The notes beneath the pieces are model-generated. The model was not told the origin of the DNA. It made no database searches and saw only the letters and a program-made list of their open reading frames with translations. This document shows positions 1 through 64,000 of a DNA stretch of 64,000 nucleotides, in pieces. Each line of letters starts with the position of its first letter. Within the stretch, counting starts at the first letter, position 1. The stretch is from an uncultured Pelagibacteraceae bacterium (GTDB lineage Bacteria; Pseudomonadota; Alphaproteobacteria; Pelagibacterales; Pelagibacteraceae). A program made the position numbers and the translations under genes. The stretch is taken from NCBI GenBank assembly GCA_902567495.1, contig CACFMO010000001.1, positions 62,001 to 126,000 of the forward strand, written 5' to 3'.

Positions 1-2
1 TA

Positions 3-320
3 AATAAGAGGAATAAGAAAGCAAATACTCATACACTACGTTTCTGGGAAAAACATTTCAAACAAATTAAACCTAAATTACTTTCTGGAAACAGAAGGTA
101 CTATTCAGAAAAAGATATAAAATATATAAAATTAGTTTATGTTTTACTCAAATCTAAAGGATTTACAATTAATGGTGCAAAAAAAGTTTTGAATGATCCC
201 TCGATAAAACTTGACGATACTTTAATTTCTAGTGTAAATAAGGAAAATTTAAAATTTTCACTTAAAACAAGAGTTGTGAAAATAAAGAAAATTTTAGATA
301 AAATCAAAAAACAAAAATAA
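3..320 (+). CDS. MerR-family HTH transcriptional regulator, 5'-truncated by window edge
   Basis: Open frame from the window edge: NKRNKKANTHTLRFWEKHFKQIKPKLLSGNRRYYSEKDIKYIKLVYVLLKSKGFTINGAKKVL... matches the MerR HTH pattern (TLRFWE..., RRYYS..D); TAA at 318-320 overlaps the next ATG. Confidence 0.8.
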   Translation, partial: NKRNKKANTHTLRFWEKHFKQIKPKLLSGNRRYYSEKDIKYIKLVYVLLKSKGFTINGAKKVLNDPSIKLDDTLISSVNKENLKFSLKTRVVKIKKILDKIKKQK

Positions 321-511
321 TGGCTAAAAAATCATCAGTTAAAGTAAGATTAGTTCCCGAAAAAAAAATAGATAGTTCATTTTATTACTATGTAAAGAAG
401 CCTACAAAAGGTGAAAAAGCTAAAGTTAAACTGAAGTTAAAAAAATATAATCCCGAAACCAGAAAACACGAATATTTTATAGAAAAAAAACTCCCACCGC
501 ATAGTAAATAA
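320..511 (+). CDS. rpmG: 50S ribosomal protein L33
   Basis: 63 aa, MAKKSSVKVRLVPEKK...FYYYVKKPT...KLKLKKYNPETRKHEYFIEKKL typical of L33. Confidence 0.85.
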   Translation: MAKKSSVKVRLVPEKKIDSSFYYYVKKPTKGEKAKVKLKLKKYNPETRKHEYFIEKKLPPHSK

Positions 512-513
512 TA

Positions 514-804
514 TTATTTTTTTTTAAATTTTCTATATTCAAAATCTATATATGCTTTTATCATATTAGACCAAATACTTTTCGTCAGCTTGATATCAAG
601 TTTTTTTTTAATAGATTTTTTCTCAATATTTTTTAGGATTACGCTTATCCTTTTTTTGTCTACAATTTGTTTTTTACTCGTCTTATTTTGTAATACTTGA
701 TGCACAAGATTAGTTCGAATTTTTATAATATTAAGCATCTTGCTATCTAAAATATCTAATTTTTTTCTTATTTTTAATATTTTTTTATTTTTATTCAGCG
801 ACAT
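514..804 (-). CDS. Chorismate mutase (AroQ type)
   Basis: 96 aa, helical pattern IRKKLDILDSKMLNIIKIRTNLVHQV..K.....DKKRISVILKNIEK. Confidence 0.7.
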   Translation of the reverse strand: MSLNKNKKILKIRKKLDILDSKMLNIIKIRTNLVHQVLQNKTSKKQIVDKKRISVILKNIEKKSIKKKLDIKLTKSIWSNMIKAYIDFEYRKFKKK

Positions 805-846
805 AAATGCAATTAATTAAATGTACAATTATTATATAACACAACT

Positions 847-1878
847 ATGGAAATAATATTAAGAAAAGAATATTCAAAATTTATTAAATATTGGTTAATC
901 AGCCTGTTATTTTTTATATCAATAATCGTGGTAGTCGGGGGTTTAACAAGGTTAACCGACTCGGGCTTGTCAATAACAACATGGGATGTTGTCAAAGGTA
1001 TTCTGCCACCTCTTAATAACAACCAGTGGAATGAGGTGTTTGATCTTTATAAAGAGATCCCCCAGTTTTACCTTCTTAATCAAAGCATGACACTGAACGA
1101 ATTTAAAATTATCTACTTTTGGGAATATATTCATAGAATTTTAGGAAGAATTTTAGGATTACTTTTTCTTATACCGTTCATTTATATATATTTTAAAAAA
1201 ATCTTAAATCAAAATTATAATATAAATTTTTTTGTACTTTTTTTACTAATATTAGTTCAGGGAACTGTAGGTTGGTACATGGTAAAAAGTGGACTTATAG
1301 AAAATACTACTGTAAGTCATTATAGATTAGCTATACACTTGAATTTAGCTTTCATACTATTTTCAGCAATTTTTTGGTATTTTTTAAATATAAAAAACAA
1401 AAAAAATAAAATCTTCTTCAGTATAAAAAATGAAAATATTTTTCCAAAAATTTTTATGCTTTTGATATTTATACAAATTACTTTTGGAGCTTTTACTTCA
1501 GGTCTAGATGCAGGAAAAATTTATCAATCTTGGCCTTTAATGAACAATTATTTTTTTCCTGACGATTTAACTTATAAAGATATAATTTTTCCGCAAGTTT
1601 TTAGCGAACCATCATTCGTCCAATTCATTCATAGGAAACTGGCTTATATAATTTTTATATATGTTGTTATTATGAGTTTTTTTATTTTTTATAAAAAACA
1701 GAAAGAAATGTATCTACCAACATTTTATTTGTTGACAATGATTTTTGTACAAATAATTCTTGGAATTCTCACTCTTTTGAGTGGAGCATATATTTGGATA
1801 GCTTCTTTACATCAGATTTCTACAATCCTTCTGCTTCTTTCATCAATTTATTTTTATTATAATACATTAAAAATATAG
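847..1878 (+). CDS. ctaA: Heme A synthase (COX15/CtaA)
   Basis: GGLTRLTDSGLSITTWDVVKGILPPLNNNQWNEVFDLYKEIPQF, WEYIHRILGRILG, HRKLAY motifs; multi-TM. Confidence 0.93.
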   Translation: MEIILRKEYSKFIKYWLISLLFFISIIVVVGGLTRLTDSGLSITTWDVVKGILPPLNNNQWNEVFDLYKEIPQFYLLNQSMTLNEFKIIYFWEYIHRILGRILGLLFLIPFIYIYFKKILNQNYNINFFVLFLLILVQGTVGWYMVKSGLIENTTVSHYRLAIHLNLAFILFSAIFWYFLNIKNKKNKIFFSIKNENIFPKIFMLLIFIQITFGAFTSGLDAGKIYQSWPLMNNYFFPDDLTYKDIIFPQVFSEPSFVQFIHRKLAYIIFIYVVIMSFFIFYKKQKEMYLPTFYLLTMIFVQIILGILTLLSGAYIWIASLHQISTILLLLSSIYFYYNTLKI

Positions 1879-1926
1879 TTTTTATTGACATAGTAATTAA
1901 TAACTTGTAATTATCGCCAAGTTAAA

Positions 1927-2388
1927 ATGACACCGTTTATTAAAAAAAAAGATATTAAAAATAATTGGTATTTAGTAAATGCCAAAGATCTTGTAGTGGG
2001 AAGATTAGCTGCATATATTTCAATAGTTCTTAGAGGAAAAAACAAACCCCAATATAATCCTAATCAAGATAATGGAGATTTTGTTATAGTCACAAATATA
2101 GAAAAATTGAAATTTACAGGCAAAAAATTTGACAATAAAAAATACTATAAACATACAGGTTATCCAGGAGGTATAAAAAGTATCAATCCAAAAAATTTAG
2201 CAGAAAAAAATAAATCTCAAGACATTCTAAAATTTGCAGTAAAAAGAATGTTACCAGGTGGCCCTTTGGCAAAAAAACAATTAAGCAAACTTAAAATATA
2301 TTATGGTGACAAACATCCCCATGAAACTCAAAATCCTGTTGAAGTTAATTTTTCTGAAATTAACAAAAAAAATTATATTAAAGCCTAA
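1927..2388 (+). CDS. rplM: 50S ribosomal protein L13
   Basis: [42 protein letters not shown]; followed by rpsI. Confidence 0.95.
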
Positions 2389-2825
2389 TGGAAACCACAC
2401 AAATCGAAAAGAATGTTAGCAAAATAAAACTAGACTTCAAAGATAGTAATTATGCTACAGGAAGAAGAAAAGAATCTGTAGCAAGAGTATGGATTAAGAA
2501 AGGAACAGGGAAAATTTTTGTAAACGGGAAAACTATGATTGATTACTTTAAAAGACCAGTACATCAGCTAATTGTGGTTATGCCTTTACAAGAAACAAAT
2601 GTAATAAATAAATTTGATGTTAAATGTAATGTAAAAGGTGGTGGGTTATCAGGCCAAGCTGGTGCAATAATCCATGGAATTTCAAGAGCATTAGTAAAAA
2701 CAGATCCTACGTTTAAAAAAATATTAAAGAAAAATAAATTTACAACTAGAGATTCGAGAAAAGTTGAAAGAAAAAAATACGGACATAAAAAAGCACGTAG
2801 AAGTTTTCAATTTTCTAAGAGATAA
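2388..2825 (+). CDS. rpsI: 30S ribosomal protein S9
   Basis: [27 protein letters not shown]...; C-terminal [17 protein letters not shown]. Confidence 0.96.
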
Positions 2826-2867
2826 ATCATTCATTACTATTAAAATTAAAAGTGATATAAACAATTT

Positions 2868-3896
2868 ATGTCAGTAAAGAAATTAAATATCGTTGTAGCT
2901 GGAGCTACAGGTTTTGTTGGACTCGATTTGATCAAGTTTTTATCAAATCATCCGAAAGTTAAAATAAAGTATTTATGTGCCCAAAAGAATATTGGGAAGA
3001 AAATTCAGTACTTTGACAAAAGAATTACAAAAAATTTACCTAAGATATCAAAACTTAAAACCGTAGATTGGGCAACTATTGATATTTTGTTTACAGCTTT
3101 ACCTAATGGGGAAAGCCAAATAATTTCAAAAACTTTAGTGAATAAAAAATTAAAAATAATTGACTTATCAGCCGATTTTAGATTATCCGATGATTCAGTA
3201 TATAAAAAGTTTTATGGAAGAGAACATGCCGCAAAGAAATTAATTAATAATTCTGTCTATGCTTTATCCGAATTTACAAAAAAAAAATTAAAAAAATTTA
3301 AAATAATTGCTTGCCCAGGTTGTTATCCTACGTCAATTCAATTACCTTTAATTCCGTTATTAAAGAAAAATTTAATTAATAATAGGAATATTATAATAGA
3401 TTCTAAATCTGGATATTCTGGTGCTGGCAAAAATTTAAAAAAGAAATTCAAACATAAAAATATTTTTTCATCAATTCATGCATATGGTACCTATAAACAT
3501 AGACATATTAGTGAGTTGGATCAAGAGTTGAATAAGGCTTCTACTAAAAAGATAAATTATGTTTTTATTCCCCATTTAATTCCAACGTTTAGAGGAATGT
3601 TATCATCTATTTACTTAGAACTAAAACCTGGTGTCACTGTTAAAAGAATATTAAACGAACTTAAAAACTTTCATAAAAATAATTATTTTGTAAAAATTTA
3701 TCCACTTAATAAAAATATTGGTACAGAGAACGTCTTAAATACAAATTTTTGTGAGATTTCTGTTTGTGAATTAAAAGAAAAAAAGAAAATTCTTATTTTA
3801 TCAGCTATTGATAATTTGGTTAAAGGAGCTGCAGGTCAAGCAATTCAAAATATGAATATAATGAATAATTTAAAAGAAAACTTAGGTATTAAATGA
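2868..3896 (+). CDS. argC: N-acetyl-gamma-glutamyl-phosphate reductase
   Basis: GATGFVGLDLIKFLSNHP..., ACPGCYPTSIQLPL, DSKSGYSGAGK. Confidence 0.94.
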   Translation: MSVKKLNIVVAGATGFVGLDLIKFLSNHPKVKIKYLCAQKNIGKKIQYFDKRITKNLPKISKLKTVDWATIDILFTALPNGESQIISKTLVNKKLKIIDLSADFRLSDDSVYKKFYGREHAAKKLINNSVYALSEFTKKKLKKFKIIACPGCYPTSIQLPLIPLLKKNLINNRNIIIDSKSGYSGAGKNLKKKFKHKNIFSSIHAYGTYKHRHISELDQELNKASTKKINYVFIPHLIPTFRGMLSSIYLELKPGVTVKRILNELKNFHKNNYFVKIYPLNKNIGTENVLNTNFCEISVCELKEKKKILILSAIDNLVKGAAGQAIQNMNIMNNLKENLGIK

Positions 3897-4369
3897 AAAT
3901 TTTACTCATTTTTTTTTTTATTTTAGCGAGTTGTTCAACTTTTAGCAGCTCTCAAGTCAAAAAAGTTTATATATGTGGTGATCATGAGTGCAAAAATAAA
4001 AAAGAGATTAATGAGTATTTTGAAAACAATATATCAATAGAGATTTATACTCTCTCAAGGTCATCAAAAAAAGATAAAGATTTTGATTTAGTGGAGTTAA
4101 ACATATCAAATGAAGATAAAAAAAAATTAGTCTCTGTTGATGTACAAGAGAAACAAATTAGGGATAAAATTAAAAAAAGAAATAAAATATCAAAATTAAA
4201 TATAAAAAAAGGTGAAAATATTATAGTAAATAGACAGAGAAAAAACAGACCTAAAGTTACATTAGTGAGAATTTGTAAAAATTTACAAGAATGTGATATA
4301 GATAATGTTGCAAAAATAATTTTCAAAAAAGGTAATGAAAAAAAATTTCCAGATTTATCAGTCAAATGA
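3893..4369 (+). CDS. Small predicted lipoprotein of unknown function
   Basis: Signal peptide with lipobox (FILASCS); 4-nt overlaps with argC and hom. Confidence 0.6.
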   Translation: MKILLIFFFILASCSTFSSSQVKKVYICGDHECKNKKEINEYFENNISIEIYTLSRSSKKDKDFDLVELNISNEDKKKLVSVDVQEKQIRDKIKKRNKISKLNIKKGENIIVNRQRKNRPKVTLVRICKNLQECDIDNVAKIIFKKGNEKKFPDLSVK

Positions 4370-5664
4370 CAAAAAAAAAATTTTTTAATCTAGCAATTGT
4401 AGGTTTAGGAAATATTGGTTTAAATCTTTATAAGCATCTTATAAAAAATAAAAAGTCAATAGTAGAAAAAAATAATGTTCACTTCGATATTAAATATGTT
4501 TCTGCAAAAAATAAAAAAAAAAATCGAGGCATATCCATACCTAGAAAAAAATGGTTACAAAGTTATTTAGACGTACCAAAATTAAATGATGTTGATATAG
4601 TAATCGAACTTATAGGTGGAGCTGAAGGACCAGCAAAGAAGCTTGTTTTTGAATCAATAAGAAAAAAAAAACATGTAGTTACTGCTAATAAATCTCTAAT
4701 ATCAAAATACGGTGATCAACTTGCATTGCTTGCAGAGAAAAATAAAGTAAATATTGAATTTGAGGCAGCTGTTGCCGGAGGTATTCCTATAATAAGGACT
4801 CTGAAAGAGGGTTTGGTTGCTAATAAAACTAAAAAAATTTATGGAATTCTAAATGGTACCTCAAATTTTATTTTAACAAATATGGATAAAATGAATGTTT
4901 CTTTTAGTAAAGTTTTAAATAAAGCAAAAAAATTAGGTTATGCTGAAAGTAATCCAAAATCAGATTTAAATGGTGACGATGTGCGGTCTAAAGTCCAAAT
5001 ATTATCATCACTAGCTTTTAATTGCTTTATTAATAAAAAAAATATTAATCAAGAGGGTATAAATTTCATTGATGAGATTGATATCAAAAATGCAAACAAA
5101 TTAGGTTATAAAATAAAACATATTGGTCTAAGTGAAATATCAGAGGGAAAACTTATTCAAAGAGTAAATCCATGTTTGATAAAAAAGGACTCTCGACTTA
5201 GTAATGTGAATGGGGTTTTGAATGCTGTTATCGTGGAGGGTGAACCTATCGGTAAATCTATTTTACAAGGCGAGGGTGCCGGAGCTGGCCCAACCACTTC
5301 AGCTTTAGTTTCAGATATATGCTCTATACTTAGAGGCAATTTAAAGTATCCTTTTTCTGTTTCACACAAAAAGAGAAAAAAAATCAACTCCATTGATATA
5401 TCAAATCAATGGTTTTCTAATTATATTAGACTCGATGTTCTTGATAAAAAAGGCGTTCTATCTTCAATAACAAAAATTATGTCAAAAAATAAAATTTCAG
5501 TCAAAAGGTTAATACAAGATCCTTTAAAGAGAAAAAAATATGCATCTATAATAATAATTTCTCATAAAGCAAAAAATAAAAATATTGAAAAATGTATTGA
5601 TGAATTACATAAAAAAAATTTTGTGATAAACCGTCCAAAATTTTTAAGAATTGAAGAGATTTAA
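4366..5664 (+). CDS. hom: Homoserine dehydrogenase
   Basis: AIVGLGNIGLNLYKHL, VVTANKSLISKYG, FEAAVAGGIPIIRTLKEGL, GILNGTSNFILTNM; C-terminal ACT-like region. Confidence 0.94.
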   Translation: MTKKKFFNLAIVGLGNIGLNLYKHLIKNKKSIVEKNNVHFDIKYVSAKNKKKNRGISIPRKKWLQSYLDVPKLNDVDIVIELIGGAEGPAKKLVFESIRKKKHVVTANKSLISKYGDQLALLAEKNKVNIEFEAAVAGGIPIIRTLKEGLVANKTKKIYGILNGTSNFILTNMDKMNVSFSKVLNKAKKLGYAESNPKSDLNGDDVRSKVQILSSLAFNCFINKKNINQEGINFIDEIDIKNANKLGYKIKHIGLSEISEGKLIQRVNPCLIKKDSRLSNVNGVLNAVIVEGEPIGKSILQGEGAGAGPTTSALVSDICSILRGNLKYPFSVSHKKRKKINSIDISNQWFSNYIRLDVLDKKGVLSSITKIMSKNKISVKRLIQDPLKRKKYASIIIISHKAKNKNIEKCIDELHKKNFVINRPKFLRIEEI

Positions 5665-5666
5665 AG

Positions 5667-6608
5667 TTGATTAGTCCAAAATTATTAAATAATTTTATAA
5701 AGGTTTGTGAAAGAGCTGCTTTTGGTGCTTCAAAATTCAAAGGAAAAAACGATAAAATAGCTGCTGATCAAGCCGCAGTTGATGAGATGCGTTCAGAATT
5801 AAATAAAATTAGTATTCAAGGGAAAGTAGTTATAGGTGAGGGCGAAATGGATGAAGCGCCAATGCTTTATATCGGTGAAAAAGTTGGCACAGGAATCGGA
5901 GAAAATCTTGATATAGCTGTAGATCCGCTAGAGGGAACAAATTTTGTTGCAAAGAATTTACCAAACGCAATCTCTGTTATGGCAATAGCTGAAAAAAATT
6001 GTCTTTTGTCCGCTCCAGATACTTATATGGAAAAAATTGCAATAGGCAGTGGTTTTCCTAAAAATCTTATTGATTTAGATTTTTCTGTTGAAAAAAATAT
6101 AAAATTATTAGCTGATGCTAAAAATATCAATTCAAATAAATTGACTGCTTGTGTTTTAAAAAGAGATAGACACAAAAAAATTGTATCTTCTCTTAACTCA
6201 CTTGATGTAAAAATCAAATTTATAGAAGACGGTGATGTAACAGGTGTTATATCTGTAGTTGATCCAACAGCTTCTATTGATATTTATTTGGGAACTGGAG
6301 GTGGACCCGAAGGAGTTCTAGCCGCTGCCGCATTACATTGTCTTGGAGGTCAAATGCAGACTAGATTAGTTTTAGAAACCAAGGATGAAATTAAAAGAGC
6401 CAAGTCATTAGGAATTTCTGATTTTAAAAAAAAATATAGTATTATGGATATGGTAAAAGGGGACGTAATTTTTTGTGCCACTGGTATCACTGATGGCGAT
6501 ATGCTGAAAGGAATTAATGACAAAGGTGCTTATTTTGAAGCTAATTCATTTGTACTTCATAAAAGTCAAAATATCTCAAAAAAGGTCAAAAATATTATTA
6601 AGAAATGA
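5667..6608 (+). CDS. glpX: Fructose-1,6-bisphosphatase class II (GlpX)
   Basis: KIAADQAAVDEMR, VIGEGEMDEAPMLYIGEKVG, DPLEGTNFVAKN, GTGGGPEGVLAAAAL; apparent TTG start. Confidence 0.94.
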   Translation: MISPKLLNNFIKVCERAAFGASKFKGKNDKIAADQAAVDEMRSELNKISIQGKVVIGEGEMDEAPMLYIGEKVGTGIGENLDIAVDPLEGTNFVAKNLPNAISVMAIAEKNCLLSAPDTYMEKIAIGSGFPKNLIDLDFSVEKNIKLLADAKNINSNKLTACVLKRDRHKKIVSSLNSLDVKIKFIEDGDVTGVISVVDPTASIDIYLGTGGGPEGVLAAAALHCLGGQMQTRLVLETKDEIKRAKSLGISDFKKKYSIMDMVKGDVIFCATGITDGDMLKGINDKGAYFEANSFVLHKSQNISKKVKNIIKK

Positions 6609-8386
6609 AATTAAGTTCTGTTTCCGGAAAAAACTGGATAATAAAAAAATACAACCATCAAATTGTTAGTCATTTAAAAGAAAATTTTAATTTAAGTGAA
6701 ATTATTTCAAGATTATTATCTATAAGAAATATTAAAATTGAAGAAGTAAATTTATTTTTAAATCCAAGATTAAAAAGTCTCTTACCTAATCCTTTCATTT
6801 TAAAAGATATGGACAAAAGTGTAAACAGAACAATTAATGCAATTAGATCTAAAGAAAAAATTGGAATATTTGGAGATTACGATGTTGATGGAGCAACCTC
6901 TACTGCTTTATTAGGAAATTACTTTAACAAATTAGGTCAACTTTCATCAATTTATATACCTGATAGAAAAAAAGAAGGGTATGGGCCAAATCCCCAGGGT
7001 TTTAACAAACTAATTTCTGAAGGATCTAATTTAATTTTTACAGTTGATTGTGGCACAATGTCTTTTGATACAATCAATTCGTTAAAAAATAAAATTGATA
7101 TTATTGTTCTTGATCATCATCAATCTGAAATTAAACTTCCAAAAGCTTTTTCAGTAGTAAACCCAAATAGATTTGATGATAACTCAAAATTAAATTACCT
7201 TTGCGCTGCAGGAGTTTGTTTTATGTTCCTTATTGCTTTAAATAAAAAATTAAGAGATTTAAAATGGTTTGAAGAAAATCAAATTAAAGAACCAAATCTT
7301 CTAGATTTTTTAGATCTAGTTTCTCTTGGTACTGTTTGCGACGTTGTTCCTCTCGTTGGTTTAAATAGGGCAATTGTAAGTCAAGGTTTAAAAATAATTA
7401 ACAAAATTTCTAATCCAGGTTTGAAAATTTTAAAGAATATTTGTGGTATTGAATCAAATTTAAACACTTATCACTTAGGATATGTTTTGGGACCTAGAAT
7501 TAATGCAGGAGGTAGAGTAGGGAAGTGTTCTCATGGAGCCAATCTACTATTGAGCAAAGATCCTAAGGAGGTTTTTACAATAGCATCAGAACTTGAAAAT
7601 TTTAACAACGAGAGAAAGAATCTAGAAAAAGATATGCTTAATAAAATTGAAAAAAAAATAGTAGTTGATCCGAGTGTACCTGTTATGGTTTTGTCTGGAC
7701 ATAACTGGCACGGAGGAATAATCGGAATAATTGCCTCTAGATTAAAAGATAAATTTAATAAACCAACAATAATAATATCTATCTCAAATGGGGTTGGTAA
7801 AGCCTCTGCAAGATCAGTTTATGGTTTTGATATTGGAACATTTATAATTAATGCGGTTCAAAAAAAAATCTTAATTAGAGGTGGTGGTCACAAAATGGCG
7901 GCAGGGTTTAGTATTAAAGAGGAGAAAATAGAAGAATTTAAAGATTTTATAAATAAATCTTTTCTAAAAATTCAAAAAGGTATGAAAAAAAATAACGAAA
8001 TATTTTATGACTCCATTATATCTCCATCGGCAATAAACGAAAACTTTTATGATGAAATAAATTCATTATCACCGTTTGGATCTGGTAATCCCGAACCAAA
8101 GTTTGTAATTGAAAATTTAGAAATAATAAAATCCTCAATTGTAGGTGAAAAGCACATTAAATCTTTGTTAGCAGGAGATGACGGCTCGACCGTTAAAAGT
8201 GTCACATTTAACGCAGTTAATACAAATTTAGAAAGTTATTTACTAGCCAATAATCGAAAGAAAATTAATATTTTTGGTAAATTAAGTCTTAATGAATGGA
8301 AAGGAAAAAAAAATGTAGAGTTTATTATCGATGATATTTCTGTTAATAAGACAATTAAAAATTTGGTCCCATCGTCTAACGGTTAG
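6605..8386 (+). CDS. recJ: Single-stranded-DNA-specific exonuclease RecJ
   Basis: GIFGDYDVDGATSTALL, VDCGTMSFD, DHHQSE, GPRINAGGRVG, RGGGHKMAAGFS; stop codon lies within tRNA-Glu. Confidence 0.94.
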   Translation: MKLSSVSGKNWIIKKYNHQIVSHLKENFNLSEIISRLLSIRNIKIEEVNLFLNPRLKSLLPNPFILKDMDKSVNRTINAIRSKEKIGIFGDYDVDGATSTALLGNYFNKLGQLSSIYIPDRKKEGYGPNPQGFNKLISEGSNLIFTVDCGTMSFDTINSLKNKIDIIVLDHHQSEIKLPKAFSVVNPNRFDDNSKLNYLCAAGVCFMFLIALNKKLRDLKWFEENQIKEPNLLDFLDLVSLGTVCDVVPLVGLNRAIVSQGLKIINKISNPGLKILKNICGIESNLNTYHLGYVLGPRINAGGRVGKCSHGANLLLSKDPKEVFTIASELENFNNERKNLEKDMLNKIEKKIVVDPSVPVMVLSGHNWHGGIIGIIASRLKDKFNKPTIIISISNGVGKASARSVYGFDIGTFIINAVQKKILIRGGGHKMAAGFSIKEEKIEEFKDFINKSFLKIQKGMKKNNEIFYDSIISPSAINENFYDEINSLSPFGSGNPEPKFVIENLEIIKSSIVGEKHIKSLLAGDDGSTVKSVTFNAVNTNLESYLLANNRKKINIFGKLSLNEWKGKKNVEFIIDDISVNKTIKNLVPSSNG

Positions 8387-8439
8387 GACAGATGGTTTTC
8401 AATCATCTAATCGGGGTTCGATTCCCCGTGGGACCGCCA
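8365..8439 (+). tRNA. tRNA-Glu (anticodon TTC), encoded CCA
   Basis: GGTCCCATCGTCTAACGGTTAGGACAGATGGTTTTCAATCATCTAATCGGGGTTCGATTCCCCGTGGGACCGCCA folds as a cloverleaf; anticodon loop TTTTCAA. Confidence 0.96.
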
Positions 8440-9716
8440 CTAAACTTTCCGGAAAAAAAACTTACTAAAATACCCAAACTTAAAAATATTATTACAGAGT
8501 TGTTTGTAGTAAAAAAACTTCCTGATGATTTTATTGGAAAAATTTCCATTATAAAAATATATAAAAAGGGAGAGTAAATATATTTATTATTTGAATACAA
8601 TAAAACTTTATAGGCCTTAAACAACACAAATAGTATTAATGATATAAATATTAAGAAACCAATAATCCCAAGATCAGTAAGAATTTCTAAGTAATAATTA
8701 TGTGGATGCATATTACATGTTGTTCTCTCGTTTATAGTTTGAATTTTTCTGCCAGGACAATTAAATCTAAAAGATTTAATACCTCCACCAAAATATTTAT
8801 TTAATTTAAAAGTTGCAATTCCAGCGTCGAACTCATGAATATAGTTTGGTCTTTTCTCATAAAGTAAATCTGATCCGATACCTGTAATTCTGTAACTAAA
8901 TAAAGAAAACATTTTTTCAGATTGATCAAAAAAAGATTTATAGTAAGCCTTAAGTTGAGAACTTGAATTTATTGTAATAAAAGATATTAAAAAGATGAAA
9001 ACAAAAATGTGAATTAAATATCTTTTTAAAGTTTTGTTTGCAATTAAAATTAAAAATATACTTAAAAAAAATAATATTAAAGGCATTCTATTACCAGAAA
9101 AAATTATTGAAATTGAAAGAATAAAAAAAATTAGACTTAATAAATAAATTTTTGAAGCAATATTTTTAAACGACGCAAACATTATAAAAGTGTAAAATAT
9201 AAATAGTGAGAACCTTTGTATAAATCCTCCCGCTATAGCTTCATCGTTAAAAGGTCCGGTATTTTTGTGATCATAAGGACTTATAAAACCAAGCAAATCT
9301 CTAGAATTAAAAAATTGAAATATAATATCTATACTTACAAATGAAACAACAATTGAATAGCTGTAAAAAATAATTTTAAAATCAATTAATTTATTTTCTA
9401 CAAATAATCTTATTGAAAAATAAAGAAAAAGGTATCTTAAAAAAAGTAAACTTTTATTTAATATATAATAATTATTTAGATTTGTACTAAAAAAATTAAT
9501 TTCAATAGTATTTAATATACTTGTAAATAATATATACAAAAAAAAGAAAATAACAATTTTGTCTATAGTTGAAAATTTAAATCTATATCCCTGTATGTAA
9601 TTAATTAAACCAAATATTATTATAAGCAATACATTAAGATTTAAAATAAAATTTCCTAATATATAACTAATTGGTATTACTGATACAAATATTGATATAA
9701 AATTTTTTTTAGACAC
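8403..9716 (-). CDS. O-antigen ligase/polymerase-like membrane protein
   Basis: Multi-TM, NMHPHNYYLEILTDLGIIGFLIF motif of the O-antigen ligase (WaaL/Wzy_C) family; C-terminus GGPTGNRTPIR is antisense of tRNA-Glu. Confidence 0.8.
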   Translation of the reverse strand: MSKKNFISIFVSVIPISYILGNFILNLNVLLIIIFGLINYIQGYRFKFSTIDKIVIFFFLYILFTSILNTIEINFFSTNLNNYYILNKSLLFLRYLFLYFSIRLFVENKLIDFKIIFYSYSIVVSFVSIDIIFQFFNSRDLLGFISPYDHKNTGPFNDEAIAGGFIQRFSLFIFYTFIMFASFKNIASKIYLLSLIFFILSISIIFSGNRMPLILFFLSIFLILIANKTLKRYLIHIFVFIFLISFITINSSSQLKAYYKSFFDQSEKMFSLFSYRITGIGSDLLYEKRPNYIHEFDAGIATFKLNKYFGGGIKSFRFNCPGRKIQTINERTTCNMHPHNYYLEILTDLGIIGFLIFISLILFVLFKAYKVLLYSNNKYIYSPFLYIFIMEIFPIKSSGSFFTTNNSVIIFLSLGILVSFFSGKFSGGPTGNRTPIR

Positions 9717-9844
9717 ATAACTTAAATAAATGAAAGTTGTTAGCTTTTCAAATAAATTTTGGAGCTGAAATAGAAATCATTTTATGTCTTTAATTTCCTA
9801 GATAATTAGTTTTTTAAGTATTATAATCAATAATAAATATAGAT

Positions 9845-10801
9845 ATGTATAAGATTGGAATTATAGAAAAAATACATGATAGAGGTATCGATTTACTTAA
9901 GAATAATCAAAACTTTGAATATGAAATAATCGATAATACTTCAAAAAATAATTTAATAAAAGTTTTACCAAAATTTGACGGTATTACCTTACGCGTAGCA
10001 AAGCTAGATGACTCAATTTTGAGCCATTGTAAAAAACTTAAGGTGATATCCAGACACGGCGTCGGTTACGATAATGTAGATATTAAATTTCTAAAAGAGA
10101 ATAATATTAAATTATTAATAACCGCAACTGCAAATGCAGTTTCTGTTGCTGAACACGTTATGTATATGATTTTAACTTTATCAAAAGGCATAGTGGGTTA
10201 TGATAAAATGGTTAGAGATGGAGAATTTAGAAAAGCAGTAGGTCAACTAACAACTTTTGAATTATTCAATAAAGAAATTTTAATTCTTGGTTTTGGAAGA
10301 ATTGGAAAAAATTTGATTAGAAGATGTACTGGTTTTGAGATGAAAGTGAACGTTCATGATCCATTTGTTGATGAATCTGTAATTAAAAAATTAGGGGGAA
10401 ATAAAGTAGAGGATTTAGATGAGGCATTTAAATCTGCAGATTATATCTCAGTACACATGCCTTTGAATTCAAAAACAAAAAACCTAATTAATTTTAAAAA
10501 ATTAGAAACTATGAAAAAAAATGTTATTATAATTAATACAGCTCGAGGTGGCATTATAAATGAAAACGATCTTGATATTGCTTTGAATAAAAATATTATC
10601 TTTGGTGCTGGTTTAGATGTTTTTGAAAAAGAACCTATTAATTTAAATAGTCCATTACTTAAAAATAAGAAAATATTATTGAGCCCTCATTCTGCAACTT
10701 TTACTGAGGAATGTACTGAAAGAATGGGTATAGAAACTGTACAAAATGTTATTGACTTTTTTGAAAACAAAATAAAAAAAAATATGATAGTAAAATTATG
10801 A
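9845..10801 (+). CDS. D-isomer-specific 2-hydroxyacid dehydrogenase (phosphoglycerate dehydrogenase-like)
   Basis: SRHGVGYDNVD, ILGFGRIGKNLIRR, NTARGGIINENDL, GAGLDVFEKEP, LSPHSATFTEE. Confidence 0.9.
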   Translation: MYKIGIIEKIHDRGIDLLKNNQNFEYEIIDNTSKNNLIKVLPKFDGITLRVAKLDDSILSHCKKLKVISRHGVGYDNVDIKFLKENNIKLLITATANAVSVAEHVMYMILTLSKGIVGYDKMVRDGEFRKAVGQLTTFELFNKEILILGFGRIGKNLIRRCTGFEMKVNVHDPFVDESVIKKLGGNKVEDLDEAFKSADYISVHMPLNSKTKNLINFKKLETMKKNVIIINTARGGIINENDLDIALNKNIIFGAGLDVFEKEPINLNSPLLKNKKILLSPHSATFTEECTERMGIETVQNVIDFFENKIKKNMIVKL

Positions 10802-11298
10802 TGAGTTTAAAAAAGTTTGGTTTTTTAGAAATTGTAGTTATTTTGTCAGCAATATACGTTTTATCGACATTGGTTTGGACTGCCTCAACAAGATCTGCTG
10901 TTGAAGAAAAGGCAAATATAATAAAAGGTAATCACAAAAGAATTGTAGATTTCGTAAACAGTCAAATTAATGCTTGTGAAGGTAGTAGTGATGATACAAA
11001 AACCTCATGGGGTGAATTATGTAATGAAACTTGGACATCCGAAAAAATAATTAATTATATTAATTCAAATTTAAATCTCAAAAACCCGTATTCTAAGGAC
11101 TCTTCAATTGCTAAAAGTGTACAGGACCCTAGAATACAAGCTGAAGGTAAAGCAGGACAATCTACTGAAATGGGTATCATATTTATTAGCTCAAGTGATT
11201 TTGATTCAGCACCTGGATCCGAATGGATAATAGGCACATGTGTTAAATCGCCATGTGTTGCTGCTGGTAATAACGAACTTACATCTGTATATAGATAA
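10798..11298 (+). CDS. Small membrane-anchored, pilin-like protein of unknown function
   Basis: 166 aa; N-terminal KKFGFLEIVVILSAIYVLSTLVW hydrophobic helix resembling a pseudopilin leader; two Cys pairs. Confidence 0.5.
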   Translation: MMSLKKFGFLEIVVILSAIYVLSTLVWTASTRSAVEEKANIIKGNHKRIVDFVNSQINACEGSSDDTKTSWGELCNETWTSEKIINYINSNLNLKNPYSKDSSIAKSVQDPRIQAEGKAGQSTEMGIIFISSSDFDSAPGSEWIIGTCVKSPCVAAGNNELTSVYR

Positions 11299-11349
11299 TA
11301 TTTAATTGAAATTTGTCTTGTTTAATTATAAAAACAAGTTCTTTAATGG

Positions 11350-11423
11350 GCCGTTAGCTCAGCTGGTAGAGCACTTCCCTTTTAAGGAAGGTGTCGTTGG
11401 TTCGAATCCAACACGGCTCACCA
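11350..11423 (+). tRNA. tRNA-Lys (anticodon TTT) plus CCA
   Basis: GGGCCGTTAGCTCAGCTGGTAGAGCACTTCCCTTTTAAGGAAGGTGTCGTTGGTTCGAATCCAACACGGCTCACCA. Confidence 0.96.
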
Positions 11424-11429
11424 TTAATG

Positions 11430-12278
11430 TTAGGTTTTAATTGGGGGATAATCCAAAATTACTTTTGGGATCCATTTATTTAAATTTTTAATTCTATTAT
11501 CACTTGAAGGATGTGTGCTTAAAAATTGTGGTGGTTCTTTGCCCTTATTTGCTTTTTTCATTCTTTCCCATAGATTTGTGGATTCCTTAATATTGTATCC
11601 TGATAGAGAGGAAAAAATTAACCCCAGATAATCAGCTTCACTTTCTTGTTTTCTTCCAAATGGATTCATGATCCCAAGTTGAAGAACATCCATTCCAGTT
11701 GCTCTTCCAACGGTATTGCGTGTTTGTGATATCTTACCGCCAGTAAAAATATCAGCAATTTGGGTTGTAACATTTACTGCCATTGCTGCACTCATTCTCT
11801 CAACAGAATGTTTTGCTACTGCGTGTGCAATTTCATGTCCCATGATTGCCGCTAAACCATTAACATTTTTAGCAACTTCTAAAATTCCAGTATAAACTGC
11901 AATTTTTCCTCCTGGCATACACCATGCATTTTTAGTTTTTTTATCGTCAATTAAAATATATTCCCAATTAAAATTTGATGTAGGATCTTGCTTATTTTCT
12001 TTTTTAAAAAAAGATGAAACAGAACTTGATATTTTTCCACCAATATCAATTATATTGTTATAGTCCTTACCTTTTTCAATAAGTTTAACTTTTTTCGAAT
12101 TTTTAAGTTTTTCGTAAGCTTTAGCAGCTTGATTATTAATCACACTTTCAGGATATATTGTGAATTGCTTACGCTCAGTAATTGGTACAGTACCACAACC
12201 ATTCAGAAAATAAGCTCCACAGGAACATCCAATAAACCCGAGAAATTTTCTTCTATTTATGATATGACTCTTACCCAT
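11430..12278 (-). CDS. M48-family metallopeptidase, predicted Tat/lipoprotein signal
   Basis: NRRKFLGFIGCSCGAYFLNGCG leader; IMGHEIAHAVAKHSVERM zinc site; ESEADYLGL. Confidence 0.9.
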   Translation of the reverse strand: MGKSHIINRRKFLGFIGCSCGAYFLNGCGTVPITERKQFTIYPESVINNQAAKAYEKLKNSKKVKLIEKGKDYNNIIDIGGKISSSVSSFFKKENKQDPTSNFNWEYILIDDKKTKNAWCMPGGKIAVYTGILEVAKNVNGLAAIMGHEIAHAVAKHSVERMSAAMAVNVTTQIADIFTGGKISQTRNTVGRATGMDVLQLGIMNPFGRKQESEADYLGLIFSSLSGYNIKESTNLWERMKKANKGKEPPQFLSTHPSSDNRIKNLNKWIPKVILDYPPIKT

Positions 12279-12330
12279 AAGATGATAATAGCAAAATTAA
12301 ACACATTATTCTATTTAAGCATATAACTTT

Positions 12331-12948
12331 ATGTCAAAAAAAAAGGCAAAAAGATCCTTATTTTCTACACTTCGTAACAATTTTATAGCCGGTATTGTTG
12401 TTTTAATACCAATTGGTATAACTCTATATCTAACACTATTTTTTATTAAAATTTCCTCTAAAATTTTACCAAAAGAAATTAACCCTAATTATTATTTACC
12501 TTATAATATACCGGGTTTAGAAATATTAATTTCTGTGTTTATAATTACTTTTGTTGGTTGGCTATCTCTTTCGTTTCTAGGAAAAAAACTTTTTGATTTG
12601 TTTGAACAAGTTTTAAATAAAATACCCATTCTGAGAACTATCTATTCTGCAGTAGGTCAACTCACGGAAACATTTGCCAAAACTAAAGGTGATAAAAAAA
12701 CAGTTGTATTAGTAGAATATCCTCGAAAAGGAACCTGGGCGGTTGGTTTTGCAACAAAAGAAAATAATAGTGAAATTAAGGATAAAGTAGGACAGGAGCT
12801 TATAAATGTTTTTGTTCCAACAACCCCAAATCCTACTAGCGGTTTTCTTTTAATGTTTTTAAAAAAAGAAATTATTTTTTTAGATATGACTTTTGAACAG
12901 GCTTCAAAATTTATTGTATCTGCTGGAAGCACAGATCCAAATAACTAA
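12331..12948 (+). CDS. DUF502-family membrane protein
   Basis: FIAGIVVLIPIGITLYLT..., PILRTIYSAVGQLTETF, VEYPRKGTWAVGFAT, VFVPTTPNPTSGFLLMF. Confidence 0.88.
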   Translation: MSKKKAKRSLFSTLRNNFIAGIVVLIPIGITLYLTLFFIKISSKILPKEINPNYYLPYNIPGLEILISVFIITFVGWLSLSFLGKKLFDLFEQVLNKIPILRTIYSAVGQLTETFAKTKGDKKTVVLVEYPRKGTWAVGFATKENNSEIKDKVGQELINVFVPTTPNPTSGFLLMFLKKEIIFLDMTFEQASKFIVSAGSTDPNN

Positions 12949-15002
12949 TTGCCTATCTCACTTATTATATCAGCTTTGTCATGAAGTTTTAATAAATTTT
13001 CAAACTTCTTAAAATTTAACATTCCTAATTTTTTAACTTCTTTTTCTGCAAGTAAAAATAGATCTTTATGATGCAATGGGTCTGCAAATTTAAAATTTTT
13101 AACACCACTTTGTTGAAAACCCAAAATATCACCAAAGCCACGTAATTGCATATCTTTTTCAGCTATAACAAAACCATCGTTGGTTGATCTTAAAATCTTT
13201 AATCTCTCTCTTGCATTTTTAGAGAGATTATTTTTGTAGAGCAAAATACAAATTGACTCCGTATTTCCTCTTCCTACTCTTCCTCTTAATTGATGAAGTT
13301 GGGATAAACCAAATTTATTTGAATCTTCAATTATAATAGTATTCGCACTTGGAAAGTCTATACCTACTTCTATAACTGTAGTACTTACTAATATTTTAAT
13401 TTTTTTTGTAAGAAAATCATTCAGCACTTTATCTTTGATATTTTTTTCAATTCCTCCGTGAATTAGACCAACTTGATTTGGAAATATCTTATTTACCTGC
13501 TCGTATTTTTTTTTAGCAGATGTAAAATTTAAATTACTAGAAACATCAATTAATGGGCATATCCAAAATATTTGCCGATCTAAAGAAATTTCCTTTTTTA
13601 AAAGAGGCAAAATTTCATCAAGTTTTTTTTCAGGTTTGATCAAAGTAATAATATTTTTTCTATATTTAGGTTTTTCATTCAAGCGAGATATATCCATGTC
13701 ACCAAAAAATGATAACATCATAGTTCTAGGTATCGGAGTTGCTGAAATAAGAAGTAAATCACAATTTCTTCCTCCCTTTTTAGCTAACCTAATTCTTTGA
13801 TTTACACCAAATTTATGCTGTTCGTCTATTATAATAAATCCTAAATTTAAAAATTTAATTTTATTTTGAAATAATGTATGTGTTCCAAATAATAAATTTA
13901 TTTTTCCCTTTTGAAGATCATTTTGAATATTATTTTTTTTATTAAAATTTGTTTTACCTGTAAGTAGTTGAATATTTATATTAGAATTTTTAAAAAGTTT
14001 AATTGCTAATTTGTAGTGCTGTTGTGCTAAAATTTCAGTAGGTGCCATAAAAGCGACTTGATAATTTGTTTCGATAATATTAGCTGCCGTTATTAGAGCT
14101 AATATTGTTTTTCCTGAACCAACATCACCCTGTAATAATCTAAACATTCTTTTTTCAGATTTAATATCGTCGTTAATTTCTTTTAATACTTTGGTCTGTC
14201 CTTTGGTAAGATTGTGACCGAAATTATCTAAAACAATTTTAGAAATTTTATTTTTATTTAAATACTTTAACTTCTTTTTTGATCTTATTATTTTTCTTGA
14301 TGTAAAAAGATAAATAAGATTTGAAAATATCTCATCGTACACCAGTCTTCTATAATCATTTGAATTTAAGTCTTTTTTAGTAGATGGATTATGTAAATTT
14401 AGCAATACTTTTTGCAGTTTACCAAAACTATTTTCTTTCAAAAAATTATCAGAATACCATTCATCACTCGCATCTAAATCTTGAAGAACACTATAAATAA
14501 TATTTCTATAAATTTTTTCATTTAAACCTTCTGTAAGTGAATATTTTGGAAAAACTTTTGTAATTTCCTTCATTGAACTTAACTCTTTAATATAAGTTGG
14601 ATTTGTAATCTGATAATTACCTTTGTAGTAATTAATTTTTCCGCTTACAACAACTTCTTTTTTAATAGGTAAAACTTTTCTTATATATCCTTCTTTACTA
14701 TTAAAAAAAACTAAGCTTATTTTACGATCATTCTCAGAACAAATTACTTTATTAGGTAGATTTCTTGTTCTAGGAAAATTATATTTCTCAACAACAACTT
14801 GAATTGTGCTTACTTTTCCTATTTCTAAATTCTCTAAGTTAGTAATTTTTGATCTATCAACAATCCCATAAGGAAGGTCAAAAAGTATGTCTTTAACTTT
14901 TTCTATTTTTTTACTTTTTAAATATTTTTCAAGTCTTTTTCCAACACCTTTTAATGTTGCAACATCCTTAAATAAAAAACTGTTTTTATTTATATTTTCC
15001 AT
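12945..15002 (-). CDS. recG: ATP-dependent DNA helicase RecG
   Basis: LLQGDVGSGKTILALI, FMAPTEILAQQHY, IIDEQHKFGVNQR, SATPIPRTMMLSFFGDMDIS, GRVGRGNTES. Confidence 0.95.
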   Translation of the reverse strand: MENINKNSFLFKDVATLKGVGKRLEKYLKSKKIEKVKDILFDLPYGIVDRSKITNLENLEIGKVSTIQVVVEKYNFPRTRNLPNKVICSENDRKISLVFFNSKEGYIRKVLPIKKEVVVSGKINYYKGNYQITNPTYIKELSSMKEITKVFPKYSLTEGLNEKIYRNIIYSVLQDLDASDEWYSDNFLKENSFGKLQKVLLNLHNPSTKKDLNSNDYRRLVYDEIFSNLIYLFTSRKIIRSKKKLKYLNKNKISKIVLDNFGHNLTKGQTKVLKEINDDIKSEKRMFRLLQGDVGSGKTILALITAANIIETNYQVAFMAPTEILAQQHYKLAIKLFKNSNINIQLLTGKTNFNKKNNIQNDLQKGKINLLFGTHTLFQNKIKFLNLGFIIIDEQHKFGVNQRIRLAKKGGRNCDLLLISATPIPRTMMLSFFGDMDISRLNEKPKYRKNIITLIKPEKKLDEILPLLKKEISLDRQIFWICPLIDVSSNLNFTSAKKKYEQVNKIFPNQVGLIHGGIEKNIKDKVLNDFLTKKIKILVSTTVIEVGIDFPSANTIIIEDSNKFGLSQLHQLRGRVGRGNTESICILLYKNNLSKNARERLKILRSTNDGFVIAEKDMQLRGFGDILGFQQSGVKNFKFADPLHHKDLFLLAEKEVKKLGMLNFKKFENLLKLHDKADIISEIGN

Positions 15003-15030
15003 ATTTTCTTATATTATATAATTAAATTAA

Positions 15031-15288
15031 ATGAACAAAATAAATTCCTTAAAGAAAAAAATTAAGTATCGTTCTGACTACAGAGGTATAAAAGAAATGG
15101 ATATACTTCTTAGTAAATTTGTTAACAAATATATTGATACTTTTAATTATGATGATCTGGTTAAACTTTATGAAATATTGAAAAATGATGATGATAAAAT
15201 TTTTAAATGGTATTCCGGAATAGGTCACAAAGATTTACTACCATTAAACAATGTCTCTAAACTTTTAAAAAAATTTAAAATAAAATGA
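15031..15288 (+). CDS. sdhE: Succinate dehydrogenase assembly factor SdhE family
   Basis: KYRSDYRGIKEMDILLSKFV, typical SdhE RGxxE motif; next to recG as in many alphaproteobacteria. Confidence 0.85.
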   Translation: MNKINSLKKKIKYRSDYRGIKEMDILLSKFVNKYIDTFNYDDLVKLYEILKNDDDKIFKWYSGIGHKDLLPLNNVSKLLKKFKIK

Positions 15289-15291
15289 AAC

Positions 15292-15381
15292 TGGCGGAGA
15301 GGGTGGGATTCGAACCCACGAATGAGTAAACCCATTGCTAGTTTTCAAGACTAGTGCTTTCAACCGCTCAGCCACCTCTCC
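15292..15381 (-). tRNA. tRNA-Ser (anticodon TGA) plus CCA
   Basis: Reverse complement GGAGAGGTGGCTGAGCGGTTGAAAGCACTAGTCTTGAAAACTAGCAATGGG...GTGGGTTCGAATCCCACCCTCTCCGCCA; long variable arm. Confidence 0.96.
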
Positions 15382-15465
15382 AAATCTAAACATTAAGATA
15401 TTCTATATACATGAAGCAATAAAAGATTAAAGCAATACAATAATTTTATAGAATGTAAAAAAATA

Positions 15466-16479
15466 TTGGAATATAAGCTAAAAATGAAAATTTTAGCCAT
15501 ATTATTAAAATTTATACTAATTTTTACCTTCACAAATCTAGAGGCCAACCAAGATTTTGAGTTGTGGCTATTGGAATTTAAAAATACAGCTGTAAAAAAT
15601 GGAATTTCACAAAAAACTGTCAACGATGTTATGAAAGATGCAAAGTTCTTATCTAAAGTAATTGAATACGATAGATATCAACCCGAGTTTTACGAAGATA
15701 CTAAAACATATGTAAGGAAAAGAACTAGTAACGACAAAGTAAAAAAAGGTTTGTCATTGTACAATAAAGAAAAAAAAATTATTAATAAAATTGATGAAAA
15801 ATTTTCAGTAGAAAAAGAATTGCTTCTAGCTTTAATGGGTATCGAAACTAACTATGGAAAATATTTGGGAAAAATGGATATTATTTCATCGCTATCAACT
15901 TTAAGTTTTGATAAAAGAAGAAAAGCTTTTTTTACTAATGAATTATTAATTTTATTAAAACTCATTGATCAAAACATTATAAGTAAAAATATTTTATACG
16001 GCTCATGGGCTGGAGCTTTTGGAAATTTTCAGTTTATGCCATCTACAATTAAAAACTATGCGCTAGATTATAATAAAAACGCTAATATTGAACTTAAAGA
16101 AATCGAAGATTCATTTGCATCGGCTGCTAATTATATTAATAAAATTGGTTGGAAAAAAAATCAACCTTGTTTTTATAAAGTCGAACTTAAAGAAAATATT
16201 CCATTAAAATATTTAAATACTTCTGCAAAGAAGATTAAAAATAAAAAAAAATTAAAGTTTTTTAAAAAATATTTAAAAAATGTTCAAAATATATCATTAA
16301 ATGAAAATGTCATAACAGCAATTGTTACTCCTGATAAGGACATTATCCCTGGATCTAATAATCTTAGACCTGCATATCTTGTATTCAGTAATTATGAAAA
16401 AGTTTTGAAATGGAATAGGTCCTTGAGATTTGCTATTGCTGTGTGTACTTTAAAAAATAAGTTTAAAAATGAAATTTAA
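15466..16479 (+). CDS. Lytic murein transglycosylase (MltB family)
   Basis: LLALMGIETNYGKYLGKMDIISSLSTLSFDKRRKAFFTNEL, GSWAGAFGNFQFMPST, AANYINKIGW. Confidence 0.9.
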   Translation: MEYKLKMKILAILLKFILIFTFTNLEANQDFELWLLEFKNTAVKNGISQKTVNDVMKDAKFLSKVIEYDRYQPEFYEDTKTYVRKRTSNDKVKKGLSLYNKEKKIINKIDEKFSVEKELLLALMGIETNYGKYLGKMDIISSLSTLSFDKRRKAFFTNELLILLKLIDQNIISKNILYGSWAGAFGNFQFMPSTIKNYALDYNKNANIELKEIEDSFASAANYINKIGWKKNQPCFYKVELKENIPLKYLNTSAKKIKNKKKLKFFKKYLKNVQNISLNENVITAIVTPDKDIIPGSNNLRPAYLVFSNYEKVLKWNRSLRFAIAVCTLKNKFKNEI

Positions 16480-17206
16480 ATATTTTACTTTAATTTTTTT
16501 TTTATTATCATGCACGAATAATTCTTTTGAAAATAGTAACGTCTCTACTTCAAAAATCTCCAATGGTTTTGCATTAATATACAATGAAAATGATTTTGAA
16601 AATAAAATAATCTCATCAAGACTAAATTCTGATAAAATAGAGGCAGGTCATAATAAATATAAAAAAAATACAATTATTATAATAACAAATCCTGAAAATA
16701 ATAAATCTGTACAATTATTAGTATCAAAAAAAGTAAAATATCCAGATTTTTTTAAAGTCTTAATTACTAAAGAATTATCAGAAAAATTAAATTTAAATCC
16801 AGATATGCCTTTCGTTGAAGTTGAAAGGCGTATAAAAAATAGGTCATTTATTGCAAAAAAAGCTGTTACTTATTCAGAAGAGCAAAGTGTACTAACTAAG
16901 GCACCAGTAACAAAAGTAAAAATTAACAATATCTCTAAGTCTTCTGATGATAAAAGCCGAAAAAAGTCGGATGGTAATTTTTCAATAATTATTGGAGAAT
17001 TTTATTCCAAAAAATGGGCTTCCAGCTTGATTGAATTACTTATAAATGAGAATATTAAAAAAGAAGTTTTTTCTATAAAAACGTTGGGCAAAAATAATTA
17101 TCAGTTAATTGCAGGACCCTATACTTCAATTAATACTTTAAAAAATGATTACTTTAAGCTAAATAAGTATGGTTTTGATAATCTTGATATAAAAAAAAAT
17201 AAATGA
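16469..17206 (+). CDS. RlpA-like lipoprotein with C-terminal SPOR domain
   Basis: Lipobox LLSC; degenerate DPBB-like middle; C-terminal SPOR-like FSIIIGEFYSKKWASSLIELL...YQLIAGPYTSINTL; between mltB- and dac-type genes. Confidence 0.65.
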   Translation: MKFKYFTLIFFLLSCTNNSFENSNVSTSKISNGFALIYNENDFENKIISSRLNSDKIEAGHNKYKKNTIIIITNPENNKSVQLLVSKKVKYPDFFKVLITKELSEKLNLNPDMPFVEVERRIKNRSFIAKKAVTYSEEQSVLTKAPVTKVKINNISKSSDDKSRKKSDGNFSIIIGEFYSKKWASSLIELLINENIKKEVFSIKTLGKNNYQLIAGPYTSINTLKNDYFKLNKYGFDNLDIKKNK

Positions 17207-18351
17207 GACAAAAAATTACAATATTATTTATATCTTTTTTGCTTTTAACGCAGTTAAATGCTGAGCCAAAGATACAAGCTCCCACAGCTATTCTTATGGA
17301 TTATAACTCAGGAAAAATTTTATTTGAAAGAGATGCTGACCATCAAATTTATCCTGCTTCAATGACAAAAATTATGACGGCAATAATTGTTTTTGATCTT
17401 TTGAAACAAGAAAAAATAAAACTTTCAGACGAAGTTATAATATCCGAAAATGCATGGAGAATGTCTAAAAGTGGGTTTTCTTCGATGTTCATAATGTTAA
17501 ACGATAAAGTTTCAATTGAGGATTTGTTAAGAGGTATAATCGTAGTATCTGGTAATGACGCTTGTGTTGCGTTAGCCGAAGGTATTGCTGGTACAGAAAC
17601 TGCATTTGCCGATATGATGAATGAAAAAGCAGAAGAAATTGGTCTTATAAATACAAACTTTACAAATTCATCCGGTATTAATGATCCTGATAATTACTCA
17701 ACCGTTAGAGATATAGCAATAATGTCAAAATATCTTATTGAAAATTATCCAAATTATTATGAATACTTTAAAGAAACCGAATTTACATGGGATAGAACAG
17801 GTGGTGACCCGATTAAACAGGGAAATAGAAATCCACTTTTATATAAACGAATAGGTGCTGATGGCATTAAAACAGGTTATTTAGCCGTAGAGAAATACTC
17901 TCTAGCAAGTTCAATTATTGGTGAAGATCGAAGATTAATCGCAGTGGGGAGTGGATTTGTTACTAAACAAGCGAGATCAGACGAGTCAGCTAGAATGTTT
18001 AGATGGGCTTTGAGAAATACAAACACATATGAAATAGCAAAAAAAGATGTCCCAAAATTTAAGTTTAAAACTTGGCTAGGTAAGGAAAATATTGTGGAAG
18101 GTATGTCAAAAGAGGATATTTATGTAACTATATTGAAAAAAGAAGTTAAAGATCTCAAAGTAAAATTAGAATACAAACGACCAATCAAAGCACCAATTAA
18201 AGAGGGCCAACAAATTGGAGATTTAATTCTAGAATTACCAAATGAAGAAGCAAAAAAATTTCCTATTTATGCAAGCAAAAGTGTTAAAAAGGTAAATTTT
18301 TTTAAAAGTTTATTTTTATCTTTTAACTACATGATTTGGGGAGATGCATAA
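17203..18351 (+). CDS. D-alanyl-D-alanine carboxypeptidase (penicillin-binding protein 5/6 family)
   Basis: PASMTKIMTA (SxxK), SGNDACVALAE (SxN), DGIKTGYL (KTG). Confidence 0.93.
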   Translation: MRQKITILFISFLLLTQLNAEPKIQAPTAILMDYNSGKILFERDADHQIYPASMTKIMTAIIVFDLLKQEKIKLSDEVIISENAWRMSKSGFSSMFIMLNDKVSIEDLLRGIIVVSGNDACVALAEGIAGTETAFADMMNEKAEEIGLINTNFTNSSGINDPDNYSTVRDIAIMSKYLIENYPNYYEYFKETEFTWDRTGGDPIKQGNRNPLLYKRIGADGIKTGYLAVEKYSLASSIIGEDRRLIAVGSGFVTKQARSDESARMFRWALRNTNTYEIAKKDVPKFKFKTWLGKENIVEGMSKEDIYVTILKKEVKDLKVKLEYKRPIKAPIKEGQQIGDLILELPNEEAKKFPIYASKSVKKVNFFKSLFLSFNYMIWGDA

Positions 18352-18988
18352 AAGAAAATTTTTTTTTATTGTCTTTGAAGGTATCGAAGGATCAGGAAAA
18401 TCCTACCAAAGTAAAAAATTATTTAAAAATATTAAAAAAAAAAATTATCCAGTCGTACTTACTAGAGAACCAGGTGGTACAATTGGTGCAGAAAGAATAA
18501 GACAAGTAATTTTAAAAGATTATTTTCATAAAAACAAAAGTGAGAAGTTTCATAAATATACTGACACACTTTTGTATTTAGCTGCTAGAAATGAGCATAT
18601 CCAAGACAAAATTCTAAAAGCTAAAAGAACTAAAAAAATTTTGATATGCGATAGATTTATTGATTCCACAATAGCTTATCAAGTTTATGGAAAAAAAGTT
18701 GAGTTTAAACTTATTGAGAACATTCATAAATATATACTTCAAAAAATTAAACCTGATATTACATTTCTGCTTAAAGTTAAAGCTAACAAAGCATCTAGTA
18801 GACTTAAAAAAAGAAAAACTAAAAATAGGTATGATAAATTTTCAAAAAATTTTTATCAAAATGCTCAAAAAGCCTTTATAAAATTAGCGAAAAAAAATAA
18901 AAAAAGATATTTTATTTTTGATAATTCGACCGATGATAAAGAACTTGAAAAAAAAATTTTAAATATTGTTTTGTCTAAATTAAAATAA
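18344..18988 (+). CDS. tmk: Thymidylate kinase
   Basis: FEGIEGSGKSYQSK, LTREPGGTIGAERIR, CDRFIDSTIAYQ. Confidence 0.93.
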   Translation: MHKRKFFFIVFEGIEGSGKSYQSKKLFKNIKKKNYPVVLTREPGGTIGAERIRQVILKDYFHKNKSEKFHKYTDTLLYLAARNEHIQDKILKAKRTKKILICDRFIDSTIAYQVYGKKVEFKLIENIHKYILQKIKPDITFLLKVKANKASSRLKKRKTKNRYDKFSKNFYQNAQKAFIKLAKKNKKRYFIFDNSTDDKELEKKILNIVLSKLK

Positions 18989-18989
18989 A

Positions 18990-19943
18990 GTGAAAAATAT
19001 AACAAACAGTAATACTGAAATCAAAAAATCTAATAAATTAATTGGATATGATGATTTATTTATCAAATTTGAAAAACTTTATTTAAATAAAAGACTCCCA
19101 AAAGTCATATTGCTATCAGGAGATAAAGGAATAGGCAAATCAACTTTTGCTTTTCATTTTATTAATTATATTTTATCTATGAATTCTAAAATTCCTTACG
19201 ATAAAGATAGCTTTTCAATAAATTTAAATAACGAAACTTATAAAAAAATTATAATTAACGTTGAACAAAATTTCCATTTTTTAAAATGTGAAAAACCAAA
19301 TACAGTCTCTATAGACGATATTCGTCAACTGAGGACAAAACTATCAAAAACACCGCTTGTTAATTCCTCAAGATTCACAATTATAGACGATATTGAGTTA
19401 ATTAATTTAAACTCTGCTAATGCCCTTTTAAAATTAATAGAAGAACCTTCAGATTATGATTATTTTTTTTTGATAAATAATAAATGCAATAAGCTAATAG
19501 AAACATTAATTTCACGATCTTTGGAATTTAAGGTTTTTTTGTCTTCTAATCAAAAAAATCAAATTTTTACTTATTTAAAATCATATTTTGAAATTGAGGA
19601 GAATTTTACTCATAATTACATTAAATACACATCGCCTGGTAATCTAATTAAATTTGATCCTATTATAAACGAACTTGAAATTACTTCTTTAAATGAATTC
19701 GACAAAGTATCCTCTGAAATTCTAAAAATGTTTAACAAAACTAAAAAAGATATTTATATTAATTTTTTATTATTTCTTGTAGATATAAAGTTTTTAGAAT
19801 TTTCTAAAATAAATAAAAATTATGTTCAGATTGCAGATACTAAAAATAAAATAAATAGCTTATTAACTCGATATTATAAGTTTAACTTAAATAGCATTAA
19901 TGTTTACAATCAATTTACAAATTATTTAAATCATGTCAGGTAA
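18990..19943 (+). CDS. holB: DNA polymerase III subunit delta' (HolB-like)
   Basis: GTG start; LLSGDKGIGKSTFAFHF, IDDIRQLRTKLSKTP, NSANALLKLIEEPS; downstream of tmk. Confidence 0.87.
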   Translation: MKNITNSNTEIKKSNKLIGYDDLFIKFEKLYLNKRLPKVILLSGDKGIGKSTFAFHFINYILSMNSKIPYDKDSFSINLNNETYKKIIINVEQNFHFLKCEKPNTVSIDDIRQLRTKLSKTPLVNSSRFTIIDDIELINLNSANALLKLIEEPSDYDYFFLINNKCNKLIETLISRSLEFKVFLSSNQKNQIFTYLKSYFEIEENFTHNYIKYTSPGNLIKFDPIINELEITSLNEFDKVSSEILKMFNKTKKDIYINFLLFLVDIKFLEFSKINKNYVQIADTKNKINSLLTRYYKFNLNSINVYNQFTNYLNHVR

Positions 19944-21477
19944 GAATTTTTATATTACAACTCCAATATATTATCCATCCGGTAAACCTCATATGGGTCA
20001 CGCATATTCAAGTATTATTGCTGATATATTTGCGAGGTTTAAAAGATTGGAAAATTACAATGTAAGATTTTTAACCGGTACTGACGAGCACGGTTTAAAA
20101 ATTCAAAGGGAAGCTGAAAAAAATTCTAAACAACCTAAAGCTTTTTGTGATGAGTTATCCCTCAAATTTAAAAGTCTAAGCAAAACCCTTAATCTCTCTA
20201 ATAATGATTTTATTAGAACTACAGAAAAAAGACATCATAAAGCAGTAAATGAAATCTGGGATAGATTAGTAAAGTCTAATGATATTTATTTATCAAAATA
20301 TAGCGGCTGGTATTCAGTTTCTGATGAAGCTTATTATGACAATGATGAAATAGAGTCAAAAAATAACATTAAAGTTGCTAAAGTTTCTGGATCAAGAGTT
20401 GAGTGGGTTGAAGAAGAGTCTTTTTTTTTTAAATTATCTTCCTGGGAAAAAAAATTGCTTGATTTCTATCAATCAAATCCCAATTTTATTCTTCCAAAAT
20501 CACGTAAAAATGAAGTCGTTGAATTTGTAAAAGGTGGTTTGAAAGATTTGTCAGTAAGCAGAACATCATTTTCATGGGGTATACCTGTACCAAAAAATAA
20601 TAAACATGTAATTTATGTTTGGCTTGATGCTTTGACAAATTATTTAAGTTCTTTAGATTTTCCAGATCAAAAAAATATAAAATATAAAAATTTTTGGCCG
20701 GCTGATATTCATATAATCGGAAAAGATATCTTGCGATTTCATGCAATTTATTGGCCTGCATTTTTGATGGCTGCTAAACTACCATTACCTAAAAGAGTTT
20801 ATGGCCACGGTTGGATATTATCAGATGAAAAAAAAATGTCTAAATCTCTTGGAAATATTCTAGATCCTTTAGAAATTATTAATGAATATGGAGTAGATCC
20901 TTTAAGATATTATTTAGTTAAACAGGTTTCCCTAGGAAACGATGGAAGCATTTCTTTAAAAAGTTTACATGATTGTATTAATAATGATTTAGCAAACAAT
21001 TATGGAAATTTATGTCAAAGAGTATTTTCATTTGTTGAAAAAAATTGTGATTCAAAAATTCCAAATTACACAAATCTTTCAAAAGAAGACGAAATCATTA
21101 CAAAAAATCTCATAAAGAAAATTCCTGATTTACAAAATTTAATGAATAAACAAGATTTAAACCAATATATTAAAGAAGTTATAAACTTTTCTTTCAGTGC
21201 TAATAAATATTTTAATGATCTAAAGCCATGGGACTTGAAAAAAGTTAATATAGAGAGGATGAATGCAGTCATTTATACAGTACTGAATCAAATAAAATCT
21301 ATTAGTATACTATTATATCCAATAATACCTGATTCAACTCAAAAAGTATTAGACTGTCTTGGCGTACCAAAGAATGAGTTTAATCTTGATTGTCTATTAA
21401 ATTTTAAATATTTAAAAATGAATCTAAGTATTAAAAAACCCGGTATCTTATTTAAAAAAATTGAAAATGATAATTGA
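19933..21477 (+). CDS. metG: Methionyl-tRNA synthetase
   Basis: YYPSGKPHMGHAYSSI, FLTGTDEHGLKIQ, KMSKSLGN. Confidence 0.95.
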   Translation: MSGKNFYITTPIYYPSGKPHMGHAYSSIIADIFARFKRLENYNVRFLTGTDEHGLKIQREAEKNSKQPKAFCDELSLKFKSLSKTLNLSNNDFIRTTEKRHHKAVNEIWDRLVKSNDIYLSKYSGWYSVSDEAYYDNDEIESKNNIKVAKVSGSRVEWVEEESFFFKLSSWEKKLLDFYQSNPNFILPKSRKNEVVEFVKGGLKDLSVSRTSFSWGIPVPKNNKHVIYVWLDALTNYLSSLDFPDQKNIKYKNFWPADIHIIGKDILRFHAIYWPAFLMAAKLPLPKRVYGHGWILSDEKKMSKSLGNILDPLEIINEYGVDPLRYYLVKQVSLGNDGSISLKSLHDCINNDLANNYGNLCQRVFSFVEKNCDSKIPNYTNLSKEDEIITKNLIKKIPDLQNLMNKQDLNQYIKEVINFSFSANKYFNDLKPWDLKKVNIERMNAVIYTVLNQIKSISILLYPIIPDSTQKVLDCLGVPKNEFNLDCLLNFKYLKMNLSIKKPGILFKKIENDN

Positions 21478-22243
21478 TTCACATTGCCATTTAGACTATC
21501 AGCCACTATTTAATAATTTACAAAATGTTATTAAAAGAGCAAATAACAATGGAGTAAAGTATTTCTTAACTATTTCTACTACTGATCAAAGCTTTAAAAA
21601 TATTTTAAATATATTGAAAAACTATAATAATATTTTTGGTTCTTACGGTATACATCCTCATGAGGCTAAAAATTATGAAAATTTGAAGGTTGAAAAGATA
21701 ATAGAAAATTTAAGTTTAAATAAAAATTTAATTGGTGTCGGTGAAACTGGTTTAGATTTTTATTATAATCATTCAGATAAGAATATTCAAAAAGAATGTT
21801 TCATTAAACATATTCATGCTAGCCAACAAACATCAAAAACATTAATTGTACATTCAAGATCTGCTGATAATGAAATGTTTGATATTTTATCTAGCGAGTT
21901 TAAAAATAAAAATTTCAATATTCTAATGCACTGTTTTACAGGCAATAAAGATTTCGCACATAAACTTCTGAGTCTAAATTGTTATTTTTCAGCAAGTGGA
22001 ATAATAACATTTAAAAAAAGTAATGATTTAGCAAATACATTTAAATCTATTCCTAACAATAGAATACTTATAGAAACAGATTCTCCTTATTTGTCACCAG
22101 AACCTTTGCGTGGTAAAACAAATGAACCAGGAAATTTAAAATATACATTAAAATTCTTAGCAAATTTAAAAAATGAGACAGAGGAAAATTTTTCAATGAT
22201 TACAACTAATAATTTTTTTAAATTGTTTAATATAAATATTTGA
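21461..22243 (+). CDS. tatD: TatD-family hydrolase
   Basis: IDSHCHLDY, GIHPHEA, GETGLDFYY, MHCFTG, LIETDSPYLSPEPLRGK. Confidence 0.93.
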   Translation: MKMIIDSHCHLDYQPLFNNLQNVIKRANNNGVKYFLTISTTDQSFKNILNILKNYNNIFGSYGIHPHEAKNYENLKVEKIIENLSLNKNLIGVGETGLDFYYNHSDKNIQKECFIKHIHASQQTSKTLIVHSRSADNEMFDILSSEFKNKNFNILMHCFTGNKDFAHKLLSLNCYFSASGIITFKKSNDLANTFKSIPNNRILIETDSPYLSPEPLRGKTNEPGNLKYTLKFLANLKNETEENFSMITTNNFFKLFNINI

Positions 22244-22244
22244 A

Positions 22245-23009
22245 ATGGAATTGATTATTTTAGGTTGTGGTAGTTCATTGGGTTCACCCTGGATAAATAA
22301 CTACTGGGGAAATTGTGACAAAAAAAATAAACTAAACAAACGCACAAGATGTTCTGCTTTTATCAAAAAAGGTAATTTATCAGTTTTAATTGACTCATCT
22401 CCAGATATAAGAGAGCAATTTATTAAAAACAAAATAAATGATGTTGATTGTGTTCTTTACACACACGAACATTCAGATCAGACAAGTGGTATATTTGAAT
22501 TGAGACCTTTTTTTTGGAAACACAAAAAAAGAATTAACATTTATGCAGATGCAAGAACATTAAAGGCTTTAAAAAAAAAGTATGATTTCTGTTTTTATGG
22601 TGGTCAAGGATATATTCCAATAATGAAGCCTAATTTAATCAAGAAAAAACAAATGATTAAAAAAGGTAAAAATAAAATATTTTTTGATACATTTAAAGTT
22701 GAGCATGGACAAATTACTTCAACAGCGTATGTTTTTAATAAAACAGCTTACCTTAGCGACTGTAGTAATATTAACCCTTCTGATTTAAAAAAGCTAAAAA
22801 AACTAAATTATTTAATAATAGATTGTCTTAAGTTTAAAAGACACCCTGGACATTTTAATCTAGAAACTAGCATAAGAATTAGCACTTTTTTGAAACCCAA
22901 AAAAACTATTTTAACAAATCTTCATACAGAACTAGATTATAATTTTTTAAAGAAAAATCTTCCTAAAAATATCTTGCCTGCTTATGATGGTATGAGATTA
23001 AAAATCTAG
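22245..23009 (+). CDS. MBL-fold metal-dependent hydrolase (PhnP-like)
   Basis: LGCGSSLGSPWI, LIDSSPDIREQ, YTHEHSDQTSG, KRHPGHFNLE. Confidence 0.85.
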   Translation: MELIILGCGSSLGSPWINNYWGNCDKKNKLNKRTRCSAFIKKGNLSVLIDSSPDIREQFIKNKINDVDCVLYTHEHSDQTSGIFELRPFFWKHKKRINIYADARTLKALKKKYDFCFYGGQGYIPIMKPNLIKKKQMIKKGKNKIFFDTFKVEHGQITSTAYVFNKTAYLSDCSNINPSDLKKLKKLNYLIIDCLKFKRHPGHFNLETSIRISTFLKPKKTILTNLHTELDYNFLKKNLPKNILPAYDGMRLKI

Positions 23010-23010
23010 T

Positions 23011-23562
23011 TTATTTGTTAAGAGCTTCCTCTATAACTTTAACAAATTTACCTGACGTAGGCTTTGTCATAGATGAAAATGTATCAAATATCTTTCCATT
23101 CTTACCTATTATAATTTTATGAAAATTCCACTTAGGTACAGCATTTTTACCATAATTTTTATTTGCCCATTTATAAAATTCGTGTGCTTCACTACCTTTG
23201 ACCTTGACTTTTTCAGTCATTGGAAAACTAATTCCAAATTTTGCTTCACAAAAATTCTTAATTTCCTTATTCGTTTCCATTTCTTGATTAAAAGAATTTG
23301 AAGGTACACCTATTACTACTAATCCTTTATTTTGATATTTTTCCCAAATTTCTTGAAGATCTTCATATTGAGAGGTAAAACCACAATAACTTGCAACATT
23401 AGTAATAACCATTACTTTATCTTTAAAATCAGCAAGTTTCATTTCTGAACCGTCAAGATCTTTGAAAGAGAAATCAAATGCCAGCTTTTCATAAGAAGCA
23501 TTAAGATTGGACGAAAAAAGAGAAATCATAATTATTAAAAATATTATTTTTGATTTAAGCAT
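23011..23562 (-). CDS. Glutathione peroxidase family protein with predicted signal peptide
   Basis: VASYCGFTSQYEDLQ, GVPSNSFNQE, KWNFHKIIIGKNG; N-terminal hydrophobic leader MLKSKIIFLIIMISLFSSNLNA. Confidence 0.9.
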   Translation of the reverse strand: MLKSKIIFLIIMISLFSSNLNASYEKLAFDFSFKDLDGSEMKLADFKDKVMVITNVASYCGFTSQYEDLQEIWEKYQNKGLVVIGVPSNSFNQEMETNKEIKNFCEAKFGISFPMTEKVKVKGSEAHEFYKWANKNYGKNAVPKWNFHKIIIGKNGKIFDTFSSMTKPTSGKFVKVIEEALNK

Positions 23563-23569
23563 TTAAATT

Positions 23570-24751
23570 TTATTTTTTACTTAATAAAATCAACATATAC
23601 CCAAAAAGAGTTGAGGCAAGTGAACCTAATAGCACACCTATTTTAACACCACTTAAATATTGAGTTGTTTCAACAAACGCTAAGTTTCCGACGAATAAAC
23701 TCATTGTAAAGCCGATTCCCGTCAATACACCTACGCCATATAATTTTAACCAATCCGAGTCATTTGGCATCTCAGCAAATTTTAATTTAATTGAAATATA
23801 TGAAAAAATGAAAACGCCAAATTGTTTACCGAAAAATAATCCACATAAAATTCCTAATGGTACTGGATTCATTAATGTTGCTAAAGTTAATCCTTCAAGA
23901 GAAACACCAGCATTTGCAAAAGCGAAGATTGGCATAATACCAAAAGCAACATATGGTGAGATTGCATGTTCGAGTTTAATCAGCATTGAATTTTTATGTG
24001 AGTTTTTATTTTCCTTATCTTTATGTGGTATCGTTAAAGCTAATAAAACCCCTGCTATAGTTGCGTGAATACCAGATGAATGAGTAAAGTCCCATAAAAA
24101 AATACCAACTATGAGATAAGGAATAAAACTTCTTACATTTAATCTATTAAAAATTATTAATATAATGATTGATACTAACATTAGTATTAAATACATAGCT
24201 TGTATTTTTCCTGAATAAAAAAAGGCAATTATCACAATTGCACCCAAATCATCAATAATAGCTAAAGCAGTTAAAAAAACTTTTAAGGAAATTGGAACTC
24301 TTTTTCCAAGTAAAGATAATACACCTAATGAAAATGCTATATCAGTAGCTGAGGGAATCGCCCATCCTTTTAGGGTTTCAGAATTTCCATAATTGATAGC
24401 AACGTAAATTAAAGCTGGCACCAACATCCCACCAACAGCAGCAATTATTGGAAGTGATGCTTGTTTTGGGTTTGATAACTCTCCTTGAATAAATTCTCTT
24501 TTTATTTCTAAAGAAACCAAAAAGAAAAATATTGCCATTAAAACATCGTTGATCCAGTGTAATACAGATAATTTTAATTTAAATTCTCCAAAACCAAGAG
24601 CAAAATAAGAGTTTAAAATATCATAATAGATAGATGCTAATTCACTATTACTAACAAATAATGCAATTATTGCAGCAAAAAGTAAAACAAGACCCGATGC
24701 AGCCTCTAATTTAAAAAACCATTTAAAGGGTTTTGATATATGTTGAATCAT
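23570..24751 (-). CDS. nhaA: Na+/H+ antiporter NhaA
   Basis: WINDVLMAIFFFLVSLEIKREFIQGEL, WAIPSATDIAFSLGVL, LAIIDDLGAIVIIA, GVLTGIGFTMSLF. Confidence 0.95.
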   Translation of the reverse strand: MIQHISKPFKWFFKLEAASGLVLLFAAIIALFVSNSELASIYYDILNSYFALGFGEFKLKLSVLHWINDVLMAIFFFLVSLEIKREFIQGELSNPKQASLPIIAAVGGMLVPALIYVAINYGNSETLKGWAIPSATDIAFSLGVLSLLGKRVPISLKVFLTALAIIDDLGAIVIIAFFYSGKIQAMYLILMLVSIIILIIFNRLNVRSFIPYLIVGIFLWDFTHSSGIHATIAGVLLALTIPHKDKENKNSHKNSMLIKLEHAISPYVAFGIMPIFAFANAGVSLEGLTLATLMNPVPLGILCGLFFGKQFGVFIFSYISIKLKFAEMPNDSDWLKLYGVGVLTGIGFTMSLFVGNLAFVETTQYLSGVKIGVLLGSLASTLFGYMLILLSKK

Positions 24752-24835
24752 AATACTAATTATATCTCAATTATATTGATTGGACTTATGTTTCAATTGA
24801 TAAAATTCATTTATTCATCTATATAAATAACCTCT

Positions 24836-24912
<77 letters not shown>

Positions 24913-24916
24913 TTTT

Positions 24917-27139
24917 ATGAAAATAAACAAAGTCGTTATTATAGGATCAGGAACAATGGGAAGTGGTATAGCTGCTCATTTATGCAACGCAAATATTCCA
25001 GTTGTATTACTCGATCTAAAAGATGAAATTGTAGAAAAAGCCCGTGAGAGAATATTAAAATCAAAACCACCACTTTTATTTGAAAAATCCAAAATCGATG
25101 GATTAAAAATAGGTACAATAACTAAAAATTTTGATCAAATTTCTGATGCAGATTGGATTATAGAAGCAGTAGTTGAAAGAATTGATATAAAGCACGACAT
25201 ATATAAAAAAATATTTGATAAAAGAAAGAAAAATTCTGTAGTTTCCTCTAATACATCAACAATTCCTCTTAAAATATTATCTAAAAAATTAAATGAAAAT
25301 GATAAAAAAGATTTTTGTATAACGCATTTTTTTAATCCAGTAAGATACATGGGGCTTCTAGAAATAGTCAGAGAAGAAAACAATGATAAAAGCAAAATAG
25401 AATTACTGAAAGACTTTTGTGAAAAAAAACTAGGAAAAGGTGTAATTGTATGTGGTGATACACCTGGTTTTTTAGGAAATAGAATTGGCGTCTATTCAAT
25501 GCAAATTGCTATGACAGAAGCTATTTCAATGAAACTTTCAATAGAGGAAGCCGATGCTGTATTTGGAAGACCAATGGGTATCCCAAAAACAGGTGTTTTT
25601 GCATTATATGATTTAATAGGTATCGATCTAATGTCAGATGTTCTTAAAAGTTTTAAAAAAGAATTGGATCCAAAAGACGATTTCCAAAATGTTGTAGACG
25701 GAATACCAATTATCAAAACTCTAATTGATAGCGGATATACTGGTCGTAAAGGGAAGGGTGGTTTCTATAGAATAAATAAGGAAAATAATAAGAAAATCCT
25801 TGAAGCTCTTGATATAAATGAAAATACTTATTCTCCATCAAAAAAGATTGAACTAAATATTGAAAAAGTAAATCTTTTGGAATTAATTAATAGAGATGAT
25901 AAATATGGAAAATATGCATGGTCAGTAATATCAAAAATAATTCTATATTCTTCATCTTTAGTACCCAAAATAACAAAACATTATAACGATATAGATGAAG
26001 CACTAAGGCTTGGTTTTAATTGGTCTATGGGACCTTTTGAAATGTTAGAGTCGATTGGTTTGGATAATTTTTTTTCAAAACTAGGTGATACAAAACTAAA
26101 TCCCTTTTTACAAAATCTCAAAAATAAGGGATCTAAAAATTTTTACGGAGAACGTCAAAAATATACGAATATCCAAACTCTTGGCAAAATTAAAAGATTA
26201 GTTACTAAGGTAGACAAAAATGATTCTGCAGAAATTTTTAGATTTAATGATTTTAATATTGTTGAATTTAATACTAAAGCTAATGCCTTAGACTATAATT
26301 CTATGGATGCTCTAATGAATGCCACCGACAAACCCTTAATTATAATAAATGAGAGTATGCAATTTTCTGCAGGAGTTAATCTTAATTATGTTATGGAATT
26401 TGTTAAAAAGGGCGATATGAAATCTGTTGAAAAATTTATTAAGTATTTTCAGAAAACTTGTAAACATTTAAAGTATTGTGAAAATCCAGTTATATCCGCA
26501 CCCTCTGGTTTAGCCCTTGGTGGTGGCGAAGAAGTATTGCTACAAAGTAATTACGTTGTTTCTCATACAAATATAGTTATGGGTTTAGTTGAAACTATTG
26601 TTGGTTTGGTTCCTGCAGGTGGGGGCTGTAAAGAGCTTTTATGGCGCTGGACACAAACTGATGATTCAAAAAATGATCCAGAATTCGCTTCACTTAAGGT
26701 GTTTGATATTATTGGCTATGCCAAAACTGCCACTTCACCTCAAGAGGCAAAACCTCTTTTATTTTTAGATAGCAACCACGAGGTCATTATCAATCGAAAC
26801 AACCTTTTTGAGGTAGCAAAAAAATTTATTGAAAAAAATAAAGAATTTAACCCTCCTATTGAATGCAAATTTAAATTATCAGGTAACCAAGTGAGACAAA
26901 AAATGCAAAAGAAACTTGATGAATTATATAATAATAAAAAGATATTAGATCATGGTATGGTAGTTGGTAAAGAATTAGCATATGTATTGAGTGGAGGAGA
27001 TACTGAAAAAAATAAAGAAATTTCCGAAGATCAAATGTATACTCTTGAATTAAATAGTTTTATGAAATTATTAGAAACTCGAAATACCCAAAATAGAATA
27101 GCTCATACTTTAAAAACAGGAAAACCACTTATAAATTAA
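24917..27139 (+). CDS. 3-hydroxyacyl-CoA dehydrogenase / enoyl-CoA hydratase fusion (HCDH domain first)
   Basis: [46 protein letters not shown]-terminal crotonase-like [17 protein letters not shown]. The supplied ORF start at 24869 lies within tRNA-Pro, so ATG 24917 is preferred. Confidence 0.92.
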
Positions 27140-28900
27140 ATGCCTATATATAATGCACCAGTTGAAGAAATGATGTTTTTATTTGACCATTTAAAAGATA
27201 ATAAAAACTACAAAGAAATAGATAAATACAAAGATATAAATTCTGATTTAGTTAAAGATATTCTACAACAAGCAGCTAAAATTAATCAGGAGTTAATCCT
27301 ACCTCTAGCAAAAATTGGTGATGAAAAGCCTTGTGTTTATGAAAATGGAATAGTTCGATCTCCACCAGGATATAAAGAGGCTTACAAAAAATTTATTGAA
27401 GATGGATGGACATCGTTATCTTGTGACCCAAAATATGGTGGTCAAGGTATGCCAAAGACCGTTAGTACATTTTTTGAGGAGATGCTTTCATCCTCTAGTC
27501 TTTCTTTTAAACTTTATAGTGAATTAAGTATTGGAGCATATAACTGCATACTTCATCATGCAGATGAAGAAATTAAAAATAAGTATTTACCAAAAATCGT
27601 TGAAGGTAAATGGAGTGGTACAATGTGTCTTACTGAGTCCCACTGTGGCACAGATCTGGGGCTATTGAAAACTAAAGCCGTTAAACAAAAAGATAATTTT
27701 TATAAGTTAACCGGACAAAAAATTTTTATAACCTCAGGCGATCATGATTTAACCGAAAATATAATACATTTAGTTTTAGCAAGAGTACCTGGATCTCCAT
27801 CTGGAACAAAAGGTATTAGTTTATTTCTTGTTCCTAAATTTGTTGTTAAAGACGATGGATCAATCGGTCCAAGAAATGGAGTGAATACTGGATCAATAGA
27901 GACAAAAATGGGAATTAAGGGATCTCCAACTTGTGTTCTAAATTTTGAAAATGCAACTGGCTATATGATAGGACCTGAAAATAAAGGTTTAAGCTCTATG
28001 TTCACTATGATGAACCTAGAAAGAATTGTCGTGGGTATTCAAGGTTTAGGTATTTCGGAAACAGCATACCAAAATGCTCTTTCATACGCTAAAGAGAGAA
28101 AACAGGGTAAAGCAAATAATAGTAATAATAAAGATGCGGATTTAATAATTAAGCACGCAGATATTAGAAGAAGTTTAATGAATATGAAATCATTAATTGA
28201 AGGTCAAAGATCTTTAGCTTTTTGGGTTTCACAACAAATAGATGTAAGTTTAAATCATTCTAACTCAACAATTAAAAAAAATGCAAATGATATGGTTTCT
28301 ATGATGACTCCACTTATAAAATCTTTTTTTACTGATATAGGAATGGAAATAACAAATGATGCGATACAAGTTTTTGGTGGATATGGTTATACTAAAGATC
28401 AAGGAATTGAACAATTATTTAGAGATAATAGAATTACCCCCATATATGAAGGAACAAATTCAGTTCAAGCTATTGATTTAGTTTTTAGAAAAATTCTGAA
28501 TAATAATATTTATGATAACTATATAGCTCAAATTACAAAAGAGATACAAGAGTATGAAAAAAATAAAGAACTAGCAATATTTGTTCAAAAATTTCATAAA
28601 TATGTTGAGCTTATAAATAATTTTACTTCCTGGCTTATTGAAAAAAATAAAAATTCAAAAGATGATGTTAGTGCAGCCTGCAATGATTATTTGAAAGTTT
28701 TAGGTTATTTGGGTCTAGCTCATTCTTGGCTAAAAATTCTTAAAGTTAGCTACGATAAATATGATACTAATAAATCTTTTTTCGAAGACAAAATAAATAC
28801 AGCGACTTACTATTTTGATAAAATCTTACCAAGAGCCCAAAGTCATTATTTATCGGCGGTAACAGGAAGTCAATCAATGATGAAGGCGAATTTTAATTGA
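27140..28900 (+). CDS. Acyl-CoA dehydrogenase (DmdC-like by context)
   Basis: GTMCLTESHCGTDLGLLKTKA, KIFITSGDHD, QVFGGYGYTKDQGIEQLFRDNRITPIYEGTN; ~586 aa long-form ACAD. Confidence 0.92.
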   Translation: MPIYNAPVEEMMFLFDHLKDNKNYKEIDKYKDINSDLVKDILQQAAKINQELILPLAKIGDEKPCVYENGIVRSPPGYKEAYKKFIEDGWTSLSCDPKYGGQGMPKTVSTFFEEMLSSSSLSFKLYSELSIGAYNCILHHADEEIKNKYLPKIVEGKWSGTMCLTESHCGTDLGLLKTKAVKQKDNFYKLTGQKIFITSGDHDLTENIIHLVLARVPGSPSGTKGISLFLVPKFVVKDDGSIGPRNGVNTGSIETKMGIKGSPTCVLNFENATGYMIGPENKGLSSMFTMMNLERIVVGIQGLGISETAYQNALSYAKERKQGKANNSNNKDADLIIKHADIRRSLMNMKSLIEGQRSLAFWVSQQIDVSLNHSNSTIKKNANDMVSMMTPLIKSFFTDIGMEITNDAIQVFGGYGYTKDQGIEQLFRDNRITPIYEGTNSVQAIDLVFRKILNNNIYDNYIAQITKEIQEYEKNKELAIFVQKFHKYVELINNFTSWLIEKNKNSKDDVSAACNDYLKVLGYLGLAHSWLKILKVSYDKYDTNKSFFEDKINTATYYFDKILPRAQSHYLSAVTGSQSMMKANFN

Positions 28901-28901
28901 A

Positions 28902-30530
28902 ATGAACAATTACGAACAGAATCTTGAAAAAAATAAAGCAAACTACGTTCCTTTAACCCCTATAACTTTTTTAGAGAGAACAAAAGATATTTACCCAGAT
29001 TATGAGGCTTTAATTTATAAGAAAAGGACTTACACATGGAAACAAGTTTACGAGAGAGCAATTAAGTTTGCCAGTGCACTAGAAAAACATGGGGTAAAAA
29101 AGGGTGATACTGTCTCTATTATGGCAGCAAATACACCTGAATTATTTGAGGCTCACTATTCAGTTCCAATGACTGGGGCAGTATTAAATACAATTAATAC
29201 TAGATTAGATTCTAAAACAGTAGGTTATATTTTAAATCATGCAGATACTAAAGTCCTAATCGTTGATAGACAATTTAGTCCAGTTGTAAACAAAGCTTTA
29301 GAAACTATGAGTAAAAAAATTTCTGTTATAGATATTATTGATAAGCAAGAAAATTTAAAAGATGCAAAAAAAATTGGCGAACTTGAGTATGAAAGTTTTC
29401 TTAACACAGGAAATGAAAATTTTATTTGGAAAAGACCAGATGATGAGTGGCAGGCAATTTCATTAAACTATACATCAGGAACGACTGGAAATCCTAAAGG
29501 TGTAGTTTATCATCACAGAGGAGGGTATCTCATGGCTACAGGGAGTGTAACTGCATGGAATATGCCAAATAGATTAAATTTTCTTTATACTGTACCGATG
29601 TTTCATTGTAATGGTTGGTGTTATCCCTGGACTTTAGCAATGCTACATGCTCGTGTTATCTGTATTAGAAATATAAGGGCCAAGGAAATATTTGAATTAA
29701 TTTCAGAACATAAAATAACTCATTTTGGAGGTGCCCCAATTATACTAAATATGTTGGCTAATGCACCAAAAGAAGAACAAATAAAATTAAATCACAAAGT
29801 TTATGTTTTAACTGCAGCTGCACCACCACCAAGTATAATTTTTAAAAAAATGAAAGAATTAGGCTTTGAAGTCATGCATGTCTATGGATTGACCGAAACA
29901 TATGGTCATATTCTTCAGTGTGCTTGGAATAGTGAATGGGATAAACTTAATGAGGATGAAAAAGCCGATATAAGTTCACGTCAAGGAGTTCGTTATCCAA
30001 ACACTGAAGATGTTAGAGTTATGAATCCAGAAAATATGAAAACGGTTCCTCATGACGGAAAGACTATAGGAGAAATTATGATTAGAGGAAACGTCGTAAT
30101 GAAAGGTTATTTTAAAGATAAAGAAGCAACGAAAAAATCTATGAAAGATGGATGGTTTCATTCAGGAGATTTAGCTGTAATGCATCCTAATGGCTACATA
30201 CAAATTAAAGATAGATCAAAAGATATAATCATTTCTGGTGGTGAAAATATATCTTCTATTGAAATAGAAAATACTATTTCTAAACATCCATCAGTCTCTT
30301 TATCAGCTGTTGTAGCAAAACCGGATGAAAAGTGGGGTGAGTCTCCATGTGCTTTTGTTGAGCTATCACCACAAAAGAAAGCAACCGAAGAGGAAATCAT
30401 TAAGTTCTGTAGAGAGACACTTGCTGGGTTTAAAATTCCAAAAAAAATAGTTTTCGGAGATCTTCCAAAAACTTCTACCGGGAAGATAAAAAAGTACGAG
30501 CTTAGAGCTAAAGCTAAGGAATTAAGTTGA
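28902..30530 (+). CDS. Acyl-CoA ligase, methylmercaptopropionate-CoA ligase-like (DmdB-like)
   Basis: LNYTSGTTGNPKGVVYHHRGGYLMA, YTVPMFHCNGWCYPWTLAM, HVYGLTETYG, GWFHSGDLAVMHPNGYIQIKDRSKDIIISGGENISS. Confidence 0.9.
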   Translation: MNNYEQNLEKNKANYVPLTPITFLERTKDIYPDYEALIYKKRTYTWKQVYERAIKFASALEKHGVKKGDTVSIMAANTPELFEAHYSVPMTGAVLNTINTRLDSKTVGYILNHADTKVLIVDRQFSPVVNKALETMSKKISVIDIIDKQENLKDAKKIGELEYESFLNTGNENFIWKRPDDEWQAISLNYTSGTTGNPKGVVYHHRGGYLMATGSVTAWNMPNRLNFLYTVPMFHCNGWCYPWTLAMLHARVICIRNIRAKEIFELISEHKITHFGGAPIILNMLANAPKEEQIKLNHKVYVLTAAAPPPSIIFKKMKELGFEVMHVYGLTETYGHILQCAWNSEWDKLNEDEKADISSRQGVRYPNTEDVRVMNPENMKTVPHDGKTIGEIMIRGNVVMKGYFKDKEATKKSMKDGWFHSGDLAVMHPNGYIQIKDRSKDIIISGGENISSIEIENTISKHPSVSLSAVVAKPDEKWGESPCAFVELSPQKKATEEEIIKFCRETLAGFKIPKKIVFGDLPKTSTGKIKKYELRAKAKELS

Positions 30531-31306
30531 TCATTGAAGTCGATAAAAAAAAAGTTTTTGTATCTGATGCAGGACTTACCTTCGATCAAAATAAAGAAAC
30601 AGTTATTTTATTACATGGCAGTGGCCAGTCCCATGTTGTATGGTCATTAACGGAGCAGTATATTTCTTCAGTTGGTTTTAATGTACTTACAATAGATCTG
30701 CCAGGCCATGGAAATTCAGAAGGAAAGAGTTTAAAAAGTATAGAAGAAATTGCAGTTTGGTTAGATAAGTTGTTAAATAAAATTGGCACAAATCAAGTAA
30801 CAATTGTTGGTCATTCTCAAGGTTGCCTGGTCTCATTAGAATTCTCATTAAGATTTCCACAAAAGATTAAAAAGTTAATTTTTGTTGCTGGTGCATATGA
30901 AATTCCAGTTAACAAAAGCTTAATCGATCTTTCATTGTCAGGTGATATGGAGTCTTTGAATTTAATGATGAAATGGGGTTACGGTCATTCAAAACAGTTT
31001 ATAGGAGGTAATCCTTTACAAAAAATTTTAAACTCAACAAGAGAGGTAAGAGAGGTATTAGCCGTAGATTTAATAGCTTGTAATAACTATAAAAATGGCC
31101 TTAAAGCTGTAAAAAATATTAAATTTCCAACTTTGTTTATTTTTGGCGAAATGGACAAAATGATTAAATTGGAAAATGGAAAAAAATTTGCTGAATTAAT
31201 TCCTGGTTCGAAAGTTCATATCATTAAAAACTGCGGTCACATGATAATACTTGAAAATGCTTTTGAAATGAGAGAAAAGGTGGCTGAATTTTTAAAAAAT
31301 GAATAA
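30527..31306 (+). CDS. Alpha/beta hydrolase
   Basis: LLHGSGQSHVVW, TIDLPGHGNSEG, VGHSQGCLVSLE, NCGHMIILEN; TTG start overlapping the upstream stop. Confidence 0.88.
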   Translation: MIIEVDKKKVFVSDAGLTFDQNKETVILLHGSGQSHVVWSLTEQYISSVGFNVLTIDLPGHGNSEGKSLKSIEEIAVWLDKLLNKIGTNQVTIVGHSQGCLVSLEFSLRFPQKIKKLIFVAGAYEIPVNKSLIDLSLSGDMESLNLMMKWGYGHSKQFIGGNPLQKILNSTREVREVLAVDLIACNNYKNGLKAVKNIKFPTLFIFGEMDKMIKLENGKKFAELIPGSKVHIIKNCGHMIILENAFEMREKVAEFLKNE

Positions 31307-32225
31307 ATTAAAAGTATGCCTTATAGGTTATGGATATTGGGGACCAAAGTTAGCTAGAAACTTTCAAAATTCAAATTTTTTTAAACTAGTATCTGTCTCA
31401 GACAAATCCCAATCAAATTTACTAAGAGCAAAAAAAGACTTTCCATTCATAGAAACTTCAAAGGATTATAAAAAATCGATTACAAACAATATCGATATAG
31501 TCGTTATAGCCACGCCCACAAACACACATTTTCAAATATCTAAGTTTGCACTAAAAATGAAAAAACATATTTTAGTTGAGAAGCCAATTTCATTATCCGA
31601 AAAAGAGGTGCATAATTTAGAAAAAATTTCAAAAAGAAATAAAAAGAAAATATTTGTTGATTACCCGTTTATTTTTTCAGGTTCTATTAATTACATAAAA
31701 AAGATCATCGAAAGTAATAGGTTCGGTAAACTAAATGAAATAGAGTCTTATAGAGAGCAAGCACCTGTAAGAAAAGATGTTAATGTGGTTTGGGACTTAG
31801 CAGTTCATGATTTATCAATCTTGTTTTATTTATTAAAAAGTAATCCAATAAAATCAAAATCCCTAAAAATTAATAATGCACAATCTCCTAAGTCTGATAC
31901 GGCATTCATCAATTTAACTTATAAAAATAAATTAAATGTTTTCATAAAAAATACTTGGATTTCACCAATAAAAATTAGACTTATGAAATTTAAATTTAAG
32001 AATGCGATTATTTATTGTGATGAAAATGAATCTATGTATAAAATTAAAATATATTTCAAGAAAGCTAAACAAGCTAAATACAGCCTCGAGGTTCCAGAAA
32101 TAGATCTTGCTGAACCATTATCAAGACTTGTTAATTATATTTATAAAAATATCAAAAATAATGAACGAAATGTTTTTGATTACATGAATATTAATATTAC
32201 TAAAACTCTCAAAAAAATATCTTAA
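31299..32225 (+). CDS. Gfo/Idh/MocA family oxidoreductase
   Basis: VCLIGYGYWGPKLARNF, IATPTNTHFQISKFALKMKKHILVEKPIS. Confidence 0.88.
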   Translation: MNKLKVCLIGYGYWGPKLARNFQNSNFFKLVSVSDKSQSNLLRAKKDFPFIETSKDYKKSITNNIDIVVIATPTNTHFQISKFALKMKKHILVEKPISLSEKEVHNLEKISKRNKKKIFVDYPFIFSGSINYIKKIIESNRFGKLNEIESYREQAPVRKDVNVVWDLAVHDLSILFYLLKSNPIKSKSLKINNAQSPKSDTAFINLTYKNKLNVFIKNTWISPIKIRLMKFKFKNAIIYCDENESMYKIKIYFKKAKQAKYSLEVPEIDLAEPLSRLVNYIYKNIKNNERNVFDYMNINITKTLKKIS

Positions 32226-32229
32226 ATAA

Positions 32230-33340
32230 ATGAAAAAATTTGAAATTTCAAAAAATAGAAGAGTTAAAATTACACCATACACCTCTAGATTAGAAAGTTA
32301 TGGGGTAGGTGGTTATACTGTTTATAATCACATGTTATTACCAACTCATTTTAAGTCTCTTGAAGATGAATATTTTCACTTAAAAAAAGATGTTCAATTA
32401 TGGGATGTCTCTGTTCAAAAGCAAATTGAAGTTAGTGGTAGTGATTCTTATAAATTAGTTCAACTTATGACATGTAGGGACCTAAGTGGTGCGAAAGTAC
32501 TTAAATGTTACTACGTTCCTTTGATTGATGGAAATGGTAATATGATTAACGATCCACTGGTTTTAAAAGTAGAAGATATGAAATGGAGAATATGTATAGC
32601 GGACTCAGATGTTTTGCTTTATGCGAAAGGAATTGCTGACTCAATGAAATTAAATGTAAAAATTCATGAGACAAAAATTTCTACTCTCGCAGTACAAGGA
32701 CCCAAATCTTTGGATTTAATGAGAAAAGTTTTTGGAGATGAGATCAGTAAACTTAAGTTTTTTAATTTTAATTATTTTAAATTCGAAGGCATAGATTTTA
32801 TGATATCAAAATCTGGTTTTTCTAAGCAAGGTGGTTACGAGATCTACGTTGAAAATTCGATGTCAGGTCTTAAACTTTATGATTATATTATTAAAGTTGG
32901 TAACAAGTTTAATTTAAAACCAGGTTGTCCAAATGTTATTGAAAGAATAGAGGGTGCTTTGTTGTCCTATGGTAACGATATGGATAATAATGATAATCCC
33001 TTTGAATGTGGATTAGATAAATATATTAATTTGGAGAGTAATATTGAATTTTTAGGAAAAAAAGCATTACAAAAAGTTAAATTGGAAGGAATTAAAAGAA
33101 AACTAATGGGTGTAAAAATAAACGAAAAAAACATCAACTTAACATCAGAGTTAAAACTGGTGGATGAAAATAAAAAACACTGTAGGATATTTAAGATCTG
33201 CAGCTTATTCACCCAAGTTTAAAATGATAGTTGGAATAGCTATGATAAACCTCGATTATTGCAAAGATTCTCAAAATTTTAAAATAAATATAAATAACAA
33301 AGAGGCATCTGGATCAGTTTGTAGTTTACCAATGAACTAA
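32230..33340 (+). CDS. dmdA: DMSP demethylase DmdA-like / GcvT-family aminomethyltransferase, frameshifted near 33172-33178
   Basis: [85 protein letters not shown]. The ORF stops at 33222, but the expected C-terminus ([27 protein letters not shown]...SVCSLPMN*) continues in the next frame to 33340. Confidence 0.78.
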
Positions 33341-33341
33341 T

Positions 33342-33626
33342 ATGAAAAGAGCTAAAATTTTTATACCTAGTAAAACAGCAATGCAATCAGGCAGGGGCAA
33401 AACCAAAAAATGGGTTCTTGCATTTGAGTCAAAAAATACAAAAACAAATCCACTAATGGGCTGGGAATCTGGAGAAGATACTTTAGGCGAAGTTTTGTTA
33501 AAGTTTTCAACAAAAGAAAAAGCTATAGAATATGCAAAAAAAAATAATATTAATTTCCAAGTTATAGAACCCAAAAAATCAAATTTTATAATCAAATCAT
33601 ACGCTGATAATTTTTTGAAAGATTAG
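33342..33626 (+). CDS. ETC complex I subunit-like protein (NDUFS4 family)
   Basis: KIFIPSKTAMQSGRGKTKKWVLAFE.....NPLMGWESGEDTLGEVLLKFSTKEKAIEYAKKNNI. Confidence 0.88.
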   Translation: MKRAKIFIPSKTAMQSGRGKTKKWVLAFESKNTKTNPLMGWESGEDTLGEVLLKFSTKEKAIEYAKKNNINFQVIEPKKSNFIIKSYADNFLKD

Positions 33627-33627
33627 T

Positions 33628-34632
33628 ATGTGGAGAAGTTTTTTCACCGAAAAGAAATGGATGTTGTGGTCATGGGGAGGTGCATTCTTTATTTTTCTAT
33701 CTTTGCTGGCCCAAACCTGGATAGATGTTCAAATAAATGAATGGTACAAAGGTTTCTACGATCTACTTCAAAAAGCAACCGAAAGAGATATATCTGAATT
33801 TTATGATGGTATTTTCTTATTTATGAAGTTGGCTATACCATATGTAATGATCTATACCGTCACTAATTATTTTACTAGATTGTGGGCTTTTAGATGGCGT
33901 GAAGCTATGACCTTTTCTTATATGCCATATTGGAAAAAAGTTGACGCTAAAGTAGAGGGTGCATCACAAAGAATACAAGAAGATTGTATGAATTTTGCTA
34001 AAATTGTTGAAAGCTTAGGTCTGCAGGTTGTTAGAGCAATAATGCTTTTAATAGCATTTATTCCTATTCTTTGGGGGTTATCATCAAACGTTGTAATACC
34101 ATTTTTTAAAGATGTATCAGGTTCTCTAGTCTGGGTTTCACTTACGGCTAGTTTGGGCGGACTAATAATTAGTTGGTTAGTTGGTATAAAATTACCTGGT
34201 CTTGAATACAATAATCAAAAAGTAGAAGCAGCATTTAGAAAAGAATTAGTTTACGGTGAGGATGATAGAAGAAATTATGCAAAACCACCAACAATTTTAG
34301 AATTGTTTACTGGTATTAAATTTAACTATCATAGATTATTTTTACATTATGGATATTTTGATCTTTGGTTAATAATGTACAACCAAACCATGATTATAGT
34401 TCCTTACTTATTGATGGGACCAGGTTTATTTACAGGTGCAATGACACTTGGGGTTTTAATACAAACCTCTAGTGCCTTTAGAGAAGTACAAAGCAGCTTT
34501 TCATTATTTTTACAAAATTGGACAAGGATAACTGAGCTTAGATCCATTTATAAACGTTTAAATGAATTCGAAAAAGCAATCAATTTTAATAAACCCTTGA
34601 GAAAACCTACTAAATCTGATGTAAGAGTTTAA
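33628..34632 (+). CDS. SbmA/BacA-like peptide transporter
   Basis: QTWIDVQINEWYKGFYDLLQKA, RLWAFRWREAMTFSYMPYW, EGASQRIQEDCMNFAKIVESLG, RKELVYGEDD. Confidence 0.9.
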   Translation: MWRSFFTEKKWMLWSWGGAFFIFLSLLAQTWIDVQINEWYKGFYDLLQKATERDISEFYDGIFLFMKLAIPYVMIYTVTNYFTRLWAFRWREAMTFSYMPYWKKVDAKVEGASQRIQEDCMNFAKIVESLGLQVVRAIMLLIAFIPILWGLSSNVVIPFFKDVSGSLVWVSLTASLGGLIISWLVGIKLPGLEYNNQKVEAAFRKELVYGEDDRRNYAKPPTILELFTGIKFNYHRLFLHYGYFDLWLIMYNQTMIIVPYLLMGPGLFTGAMTLGVLIQTSSAFREVQSSFSLFLQNWTRITELRSIYKRLNEFEKAINFNKPLRKPTKSDVRV

Positions 34633-35531
34633 TGGAGATTTACCTTAAGCTCGTAGATGTATTTTTTCCTGTTTTCTTAGTTATTGGTATTGGGTTTTAT
34701 TTTGGAAAAAAAAATCCTAAATTTGATACTGATTTTATTACTAAGTTAACTGGAACATTCGGAACTCCAGCTCTAATATTTTATTCACTTACATCAACCG
34801 GTGTTAATCTTGAAACCTTTATTGAATTTTTTACCTATAAAATAATTATGGTATCTGGTTTTGCTTTTGTAGGGATTATCACACTAATTTTAACGAAAAG
34901 AGATATTATCTATGAGTTACCTCCTTTAATTCTTCCAAATAATGGAAATATTGGTTTATCTGTATGTTTATTTGCTTATGGTAATACCGGTTTTGGTATT
35001 GCTGGAGCTATTGCATCTGTAATAATGCTTTTACACTTTACTTTAGGTATTTTTCTAGCAAAAAAGAAATTAGATTTTAAAATACTATTTAGAAATGGTC
35101 CAATTTATGGAATTTTATTTGCTTTTATTTTTTTATATTTTGATTTAAAGGTTCCTACCTTTTTAGAAAACGCTACTCATCTGATATCTTATGCAACTAT
35201 ATTTATGGTTTTAATGGCTTTAGGTATTGCTCTTACAAAATTAAAAGTATTTTCCTTTAAGCTCTCATTAATAAACTCGTTTACCAGAATGTTTTTTGGT
35301 CCAATTATTGGGCTTTTAATCATTTATACGTTTGATTTGTCTGGTGTAGAGGCGGGCGTTATATTTATTCAGAGTTCAATGCCTAGCGCGATTTTAACTT
35401 ATTTAGTGGGCTCTATGTACTCACCCAAAAAGGTCGTTGATAGCATCGCCAGCACTATTTTCGTATCTACCACCATATCGTTTTTCACTTTACCTATTGT
35501 TGTATACTTATCTCTCAAGTATTTTGTTTAA
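34632..35531 (+). CDS. AEC-family (auxin efflux carrier-like) transporter
   Basis: 10-TM pattern; LPNNGNIGLSVCLFAYG, VIFIQSSMPSAILTYLVGSMY. Confidence 0.86.
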   Translation: MEIYLKLVDVFFPVFLVIGIGFYFGKKNPKFDTDFITKLTGTFGTPALIFYSLTSTGVNLETFIEFFTYKIIMVSGFAFVGIITLILTKRDIIYELPPLILPNNGNIGLSVCLFAYGNTGFGIAGAIASVIMLLHFTLGIFLAKKKLDFKILFRNGPIYGILFAFIFLYFDLKVPTFLENATHLISYATIFMVLMALGIALTKLKVFSFKLSLINSFTRMFFGPIIGLLIIYTFDLSGVEAGVIFIQSSMPSAILTYLVGSMYSPKKVVDSIASTIFVSTTISFFTLPIVVYLSLKYFV

Positions 35532-35545
35532 TTAGTCTGTTTTTG

Positions 35546-35566
35546 ACTTAAAGTATCACTTTAAGT
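35546..35566. terminator. Perfect 8-bp stem-loop downstream of AEC transporter gene
   Basis: ACTTAAAG-TATCA-CTTTAAGT; no long T-tract, so terminator function is tentative. Confidence 0.35.
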
Positions 35567-35714
35567 TATTAAGCTATATGTCTGTTTTTATTGAATAAAT
35601 TGATATTTAATATTTATAATTAATAGCGAAAATAATTGGAACTTAAAAAAAAATGGCATATTTCATTTTGCTTATCTGATAATAGGGTCTTATGCGTAAA
35701 AAGTGGCTTAAAAT

Positions 35715-35919
35715 AACGTTTTTTGCAATCTATTATTTCGTGGCTTCCCAAGAAACAATCATTATTATTTGATGAAATAGGGGAGCAATGCAATATCAGA
35801 ATATAGCGTTTAATGGGCCATATATAGGCTTATTTTCGTTATTAATACATATAGGCTCTAATAGACTGCATAAAACCTATATTTTTAAAAAATTACACCC
35901 TCAGATTGCAAAAAACGTT
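35715..35919. repeat. 17-bp perfect inverted repeat pair (35715-35731 / 35903-35919) bounding a noncoding segment
   Basis: AACGTTTTTTGCAATCT versus AGATTGCAAAAAACGTT (exact reverse complements), 171 nt apart. Confidence 0.85.
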
Positions 35920-35957
35920 GAAAAACAAGGGTTTTTTGGGCATAAAATACCCCATTT

Positions 35958-36368
35958 TTAGGGCTTTTTTTGATACCGCGCATACTTCTTTGAACCCTTG
36001 TTGGGACCTACAAATATGATTGTCCAGGCTGATTTACCTTCTGGGATTTTTAAACTATGTCTATCTGTGCCCTTTCTAATGCCGATATAGCCAGGGCCTC
36101 TCCAAAAAGTCCCGTTTTCCCTTGTTTCCCAATATCCACCCTTAACTACAATAGTCAAATAAGACCAATAATGGTCGTGTAAATCGCCTCTATCACTCTT
36201 TAAAATCTGGTGAACGAAGATATTGAAAGGGAACCATTTAGGTCTTTTACGAAATAAGGGATAGTATCTAATCATAAATGGCTCAGCTTTATCATAATCT
36301 GGCCAGCTTGGACCTCGGTCCATTACAATTCTTTTTCTAGACTCGAACATCATCGTATATTTAATCAC
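35958..36368 (-). CDS. Cupin-like protein of a type common in phages
   Basis: FNIFVHQILKSDRGDLHDHYWSYLTIVVKGGYWE (HxH cupin motif), GYIGIRKGTDRHSLKI (second His motif). Confidence 0.65.
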   Translation of the reverse strand: MIKYTMMFESRKRIVMDRGPSWPDYDKAEPFMIRYYPLFRKRPKWFPFNIFVHQILKSDRGDLHDHYWSYLTIVVKGGYWETRENGTFWRGPGYIGIRKGTDRHSLKIPEGKSAWTIIFVGPNKGSKKYARYQKKP

Positions 36369-36410
36369 TTGACTTTAAAAATCATCTATTATATTAGTAG
36401 TGATAATTAA

Positions 36411-37388
36411 TTGTTATCAATAGTAATAGATATGAATGAACTAGTTACAGATCTAAAAGCCTTACATGAGGAAACTCTAAATAACCTTAAAAGTTCAAAA
36501 GCAAGCAATACTATAAGAGCTTATAAATCAGATTTTAAGGACTTTGGAGCCTTCTGTGCTAAGCATGGTTTTAAATCATTACCGACAGAACCTAAAATAG
36601 TGGCTTTATATCTAACTTACCTATCTGGAAAAGATTCTAAAATAAGTACTTTAAGGCGTAGATTGGTCTCTATAAGCACGATTCATAAACATAAGGGGCA
36701 TTACCTGGATACAAAACATCCGATCATTATTGAGAACCTAATGGGCATTAAACGTACAAAAGGAAGTATTCAAAGGGGTAAAAAGCCTATATTAATCAAT
36801 CATTTAAAAGCAATAATTAAAGTAATAGATGAAGATAAAATTGAGGAAATTAAGAAAATTAGAGACAAAACAATCATCCTAACTGGTTTCGGGGGCGGGT
36901 TTAGAAGAACAGAATTAATATCAATAGATTATGAAGATCTGGAGTTTGTACCTGAAGGTTTAAAAATCACTCTTAGAAGATCAAAAACAGACCAATTTGG
37001 AGAAGGGATGATTAAAGGATTGCCCTACTTCACAAATAAAGATTATTGCCCTGTATCACACTTAAAAAAATGGATAAATTTATCAAAAATTAAAGAAGGT
37101 CCAATTTTTAGAAGATTTGTAAAAGGATCATCATTAACAAATGATAGATTAACTGATCAATCGGTAGTTTTAATAATTAAAAGATATTTAGAAATGGCTG
37201 GGATAGATAATAAAAACTTTTCAGGCCATAGTTTAAGATCAGGATTTGCAACAGTTTCGGCTGAGTCTGGCGCTGATGAAAGAAGTATTATGGCAATGAC
37301 AGGTCATAAAACAACTCAAATGGTTAGAAGATATATTAAAGAAGCGAATTTATTTAAAAATAATGCCTTAAATAAAGTCAAATTATAG
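36411..37388 (+). CDS. Tyrosine recombinase / phage-type integrase
   Basis: SAM-like N-terminal domain; catalytic GGFRRTEL, RRSKTDQ, HSLRSGFAT, TGHKTTQMVRRYI (R-K-HxxR-H-Y set intact). Confidence 0.93.
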   Translation: MLSIVIDMNELVTDLKALHEETLNNLKSSKASNTIRAYKSDFKDFGAFCAKHGFKSLPTEPKIVALYLTYLSGKDSKISTLRRRLVSISTIHKHKGHYLDTKHPIIIENLMGIKRTKGSIQRGKKPILINHLKAIIKVIDEDKIEEIKKIRDKTIILTGFGGGFRRTELISIDYEDLEFVPEGLKITLRRSKTDQFGEGMIKGLPYFTNKDYCPVSHLKKWINLSKIKEGPIFRRFVKGSSLTNDRLTDQSVVLIIKRYLEMAGIDNKNFSGHSLRSGFATVSAESGADERSIMAMTGHKTTQMVRRYIKEANLFKNNALNKVKL

Positions 37389-38286
37389 ACCAGGACTCTG
37401 GCCAGAAATCTTTATTATTTGAGGGATTTAAATTGTCAGAAGGTCTTACGCATATTTTATTAGGATTTTGGTTCAACCACGCACCCCACCAATGAAATGA
37501 TGATGGACTTACAATAAAATGTTTTGCGAAACTGAATAAATAGAAGTCATTTATATAGTTATTATTCTGAACAAAAATGAACTTATTTCTATCGAATATT
37601 TTATCTAGATCAGAAAAATTGTTAGACCAAATAAAGAATTTTGGATTATCAATTTTATTTTCAAAATATGAGACAGCTTTATTAATATAATTAATAATAT
37701 CTTCTAATCTCATATCCTTTTTTGGTTCTCTTCCTTTATCCTTGAAATAACTTGGTTCAACAAATCTGTTTCTACGTACATGGATTGAAACTGAATTGTT
37801 TTCACTTAATAAATTAATAAATTTATTTTTATTGTTAATATAAGAGTTTTTTATTTTGAATTCTTCTATTAATTCAGTCTTAAGATCAAAAAAGTACTTT
37901 TCAGATTCAAAATATCCCTCAAGATAAACTTTATCAGATAAAGGATAGTCAATTTTTTCGTAATAAGTTTTCTTATTTGAACCTTTCGGATCAGTCAAAA
38001 AAGCTTTGTTTTTTTGAAATCTATTGAGAATTTTAACTATTTTTTTATAATTATGAGTAATATAATTATCGTATTTATCAGATTTATCTGCTAAATCACC
38101 TGTCAAATTAAAAGAATTTAATCCAAAAGATCTGCCAAAAGTTCTGTTTTTAGCTTGAAAAAAACCTGATGTATTATCAATAAATAACCTATATCCAAAT
38201 CTTTTAGCTAAAGAGAATGCGTTAGCATACATAAACATTTGATTACCTAATCCAGCAGCTACTTTTACAATAATTTTCTTATCCAT
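37378..38286 (-). CDS. Glycosyltransferase family 11-like (alpha-1,2-fucosyltransferase-like)
   Basis: AGLGNQMFMYANAFSLAKRFGYRLFIDN, SIHVRRNRF, FIVSPSSFHWWGAWLN. Confidence 0.85.
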   Translation of the reverse strand: MDKKIIVKVAAGLGNQMFMYANAFSLAKRFGYRLFIDNTSGFFQAKNRTFGRSFGLNSFNLTGDLADKSDKYDNYITHNYKKIVKILNRFQKNKAFLTDPKGSNKKTYYEKIDYPLSDKVYLEGYFESEKYFFDLKTELIEEFKIKNSYINNKNKFINLLSENNSVSIHVRRNRFVEPSYFKDKGREPKKDMRLEDIINYINKAVSYFENKIDNPKFFIWSNNFSDLDKIFDRNKFIFVQNNNYINDFYLFSFAKHFIVSPSSFHWWGAWLNQNPNKICVRPSDNLNPSNNKDFWPESWSII

Positions 38287-38551
38287 AATTTCTTATAAAT
38301 TTTAGTTTTATATCTTTCCTTAATTTTCTGTTTTTTTTTAAAAAGTATTCATATTTTAAAGCCTTACTTTTATCTTTAAAATTTTTCTTATAAATTAATT
38401 TCCAATATCTTCCTTTTGTACTTTTTGCGCCTTTATTTGAATTATGCTGGTTTAATCTATTTTTGATATTTTTTGCATATCCAACATAAGTTTTATAAAA
38501 ACCTTTCTTTTTTGAAATAATCAAATAAACATTATGTGAGCTTGGGCTCAT
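38279..38551 (-). CDS. GIY-YIG domain protein (small stand-alone)
   Basis: 90 aa; VYLIISKKKGFYKTYVGYAKNIKNRLNQHNSNKGAKSTKGRYWKLIY. Confidence 0.88.
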   Translation of the reverse strand: MSPSSHNVYLIISKKKGFYKTYVGYAKNIKNRLNQHNSNKGAKSTKGRYWKLIYKKNFKDKSKALKYEYFLKKNRKLRKDIKLKFIRNYG

Positions 38552-39679
38552 TTAATAATTGAAATATTTTTTTATAATCTTAACTACTTTTTCAGCATCA
38601 CTTAACTTCATATATGGATAAACAGGGAGACTTAAGCATTCTTTAGACCATTTCTCAGATATTGGGAGACTCTCTTTTTTTACACTACCCCTTAATGCCC
38701 CTGCTCTATTAAGGCTATAAGGATAATGTAATTGTGAACTTATACCATTTTTTTGCAAATACTTTAAAAGCCTATCTCTATTTTTAACTCTTATAACGTA
38801 TAAATGCCTAGATGATCCCGGTTTAGTTTCTGTGGTTTTAACCTCGCTAATAAATTGTAGTTCATCATCATAGTACTTCGAAATTTTTCTTCTGTAATCA
38901 TTATGTTTTTTTGTATAATTTACTTTTTCAAAAAGAATAGATGCTTGTATGGTGTCCAATCTACTGTTTAAGCCTTCATATTCATGAACATTTTTTTTGA
39001 TAGTCCCCAAATTTCTTAATATTTTTAATTTACGGTAAAAATTCATATTATTAGTAGTTATCAATCCACCATCCCCATAAGCACCAAGGTTTTTTGATGG
39101 ATAAAAACTATAACAAGATAAATCAGCGTAAGAATGATTGAGTTCTTTTTTACAACAAGTTTCTTCATCTGCTTTACCACAATTATAACAACTAAACGCA
39201 AAATGGGATTGGGCACTATCTTCTATTATAAAAACTTTTTTTCCTATAATTGATCTTAATTTTTTTATATCAACCTTTTGACCATATAAATTCACTGGAA
39301 TAATAGCTTTAGTATTTTTATTAATTTTATTTTTTATAGACTTCAAAGATATCAATCCTGTGTCAGGATCAATATCAGCAAAACAAATTTTAGTTTTATT
39401 TAATGCCAAACTTAGACCTGTTGATATATATGACATACCAGGAATTATCACCTCATGTTTTTTTTTAAGTCCTAAAGCTTTAATAGACAAAATTAAAGCA
39501 TCTGTACCTGTTGCACAACCAACTGAATATTTTACATTGGCTAATTTAGAAAATTTTTTTTCAAATTTTTCTACATTTTTTCCAAGTATAAAGTCTCCTT
39601 TTTTAACAGTTGATAAAAGAGATTTGTTAATCTTTGATTGTTCATTTTTAGAAAATGGATTAACGTCAGTAAATTTCAT
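38552..39679 (-). CDS. DegT/DnrJ/EryC1/StrS aminotransferase with Cys-rich insertion
   Basis: VGCATGTDALILSIKALGL, VNLYGQ, EDSAQSHF, SFYPSKNLGAYGDGGLITTNN, LNSRLDTIQASIL; insertion SCYNCGKADEETCCKKELNHSYADLSC. Confidence 0.92.
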   Translation of the reverse strand: MKFTDVNPFSKNEQSKINKSLLSTVKKGDFILGKNVEKFEKKFSKLANVKYSVGCATGTDALILSIKALGLKKKHEVIIPGMSYISTGLSLALNKTKICFADIDPDTGLISLKSIKNKINKNTKAIIPVNLYGQKVDIKKLRSIIGKKVFIIEDSAQSHFAFSCYNCGKADEETCCKKELNHSYADLSCYSFYPSKNLGAYGDGGLITTNNMNFYRKLKILRNLGTIKKNVHEYEGLNSRLDTIQASILFEKVNYTKKHNDYRRKISKYYDDELQFISEVKTTETKPGSSRHLYVIRVKNRDRLLKYLQKNGISSQLHYPYSLNRAGALRGSVKKESLPISEKWSKECLSLPVYPYMKLSDAEKVVKIIKKYFNY

Positions 39680-39681
39680 AA

Positions 39682-40140
39682 TTAAATTTTCCTTAAATAT
39701 TTTGCTGGGTTACCTGCGTAGATACCTTTTTTTTTAATATTTTTAGTAACTACTGATCCAGCTCCAATGACAGATCCCCTACAGATATGAACTGGTAAAA
39801 TTGTTGAATTGGATCCAATCAGCACATCATCGGCAATTACTGTTTTTTTAAAATATTTTGGGTTTCTATTTATTTTACCTTTCTTAAAATCATCATTTGT
39901 AAACATAGTACCATGGCCTATAAAACAATTCTTTCCAATTTTTACTTTCTCGCATATAAATGAATGACTTTGTACTCGTGTATTATCACCAATATAAGAA
40001 TTTTTTTGTATTTCGACAAAAGGTCCAATAAAAACATTTTTACCAAATTTAGAACCATAAATATTTGATGGCTCTATAACAGTACAGTTCTTTCCAAACT
40101 TTAAATTTTTAATCTTAGATTTAATCTTTTTAATTTTCAA
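39682..40140 (-). CDS. Left-handed beta-helix (hexapeptide) acyltransferase
   Basis: Hexapeptide repeats FGKNVFIGPFVEIQKNSYIGDNTRVQSHSFICEKVKIGKNCFIGHG...IGAGSVVTKNI...GNPAKYLRKI. Confidence 0.9.
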   Translation of the reverse strand: MKIKKIKSKIKNLKFGKNCTVIEPSNIYGSKFGKNVFIGPFVEIQKNSYIGDNTRVQSHSFICEKVKIGKNCFIGHGTMFTNDDFKKGKINRNPKYFKKTVIADDVLIGSNSTILPVHICRGSVIGAGSVVTKNIKKKGIYAGNPAKYLRKI

Positions 40141-42276
40141 TTAATCCATCCATTTTAATTTTTTTGGAATTTCTCTATTAAATGATTTTGAAATAATATA
40201 ATTAGCGACTTTTTGACATTCAAAAAGATCAAAATATTTTTTTCTACCTTTTTTTGCAACATTAATTCTTTTTTTATCATTCGATTTGTAAAAGTTTATT
40301 TTATTTGCCAAATCTTCTAAACCTGAATAAAAAATAACTTCATTTCCATTAAAAAAATTACTTAATTGTGTTCTTTTATCAATAAATGTTAATAAACCGT
40401 TTCCTATTAAAGAAGCAATTCTATTACTCGTTAAATATTTAAGAGGCTTACCTCTGGTTAAATTTAAAGCCATTTTAGAGTTAACTATAACTTTATAAAA
40501 ATCTTCGGCCCATACAGGCTCTCTATTATTGTATCCGTATATGTCAAAAATTATATTAGGACATTCCGTAATTAGTTCAGTAATAAAATTATGTCTTTCA
40601 TCCTGCTTGTCACGTTTTAATTTTCCTCTATTTACTCCATGACTCATTGAGAAAAAAACATCGTTTATTTGATTGTTATTTTCATAAATTTTTAATTTTT
40701 CAATATTTTTGTCAACCGGAATTGGAAGATAATGAAAATTTTTTTTCTTTCTCAAAAAATCTAATGTGGATGGATGCGTTGTAATGAAATTTGATGTAAC
40801 AAAATTATCATATTTTAGTAATTTTTTTCTGTTAGAAGCAAAATCAGGGCCTGTATCAGCGAGGTGATCCTCAAACCATTGTGAAATGACTGTTTTTTTA
40901 CTTAAATCTTTAATTTTTTCCAGTGTATCACTGTCAATATCATAAGAATGGCCTAATAAAATTAAATCAGGTTTATAATTCTTGGCTGTTTCATATATCA
41001 TGGTGTTTAGATAACTTGTCCCTTTAAAATCTCTTAATGATTTATTGAATTTTCCAACATCCCTATCACTTAAATTGATAACATCGTGACCATTTCTTAT
41101 AAAACCATTGGCTAATTTTTTCGCGATTGAAATATAATATAATCTATTAAACTGACGATTACCAAAATTTGAAATATTTAATATTTTTAAATTAGATATA
41201 TTTCGATTAACAAATATATTTTTTTCATTTATTATTTCTTCACGCAATTCATCAAATATTTTTGTATTTTTTTTTATATCATGGAAAACATAATTGATTG
41301 ATTTTTTTTGTAGATCCTCTCTTAGTTTTTTGTTTAAAATTAGTTGTTTTATTTTTTTATATATTTCATTTTGATTGATTTTATTGAGATACAAACCGTA
41401 AGGAATAGTCTCTGGAAGACCACCTTTTTTTGAAAGTATTGTAGCGCAACCCCTAGATGCTGCTTCTAACGATGTACGCCCAAATGGCTCTTCCCAATGT
41501 GAAGGTACAACAGAAATGCTGGATTTTTTGTAAATCTGTAAAGTTTCATCATGAGTAATCCATCCTAAATGAATTAATCTATCGTGCTTAAAATTATACT
41601 TCTCTCTAGGTTCATCTCCAATGACAATACTTTTCCAATCTTTATATTTTTTTAATATTCTAATAATTGCTCGACCAAAAGTGTCATATCCTTTTGAGTG
41701 ATTTAATTTACCAACAAAAGTAATAATTTTTTCTTTTTTTGGCATTTTGGTAATTTTGTTTATAGCTGGATATAAAACTTGTGTTTTTTCGTGATTTTTA
41801 ATATCTAAACCTTCAAAAAATTTTTCTTTAACCCAATTACTAACAAATGTAATTTTGCTACATAATTTTATAAGATGTTTTCTCTCTTTTGGTGTCACTG
41901 CACCTCGTAGTGTTTGAGGATTGTTGTGAATTACTAATATATACCTTTGGTTAGGAAAGTTCTTTTCGATATGAAGAATATAAGAAGGTCTATTATGAAT
42001 TTCGATAAGAGAAAATTTTTTTTTATTTAATACATCGATGAATTTATTGACATATTTTAAGTTTTTACTTTGAACTCCAAAATTTGAAAATTTTAAGTTA
42101 ACATATTTAAAATTATCAAAGGTTTTGCTTACATTTGACGTAAAACCAAATATCGTTGTGTTTTTTTTAAGCTTACTTTCCTTTGAAAAATCTTTAACCC
42201 AAATAGAAGCTGAACCAGCGTTGTCTTTAATGAATTGATCTTTGTAAGGTAACAAAACAGCAATATTATTTTGCAT
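40141..42276 (-). CDS. Large two-module glycosyltransferase (GT4-like N-terminal module plus CgeB-like C-terminal module)
   Basis: FVGKLNHSKGYDTFGRAIIRIL, VPSHWEEPFGRTSLEAASRGCATILSKKGGLPET; second module from ~residue 355, LKILNISNFGNRQFNRLYY...SNRIASLIGNGLLTFIDKRTQL. Confidence 0.85.
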   Translation of the reverse strand: MQNNIAVLLPYKDQFIKDNAGSASIWVKDFSKESKLKKNTTIFGFTSNVSKTFDNFKYVNLKFSNFGVQSKNLKYVNKFIDVLNKKKFSLIEIHNRPSYILHIEKNFPNQRYILVIHNNPQTLRGAVTPKERKHLIKLCSKITFVSNWVKEKFFEGLDIKNHEKTQVLYPAINKITKMPKKEKIITFVGKLNHSKGYDTFGRAIIRILKKYKDWKSIVIGDEPREKYNFKHDRLIHLGWITHDETLQIYKKSSISVVPSHWEEPFGRTSLEAASRGCATILSKKGGLPETIPYGLYLNKINQNEIYKKIKQLILNKKLREDLQKKSINYVFHDIKKNTKIFDELREEIINEKNIFVNRNISNLKILNISNFGNRQFNRLYYISIAKKLANGFIRNGHDVINLSDRDVGKFNKSLRDFKGTSYLNTMIYETAKNYKPDLILLGHSYDIDSDTLEKIKDLSKKTVISQWFEDHLADTGPDFASNRKKLLKYDNFVTSNFITTHPSTLDFLRKKKNFHYLPIPVDKNIEKLKIYENNNQINDVFFSMSHGVNRGKLKRDKQDERHNFITELITECPNIIFDIYGYNNREPVWAEDFYKVIVNSKMALNLTRGKPLKYLTSNRIASLIGNGLLTFIDKRTQLSNFFNGNEVIFYSGLEDLANKINFYKSNDKKRINVAKKGRKKYFDLFECQKVANYIISKSFNREIPKKLKWMD

Positions 42277-42280
42277 TAAA

Positions 42281-43069
42281 TTAATATCCCTTGGCTTCTT
42301 TTTTTTCTATCTTTTTAAATTTACTTACAGCTTCTTTTGCACCACCAGACATAAATCTCTGATCAGAACCAACTGTTACTAATTGAAAACCCTTATCTAT
42401 CATTTTCTGGGCGTATTCTGCCTTCATATTATGAATACCTGCAATTATATTATTTTTTTTTGCATGTTCTAGTATTTTCATAATTGTATCATAAACCTTA
42501 TCACCCTCTGGTTTATCAAAACTTGGTTCCTCACCAATAGCTAAGCTTAGATCAGCAGGTCCAATATAAATTCCATTAAGACCAGGTGTCGTCATTATAG
42601 AATCTAAGTTTTCCAATGCTTCTTTTGTCTCAATCATAGCAAATTTTAACAGCTCATCATTTGCGTGCTTACCGTAATCCCCCCCACCATACAAAAGACC
42701 TCTTATTGGCCCAAAGCTTCTGTAACCTTTTGGTGGATATAAGCAGGCTTTAACAAAATTTTCGGCTTCTTTTCTATTACTTACCATTGGACATATAACT
42801 CCATAAGATCCTGCATCTAAAATTTTCATAATTTGTCCAGGTTCATTCCAATTTACCCTTGCCATTGGAACTACATCAGTTGTTGAAATTGCTTGAAGCA
42901 TTTGTAGTGCATTTGGATAGTCTACGACACCGTGTTGCATATCAATGGTTAAAGAATCCCATCCTTGATTTGCCATCACTTCGGCAGAAAATGAATTTGG
43001 TATTTGAAGCCAACCGTTTATTACAGCTTTACCCTCAGAAAAAATTTTTTTAAGCTTATTTTTTCTCAT
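42281..43069 (-). CDS. HpcH/HpaI-family aldolase
   Basis: WDSLTIDMQHGVVDYPNALQML, ICPMVSNRKEAENFVKACLYPPKGYRSFGP, GIYIGPADLSLAIG. Confidence 0.92.
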   Translation of the reverse strand: MRKNKLKKIFSEGKAVINGWLQIPNSFSAEVMANQGWDSLTIDMQHGVVDYPNALQMLQAISTTDVVPMARVNWNEPGQIMKILDAGSYGVICPMVSNRKEAENFVKACLYPPKGYRSFGPIRGLLYGGGDYGKHANDELLKFAMIETKEALENLDSIMTTPGLNGIYIGPADLSLAIGEEPSFDKPEGDKVYDTIMKILEHAKKNNIIAGIHNMKAEYAQKMIDKGFQLVTVGSDQRFMSGGAKEAVSKFKKIEKKEAKGY

Positions 43070-43072
43070 TAA

Positions 43073-44515
43073 CTAACCAGATAGGCCTAGGTGAGTATAT
43101 TTAATATTTAAATAATCTTTTATCCCAACTGAACCACCTTCTCGACCATATCCCGTTTGCTTGATACCACCGAATGGTGTTTCTGCAGTTGCTACTACCG
43201 GAGTATTAACTGCAACAACTCCTGTTTCTAATTGTTCTGAAGCTTTAAATGCTTTTTCCATTGAATTTGTACAAATATATCCAGCTAAACCACAATCATG
43301 ATTGTTTGCTCTTTTAATAACTTCATCAAAGTCTTTAAAAGTAGTAATAGCTGTTATCGGACCAAAAGGCTCTTCTGTCATTACTGTAAAATTATCTTTA
43401 ATACCATCGATTATAGTTGGTTCATAAAAATATCCTTTATTAAAACCAGATGGCCTTTTACCACCATATAGTACTTTGCCACCTTCTTTTTTTGTCTTTT
43501 CAACTAATTTTTCAATTTCTTCTAATCTTTTTTTAGTTGTAATAGGTCCAAGATGAACACCTTCTTTCATTCCATCACCTAATTTAAGTTTTTTTGTTTT
43601 TTCAATAAAAGTTTTTGCAAATTCATTTTTTTTACTTTCATGAATATAAAATCTACTTGGTGAAATACAAACCTGTCCATTATTTCTATATTTCGATGTA
43701 ATTGCCATATCAGTAACTTTTTCGATATTTGAGTCTTCGAACACTATAAAAGGAGCATGTCCACTAAGCTCCATTGTAACTCTTTGAACTTTATCTGCTG
43801 CTTTTTTTAATATTAATTTTCCTACTCTAGTAGACCCTGTGATTGAAACTTTTTTAATAATATTTGATGAAATTAATTCATTAGACACCTCTTCTGGATC
43901 TCCAGATAAAAGATTAACCACTCCTGGAGGAATACCAGCGTCATTAATTATATTCATTAACTCCATAACAGCTCCAGGTGTTATTACGTCAGGTTTTACA
44001 ATAACAGAACAGCCCGCAGCTAATGCTGTTGAAATTTTTCGAGAAGCTAAAATTATTGGAAAGTTCCATGGGATTAATGCGGCAACAACTCCCACTGGTT
44101 GGTAATTGACCTGAACTCTAGTATTTTCAAATCTACTTTCAACGGTTTGGCCGAATATTCTTTTAGTTTCTTCAGAATTCCATTCAAAAATATCTGCTCC
44201 TCCCCCTACTTCACCCTCACCTTCAACTAATGGTTTTCCAACCTCAAGAGCTAACCACTTTGCAAGTTCTTTTTTCCTTTCTCGCATGAGGTCTGCAATT
44301 TTTCTAATTTTATATGATCTCTGCCATGGCGGAGTTTTCTTCCAAACCTTAAAGCCTTCTTCAGCTGATTTTAATGCTTTTGTAACATCTGCTTTTGTAG
44401 CTTTTGATGCTTTTCCAATTACGTCCTCTGTAGCTGGATTTATGACATCGTAAGTTTCATTTTTTTCAGAAGGCTGCCATTTACCGTGTATGAATTGACC
44501 AAATTTTGAATACAT
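43073..44515 (-). CDS. NAD(P)-dependent aldehyde dehydrogenase
   Basis: ALIPWNFPIILASRKISTALAAGCSVIVKP, VSITGSTRVGK, VTMELSGHAPFIVFEDSN, NNGQVCISPSRFYIHE, EEPFGPI. Confidence 0.92.
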   Translation of the reverse strand: MYSKFGQFIHGKWQPSEKNETYDVINPATEDVIGKASKATKADVTKALKSAEEGFKVWKKTPPWQRSYKIRKIADLMRERKKELAKWLALEVGKPLVEGEGEVGGGADIFEWNSEETKRIFGQTVESRFENTRVQVNYQPVGVVAALIPWNFPIILASRKISTALAAGCSVIVKPDVITPGAVMELMNIINDAGIPPGVVNLLSGDPEEVSNELISSNIIKKVSITGSTRVGKLILKKAADKVQRVTMELSGHAPFIVFEDSNIEKVTDMAITSKYRNNGQVCISPSRFYIHESKKNEFAKTFIEKTKKLKLGDGMKEGVHLGPITTKKRLEEIEKLVEKTKKEGGKVLYGGKRPSGFNKGYFYEPTIIDGIKDNFTVMTEEPFGPITAITTFKDFDEVIKRANNHDCGLAGYICTNSMEKAFKASEQLETGVVAVNTPVVATAETPFGGIKQTGYGREGGSVGIKDYLNIKYTHLGLSG

Positions 44516-44573
44516 TTTTAAATTTTTATTGCTTAAAACTACAATATTTCTTAGGGTTCACTTTAATTAATTT

Positions 44574-46418
44574 ATGAAAAAAATTCAACTAACTTGTGCA
44601 CATGCTATTGTTAAATATCTAATATCACAGAAAATATTAGTTGACGGTAAAAAATTACCCCTGTTTGCAGGTGCATTTGGAATTTTTGGTCATGGAAATG
44701 TAGCTTGTTTAGGACAGGCTCTAGAAGAAAATAAAAAAGAACTTCCTACTTGGAGAGGCCATCATGAACAGAATATGGCTTTAACAGGTATTGCTTTTTC
44801 GAGAGCTAAAAGAAGAAAACAAATTTTTGTTGCAACAAGTTCTGTTGGTCCAGGTTCAACAAACATGCTTACAGCTGCAGCGGTTGCTATGAGTAATCGA
44901 TTGCCTATACTTTTTTTACCAGGAGATACTTACGCTAACAGAATGCCTGATCCTGTATTACAACAAGTTGAACATTTTAATAATCCAAACATAACACAAA
45001 ATGATGCTTTCAAATATGTAACTCGATACTTTGATAGAATCACTAGACCAGAGCAAATACTTCAAACATTTCCGCAAGCCATTCAAACAATGATCGATCC
45101 CGCGGATTGTGGACCTGCGTGTATTTCTTTATCTCAAGATGTGCAAGGTGAAACCTTTGATTATCCAGAAGAATTTTTTAATGAGAAAATTCATACAATA
45201 AGAAGACCAAGACCTGATGATTATCAAATTAAACAAGCAGCAGTTTTAATTAAAAAATCAAAAAATCCAATAATTATTTCAGGAGGAGGAATTTTTTATT
45301 CTGATGCAATGAAAGAATTAAGTCAATTTGCAAAAAAACATAATATTCCTACAGCACAAACTGTAATGGGTTATTCAACTATGAAAAAAGATGATCCATA
45401 CTTTCTAGGTGCCATTGGCGGGTTCGGTGGAAAGGCTCCAAATGATTTTATGAAAAAAACAGATTTAGCTATTGCTATTGGAACAAAATTGGCTGATTTC
45501 ACGACTGGATCGTGGACAAATTTTGAAAATCCAAATTTTAAATTAGTTTCAATAAATGTATCAAGATTTGATGCTAATAAGCATATGGCTCAATCTATTG
45601 TTGGTGATGCGAAAGTTTGTATTCATGATTTAACTGTTGCTTTAGGAAGTTGGAAAGCATCGGATGAATGGTATAAAAAATCAAGAAGTGCAGTTAAATC
45701 TTGGAATAATTACCTTGATAAAGAAAGTGGTCCTACAAATCAAAAATTACCATCTTATGCGCATGTTGCGGGCGCAGTTTATAGAAAATCAGATCCATCT
45801 GATATTGCTGTCACTGCAGCAGGAGGATTAGTTGGAGAAGTCTTGCAGGTTTGGAGACCTCGAGAATTAAATACTCATGAAACTGAATGGGGTTTTAGCT
45901 GTATGAGTTATGAAATCTCTGGAGCCTTAGGTATAAAAATGGCAAATCCAGAAAAAGAAGTTATAGCTTTTGTTGGTGATGGATCATACCTACTCTACAA
46001 TTCAGATATTTATAGTTCAGTTTTGACAAATCATAAATTAATTATAGTTGTTTGTGATAATGGAGGCCATGCTGTTATTAATAGATTACAACTTTACAAA
46101 GGTGGCAAAGAATTTAATTGCCTATTTGAAAGTTCTAAAGTTCAAAACATAAAAAAAATAGATTTTGCTAAACACGCTATAAGTTTAGGTGCAACTGGTG
46201 AAAATGTAAATTCTATAAATGAACTTGAACAAGCTTTTATAAGAGCTAAAAAATCAAAAACAACTTATGTAATATCTATCAAAACTGATGGATATCAATG
46301 GTTAGAAGGTTCAGCATATTGGGAGAGTCCTACTTTAACAAAACCATCTACTAAAGAAAATGAGAGAGCTCTAAAAGAACATCTACAAGGTAAATCAAAA
46401 CAAAGACAAGGTGTTTAA
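44574..46418 (+). CDS. iolD: 3D-(3,5/4)-trihydroxycyclohexane-1,2-dione acylhydrolase (ThDP enzyme)
   Basis: GAFGIFGHGNVACLGQAL, RGHHEQNMALTGIAFSRAKRR, SSVGPGSTNMLTAAAVA, LPGDTYANRMPDPVLQQVEHF, FVGDGSYLLYNSDIYSSV. Confidence 0.93.
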   Translation: MKKIQLTCAHAIVKYLISQKILVDGKKLPLFAGAFGIFGHGNVACLGQALEENKKELPTWRGHHEQNMALTGIAFSRAKRRKQIFVATSSVGPGSTNMLTAAAVAMSNRLPILFLPGDTYANRMPDPVLQQVEHFNNPNITQNDAFKYVTRYFDRITRPEQILQTFPQAIQTMIDPADCGPACISLSQDVQGETFDYPEEFFNEKIHTIRRPRPDDYQIKQAAVLIKKSKNPIIISGGGIFYSDAMKELSQFAKKHNIPTAQTVMGYSTMKKDDPYFLGAIGGFGGKAPNDFMKKTDLAIAIGTKLADFTTGSWTNFENPNFKLVSINVSRFDANKHMAQSIVGDAKVCIHDLTVALGSWKASDEWYKKSRSAVKSWNNYLDKESGPTNQKLPSYAHVAGAVYRKSDPSDIAVTAAGGLVGEVLQVWRPRELNTHETEWGFSCMSYEISGALGIKMANPEKEVIAFVGDGSYLLYNSDIYSSVLTNHKLIIVVCDNGGHAVINRLQLYKGGKEFNCLFESSKVQNIKKIDFAKHAISLGATGENVNSINELEQAFIRAKKSKTTYVISIKTDGYQWLEGSAYWESPTLTKPSTKENERALKEHLQGKSKQRQGV

Positions 46419-46423
46419 TCTAA

Positions 46424-47581
46424 ATGGTTAAGGTTTTTAAAGTTGGTCTTATAGGTTGTGGACACATAGCCGAAACTTATTTTAGAGCCCATAAATACTT
46501 TAATAATTTCAGAATTATTAAATGTGCAGATATAAATCATTTAGCTGCAAAGAAATGCGCTACAACTTATAAAATAAAAGCTTTGAGTGTGAAAAATTTA
46601 CTTAAAGATAAAGAAATTGAAATAATATTAAATCTTACTGTTCCAAAAGCACACTTTGAGGTCTCCAAAAAAGCTCTTTTAAATAATAAGCATGTTTATA
46701 CAGAAAAACCAATGGCTATTAATTTAAAAGATGGAAAGGAGTTATTAAAAATCTCAAAAAGAAAAAGACTTTATATTGGTAACGCCCCAGATACATTTCT
46801 AGGTGGTGGTAATCAAAAATCAAAAGAAATATTAGAGAAAAATTTTATTGGTAAAATTAATTTAGGAAACATTATTTTTGCTTACCCTGGAGTACAATCT
46901 TATCACCCAAATCCTGAACCGTGGTTTGCAAAAAAAGAAGGCGGTCCTGTTATCGATATGGGGCCTTATTATTTGACTGCATTAGTAAACTTATTAGGAC
47001 CGGCAAAACAAGTCTGGGGTAGCTTTATGTGGAACAAAAAAAAGAGGATAATAGGTATCGGACCAAGAAAAGGTAAATCAATAAAAGTTTTGTGTCCAAC
47101 CACTTACCTAGGAACAATTTTTTTTAATAGTGGAGCAATAATAAGATTTACTCTTTCTTTTGATGTAATAGCACATCACAGAAATCATATTGAGTTATAT
47201 GGTAGTAAAGGTTCAATACTCGTACCAGACCCAAACATGTTTGGAGGTTCAGTTTATACATGCAAAAAACTTGGAGGAGCTTGGAAAGAACACAGAACAA
47301 ATAAAATGTATTTAGGAAAAATTAATATTAGACAGAAAAGTTTGAGAGCAAACGAAGCACCGATAAATGCAAATTACAGAGGTGTTGGATTAGCTGAAAT
47401 GGCCTATTGTATTCAAAATAAAAAGAAACATAGATGCAATGGAGATTTATCTTTTCATGTATTGGATATAATACAATCGATCATGATAGCTGCTAAAAAA
47501 AGAAAAAGGATTAATATAAAATCCTCTTGCAGTATACCTAAAAAGTTTTCTTCGACTGAAATACGCAAAATACTTAAATAA
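46424..47581 (+). CDS. Gfo/Idh/MocA family oxidoreductase
   Basis: GLIGCGHIAETYFRAHKYF, LLNNKHVYTEKPMAI, GNAPDTFLGGGNQKSKEI, GGPVIDMGPYYLTALVNLLGP. Confidence 0.9.
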   Translation: MVKVFKVGLIGCGHIAETYFRAHKYFNNFRIIKCADINHLAAKKCATTYKIKALSVKNLLKDKEIEIILNLTVPKAHFEVSKKALLNNKHVYTEKPMAINLKDGKELLKISKRKRLYIGNAPDTFLGGGNQKSKEILEKNFIGKINLGNIIFAYPGVQSYHPNPEPWFAKKEGGPVIDMGPYYLTALVNLLGPAKQVWGSFMWNKKKRIIGIGPRKGKSIKVLCPTTYLGTIFFNSGAIIRFTLSFDVIAHHRNHIELYGSKGSILVPDPNMFGGSVYTCKKLGGAWKEHRTNKMYLGKINIRQKSLRANEAPINANYRGVGLAEMAYCIQNKKKHRCNGDLSFHVLDIIQSIMIAAKKRKRINIKSSCSIPKKFSSTEIRKILK

Positions 47582-48461
47582 GATTCTGTCTATTCAAAAT
47601 TGCAGCCCCTCTAACTCCACTGGCATCGCCGTATTTGGGTTTTAAAAAAACAGTTTTAAGATCTACCTTTTTAATATTATTAAATTCTGACAAGTATTTT
47701 TCTGTGATTATTTTAATCTCATCAAGAGATTTGATTTCGTTTGATACACCACCACCGAAAACAATTGCGTCAGGATCAATTATATTAATTATAAGTGATA
47801 AGCTTAGACCTAATTTATTGTTAAATTCTTCTACAATCATTTTTTCATTTGGTGAATTTTCTCTAGATTTTTTAAATATGTCTTTTGCAACAAGTTTTTT
47901 TTTAAATTTAGACAAATACTGTCTCTCTAAACCTTTTCCTGAAATAAACTCTTCAATGTTATGGTCTTTTTTGGATTTTCCTATAGGAACATGACCCCAT
48001 TCACCCGCAAATGCATTTGGTCCAACTAAAATTTTTTTATCTATAACTAATCCACCGCCACATCCTGAGCCTAAAATTATTCCAAAAACTATTTTGTAGT
48101 GCTGGGCTGAACCATCAAAAGCTTCTGATAATGCAAAACAATTAGCATCATTTTCACATAAAACTTTTCTATTTAAACTTTTAGAAATATCATCTGAAAA
48201 TTTCATATTATTTAACCATGGAGAGTTATAAGCGTTTTGAATAAGACCGGTATCTAAATTTGTTGAACCTGGATGACACACACCAACATTTAAATTCTTT
48301 TTAAATTTACTCTCAATTATTTTTACAGAGTCTGTAATTGAATTTAATGTTTCTTTATAATCCTCGGGTGACTCTTTTCTACTTCTGTGTAGTTCAGATC
48401 CATTGTCATCTAAAAGAACTGACTCGATTTTAGTTGCGCCTAAATCTATTCCAATTTGCAT
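47574..48461 (-). CDS. ROK-family sugar kinase
   Basis: [55 protein letters not shown]. Confidence 0.92.
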   Translation of the reverse strand: MQIGIDLGATKIESVLLDDNGSELHRSRKESPEDYKETLNSITDSVKIIESKFKKNLNVGVCHPGSTNLDTGLIQNAYNSPWLNNMKFSDDISKSLNRKVLCENDANCFALSEAFDGSAQHYKIVFGIILGSGCGGGLVIDKKILVGPNAFAGEWGHVPIGKSKKDHNIEEFISGKGLERQYLSKFKKKLVAKDIFKKSRENSPNEKMIVEEFNNKLGLSLSLIINIIDPDAIVFGGGVSNEIKSLDEIKIITEKYLSEFNNIKKVDLKTVFLKPKYGDASGVRGAAILNRQNLI

Positions 48462-49255
48462 TAATTTTTAGCAATTCTGTCAATTTCTTTTAATTCGACT
48501 TCAAGTTTATCTAGTTCTTCTCCTCCTGCCATCATACCTAACAGTTTTTCTCTAGATAAATTCTTTTTTTCAAAAGTGCCCATACTTTTTCCTCTATTCA
48601 AAATAGTAAAACTGTTTCCAACAGGGTATGCATGATGAACATTGTGTGTAATTAAAATAACACCTAAACCAGAAGCTGCAGCTTTAACAATGTATTTTAA
48701 AACCACAGAGGCTTGATGAACACCTAAAGCAGATGTTGGTTCATCTAATATTAAAACTTTTGCACCAAAATATATCGCTCTGGATATTGCCAAACATTGT
48801 CTCTCACCGCCAGACATGGTGCCCACTGCTTGTGATGGATCTCTAACATCAATCCCAATTTGACCCATTCTTTCAGAAGCTATGGTATTTGCTCTATTTA
48901 TATCGAAAGTTTTAAATGGACCAAAGCCTTTAGTAGGTTCTCTTCCCATAAAAAAATTTCTTGTTACACTCATTAATGAAACTAGAGCTAGATCTTGATA
49001 GACTGTAGCAATACCCATATCTAAGGCGTCTCTAGGTGAGTCAAAAATAGTTTTTTTTCCCTCAACTATAATCTCGCCTTCATCAGGTTTATGCACACCA
49101 GATAAAGTTTTGATTAACGTAGACTTTCCAGCTCCATTGTCACCGAGCAAACACATTATCTGACCTCTTTTAATGTGCATGGTTACATCTTTTAAAGCAA
49201 TAACAGATCCAAAAAATTTACTTATATTATTAAACTCTATTAAATTATCAGACAT
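48461..49255 (-). CDS. Sugar (inositol/fructose-type) ABC transporter ATP-binding protein
   Basis: [57 protein letters not shown]. Confidence 0.93.
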
Positions 49256-50374
49256 TTATTTATTTTCTGTAACCCTTCTTCTTATATAATTATTAAATAT
49301 TACAGCTATTAACATCATCACACCTAGAAAAACTTTGAACCAGTCGGTATCAACATCTGTATAATAAATTCCCATAGAAACCGTTCCAAATATCAATGCT
49401 CCAAAAGCTGCTCCTATCGCTGAGCCATACCCACCAGTTAATAAACAGCCACCTACTACTGCAGCAACAATTGCTTCTAACTCTTTTAAAAAACCTCTCA
49501 TTGTATCAGCCGATCCTGCATCCAATACTTGAACACAAGCGTAAACAGTAGCTGCTACTGCAGTTCCAATGAATAAACTTATTTTAACCCTACCTACAGG
49601 AACCCCAACATTTCTTGCACCAAGTTTATCTCCACCAGATGCAAATATCCAATTTCCATATCTAGTTTTCATAAGCAACCAAGTTGCGAATATTGTCATA
49701 GCAATCCACCATATAACAGACGCAGGAATTCCCGTTGCTAATGGAGTGCCATCTTGTCTTAATTCAATTAAACCTAAAGATCCGAGCCAGGTAAAAACAA
49801 ATTGAAAAGCATCTGCAGAAAAAATCCAAGCTATCGGATCGTCTTCTACTAAAACTCTTAATCCTGGTACTTGTGTTCTTCCAGTGATTAACCTTGTTAT
49901 AGCTAAAGTTGCACCTCTTAAAATGAACAACATTGCTAGTGTAACAATAAATGATGGAAGACCTGTTCTTACTACTAAAATTCCATTAGCATAACCAACT
50001 AAAACAGCCATAGAAAAAGCAAATAAAATACTCATCCATAGTGGCCAGCCCCAATATATTGCTGGTATGGCGATACAAATTCCGGCAAAGCCGATCATTG
50101 ATCCAACCGATAAATCAAACTCTCCACCGATCATTAGTAAAGCTGCAGCTACAGCGATAATTCCTAAATTAGCTGATACCTCTAAAAAATTAATTGTTCC
50201 ATATGCACTGAACATTCCAGTATCACCAGCTATAATTCCAAAAAATATAAATACTAAAATTGAACCACCAAGCGCACCTAATTCGGGTCGATTTAATAAT
50301 ACTTTAAGCTTAGAAACTTTTCTTAATCTCTCGTCACTAGATTTGTTTTGAATACTTTTTGACTTAGTTGACAT
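49256..50374 (-). CDS. Sugar ABC transporter permease (RbsC/FrcC type)
   Basis: MIGGEFDLSVGSMIGFAGI, NGILVVRTGLPSFIVTLAMLFILRGATLAITR, multi-TM. Confidence 0.92.
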   Translation of the reverse strand: MSTKSKSIQNKSSDERLRKVSKLKVLLNRPELGALGGSILVFIFFGIIAGDTGMFSAYGTINFLEVSANLGIIAVAAALLMIGGEFDLSVGSMIGFAGICIAIPAIYWGWPLWMSILFAFSMAVLVGYANGILVVRTGLPSFIVTLAMLFILRGATLAITRLITGRTQVPGLRVLVEDDPIAWIFSADAFQFVFTWLGSLGLIELRQDGTPLATGIPASVIWWIAMTIFATWLLMKTRYGNWIFASGGDKLGARNVGVPVGRVKISLFIGTAVAATVYACVQVLDAGSADTMRGFLKELEAIVAAVVGGCLLTGGYGSAIGAAFGALIFGTVSMGIYYTDVDTDWFKVFLGVMMLIAVIFNNYIRRRVTENK

Positions 50375-50399
50375 AATTTTAAATTTTTTTTAAAAAAAA

Positions 50400-50425
50400 A
50401 GGGCCTGATTTTATAACCAGGCCCT
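50400..50425 (-). terminator. Strong hairpin with U-tract on the minus strand, between binding-protein and permease genes
   Basis: AGGGCCTG...CAGGCCCT stem; minus strand reads AGGGCCTGGTTATAAAATCAGGCCCTTTTTTTTT. Confidence 0.85.
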
Positions 50426-50438
50426 CTTTAAAGATTTT

Positions 50439-51359
50439 TTATCTATAACCTTGTGCTGCCCACTTAATTACTTTGCTAGCATTATCTGGAGTAACGAAAC
50501 CAGGTCCCGTCATAACAACACCAGCTGGCATTGTTCCCCATCTCATATACTGAGCAAAAATTGCGATAGGCAAATATCCCTGAAGATATTGTTGTTGGTC
50601 AATTAAAAACTCAACTTCTCCTGCAGCTGCAGCTTTCAACATATCTGGAGACATATCAAATGTTCCAAGTTTTATCGAACCAACTTTTCCAGCAGATTTT
50701 AATGCTTTTAAAGCAGCTTCGCCAGAAAGTCCCGCGCCTAAAGTAAGGATAGTGTCGACACCACCTAATTTAGCAGCAACAGCTTTTTGAATTTCTGTTG
50801 GGTCATTAGAAGTACCAAGTATTTCTACTGAACCTCCAAAACCTTTTTTGAAACCTGCACATCTTCTATCAAGAGCTACGTTACCTACTTCGTGGTTAAC
50901 GCAAAGAGCTTTCTTACCGCCCGCAGCTTTCATTTTTTGTCCACCACCTACACCTGCTTCAAACTCAGTTTGACCAACGTGAGCGCTAATACCTAATTTA
51001 GCAAAGTCATCAGAACCAGAGTTCATTGATACTACTGGAATTCCAGCAGCAATTGCAGCTTTTACAGATTTTCCTAGAGCTGCAGCATCAGGTAAGGTGA
51101 TTACAATTCCTTTTGGTTTTTGTGAAACAGCATTGTCAATTAATTTTGCCATTTCAACCATGTCGAAAGTACCTGGAGCTGTATACTTGCACTTAATTTT
51201 CATATCTTTGCAAGCAGAGTCGACTCCATTTTTAGCAACCGACCAGAAAGGATCATTAGCTTGACCATGTGAAACAACGATTACATCAATAGCAAAGGAT
51301 GCTACTGACATTGCTGCCCACGAAAGAAAAGCTAATATAGTTAAATATATTTTTCTCAT
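50439..51359 (-). CDS. Periplasmic sugar-binding protein of the ABC transporter (RbsB/IbpA/FrcB-like)
   Basis: Signal peptide; VVSHGQANDPFWSVAKNGVDSACKDM, VITLPDAAALGKSVKAAIAAGIPVVSMNSG, TILTLGAGLSGEAALKAL. Confidence 0.93.
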   Translation of the reverse strand: MRKIYLTILAFLSWAAMSVASFAIDVIVVSHGQANDPFWSVAKNGVDSACKDMKIKCKYTAPGTFDMVEMAKLIDNAVSQKPKGIVITLPDAAALGKSVKAAIAAGIPVVSMNSGSDDFAKLGISAHVGQTEFEAGVGGGQKMKAAGGKKALCVNHEVGNVALDRRCAGFKKGFGGSVEILGTSNDPTEIQKAVAAKLGGVDTILTLGAGLSGEAALKALKSAGKVGSIKLGTFDMSPDMLKAAAAGEVEFLIDQQQYLQGYLPIAIFAQYMRWGTMPAGVVMTGPGFVTPDNASKVIKWAAQGYR

Positions 51360-51471
51360 TTTTCCCTCTTTTGTTGTTAATATTAATTAATTAATATTTT
51401 TTATTTAAACAAAAATAATATCAAAAGAAAAGGTGGTGTTATTTTTTATTCAACCCTAGGTTTTAAAAAAA

Positions 51472-52422
51472 CTATGTAATTTTAATAACTTTTTTACTTG
51501 ATAAAGATTTATATGCAGCATTAGCAAGAAGAAGGGCTTTTTCCCCATCAATAAATGAAGCTCTAGGTTTTTTATTTTTATTAGCAAGATTTACAAGATC
51601 TTGAAGTTGTAATTTATAAGCTGTTTTATATCTATCAATAAAAAAATTATACTTCTTTTTATTTTCAGATATCAAACATCCCTTACTACCAAAAACCTCA
51701 ATTCTTTGATCATAACCATATTTGTAATGTCGTGAATTATTAATTGTGCAAATTACTCCTGTTGTTGATTTAAGAACACAAGTTGCTAATTCGTAATCTT
51801 TAATATCATTAAATTTTTTACTCGAAATATTTGACGCTGTTGCAAAAATTTCTTTTATTTCATCATTACCTAGATAAAAACGAACCATATCAAAATCATG
51901 TATTGTCATGTCTCTAAAAATTCCACCTGAACTTTTTAAATACTTAAAAGACGGAGGAGCTGGATCCCTACTTGTAATAATAATTTTCTCTAATTTTCCA
52001 ATTTTTCCAGATAATAATGATCTTTTTAAAGCATAATGACCTGGATCATAACGTCTATTAAAACCCAACTGAATTTTTGGTTTATGTTTTTTTATATATT
52101 TTTTGCATTTTATAACTTTATTAATATTTAAATCTAAAGGTTTTTCGCAAAAAACTATCTTCTTACTTTTTACGGACTTGGTTATTAACGGTATATGTGT
52201 AGAGGTTGTTGAAGATATAAAAATTATATCTATTGATTTATCTGAAAATGCCTTTGATGGACTTTTTAAATTAAAACATTTAAGTTTTTTTGAATAAATT
52301 TTAGCGATTTTTTGATTTATATCGTATACATACTTAAGCTTTAGTTTAGAATTTAATACAATATTTTTTGCATGCATCACCCCTATTCTACCTAAGCCAA
52401 ATAATGCAACATTTTTTTTCAT
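51472..52422 (-). CDS. iolG: Inositol 2-dehydrogenase-like Gfo/Idh/MocA oxidoreductase
   Basis: ALFGLGRIGVMHAKNI, FCEKPLDL, LGFNRRYDPGHYALKRSLLSGKIGKLEKIIITSRDPAPPSFKYLKSSGGIFRDMTIHDFDMVRFYLG. Confidence 0.9.
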   Translation of the reverse strand: MKKNVALFGLGRIGVMHAKNIVLNSKLKLKYVYDINQKIAKIYSKKLKCFNLKSPSKAFSDKSIDIIFISSTTSTHIPLITKSVKSKKIVFCEKPLDLNINKVIKCKKYIKKHKPKIQLGFNRRYDPGHYALKRSLLSGKIGKLEKIIITSRDPAPPSFKYLKSSGGIFRDMTIHDFDMVRFYLGNDEIKEIFATASNISSKKFNDIKDYELATCVLKSTTGVICTINNSRHYKYGYDQRIEVFGSKGCLISENKKKYNFFIDRYKTAYKLQLQDLVNLANKNKKPRASFIDGEKALLLANAAYKSLSSKKVIKIT

Positions 52423-52485
52423 TAACTAATCACTTTTTTGTTTAAACTGACGATTTTAACCTTTATTCTAACAAATTAAAAAAAT

Positions 52486-53385
52486 ATGTCAGTAAAATTA
52501 GGAATAGCACCAATAGCGTGGAGTAATGATGATATGCCAGAACTAGGCGGCGATACATCTTTAGAAACTTGTTTGTCTGAAGCTAGAGAAGCTGGATTTA
52601 CTGGAATTGAGTCTGGAGGAAAATTTCCTAAAACCTCAAAAGAATTATTACCCATATTAAATAAACACAATATTAATTTATGTTCAGGTTGGTATGGCGC
52701 AAATCTATTAAAAAGGACTGTAAAAGATGAAATGGAAAATATTAGAACTCAATTAGATTTATTTAAAGATTGCAATGCACCTTGCATAGTTTTTGCCGAG
52801 GTCACTAATTCAATACAAGCTGATGAATCAAAACCTTTATCAAAAAGACCAAAATTAGATAAAGATGATTGGAAAAAATTCTGTGAAAAAATTAATGAAG
52901 TTGGAAAAAGATTAGAAGGTGAAAATATGCCATTAGCCTATCATCACCATATGGGAACTGTAATACAATCACATGAAGATACTGAAAGGCTAATGAATGA
53001 AACAAACGATACAGTTAAACTAACTATAGACACTGGCCACATGTTATTTGCTGGTGGTAATTCTTTGAAGATTATAAGAGATTTTAAAGAGAAAATTGCA
53101 CACGTTCATTGTAAAGATATGAGAGAAAAGGTTTTAAAAAAGTCACTATCTCAGGATCTAAGTTTTAGGCATGCTTTTTTAGAGGGTGCTTTTACTGTTC
53201 CTGGAGATGGTTGTATAGATTATAGGCCTATTTTTAATGAGCTTGTAAAGAATAACTATCAAGGTTGGCTTGTTGTTGAGGCAGAACAAGATCCAAAAAA
53301 AGCAAATCCATTTGAATATGCTAAAATTGGTTTTAATTATCTTAAAAAAACCTCAAGTGAATGTGGTTTGGAAATAATAACTTAA
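52486..53385 (+). CDS. iolE: Myo-inosose-2 dehydratase
   Basis: KLGIAPIAWSNDDMPELGGDTSLETCLSEAREAGFTGIESGGKFP, YHHHMGTVIQ, LTIDTGHMLFAGG, AHVHCKDMR, VEAEQDP. Confidence 0.94.
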   Translation: MSVKLGIAPIAWSNDDMPELGGDTSLETCLSEAREAGFTGIESGGKFPKTSKELLPILNKHNINLCSGWYGANLLKRTVKDEMENIRTQLDLFKDCNAPCIVFAEVTNSIQADESKPLSKRPKLDKDDWKKFCEKINEVGKRLEGENMPLAYHHHMGTVIQSHEDTERLMNETNDTVKLTIDTGHMLFAGGNSLKIIRDFKEKIAHVHCKDMREKVLKKSLSQDLSFRHAFLEGAFTVPGDGCIDYRPIFNELVKNNYQGWLVVEAEQDPKKANPFEYAKIGFNYLKKTSSECGLEIIT

Positions 53386-53387
53386 AT

Positions 53388-54503
53388 TTAATTAAATTTA
53401 GAAATATTTTCTTTATAAAAATCATCGAAAGAACCATCTTTTATTGAGGCTCTAATTTTTTTCATAAATTGTTGATAAAAATTTATATTATGTAAAGAGA
53501 TTAACATGGAAGCTAATATTTCATTGGTGTTAATTAAATGATTTAGATAGCTTTTTGAATATTTATTTAAACTTCTCAAATTTGTATTCTCGTCTAAAGG
53601 CTTCAAGTCTTTTTTATATTTTGAATTTCTTATATTTACTTTTCCATCCCAAGTAAAAGCAAGACCGGTTCTACCTGATCTAGTTGGTAAAACACAATCA
53701 AACATGTCTATGCCAGATTTAACTGCACCCAATAAATCTGATGGCGTTCCAACACCCATGAGGTATCTCGGTTTATTTTTTGGCATTTTATTTGTGATAT
53801 TATCAAGAACCTCAAACATTTCATTTTGCTTTTCTCCAACAGCTAACCCCCCTAAAGCATATCCATCAAAATTAATTTCTAATAACTTTTCTAAACTTTC
53901 AATTCTCAGGTCATTAAATAATCCACCCTGCACAATTCCGAAAAGAGATTTGTTTTCAGCATTATCAAATTCAATTTTGGATCTTTTTGCCCAATATGTT
54001 GAAACATCAATGGCGTTTGAAATTATTTTTTTATCATTAGTGAGTTTAGGACATTCATCTAAAACCATTAAAATATCTGAATTGATTGTTTTTTGTATTT
54101 GAATACTTTTTTCTGGACTAAGTTCAATTTTTTTACCATCAAGGTGAGATTGGAAAATAGCACCTTTTTCTTTATCAATTTTTCTAAACTTCGATAATGA
54201 CATTATTTGAAAACCTCCAGAGTCTGTCAAAATTGGTTTATGCCAATTCATAAATTGATGGAGACCACCAATATTTTTTAAGATTTCTAATCCTGGCCTT
54301 AAAAAAAGATGGTAAGTATTTCCCAAGATTATTTGCGAATTTGTCTTAATAATATCATCAACAAAAATACTTTTTACAGTACCCTGTGTGCCGACAGGCA
54401 TAAATACGGGTGTATCAATCAAACCTCGTGAAGTTCTAATCTGTCCAAGTCTTGCCTCTTTGTGAGTTTTGATTAATTCAAAAAAAACTTTTTTTGAATT
54501 CAT
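53388..54503 (-). CDS. tgt: tRNA-guanine transglycosylase
   Basis: TPVFMPVGTQGTVKSI, LGNTYHLFLRPG, LTDSGGFQIMSLSK, GGLAVGE, RYLMGVGTPSDLL, FDCVLPTRSGR. Confidence 0.95.
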   Translation of the reverse strand: MNSKKVFFELIKTHKEARLGQIRTSRGLIDTPVFMPVGTQGTVKSIFVDDIIKTNSQIILGNTYHLFLRPGLEILKNIGGLHQFMNWHKPILTDSGGFQIMSLSKFRKIDKEKGAIFQSHLDGKKIELSPEKSIQIQKTINSDILMVLDECPKLTNDKKIISNAIDVSTYWAKRSKIEFDNAENKSLFGIVQGGLFNDLRIESLEKLLEINFDGYALGGLAVGEKQNEMFEVLDNITNKMPKNKPRYLMGVGTPSDLLGAVKSGIDMFDCVLPTRSGRTGLAFTWDGKVNIRNSKYKKDLKPLDENTNLRSLNKYSKSYLNHLINTNEILASMLISLHNINFYQQFMKKIRASIKDGSFDDFYKENISKFN

Positions 54504-54507
54504 TTAC

Positions 54508-55059
54508 TTATTTTATTACAGAAAAACTTATTATCTTATCTGGATTTGCAACAGACCCGTTTGGATCATTTCCTTTTTTTATTTTATCTATCAATTCCAT
54601 ACCCTTGGTCACTTTCCCAAAAACTGTGTACTGACCATCTAAATGAGGAGCTGCATCAAAACAAATAAAAAATTGACTATTAGCACTATTTGGATTCATT
54701 GAACGTGCCATAGATAAAGTTCCTCTTTGATGTGGAAGATTGCTAAATTCAGCTTTTAAGTCTGCTAAAGAAGAACCGCCGGTTCCAACTAGATCAGCAT
54801 TAAAATTTTTTGAATTTCCAAATTTTACGTCCCCTGTTTGAGCCATAAAACCATCAATAACTCTATGAAAAACTACTCCGTCATACTCTTTGTTTTCTGC
54901 TAAAGTTTTAATCCTTTTAACATGTCCTGGTGCAACCTCTGGAAATAATTGAATTTCAACCTCACCAGTCTCAAGTTTCATTAACATTTTGTCATTTGCT
55001 GTAGAAGTATTCATAAAAAGTAATAACGTTATTATATATACTAAAAAAAATCTTTTCAC
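54508..55059 (-). CDS. Peptidyl-prolyl cis-trans isomerase (cyclophilin type), with signal peptide
   Basis: VFHRVIDGFMAQTGDV, GTLSMARSMNPNSANSQFFICFDAAPHLDGQYTVFGKV. Confidence 0.94.
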   Translation of the reverse strand: MKRFFLVYIITLLLFMNTSTANDKMLMKLETGEVEIQLFPEVAPGHVKRIKTLAENKEYDGVVFHRVIDGFMAQTGDVKFGNSKNFNADLVGTGGSSLADLKAEFSNLPHQRGTLSMARSMNPNSANSQFFICFDAAPHLDGQYTVFGKVTKGMELIDKIKKGNDPNGSVANPDKIISFSVIK

Positions 55060-55550
55060 GAGAATTTAGATTTAATAGCCTTTATAACAGACTTTGTAGC
55101 AAACTTTTTTAGATCACCCTTCAATTTACCAATTTCTTTTATAAATTTAGACGAAATAATTTCATTTTCAATATCAGACATTAAAAAAATAGTTTCAACA
55201 CTTTTATCAAGTTTTTTATTCATTCCAGCTAGTTGAAACTCATATTCAAAATCTGATACGGCTCTTAAACCTCTTATAATAATTGATGCTTTATACTTTT
55301 TACAGATTTTAACAGTTAAATCATCAAAAGAAATAATTTTAATTTTGTTTTTACTTAATCTTAAATCATTAAACAAACATTTATTTAATATTTCAATTCT
55401 TTCTTCTAATGAAAATAAATAATCTTTTTCTATATTATCTGTTGTCGCTACAATTAATTTATCAACAATTTTTAAAGATTTTTTTATAACATCTATATGA
55501 CCAAAAGTTATTGGATCAAATGTTCCGGGATAAATGGCAGTTTTGGACAT
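55056..55550 (-). CDS. coaD: Phosphopantetheine adenylyltransferase
   Basis: AIYPGTFDPITFGHIDVIKK, RGLRAVSDFEYEFQLAGMN, SSKFIKEI. Confidence 0.95.
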   Translation of the reverse strand: MSKTAIYPGTFDPITFGHIDVIKKSLKIVDKLIVATTDNIEKDYLFSLEERIEILNKCLFNDLRLSKNKIKIISFDDLTVKICKKYKASIIIRGLRAVSDFEYEFQLAGMNKKLDKSVETIFLMSDIENEIISSKFIKEIGKLKGDLKKFATKSVIKAIKSKFS

Positions 55551-55552
55551 AT

Positions 55553-58126
55553 TTAATCTATATTATCTTCTATCTTGATTGCAGAAACAACTTTTTCTTC
55601 ACCAGATAATTTAATAATTCTCACACCTTGGGTATTTCGACCTGCAATTCTAATTTCCTTAACTTGAACTCTTATTACTCTTCCTTTATCGGTTGATAAT
55701 ATAATTTGATCTTTGTCTGTAACTATAAAATTTGATGTAACGTTTCCATTTCTTTTTGAATTAACTATCCCTATAATTCCTTTTCCGCCTCTATTAGTAA
55801 CTCTAAAGTCTGACAAGGAACTTCTTTTTCCATAACCATTTTCGGTGATAGATAGCACATATTCGTTTAATGGTAGTTTTTTTGATCCATTCTTTTTCAA
55901 ATTCTCACTAGCTTTTTGACTGCTATCAATAACTGATAAAGACATTACGCTGTCATCATCTTGTAAATTTATACCTCTGATACCTTTGGAAGACCTACCT
56001 TTGAATAATCTCATTTTTTTAGACATGAATCTAATACATTTTCCAAATTTAGTTCCCAATATAATATCTTGATTTTCCTTACATTTTTCTACACCAATAA
56101 TTTTATCATTTTCATCAAGTTTCATTGCAATTTTTCCACTCGCGTTTACATTTAAAAAATCAATTAATGAATTTTTTCTTACCTTCCCTTTCGCTGTAAC
56201 GAATACAACATAAAGTTTCTGCCACTCACTATCATTTTCAGGTAAGAGAAGTGTTGATGTAATTGATTGTGTGTTTTTAAGTGGTAACAAATTAAATAAA
56301 GATTTTCCTTTTGAAGATAGACTTCCTTTCGGGATTTTCCAGGCTTTAAGCTTATAAGCTAAACCTTGTGATGAAAAAAATAAAACTTGACTGTGAGAAT
56401 TTCCAGTTAAAATTCTAACTACAAAGTCTTCTTCCCTTGTTGTTATACCTGTTTTTCCTTTTCCTCCCCTTTTCTGTGTTTTAACCGATGATAATGATCC
56501 TCTTTTAATATATCCTTGATTAGTAATATTAATTACAACTGCCTCTTTTTGAATAGTTTCTTCAATATTATAATTTAAAACTGTATCAACTATTTTTGTT
56601 CTTCGTTTAATTGAAAATTTATTTTTAATTTCTTCTAATTCTTTAATTATCAAATTAAAAAGTTCTTTTTTTGATTTTATGATTTTATTGTAGTAAATTA
56701 TTAGTTCAGATAATTTCTTAATTTCAGTTTCAATTTCACTAATCCCGAAAGCGGTTAGTTTTTGTAGTCTTAACTCTAAAATTGAATTAACTTGTATTTC
56801 ACTTAATTGATATTTAGATAAATTTTGTTTTTTTTCGATCATAGAAACTAGTTTAGAACTTTTTTTAATTGGCCATTTTTTATTTAATAAATTTTTCTTT
56901 GCTGTCTCGGTATCTTTTGAGTTTTTAATAATTTTGATTATTGCATCAATACTCTCGACTGCAGTAGCGATACCAATTAATATATGTGCTCTATCCTCTG
57001 TTTTTTTAAGGTCAAACTTAATACTTCTAAGTACAGTTTTTTCTCTAAAAGAGACAAATTGTGAAATGAACTCCTTTAGATTAAGTATTTTTGGTTTTCC
57101 ATCAACAATCGCTAAAGTATTAAAACCAAAAGAAGATTCTACACTAGTTAATTTATAAAGTTGTCTTCTTATCGTTTCTGCTTCTACACCTCTTCTTAAA
57201 TCTATTACTACTCTTATACCGTCTCGATTAGACTCATCTCTAATATCACTTACACCTTCAATTTTTTTTTGTCGTGATAGATCAGCAATTCTCTCATTTA
57301 AAACAGATTTGTTTATTTGATAAGGTATAGATTTTATAACAAGTCTTGTTTTACCATTTTTTAAACTTTCCTCTTCAATTTCTCCTCTTATTTTAAAAGA
57401 ACCTCTACCTTTGTTATAACCTTGTTTAATTATATCTCTTCCAATTATTAAACCTCCCGTTGGAAAATCTGGACCAGGAATATGTTTCATCAACTGACCA
57501 ATTGTAATGTCGTTATTTTTTATATATCCGATAGTACCGTCAATAATTTCTCCCAAATTATGAGGGGGAATACTTGTGGCCATTCCAACAGCGATACCCC
57601 CAGCTCCATTAACCAAAAGATTAGGATATTGTGATGGAAGAACAGTTGGCTCTCTTTCTGTTTCGTCATAATTGTTTCTAAAATCTACTGTGTTTTTTTC
57701 TAATCCTTCAGTAAGAAATTGAGAAACTTTTGAAAGCTTTGTTTCTGTGTATCTCATGGCCGCAGGAGGATCACCATCTATTGAACCGAAATTACCTTGT
57801 CCGTCAATTAATGGTAAACTCATAGAAAAATCTTGGACCAATCTTACTAATGCATCATAAACTGCCTGGTCTCCATGTGGGTGATATTTACCAATTACAT
57901 CACCAACTATTCTTGCAGATTTACGGAAAGGTTTTCCCCAATCATAACCACCTTTGTACATTGCATAAATAATTCTTCTATGAACTGGTTTTAAACCGTC
58001 CCTTACATCAGGAAGGGCTCTACTAACTATTACGCTCATAGCATATGAAAGATAAGATGAGCTCATTTCTTGATGAACAAAAATTGGTTTATAATTTGAA
58101 TTATTTTTTACTTCTGTCTTTTGCAT
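55553..58126 (-). CDS. gyrA: DNA gyrase subunit A
   Basis: [65 protein letters not shown]-terminal beta-pinwheel repeats. Confidence 0.96.
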
Positions 58127-58130
58127 TTAT

Positions 58131-58583
58131 TTAAAAAGGAATTTCATCATCAAGATCAGAATTATCTTGTGACATTTGATCGTTTGGAAGTGAACTCGCT
58201 TGAGATGACTCGTTAGTATTTGATGAGCTTTTTCCACCTAACATTGTTAGTGATGAATTGTATCCTTGAAGGACGATTTCAGTAGAGTATTTATCTTGTC
58301 CAGATTTTTCATCTCTCCATTTTCTTGTGCTTAATTGTCCTTCAAGATAAACATTTGCGCCCTTCTTAAGGTATTGTTGTACAATATTAACAAGTCCTTC
58401 ATTAAATATTACAACTCTATGCCACTCTGTTTTTTCTTTTCTCTCCCCACTAGATTTGTCTTTCCAACTTTGACTTGTAGCAACACTTAACCTTGCGACG
58501 TTTTTTCCGTTAACCATTTGCTTAATTTCAGGATCAGCGCCCAGTCTTCCTATTATTTGAACCTTATTTAAACTTCCTGACAT
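58131..58583 (-). CDS. ssb: Single-stranded DNA-binding protein
   Basis: NKVQIIGRLGADPEIKQMVNGKNVARLSVATS, EWHRVVIFNEGL, acidic C-terminal tip DDEIPF. Confidence 0.95.
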   Translation of the reverse strand: MSGSLNKVQIIGRLGADPEIKQMVNGKNVARLSVATSQSWKDKSSGERKEKTEWHRVVIFNEGLVNIVQQYLKKGANVYLEGQLSTRKWRDEKSGQDKYSTEIVLQGYNSSLTMLGGKSSSNTNESSQASSLPNDQMSQDNSDLDDEIPF

Positions 58584-58673
58584 AATTCTTAGGTTTATTG
58601 TTAGTGAATAAAAGATAATATAACATAGTTTAACTAATATTATAAGGTCTAACTACTCAGGCTGTTAAAAAGT

Positions 58674-61550
58674 ATGCTTAAAAAGATATTGATAAAAGGG
58701 GCTAAAGAACACAATTTAAAAAATGTTTCTTTAGAAATTCCTAAAGAGAAAATTGTAGTCATAACAGGTCTTTCTGGGTCAGGAAAATCATCATTAGCTT
58801 TTGACACAATATACGCAGAAGGACAAAGACGGTATGTTGAAAGTTTATCAGCTTATGCAAGACAATTCTTAGATAAAATGAAAAAACCAAATGTTGATCT
58901 AATTGAAGGTTTAAGCCCAGCAATTTCAATTGAACAAAAAAATGCTCCAAAAAATCCAAGATCTACTGTAGCCACAGTAACTGAAATTTATGATTACATG
59001 AGAGTTCTATTTGCAAGAGTTGGTGTACCCTATTCACCTTTTACTGGAAAACCAATTGTATCGCAGTCTGTGAGTGAAATGGTTGATAAAGTAAAAGCTT
59101 TACCAAAAAATTGTACAATATTTTTATTGGCACCAGTAGTTAGAGGCAGAAAAGGTGAATATAAAAAAGATATTTTAAATTATAAAAAAAGAGGATTTCA
59201 AAAAATTAAGGTTGATGGAAAATATTTTGATATTAATGATTTTCCTGATTTAAATAAAAAAGTAAAACATGATATTTCTATTGTTGTTGATAGAATAGTT
59301 TTAAATTCAAAATTAGGTAATAGATTAGCTGATAGTATAGAAACTGCATTAAATCTATCAAATGGTTTGCTTATAGCTGAGTATGAAAATGAGACTTTGC
59401 CAAAAAAATTCAGAAAAAAAGAAAGTATTTTGTTTTCATCCAAATTCTCATGTCCAGAAAGTGGTTTTACAATTGAAGAAATCGAACCAAGATTATTTTC
59501 ATTTAATAGCCCTTTTGGAGCATGTGAGGAGTGTGAAGGTATAGGACATAATTTAAACGTTGATCCGAATTTAGTTGTATCAGATAAGAATAAAACTATC
59601 GCAGATGGAGCAATTGAACCCTGGGCAAAATCTACTTCAATGTATTATGCTCAAACATTATCGTCTATTGCGAAACATTATAAGTTTTCTTTAGATACAA
59701 AATGGAAAAAGTTACCAAAAAAATTTCAAGATATAATTCTTTACGGATCAGATGATGAAGAAATAAAGTTTTATTATGACGACGGATATGAAAAATATGA
59801 CACTAAAAAGACTTTTGAGGGTGTAATAAATAATCTTGAGAGAAGATATTTAGAGACAGATAGTGATTGGAAAAGAGATGAAATTGCCCAGTACCAAAGT
59901 GAAAGTAGTTGTGAAAAATGCAATGGTATGAGGCTTAAAGAGGAGGCTTTGTGTGTAAAAATTAATAAATTAAACATAAGCGAAATAACAAAATTTTCTA
60001 TAGAAGACTCTCAGAAGTGGTTTGCAAATCTTGAAAATATATTATCTTCTAGAGAGAAAAAAATTGCACAACATATCCTAAAGGAAATTAACGAGAGGCT
60101 AAACTTTTTGTTAAATGTTGGTTTAAACTATTTAACTCTATCAAGGGAGTCGGGAACACTCTCAGGAGGAGAGTCACAACGAATAAGATTGGCATCACAA
60201 ATTGGGTCAGGATTAACGGGGGTTCTTTATGTTTTAGACGAACCCTCTATAGGTCTTCATCAAAGAGATAATAAAAAATTAATTGCTGCATTAAAAAAAC
60301 TTAGAGATTTAGGTAATACAGTAATTGTTGTTGAGCATGACACGGAGACTATGGAAAATGCTGATCATATAATTGATCTGGGTCCAGAGGCTGGTTTAAA
60401 TGGTGGCCAAATAACTGCCCAAGGTAATTTAAAAGATATTATAAATACGGATGATAGTATTACTGGAAATTATTTATCTGGTAAAAAATATATACATTTA
60501 CCTAGAAAAAGAAGAACAGCAAAAAATGGAAGATATTTAGAAATTTTAGGTGCAACTGGAAATAATCTTCAAAATGCAAATCTTAAAATACCAACTGGAA
60601 CATTTACATGTGTAACTGGAGTATCAGGTAGTGGTAAATCAACTTTAGTTTTACAAACTTTATATAACGCTCTTAATCTATCTCTTAATAAAAATAAATC
60701 TAGAAAACTACCTAAACCATTTAAAGGTTATAAGGGAATAGAATTAATTGATAAAGTTATTGATATTGATCAGTCTCCTATCGGAAGAACACCAAGATCT
60801 AATCCGGCTACATATACGGGAGCGTTTGGTCCTATCAGAGATTGGTTTGCTAATTTACCTGACTCCAAAACTCGAGGATATAAACCTGGAAGATATTCTT
60901 TTAATGTAAGAGGTGGAAGATGTGAAACCTGTGAAGGTGATGGTGTGATTACATACGAAATGCATTTTTTACCCGATGTTTATATACCTTGTGATGCTTG
61001 TAAAGGAAGTAGATACAATAGAGAAACACTAGAAATAAAATTCAAAAATAAAAATATAGCTGAAGTTTTAGATATGACTGTTGAAGAAGGCTGTAATTTT
61101 TTTGAGAATATTCCAACAGTTCACTCAAAACTATTAACATTAAAGCACGTTGGCTTGGGGTATATAAAAATTGGTCAGCAAGCCACTACATTATCAGGCG
61201 GTGAAGCTCAAAGAATTAAGTTGGCTAAAGAATTATCAAAAAGATCTACCGGAAGAACACTTTATATTCTAGACGAACCAACTACTGGTTTACATACGCA
61301 TGACATCAAAAAATTACTTGAAATTTTACAAGCATTTGTGAACACTGGGAATACCGTAGTAGTTATTGAACATAATTTAGATGTAATAAAAACAGCTGAT
61401 TGGATAATAGATATGGGACCTGAGGGTGGTGCCGATGGAGGTAAGGTCATTGCTGAGGGATCACCTGAAAAAGTAGCCACAGTTGATAGCAGTTATACGG
61501 GTAAATTTCTTAAAAATTTAATTGATGGGAAAATGAAAAAAACTGCATAA
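58674..61550 (+). CDS. uvrA: Excinuclease ABC subunit A
   Basis: [59 protein letters not shown]; two ABC modules and Cys-rich zinc sites. Confidence 0.97.
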
Positions 61551-61576
61551 AACTTAATTTTATGGTATAAATATCC

Positions 61577-62176
61577 ATGGTAAATATATTACAGTCTTTA
61601 TCAAAAACTATTCACCTTTCAGCCATCTTGGCCATTTTATTATTCGCCGGACTTTTTTTCGCTGGTGGAGAATGGGCCTTTGATAGACTTTTTTGGAGTT
61701 GGCTATTTAGATATCTTCATGTTGTTGTTGGTATAATGTGGATCGGGTTACTATGGTATCTAAACTTTGTACAAATACCAAGTATGCCTAAATTCACAGA
61801 TGAGCAAAAACCAGCAATTACAAAAATTATTGCCCCAGCAGTTTTGTTTTATTTTAGATGGGCTGCGCTAGCAACAATAGTAACTGGTTTGATTGTTGCT
61901 TATTTAAACGGCTATGTTCATGACGCAATGATTCTTGGAATTGGTAGCGGTGGTAAAAATACTGCAATTGGTATTGGAATGTGGCTAGGAATAATTATGG
62001 CTTTTAATGTATGGTTTATAATTTGGCCTAATCAAAAAAAAGTTCTAGGTATTGTTGATTGTGCTCCTGAAGATAAACCAAAACACGCAAAAACTGCGGT
62101 AATCACTTCTCGAGTTAATACTTTATTGTCGTTACCAATGCTATTGACGATGGTTATAGCTCAGAATCTTTACTAA
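61577..62176 (+). CDS. Urate hydroxylase PuuD-like integral membrane protein
   Basis: ~199 aa multi-TM; FRYLHVVVGIMWIGLLWYLNFVQIPSMPKF, WLGIIMAFNVWFIIWPNQKKVLGI. Confidence 0.7.
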   Translation: MVNILQSLSKTIHLSAILAILLFAGLFFAGGEWAFDRLFWSWLFRYLHVVVGIMWIGLLWYLNFVQIPSMPKFTDEQKPAITKIIAPAVLFYFRWAALATIVTGLIVAYLNGYVHDAMILGIGSGGKNTAIGIGMWLGIIMAFNVWFIIWPNQKKVLGIVDCAPEDKPKHAKTAVITSRVNTLLSLPMLLTMVIAQNLY

Positions 62177-63078
62177 TTTTTCTCTTCCTTAGCAATAGAT
62201 TTATAACTTACTCTTAAATATTTTAATATAGGTGAGGCCACAAATATAGATGAGTAAGTTCCGATAATCACTCCAATAATCATTGCTAGTGAGAAACCTT
62301 TTAAAATTTGACCACCTAAAACATAAATTGAGCCTAAGGCTAATAAAGTTGTGACAGAAGTTATTATGGTTCGTGATAAAGTCTCGTTGATGGATGTGTT
62401 CGAAACATCATCAATAGTGCTAGAAGAGTACTTTGATAAATTTTCTCTAATACGATCATATATAACAACTGTATCATTCATCGAATAACCAACAATAGTC
62501 AGAACAGCTGCTACAATTGAAAGATTAACTTCTAATGATAAAATTGAAAAAATACCGATAGTAATTAATACATCGTGAAAAATCGCTAAAATTGATCCTA
62601 AACTAAATTGCCATTCAAATCTAATCCAAATATAAAATAACATTGCACCTAGTGCTAGACATATAGCAATTAAACCTGAATTTAATAATTCTGCGCTAAC
62701 TTTAGGACCTACGTTTTCTATACGTCTAAAATTTACATCTACACCTAACTTATTAACTACAATTTCTTTTATAGATTTGATATTCACAACTTTATTAAAT
62801 TCTTTTTTTTCAAATTTTATAAGGTAGTCACCTTTTTTACCAAATTCTTTAACATTCAAATCTCCTAAATCCATGTTAGAAAAAGCCGATCGTATATCAT
62901 TTATTTTGATATTATTTGACTCTACTCTTAACTCAATTAACGTCCCACCTTTAAAATCTATACCAAAATTTAAACCTTTAAAAATAATTAGGATTAGGCT
63001 TGTTAGAACAAAGAAAATAGAGATTAAATTTGCCAGTTTAAATTTTTTTGTGAAATTATAATTATATTCTTTTTTCAT
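62173..63078 (-). CDS. secF: Protein translocase subunit SecF
   Basis: GLNFGIDFKGGTLIELRV, IVGYSMNDTVVIYDRIRENL. Confidence 0.95.
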   Translation of the reverse strand: MKKEYNYNFTKKFKLANLISIFFVLTSLILIIFKGLNFGIDFKGGTLIELRVESNNIKINDIRSAFSNMDLGDLNVKEFGKKGDYLIKFEKKEFNKVVNIKSIKEIVVNKLGVDVNFRRIENVGPKVSAELLNSGLIAICLALGAMLFYIWIRFEWQFSLGSILAIFHDVLITIGIFSILSLEVNLSIVAAVLTIVGYSMNDTVVIYDRIRENLSKYSSSTIDDVSNTSINETLSRTIITSVTTLLALGSIYVLGGQILKGFSLAMIIGVIIGTYSSIFVASPILKYLRVSYKSIAKEEKN

Positions 63079-64000
63079 ATTAACAATTTTTTCTCTCTAT
63101 TTCTTAAAACTATAATTGAAGTTAAATGCCTTGAGATAAAATATGCTGAAAATAAAGTCGTAATTAAGCCTATGGATAAAGTTACGGCAAAACCTTTAAC
63201 TGGCCCAGATCCGAAAATAAAAAGAATTATTGAGGCTATGAGCGTTGTTATATTTGCATCCAAAATTGTTACTACTGACCTTTTAAAACCCAAGTCAAAA
63301 GCTTGAATATTGTTTGAAATATTTTTTCTTAATTCTTCTTTTATTCTCTCAAATATTAAAACATTTGCATCGACTGCCATTCCAACAGTCAATATGATGC
63401 CGGCAATACCCGGTAGTGTTAAAGTGGCTTCAAGAAGAGTTAAAAAACCAATTAACATGAGTAAATTTGATATTAACGAGATATTAGCTATTAGACCAAA
63501 CAGACGATATTTAATTATCATAAAAATTATTACTAAAAAAAAACCAATGATCAATGAGAATACACCAGCATCTATTGAGTCTTGCCCTAAATCAGGTCCA
63601 ACAGTTCTTTCCTCTACTACAGATAAAGGTGCTGGAAGTGCACCAGAACGTAACAATAAAGAAAGATCTGTAGCACTTTGAAAGGTAAAATTTCCGGAGA
63701 TTGTTCCTTGTCCACCAGTAATTGCATCTCTTATAACGGGGGCACTTATAGCTTCATTATCTAAAATTATTGCCAATCTTTTACCAATATTTTTACTGGT
63801 TGCCTGCCCAAATCTTTGAGATCCTAATCTATTGAGTGTGAAAGCAACTATTGGTTCCTGATTTATGTTATCATATTTTGGATTAGCATCTATTAAGTTA
63901 TCTCCAGTTAAAATTATTCTTTTACTCACTGATATTTTTTCTTTGGTATCTTTAAGAATAAACGTTTCATTTCCAAATTCAGTTTTGTCATCAGTTACCA
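63075..64000 (-). CDS. secD: Protein translocase subunit SecD, truncated by window edge
   Basis: AIILDNEAISAPVIRDAITGGQGTISGNF, LPGIAGIILTVGMAVDANVLIFERIKEEL; frame stays open to the window end. Confidence 0.95.
   Translation of the reverse strand, partial: VTDDKTEFGNETFILKDTKEKISVSKRIILTGDNLIDANPKYDNINQEPIVAFTLNRLGSQRFGQATSKNIGKRLAIILDNEAISAPVIRDAITGGQGTISGNFTFQSATDLSLLLRSGALPAPLSVVEERTVGPDLGQDSIDAGVFSLIIGFFLVIIFMIIKYRLFGLIANISLISNLLMLIGFLTLLEATLTLPGIAGIILTVGMAVDANVLIFERIKEELRKNISNNIQAFDLGFKRSVVTILDANITTLIASIILFIFGSGPVKGFAVTLSIGLITTLFSAYFISRHLTSIIVLRNREKKLLI

Follow-up and report, generated by a model that had tools for sequence, protein, structure and literature searches.

A one-base frame break in dmdA of an uncultured Pelagibacteraceae bacterium is probably a spurious insertion

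A SAR11 dmdA gene read in two frames

The stretch of DNA analyzed here (the window; 64,000 nucleotides, G000:C1:62001-126000) belongs to a Pelagibacteraceae genome assembly of 0.97 Mb in 25 contigs, which is ~88% complete. On its plus strand, the window carries an intact acyl-CoA dehydrogenase gene (mmgC/DmdC-like, 27140-28900; best NCBIfam matches to acyl-CoA dehydrogenases/reductases), an intact acyl-CoA synthetase gene (fadD/DmdB-like, 28902-30530; NF006020, 871 bits) and an intact alpha/beta hydrolase gene (30527-31306; PF00561), the last comparable to mhpC of Candidatus Pelagibacter ubique (P. ubique) HTCC1062. Directly upstream of dmdA follows an intact gene for a Gfo/Idh/MocA oxidoreductase (31299-32225; PF01408), and directly downstream lies an intact gene for an NDUFS4-like complex I subunit (33342-33626; PF04800, 8.4e-33). 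The SAR11 DMSP gene set of fadD, mmgC and mhpC, as described for HTCC1062 (PMC3160333), is present near dmdA in the window as well.

The dmdA gene itself is split between two reading frames of the plus strand. Frame 1 holds an ORF of 330 aa (32230-33222), the first 316 codons of which (32230-33177) contain PF01571 and correspond to positions 1 to 317 of NF009133, the equivalog model for DmdA. Residues 1 to 317 of this frame match these positions with 464.7 bits, passing the cut-off of 410 on their own. The ORF then runs into an out-of-frame tail (33178-33222, including the stop codon) that is not conserved in relatives. The remainder of the model, positions 318 to 366, is matched by a frame-2 peptide of 53 codons plus stop (33179-33340), contiguous with the frame-1 match and ending in CSLPMN at 33340. 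This peptide alone also matches PF08669, the GcvT C-terminal barrel, above the cut-off (7.7e-08). Judging from these matches, the frame-1/frame-2 pattern is far beyond chance. No single frame encodes the complete three-domain DmdA of ~369 aa, the break falling after codon 316.

The closest solved structure is that of P. ubique DmdA (3tfh_A, 369 aa; E 6e-134), the product of SAR11_0246 in HTCC1062, for which PDB entries 3tfh, 3tfi and 3tfj exist. Residues 1 to 316 of the window protein align with it free of gaps; its C-terminus, in contrast, is found at the right place yet in the other frame, one extra base having entered after codon 316. DmdA has its fold, represented by PF01571 and PF08669, in common with the glycine cleavage T-protein GcvT, but an identity as GcvT was rejected, the corresponding model (NF001567) scoring 141 bits where 300 are required. 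Sequence comparison thereby confirmed the locus as an ordinary SAR11 (Pelagibacteraceae) DMSP demethylase gene, dmdA; the enzyme, which is common in the sea, demethylates DMSP, a compound made by algae. The family models, the P. ubique structure and dozens of relatives bore out the identity proposed in a preceding sequence-only reading. The one-base frame break after the A6 tract (33172-33177) and the odd tail of the 330-aa ORF, both described in that reading, are likewise present in the sequence, and the matches to PF08669 and to positions 318 to 366 of NF009133 agree with its view of the frame-2 peptide as a normal DmdA/GcvT C-terminus.

Relatives, selection and the extra base

Comparing the same locus in related genomes, as the sequence-only reading had suggested, we found the relatives to be intact in one frame. 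A search of the genus covered 31 genomes, 20 of which had dmdA at the stringency used; apart from the genome studied here, all of these (19/19 congeners) keep the frame open for 369 aa or more. Among the other Pelagibacteraceae loci fetched, most of which bear the names of single-cell isolates, only one (L051) is broken, by a different +1 insertion of its own further along the gene. With relatives at ~369 aa, a natural ending at 330 aa was rejected, and the frame-2 peptide proved similar to DmdA/GcvT C-termini, so that neither refuting condition named in the sequence-only reading was borne out. A single DmdA-type gene was found in the genome: we saw no second intact dmdA copy in it, nor did we find a match to a phage-borne dmdA.

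Omega after the break is 0.08 to 0.19 against relatives, compared with 0.07 to 0.25 for pairs of intact genes, with the value against the nearest relative (0.19) at the upper end. The post-break stretch is still under purifying selection, as its intact relatives are. Aligned with five collinear relatives, dmdA and the adjacent genes contain C33178 as the only indel, and dmdA has no other break. With purifying selection persisting and the operon undamaged and collinear, the locus gives no indication of having decayed for long, and neither relaxed selection nor further disabling changes mark this gene as a pseudogene.

As to which base is extra, the sequence-only reading had named one A of the A6 tract, and removing an A does restore the frame. 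The most economical alignment points elsewhere. Where the window has AAAAAACACT, its near relatives have AAAAAA-ACT or AAAGAA-ACT, so that the single gap falls on C33178, directly 3′ of the tract and outside it (tract plus C, 33172-33178). The alternative, an extension from A5 to A6, gives KNT instead of KKT or KET at the cost of one more substitution; L041, a relative at greater distance, has N at that residue as well, and the other breaks in this assembly follow a pattern of homopolymer extension. An extra C33178 and an A5-to-A6 change plus substitution are of nearly equal economy, and sequence alone cannot separate them.

Further one-base insertions in the assembly and its relatives

We read 768 kb of the assembly and compared ~494 kb of that with relatives. 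Within the compared part, four +1 frame breaks were seen besides that in dmdA, all of them outside the window. One is in fabB, the gene of beta-ketoacyl-ACP synthase I (G000:C3, gene 95338-96547), where G7 has become G8 at approximately 96028. Each congener genome has one fabB match, full length in 26 congeners, while the two matches in our assembly are halves of one gene, which is broken here only. Loss of the fabB step of fatty acid synthesis is not expected in a free-living cell. The break in this single-copy gene, which is expected to be essential, is therefore very probably false, and with fabB broken in the same manner as dmdA, +1 insertions in this assembly are not to be taken at face value.

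Two of the other breaks lie close together on contig C4, each extending T5 to T6: one in crtB (position 54630, gene 54102-54963) and one in blh (position 56619, gene 56020-56959). Like fabB, crtB is open in congeners wherever the match is full length. The blh frame is open in congeners too, except that in four genomes a single stop codon falls within the span of the match, leaving an open frame of 313 aa or more even there. Both genes belong to the retinal pathway, and their breaks could be either local errors or a loss of retinal synthesis. The fourth break affects a small hypothetical gene (G000:C1:145325).

Insertions of this kind are not limited to one assembly. Against the 99.2% identical L052, the L051 locus has, within 7.3 kb, four homopolymers lengthened by one base (positions 1795, 1933, 2246 and 3354), including the one in its dmdA, and L051 is, by this comparison, an error-rich assembly. 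Two further relatives each have a break seen in that genome alone, namely A5 to A6 in a DctP-family gene (G009:C3, ~128400) and A9 to A10 in metG (G011:C11, ~30770). All frame breaks examined in the group are insertions, with 0 deletions. In benchmark cultures, the GORG-Tropics single-cell workflow produced 3.0 indels per 100 kb (PMC11247762), and, judging from its relatives and its size, the present assembly was presumably made by a workflow of that kind. Its one-base insertions beside homopolymers in conserved genes resemble the indels reported there and occur at a rate within the measured one, with the difference that the extra base in dmdA is, in the most economical alignment, a C next to A6 rather than an extra A.

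Origin of the frame break in dmdA

The sequence-only reading had left three causes side by side: a sequencing or assembly indel, pseudogenization, and slippage. The other +1 breaks, including that in fabB, favor the indel, and omega and the collinear operon make a long-standing pseudogene unlikely. The main rival to the indel is a break that is real and very recent. Such an allele would be null or truncated, lacking the C-terminal barrel, and the cell would have lost DMSP demethylation with the rest of the operon intact. The extra base is, after all, present in the assembly; only a single DmdA-type gene was found; no alternative DMSP lyase of the DddL/Q/W type (PF16867) was found in the genome; omega of the C-terminal part reaches the top of its range against the nearest relative; and single null mutants must occur in populations so large. 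(Two small-cupin matches above the cut-off were rejected as DMSP lyases, being placed in sugar-biosynthesis contexts.) Against this stand a post-break omega within the range of intact pairs, the open frame in relatives that carry dmdA, the intact and collinear operon, and a fabB broken in like manner in the same assembly, and we consider a real null allele unlikely. Were it real, it would represent a rare loss of DMSP demethylation among dmdA-bearing relatives that stay open. Less likely again is a natural SAR11 cell in which dmdA has only just been broken, in addition to crtB and blh; if true, the three would offer a snapshot of a streamlined genome in the course of losing both DMSP demethylation and the capture of energy from light.

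Two other explanations, in which the A tract itself plays the central part, are both highly improbable. If RNA polymerase or the ribosome slipped at A6, a real break could be tolerated, with 330-aa and 369-aa products made from one gene; the tract does coincide with the break, and purifying selection acts on the frame that follows. However, repairing the frame takes the loss of one base or a +1 shift to the same effect. On runs shorter than eight As, slippage by E. coli RNA polymerase was undetectable, and the enzyme made no deletions on the poly(A) runs assayed (PMC6260861); deletions within homopolymers are an uncommon outcome of transcription (PMC5574713). An A6 tract is short, and a deletion is what the repair would require. 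Nor is there a stop codon at the shift site, as a prfB-type signal would need, and folding of the RNA beyond it does not exceed that of shuffled sequences (z 0.96), leaving no recoding structure beyond chance at the break. Conservation of the tract is lacking as well, AAAGAA standing in its place in the nearest relative, and none of the intact relatives depends on a shift. Among Rfam elements, none was found at the break site, only a tRNA upstream. There is, in sum, no support for a programmed event at the break. The second explanation, out-of-register recombination or a chimeric join of two dmdA alleles (A7 and A5-then-C) in the A tract, draws on window-unique bases that are somewhat concentrated at 33162-33216, and on residues there (VG, SAAYSP) that intact DmdAs of greater distance share. 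Four window-unique substitutions lie within 30 nt of the break. This clustering is weak and not significant, though (permutation p ~0.08), no donor allele was present among the loci examined, and downstream identity returns to the close relatives. A gene-conversion patch was rejected for the same weak clustering and missing donor, and so was a local complex error suggested by substitutions near the other breaks, most of which are shared polymorphisms.

We therefore regard a spurious +1 insertion as the probable cause of the dmdA break. Because the same assembly has +1 insertions in fabB, crtB and blh, genes that are intact in relatives, an artifact is most likely, and we infer that the base at 33178 is an error that would have been added during genome amplification, sequencing or assembly. 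Two observations do run counter to this reading: aligned most economically, the dmdA break differs from the others in not being a simple extension of a homopolymer, and the window-unique substitutions lie close by. Under a spurious insertion, the living cell would most likely encode the usual 369-aa DMSP demethylase, predicted to move a methyl group from DMSP to tetrahydrofolate. The case cautions that single spurious bases can mimic gene loss in uncultured SAR11 genomes, here of a key step in the marine sulfur cycle; a practical check on any apparent loss is to look for breaks in essential single-copy genes of the same assembly.

A minor observation concerns a tRNA gene in the window (24836-24909), which lies just upstream of the gene for a 3-hydroxyacyl-CoA dehydrogenase/hydratase. 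It overlaps the TTG listed as a start at 24869, so that the true start is probably another one.
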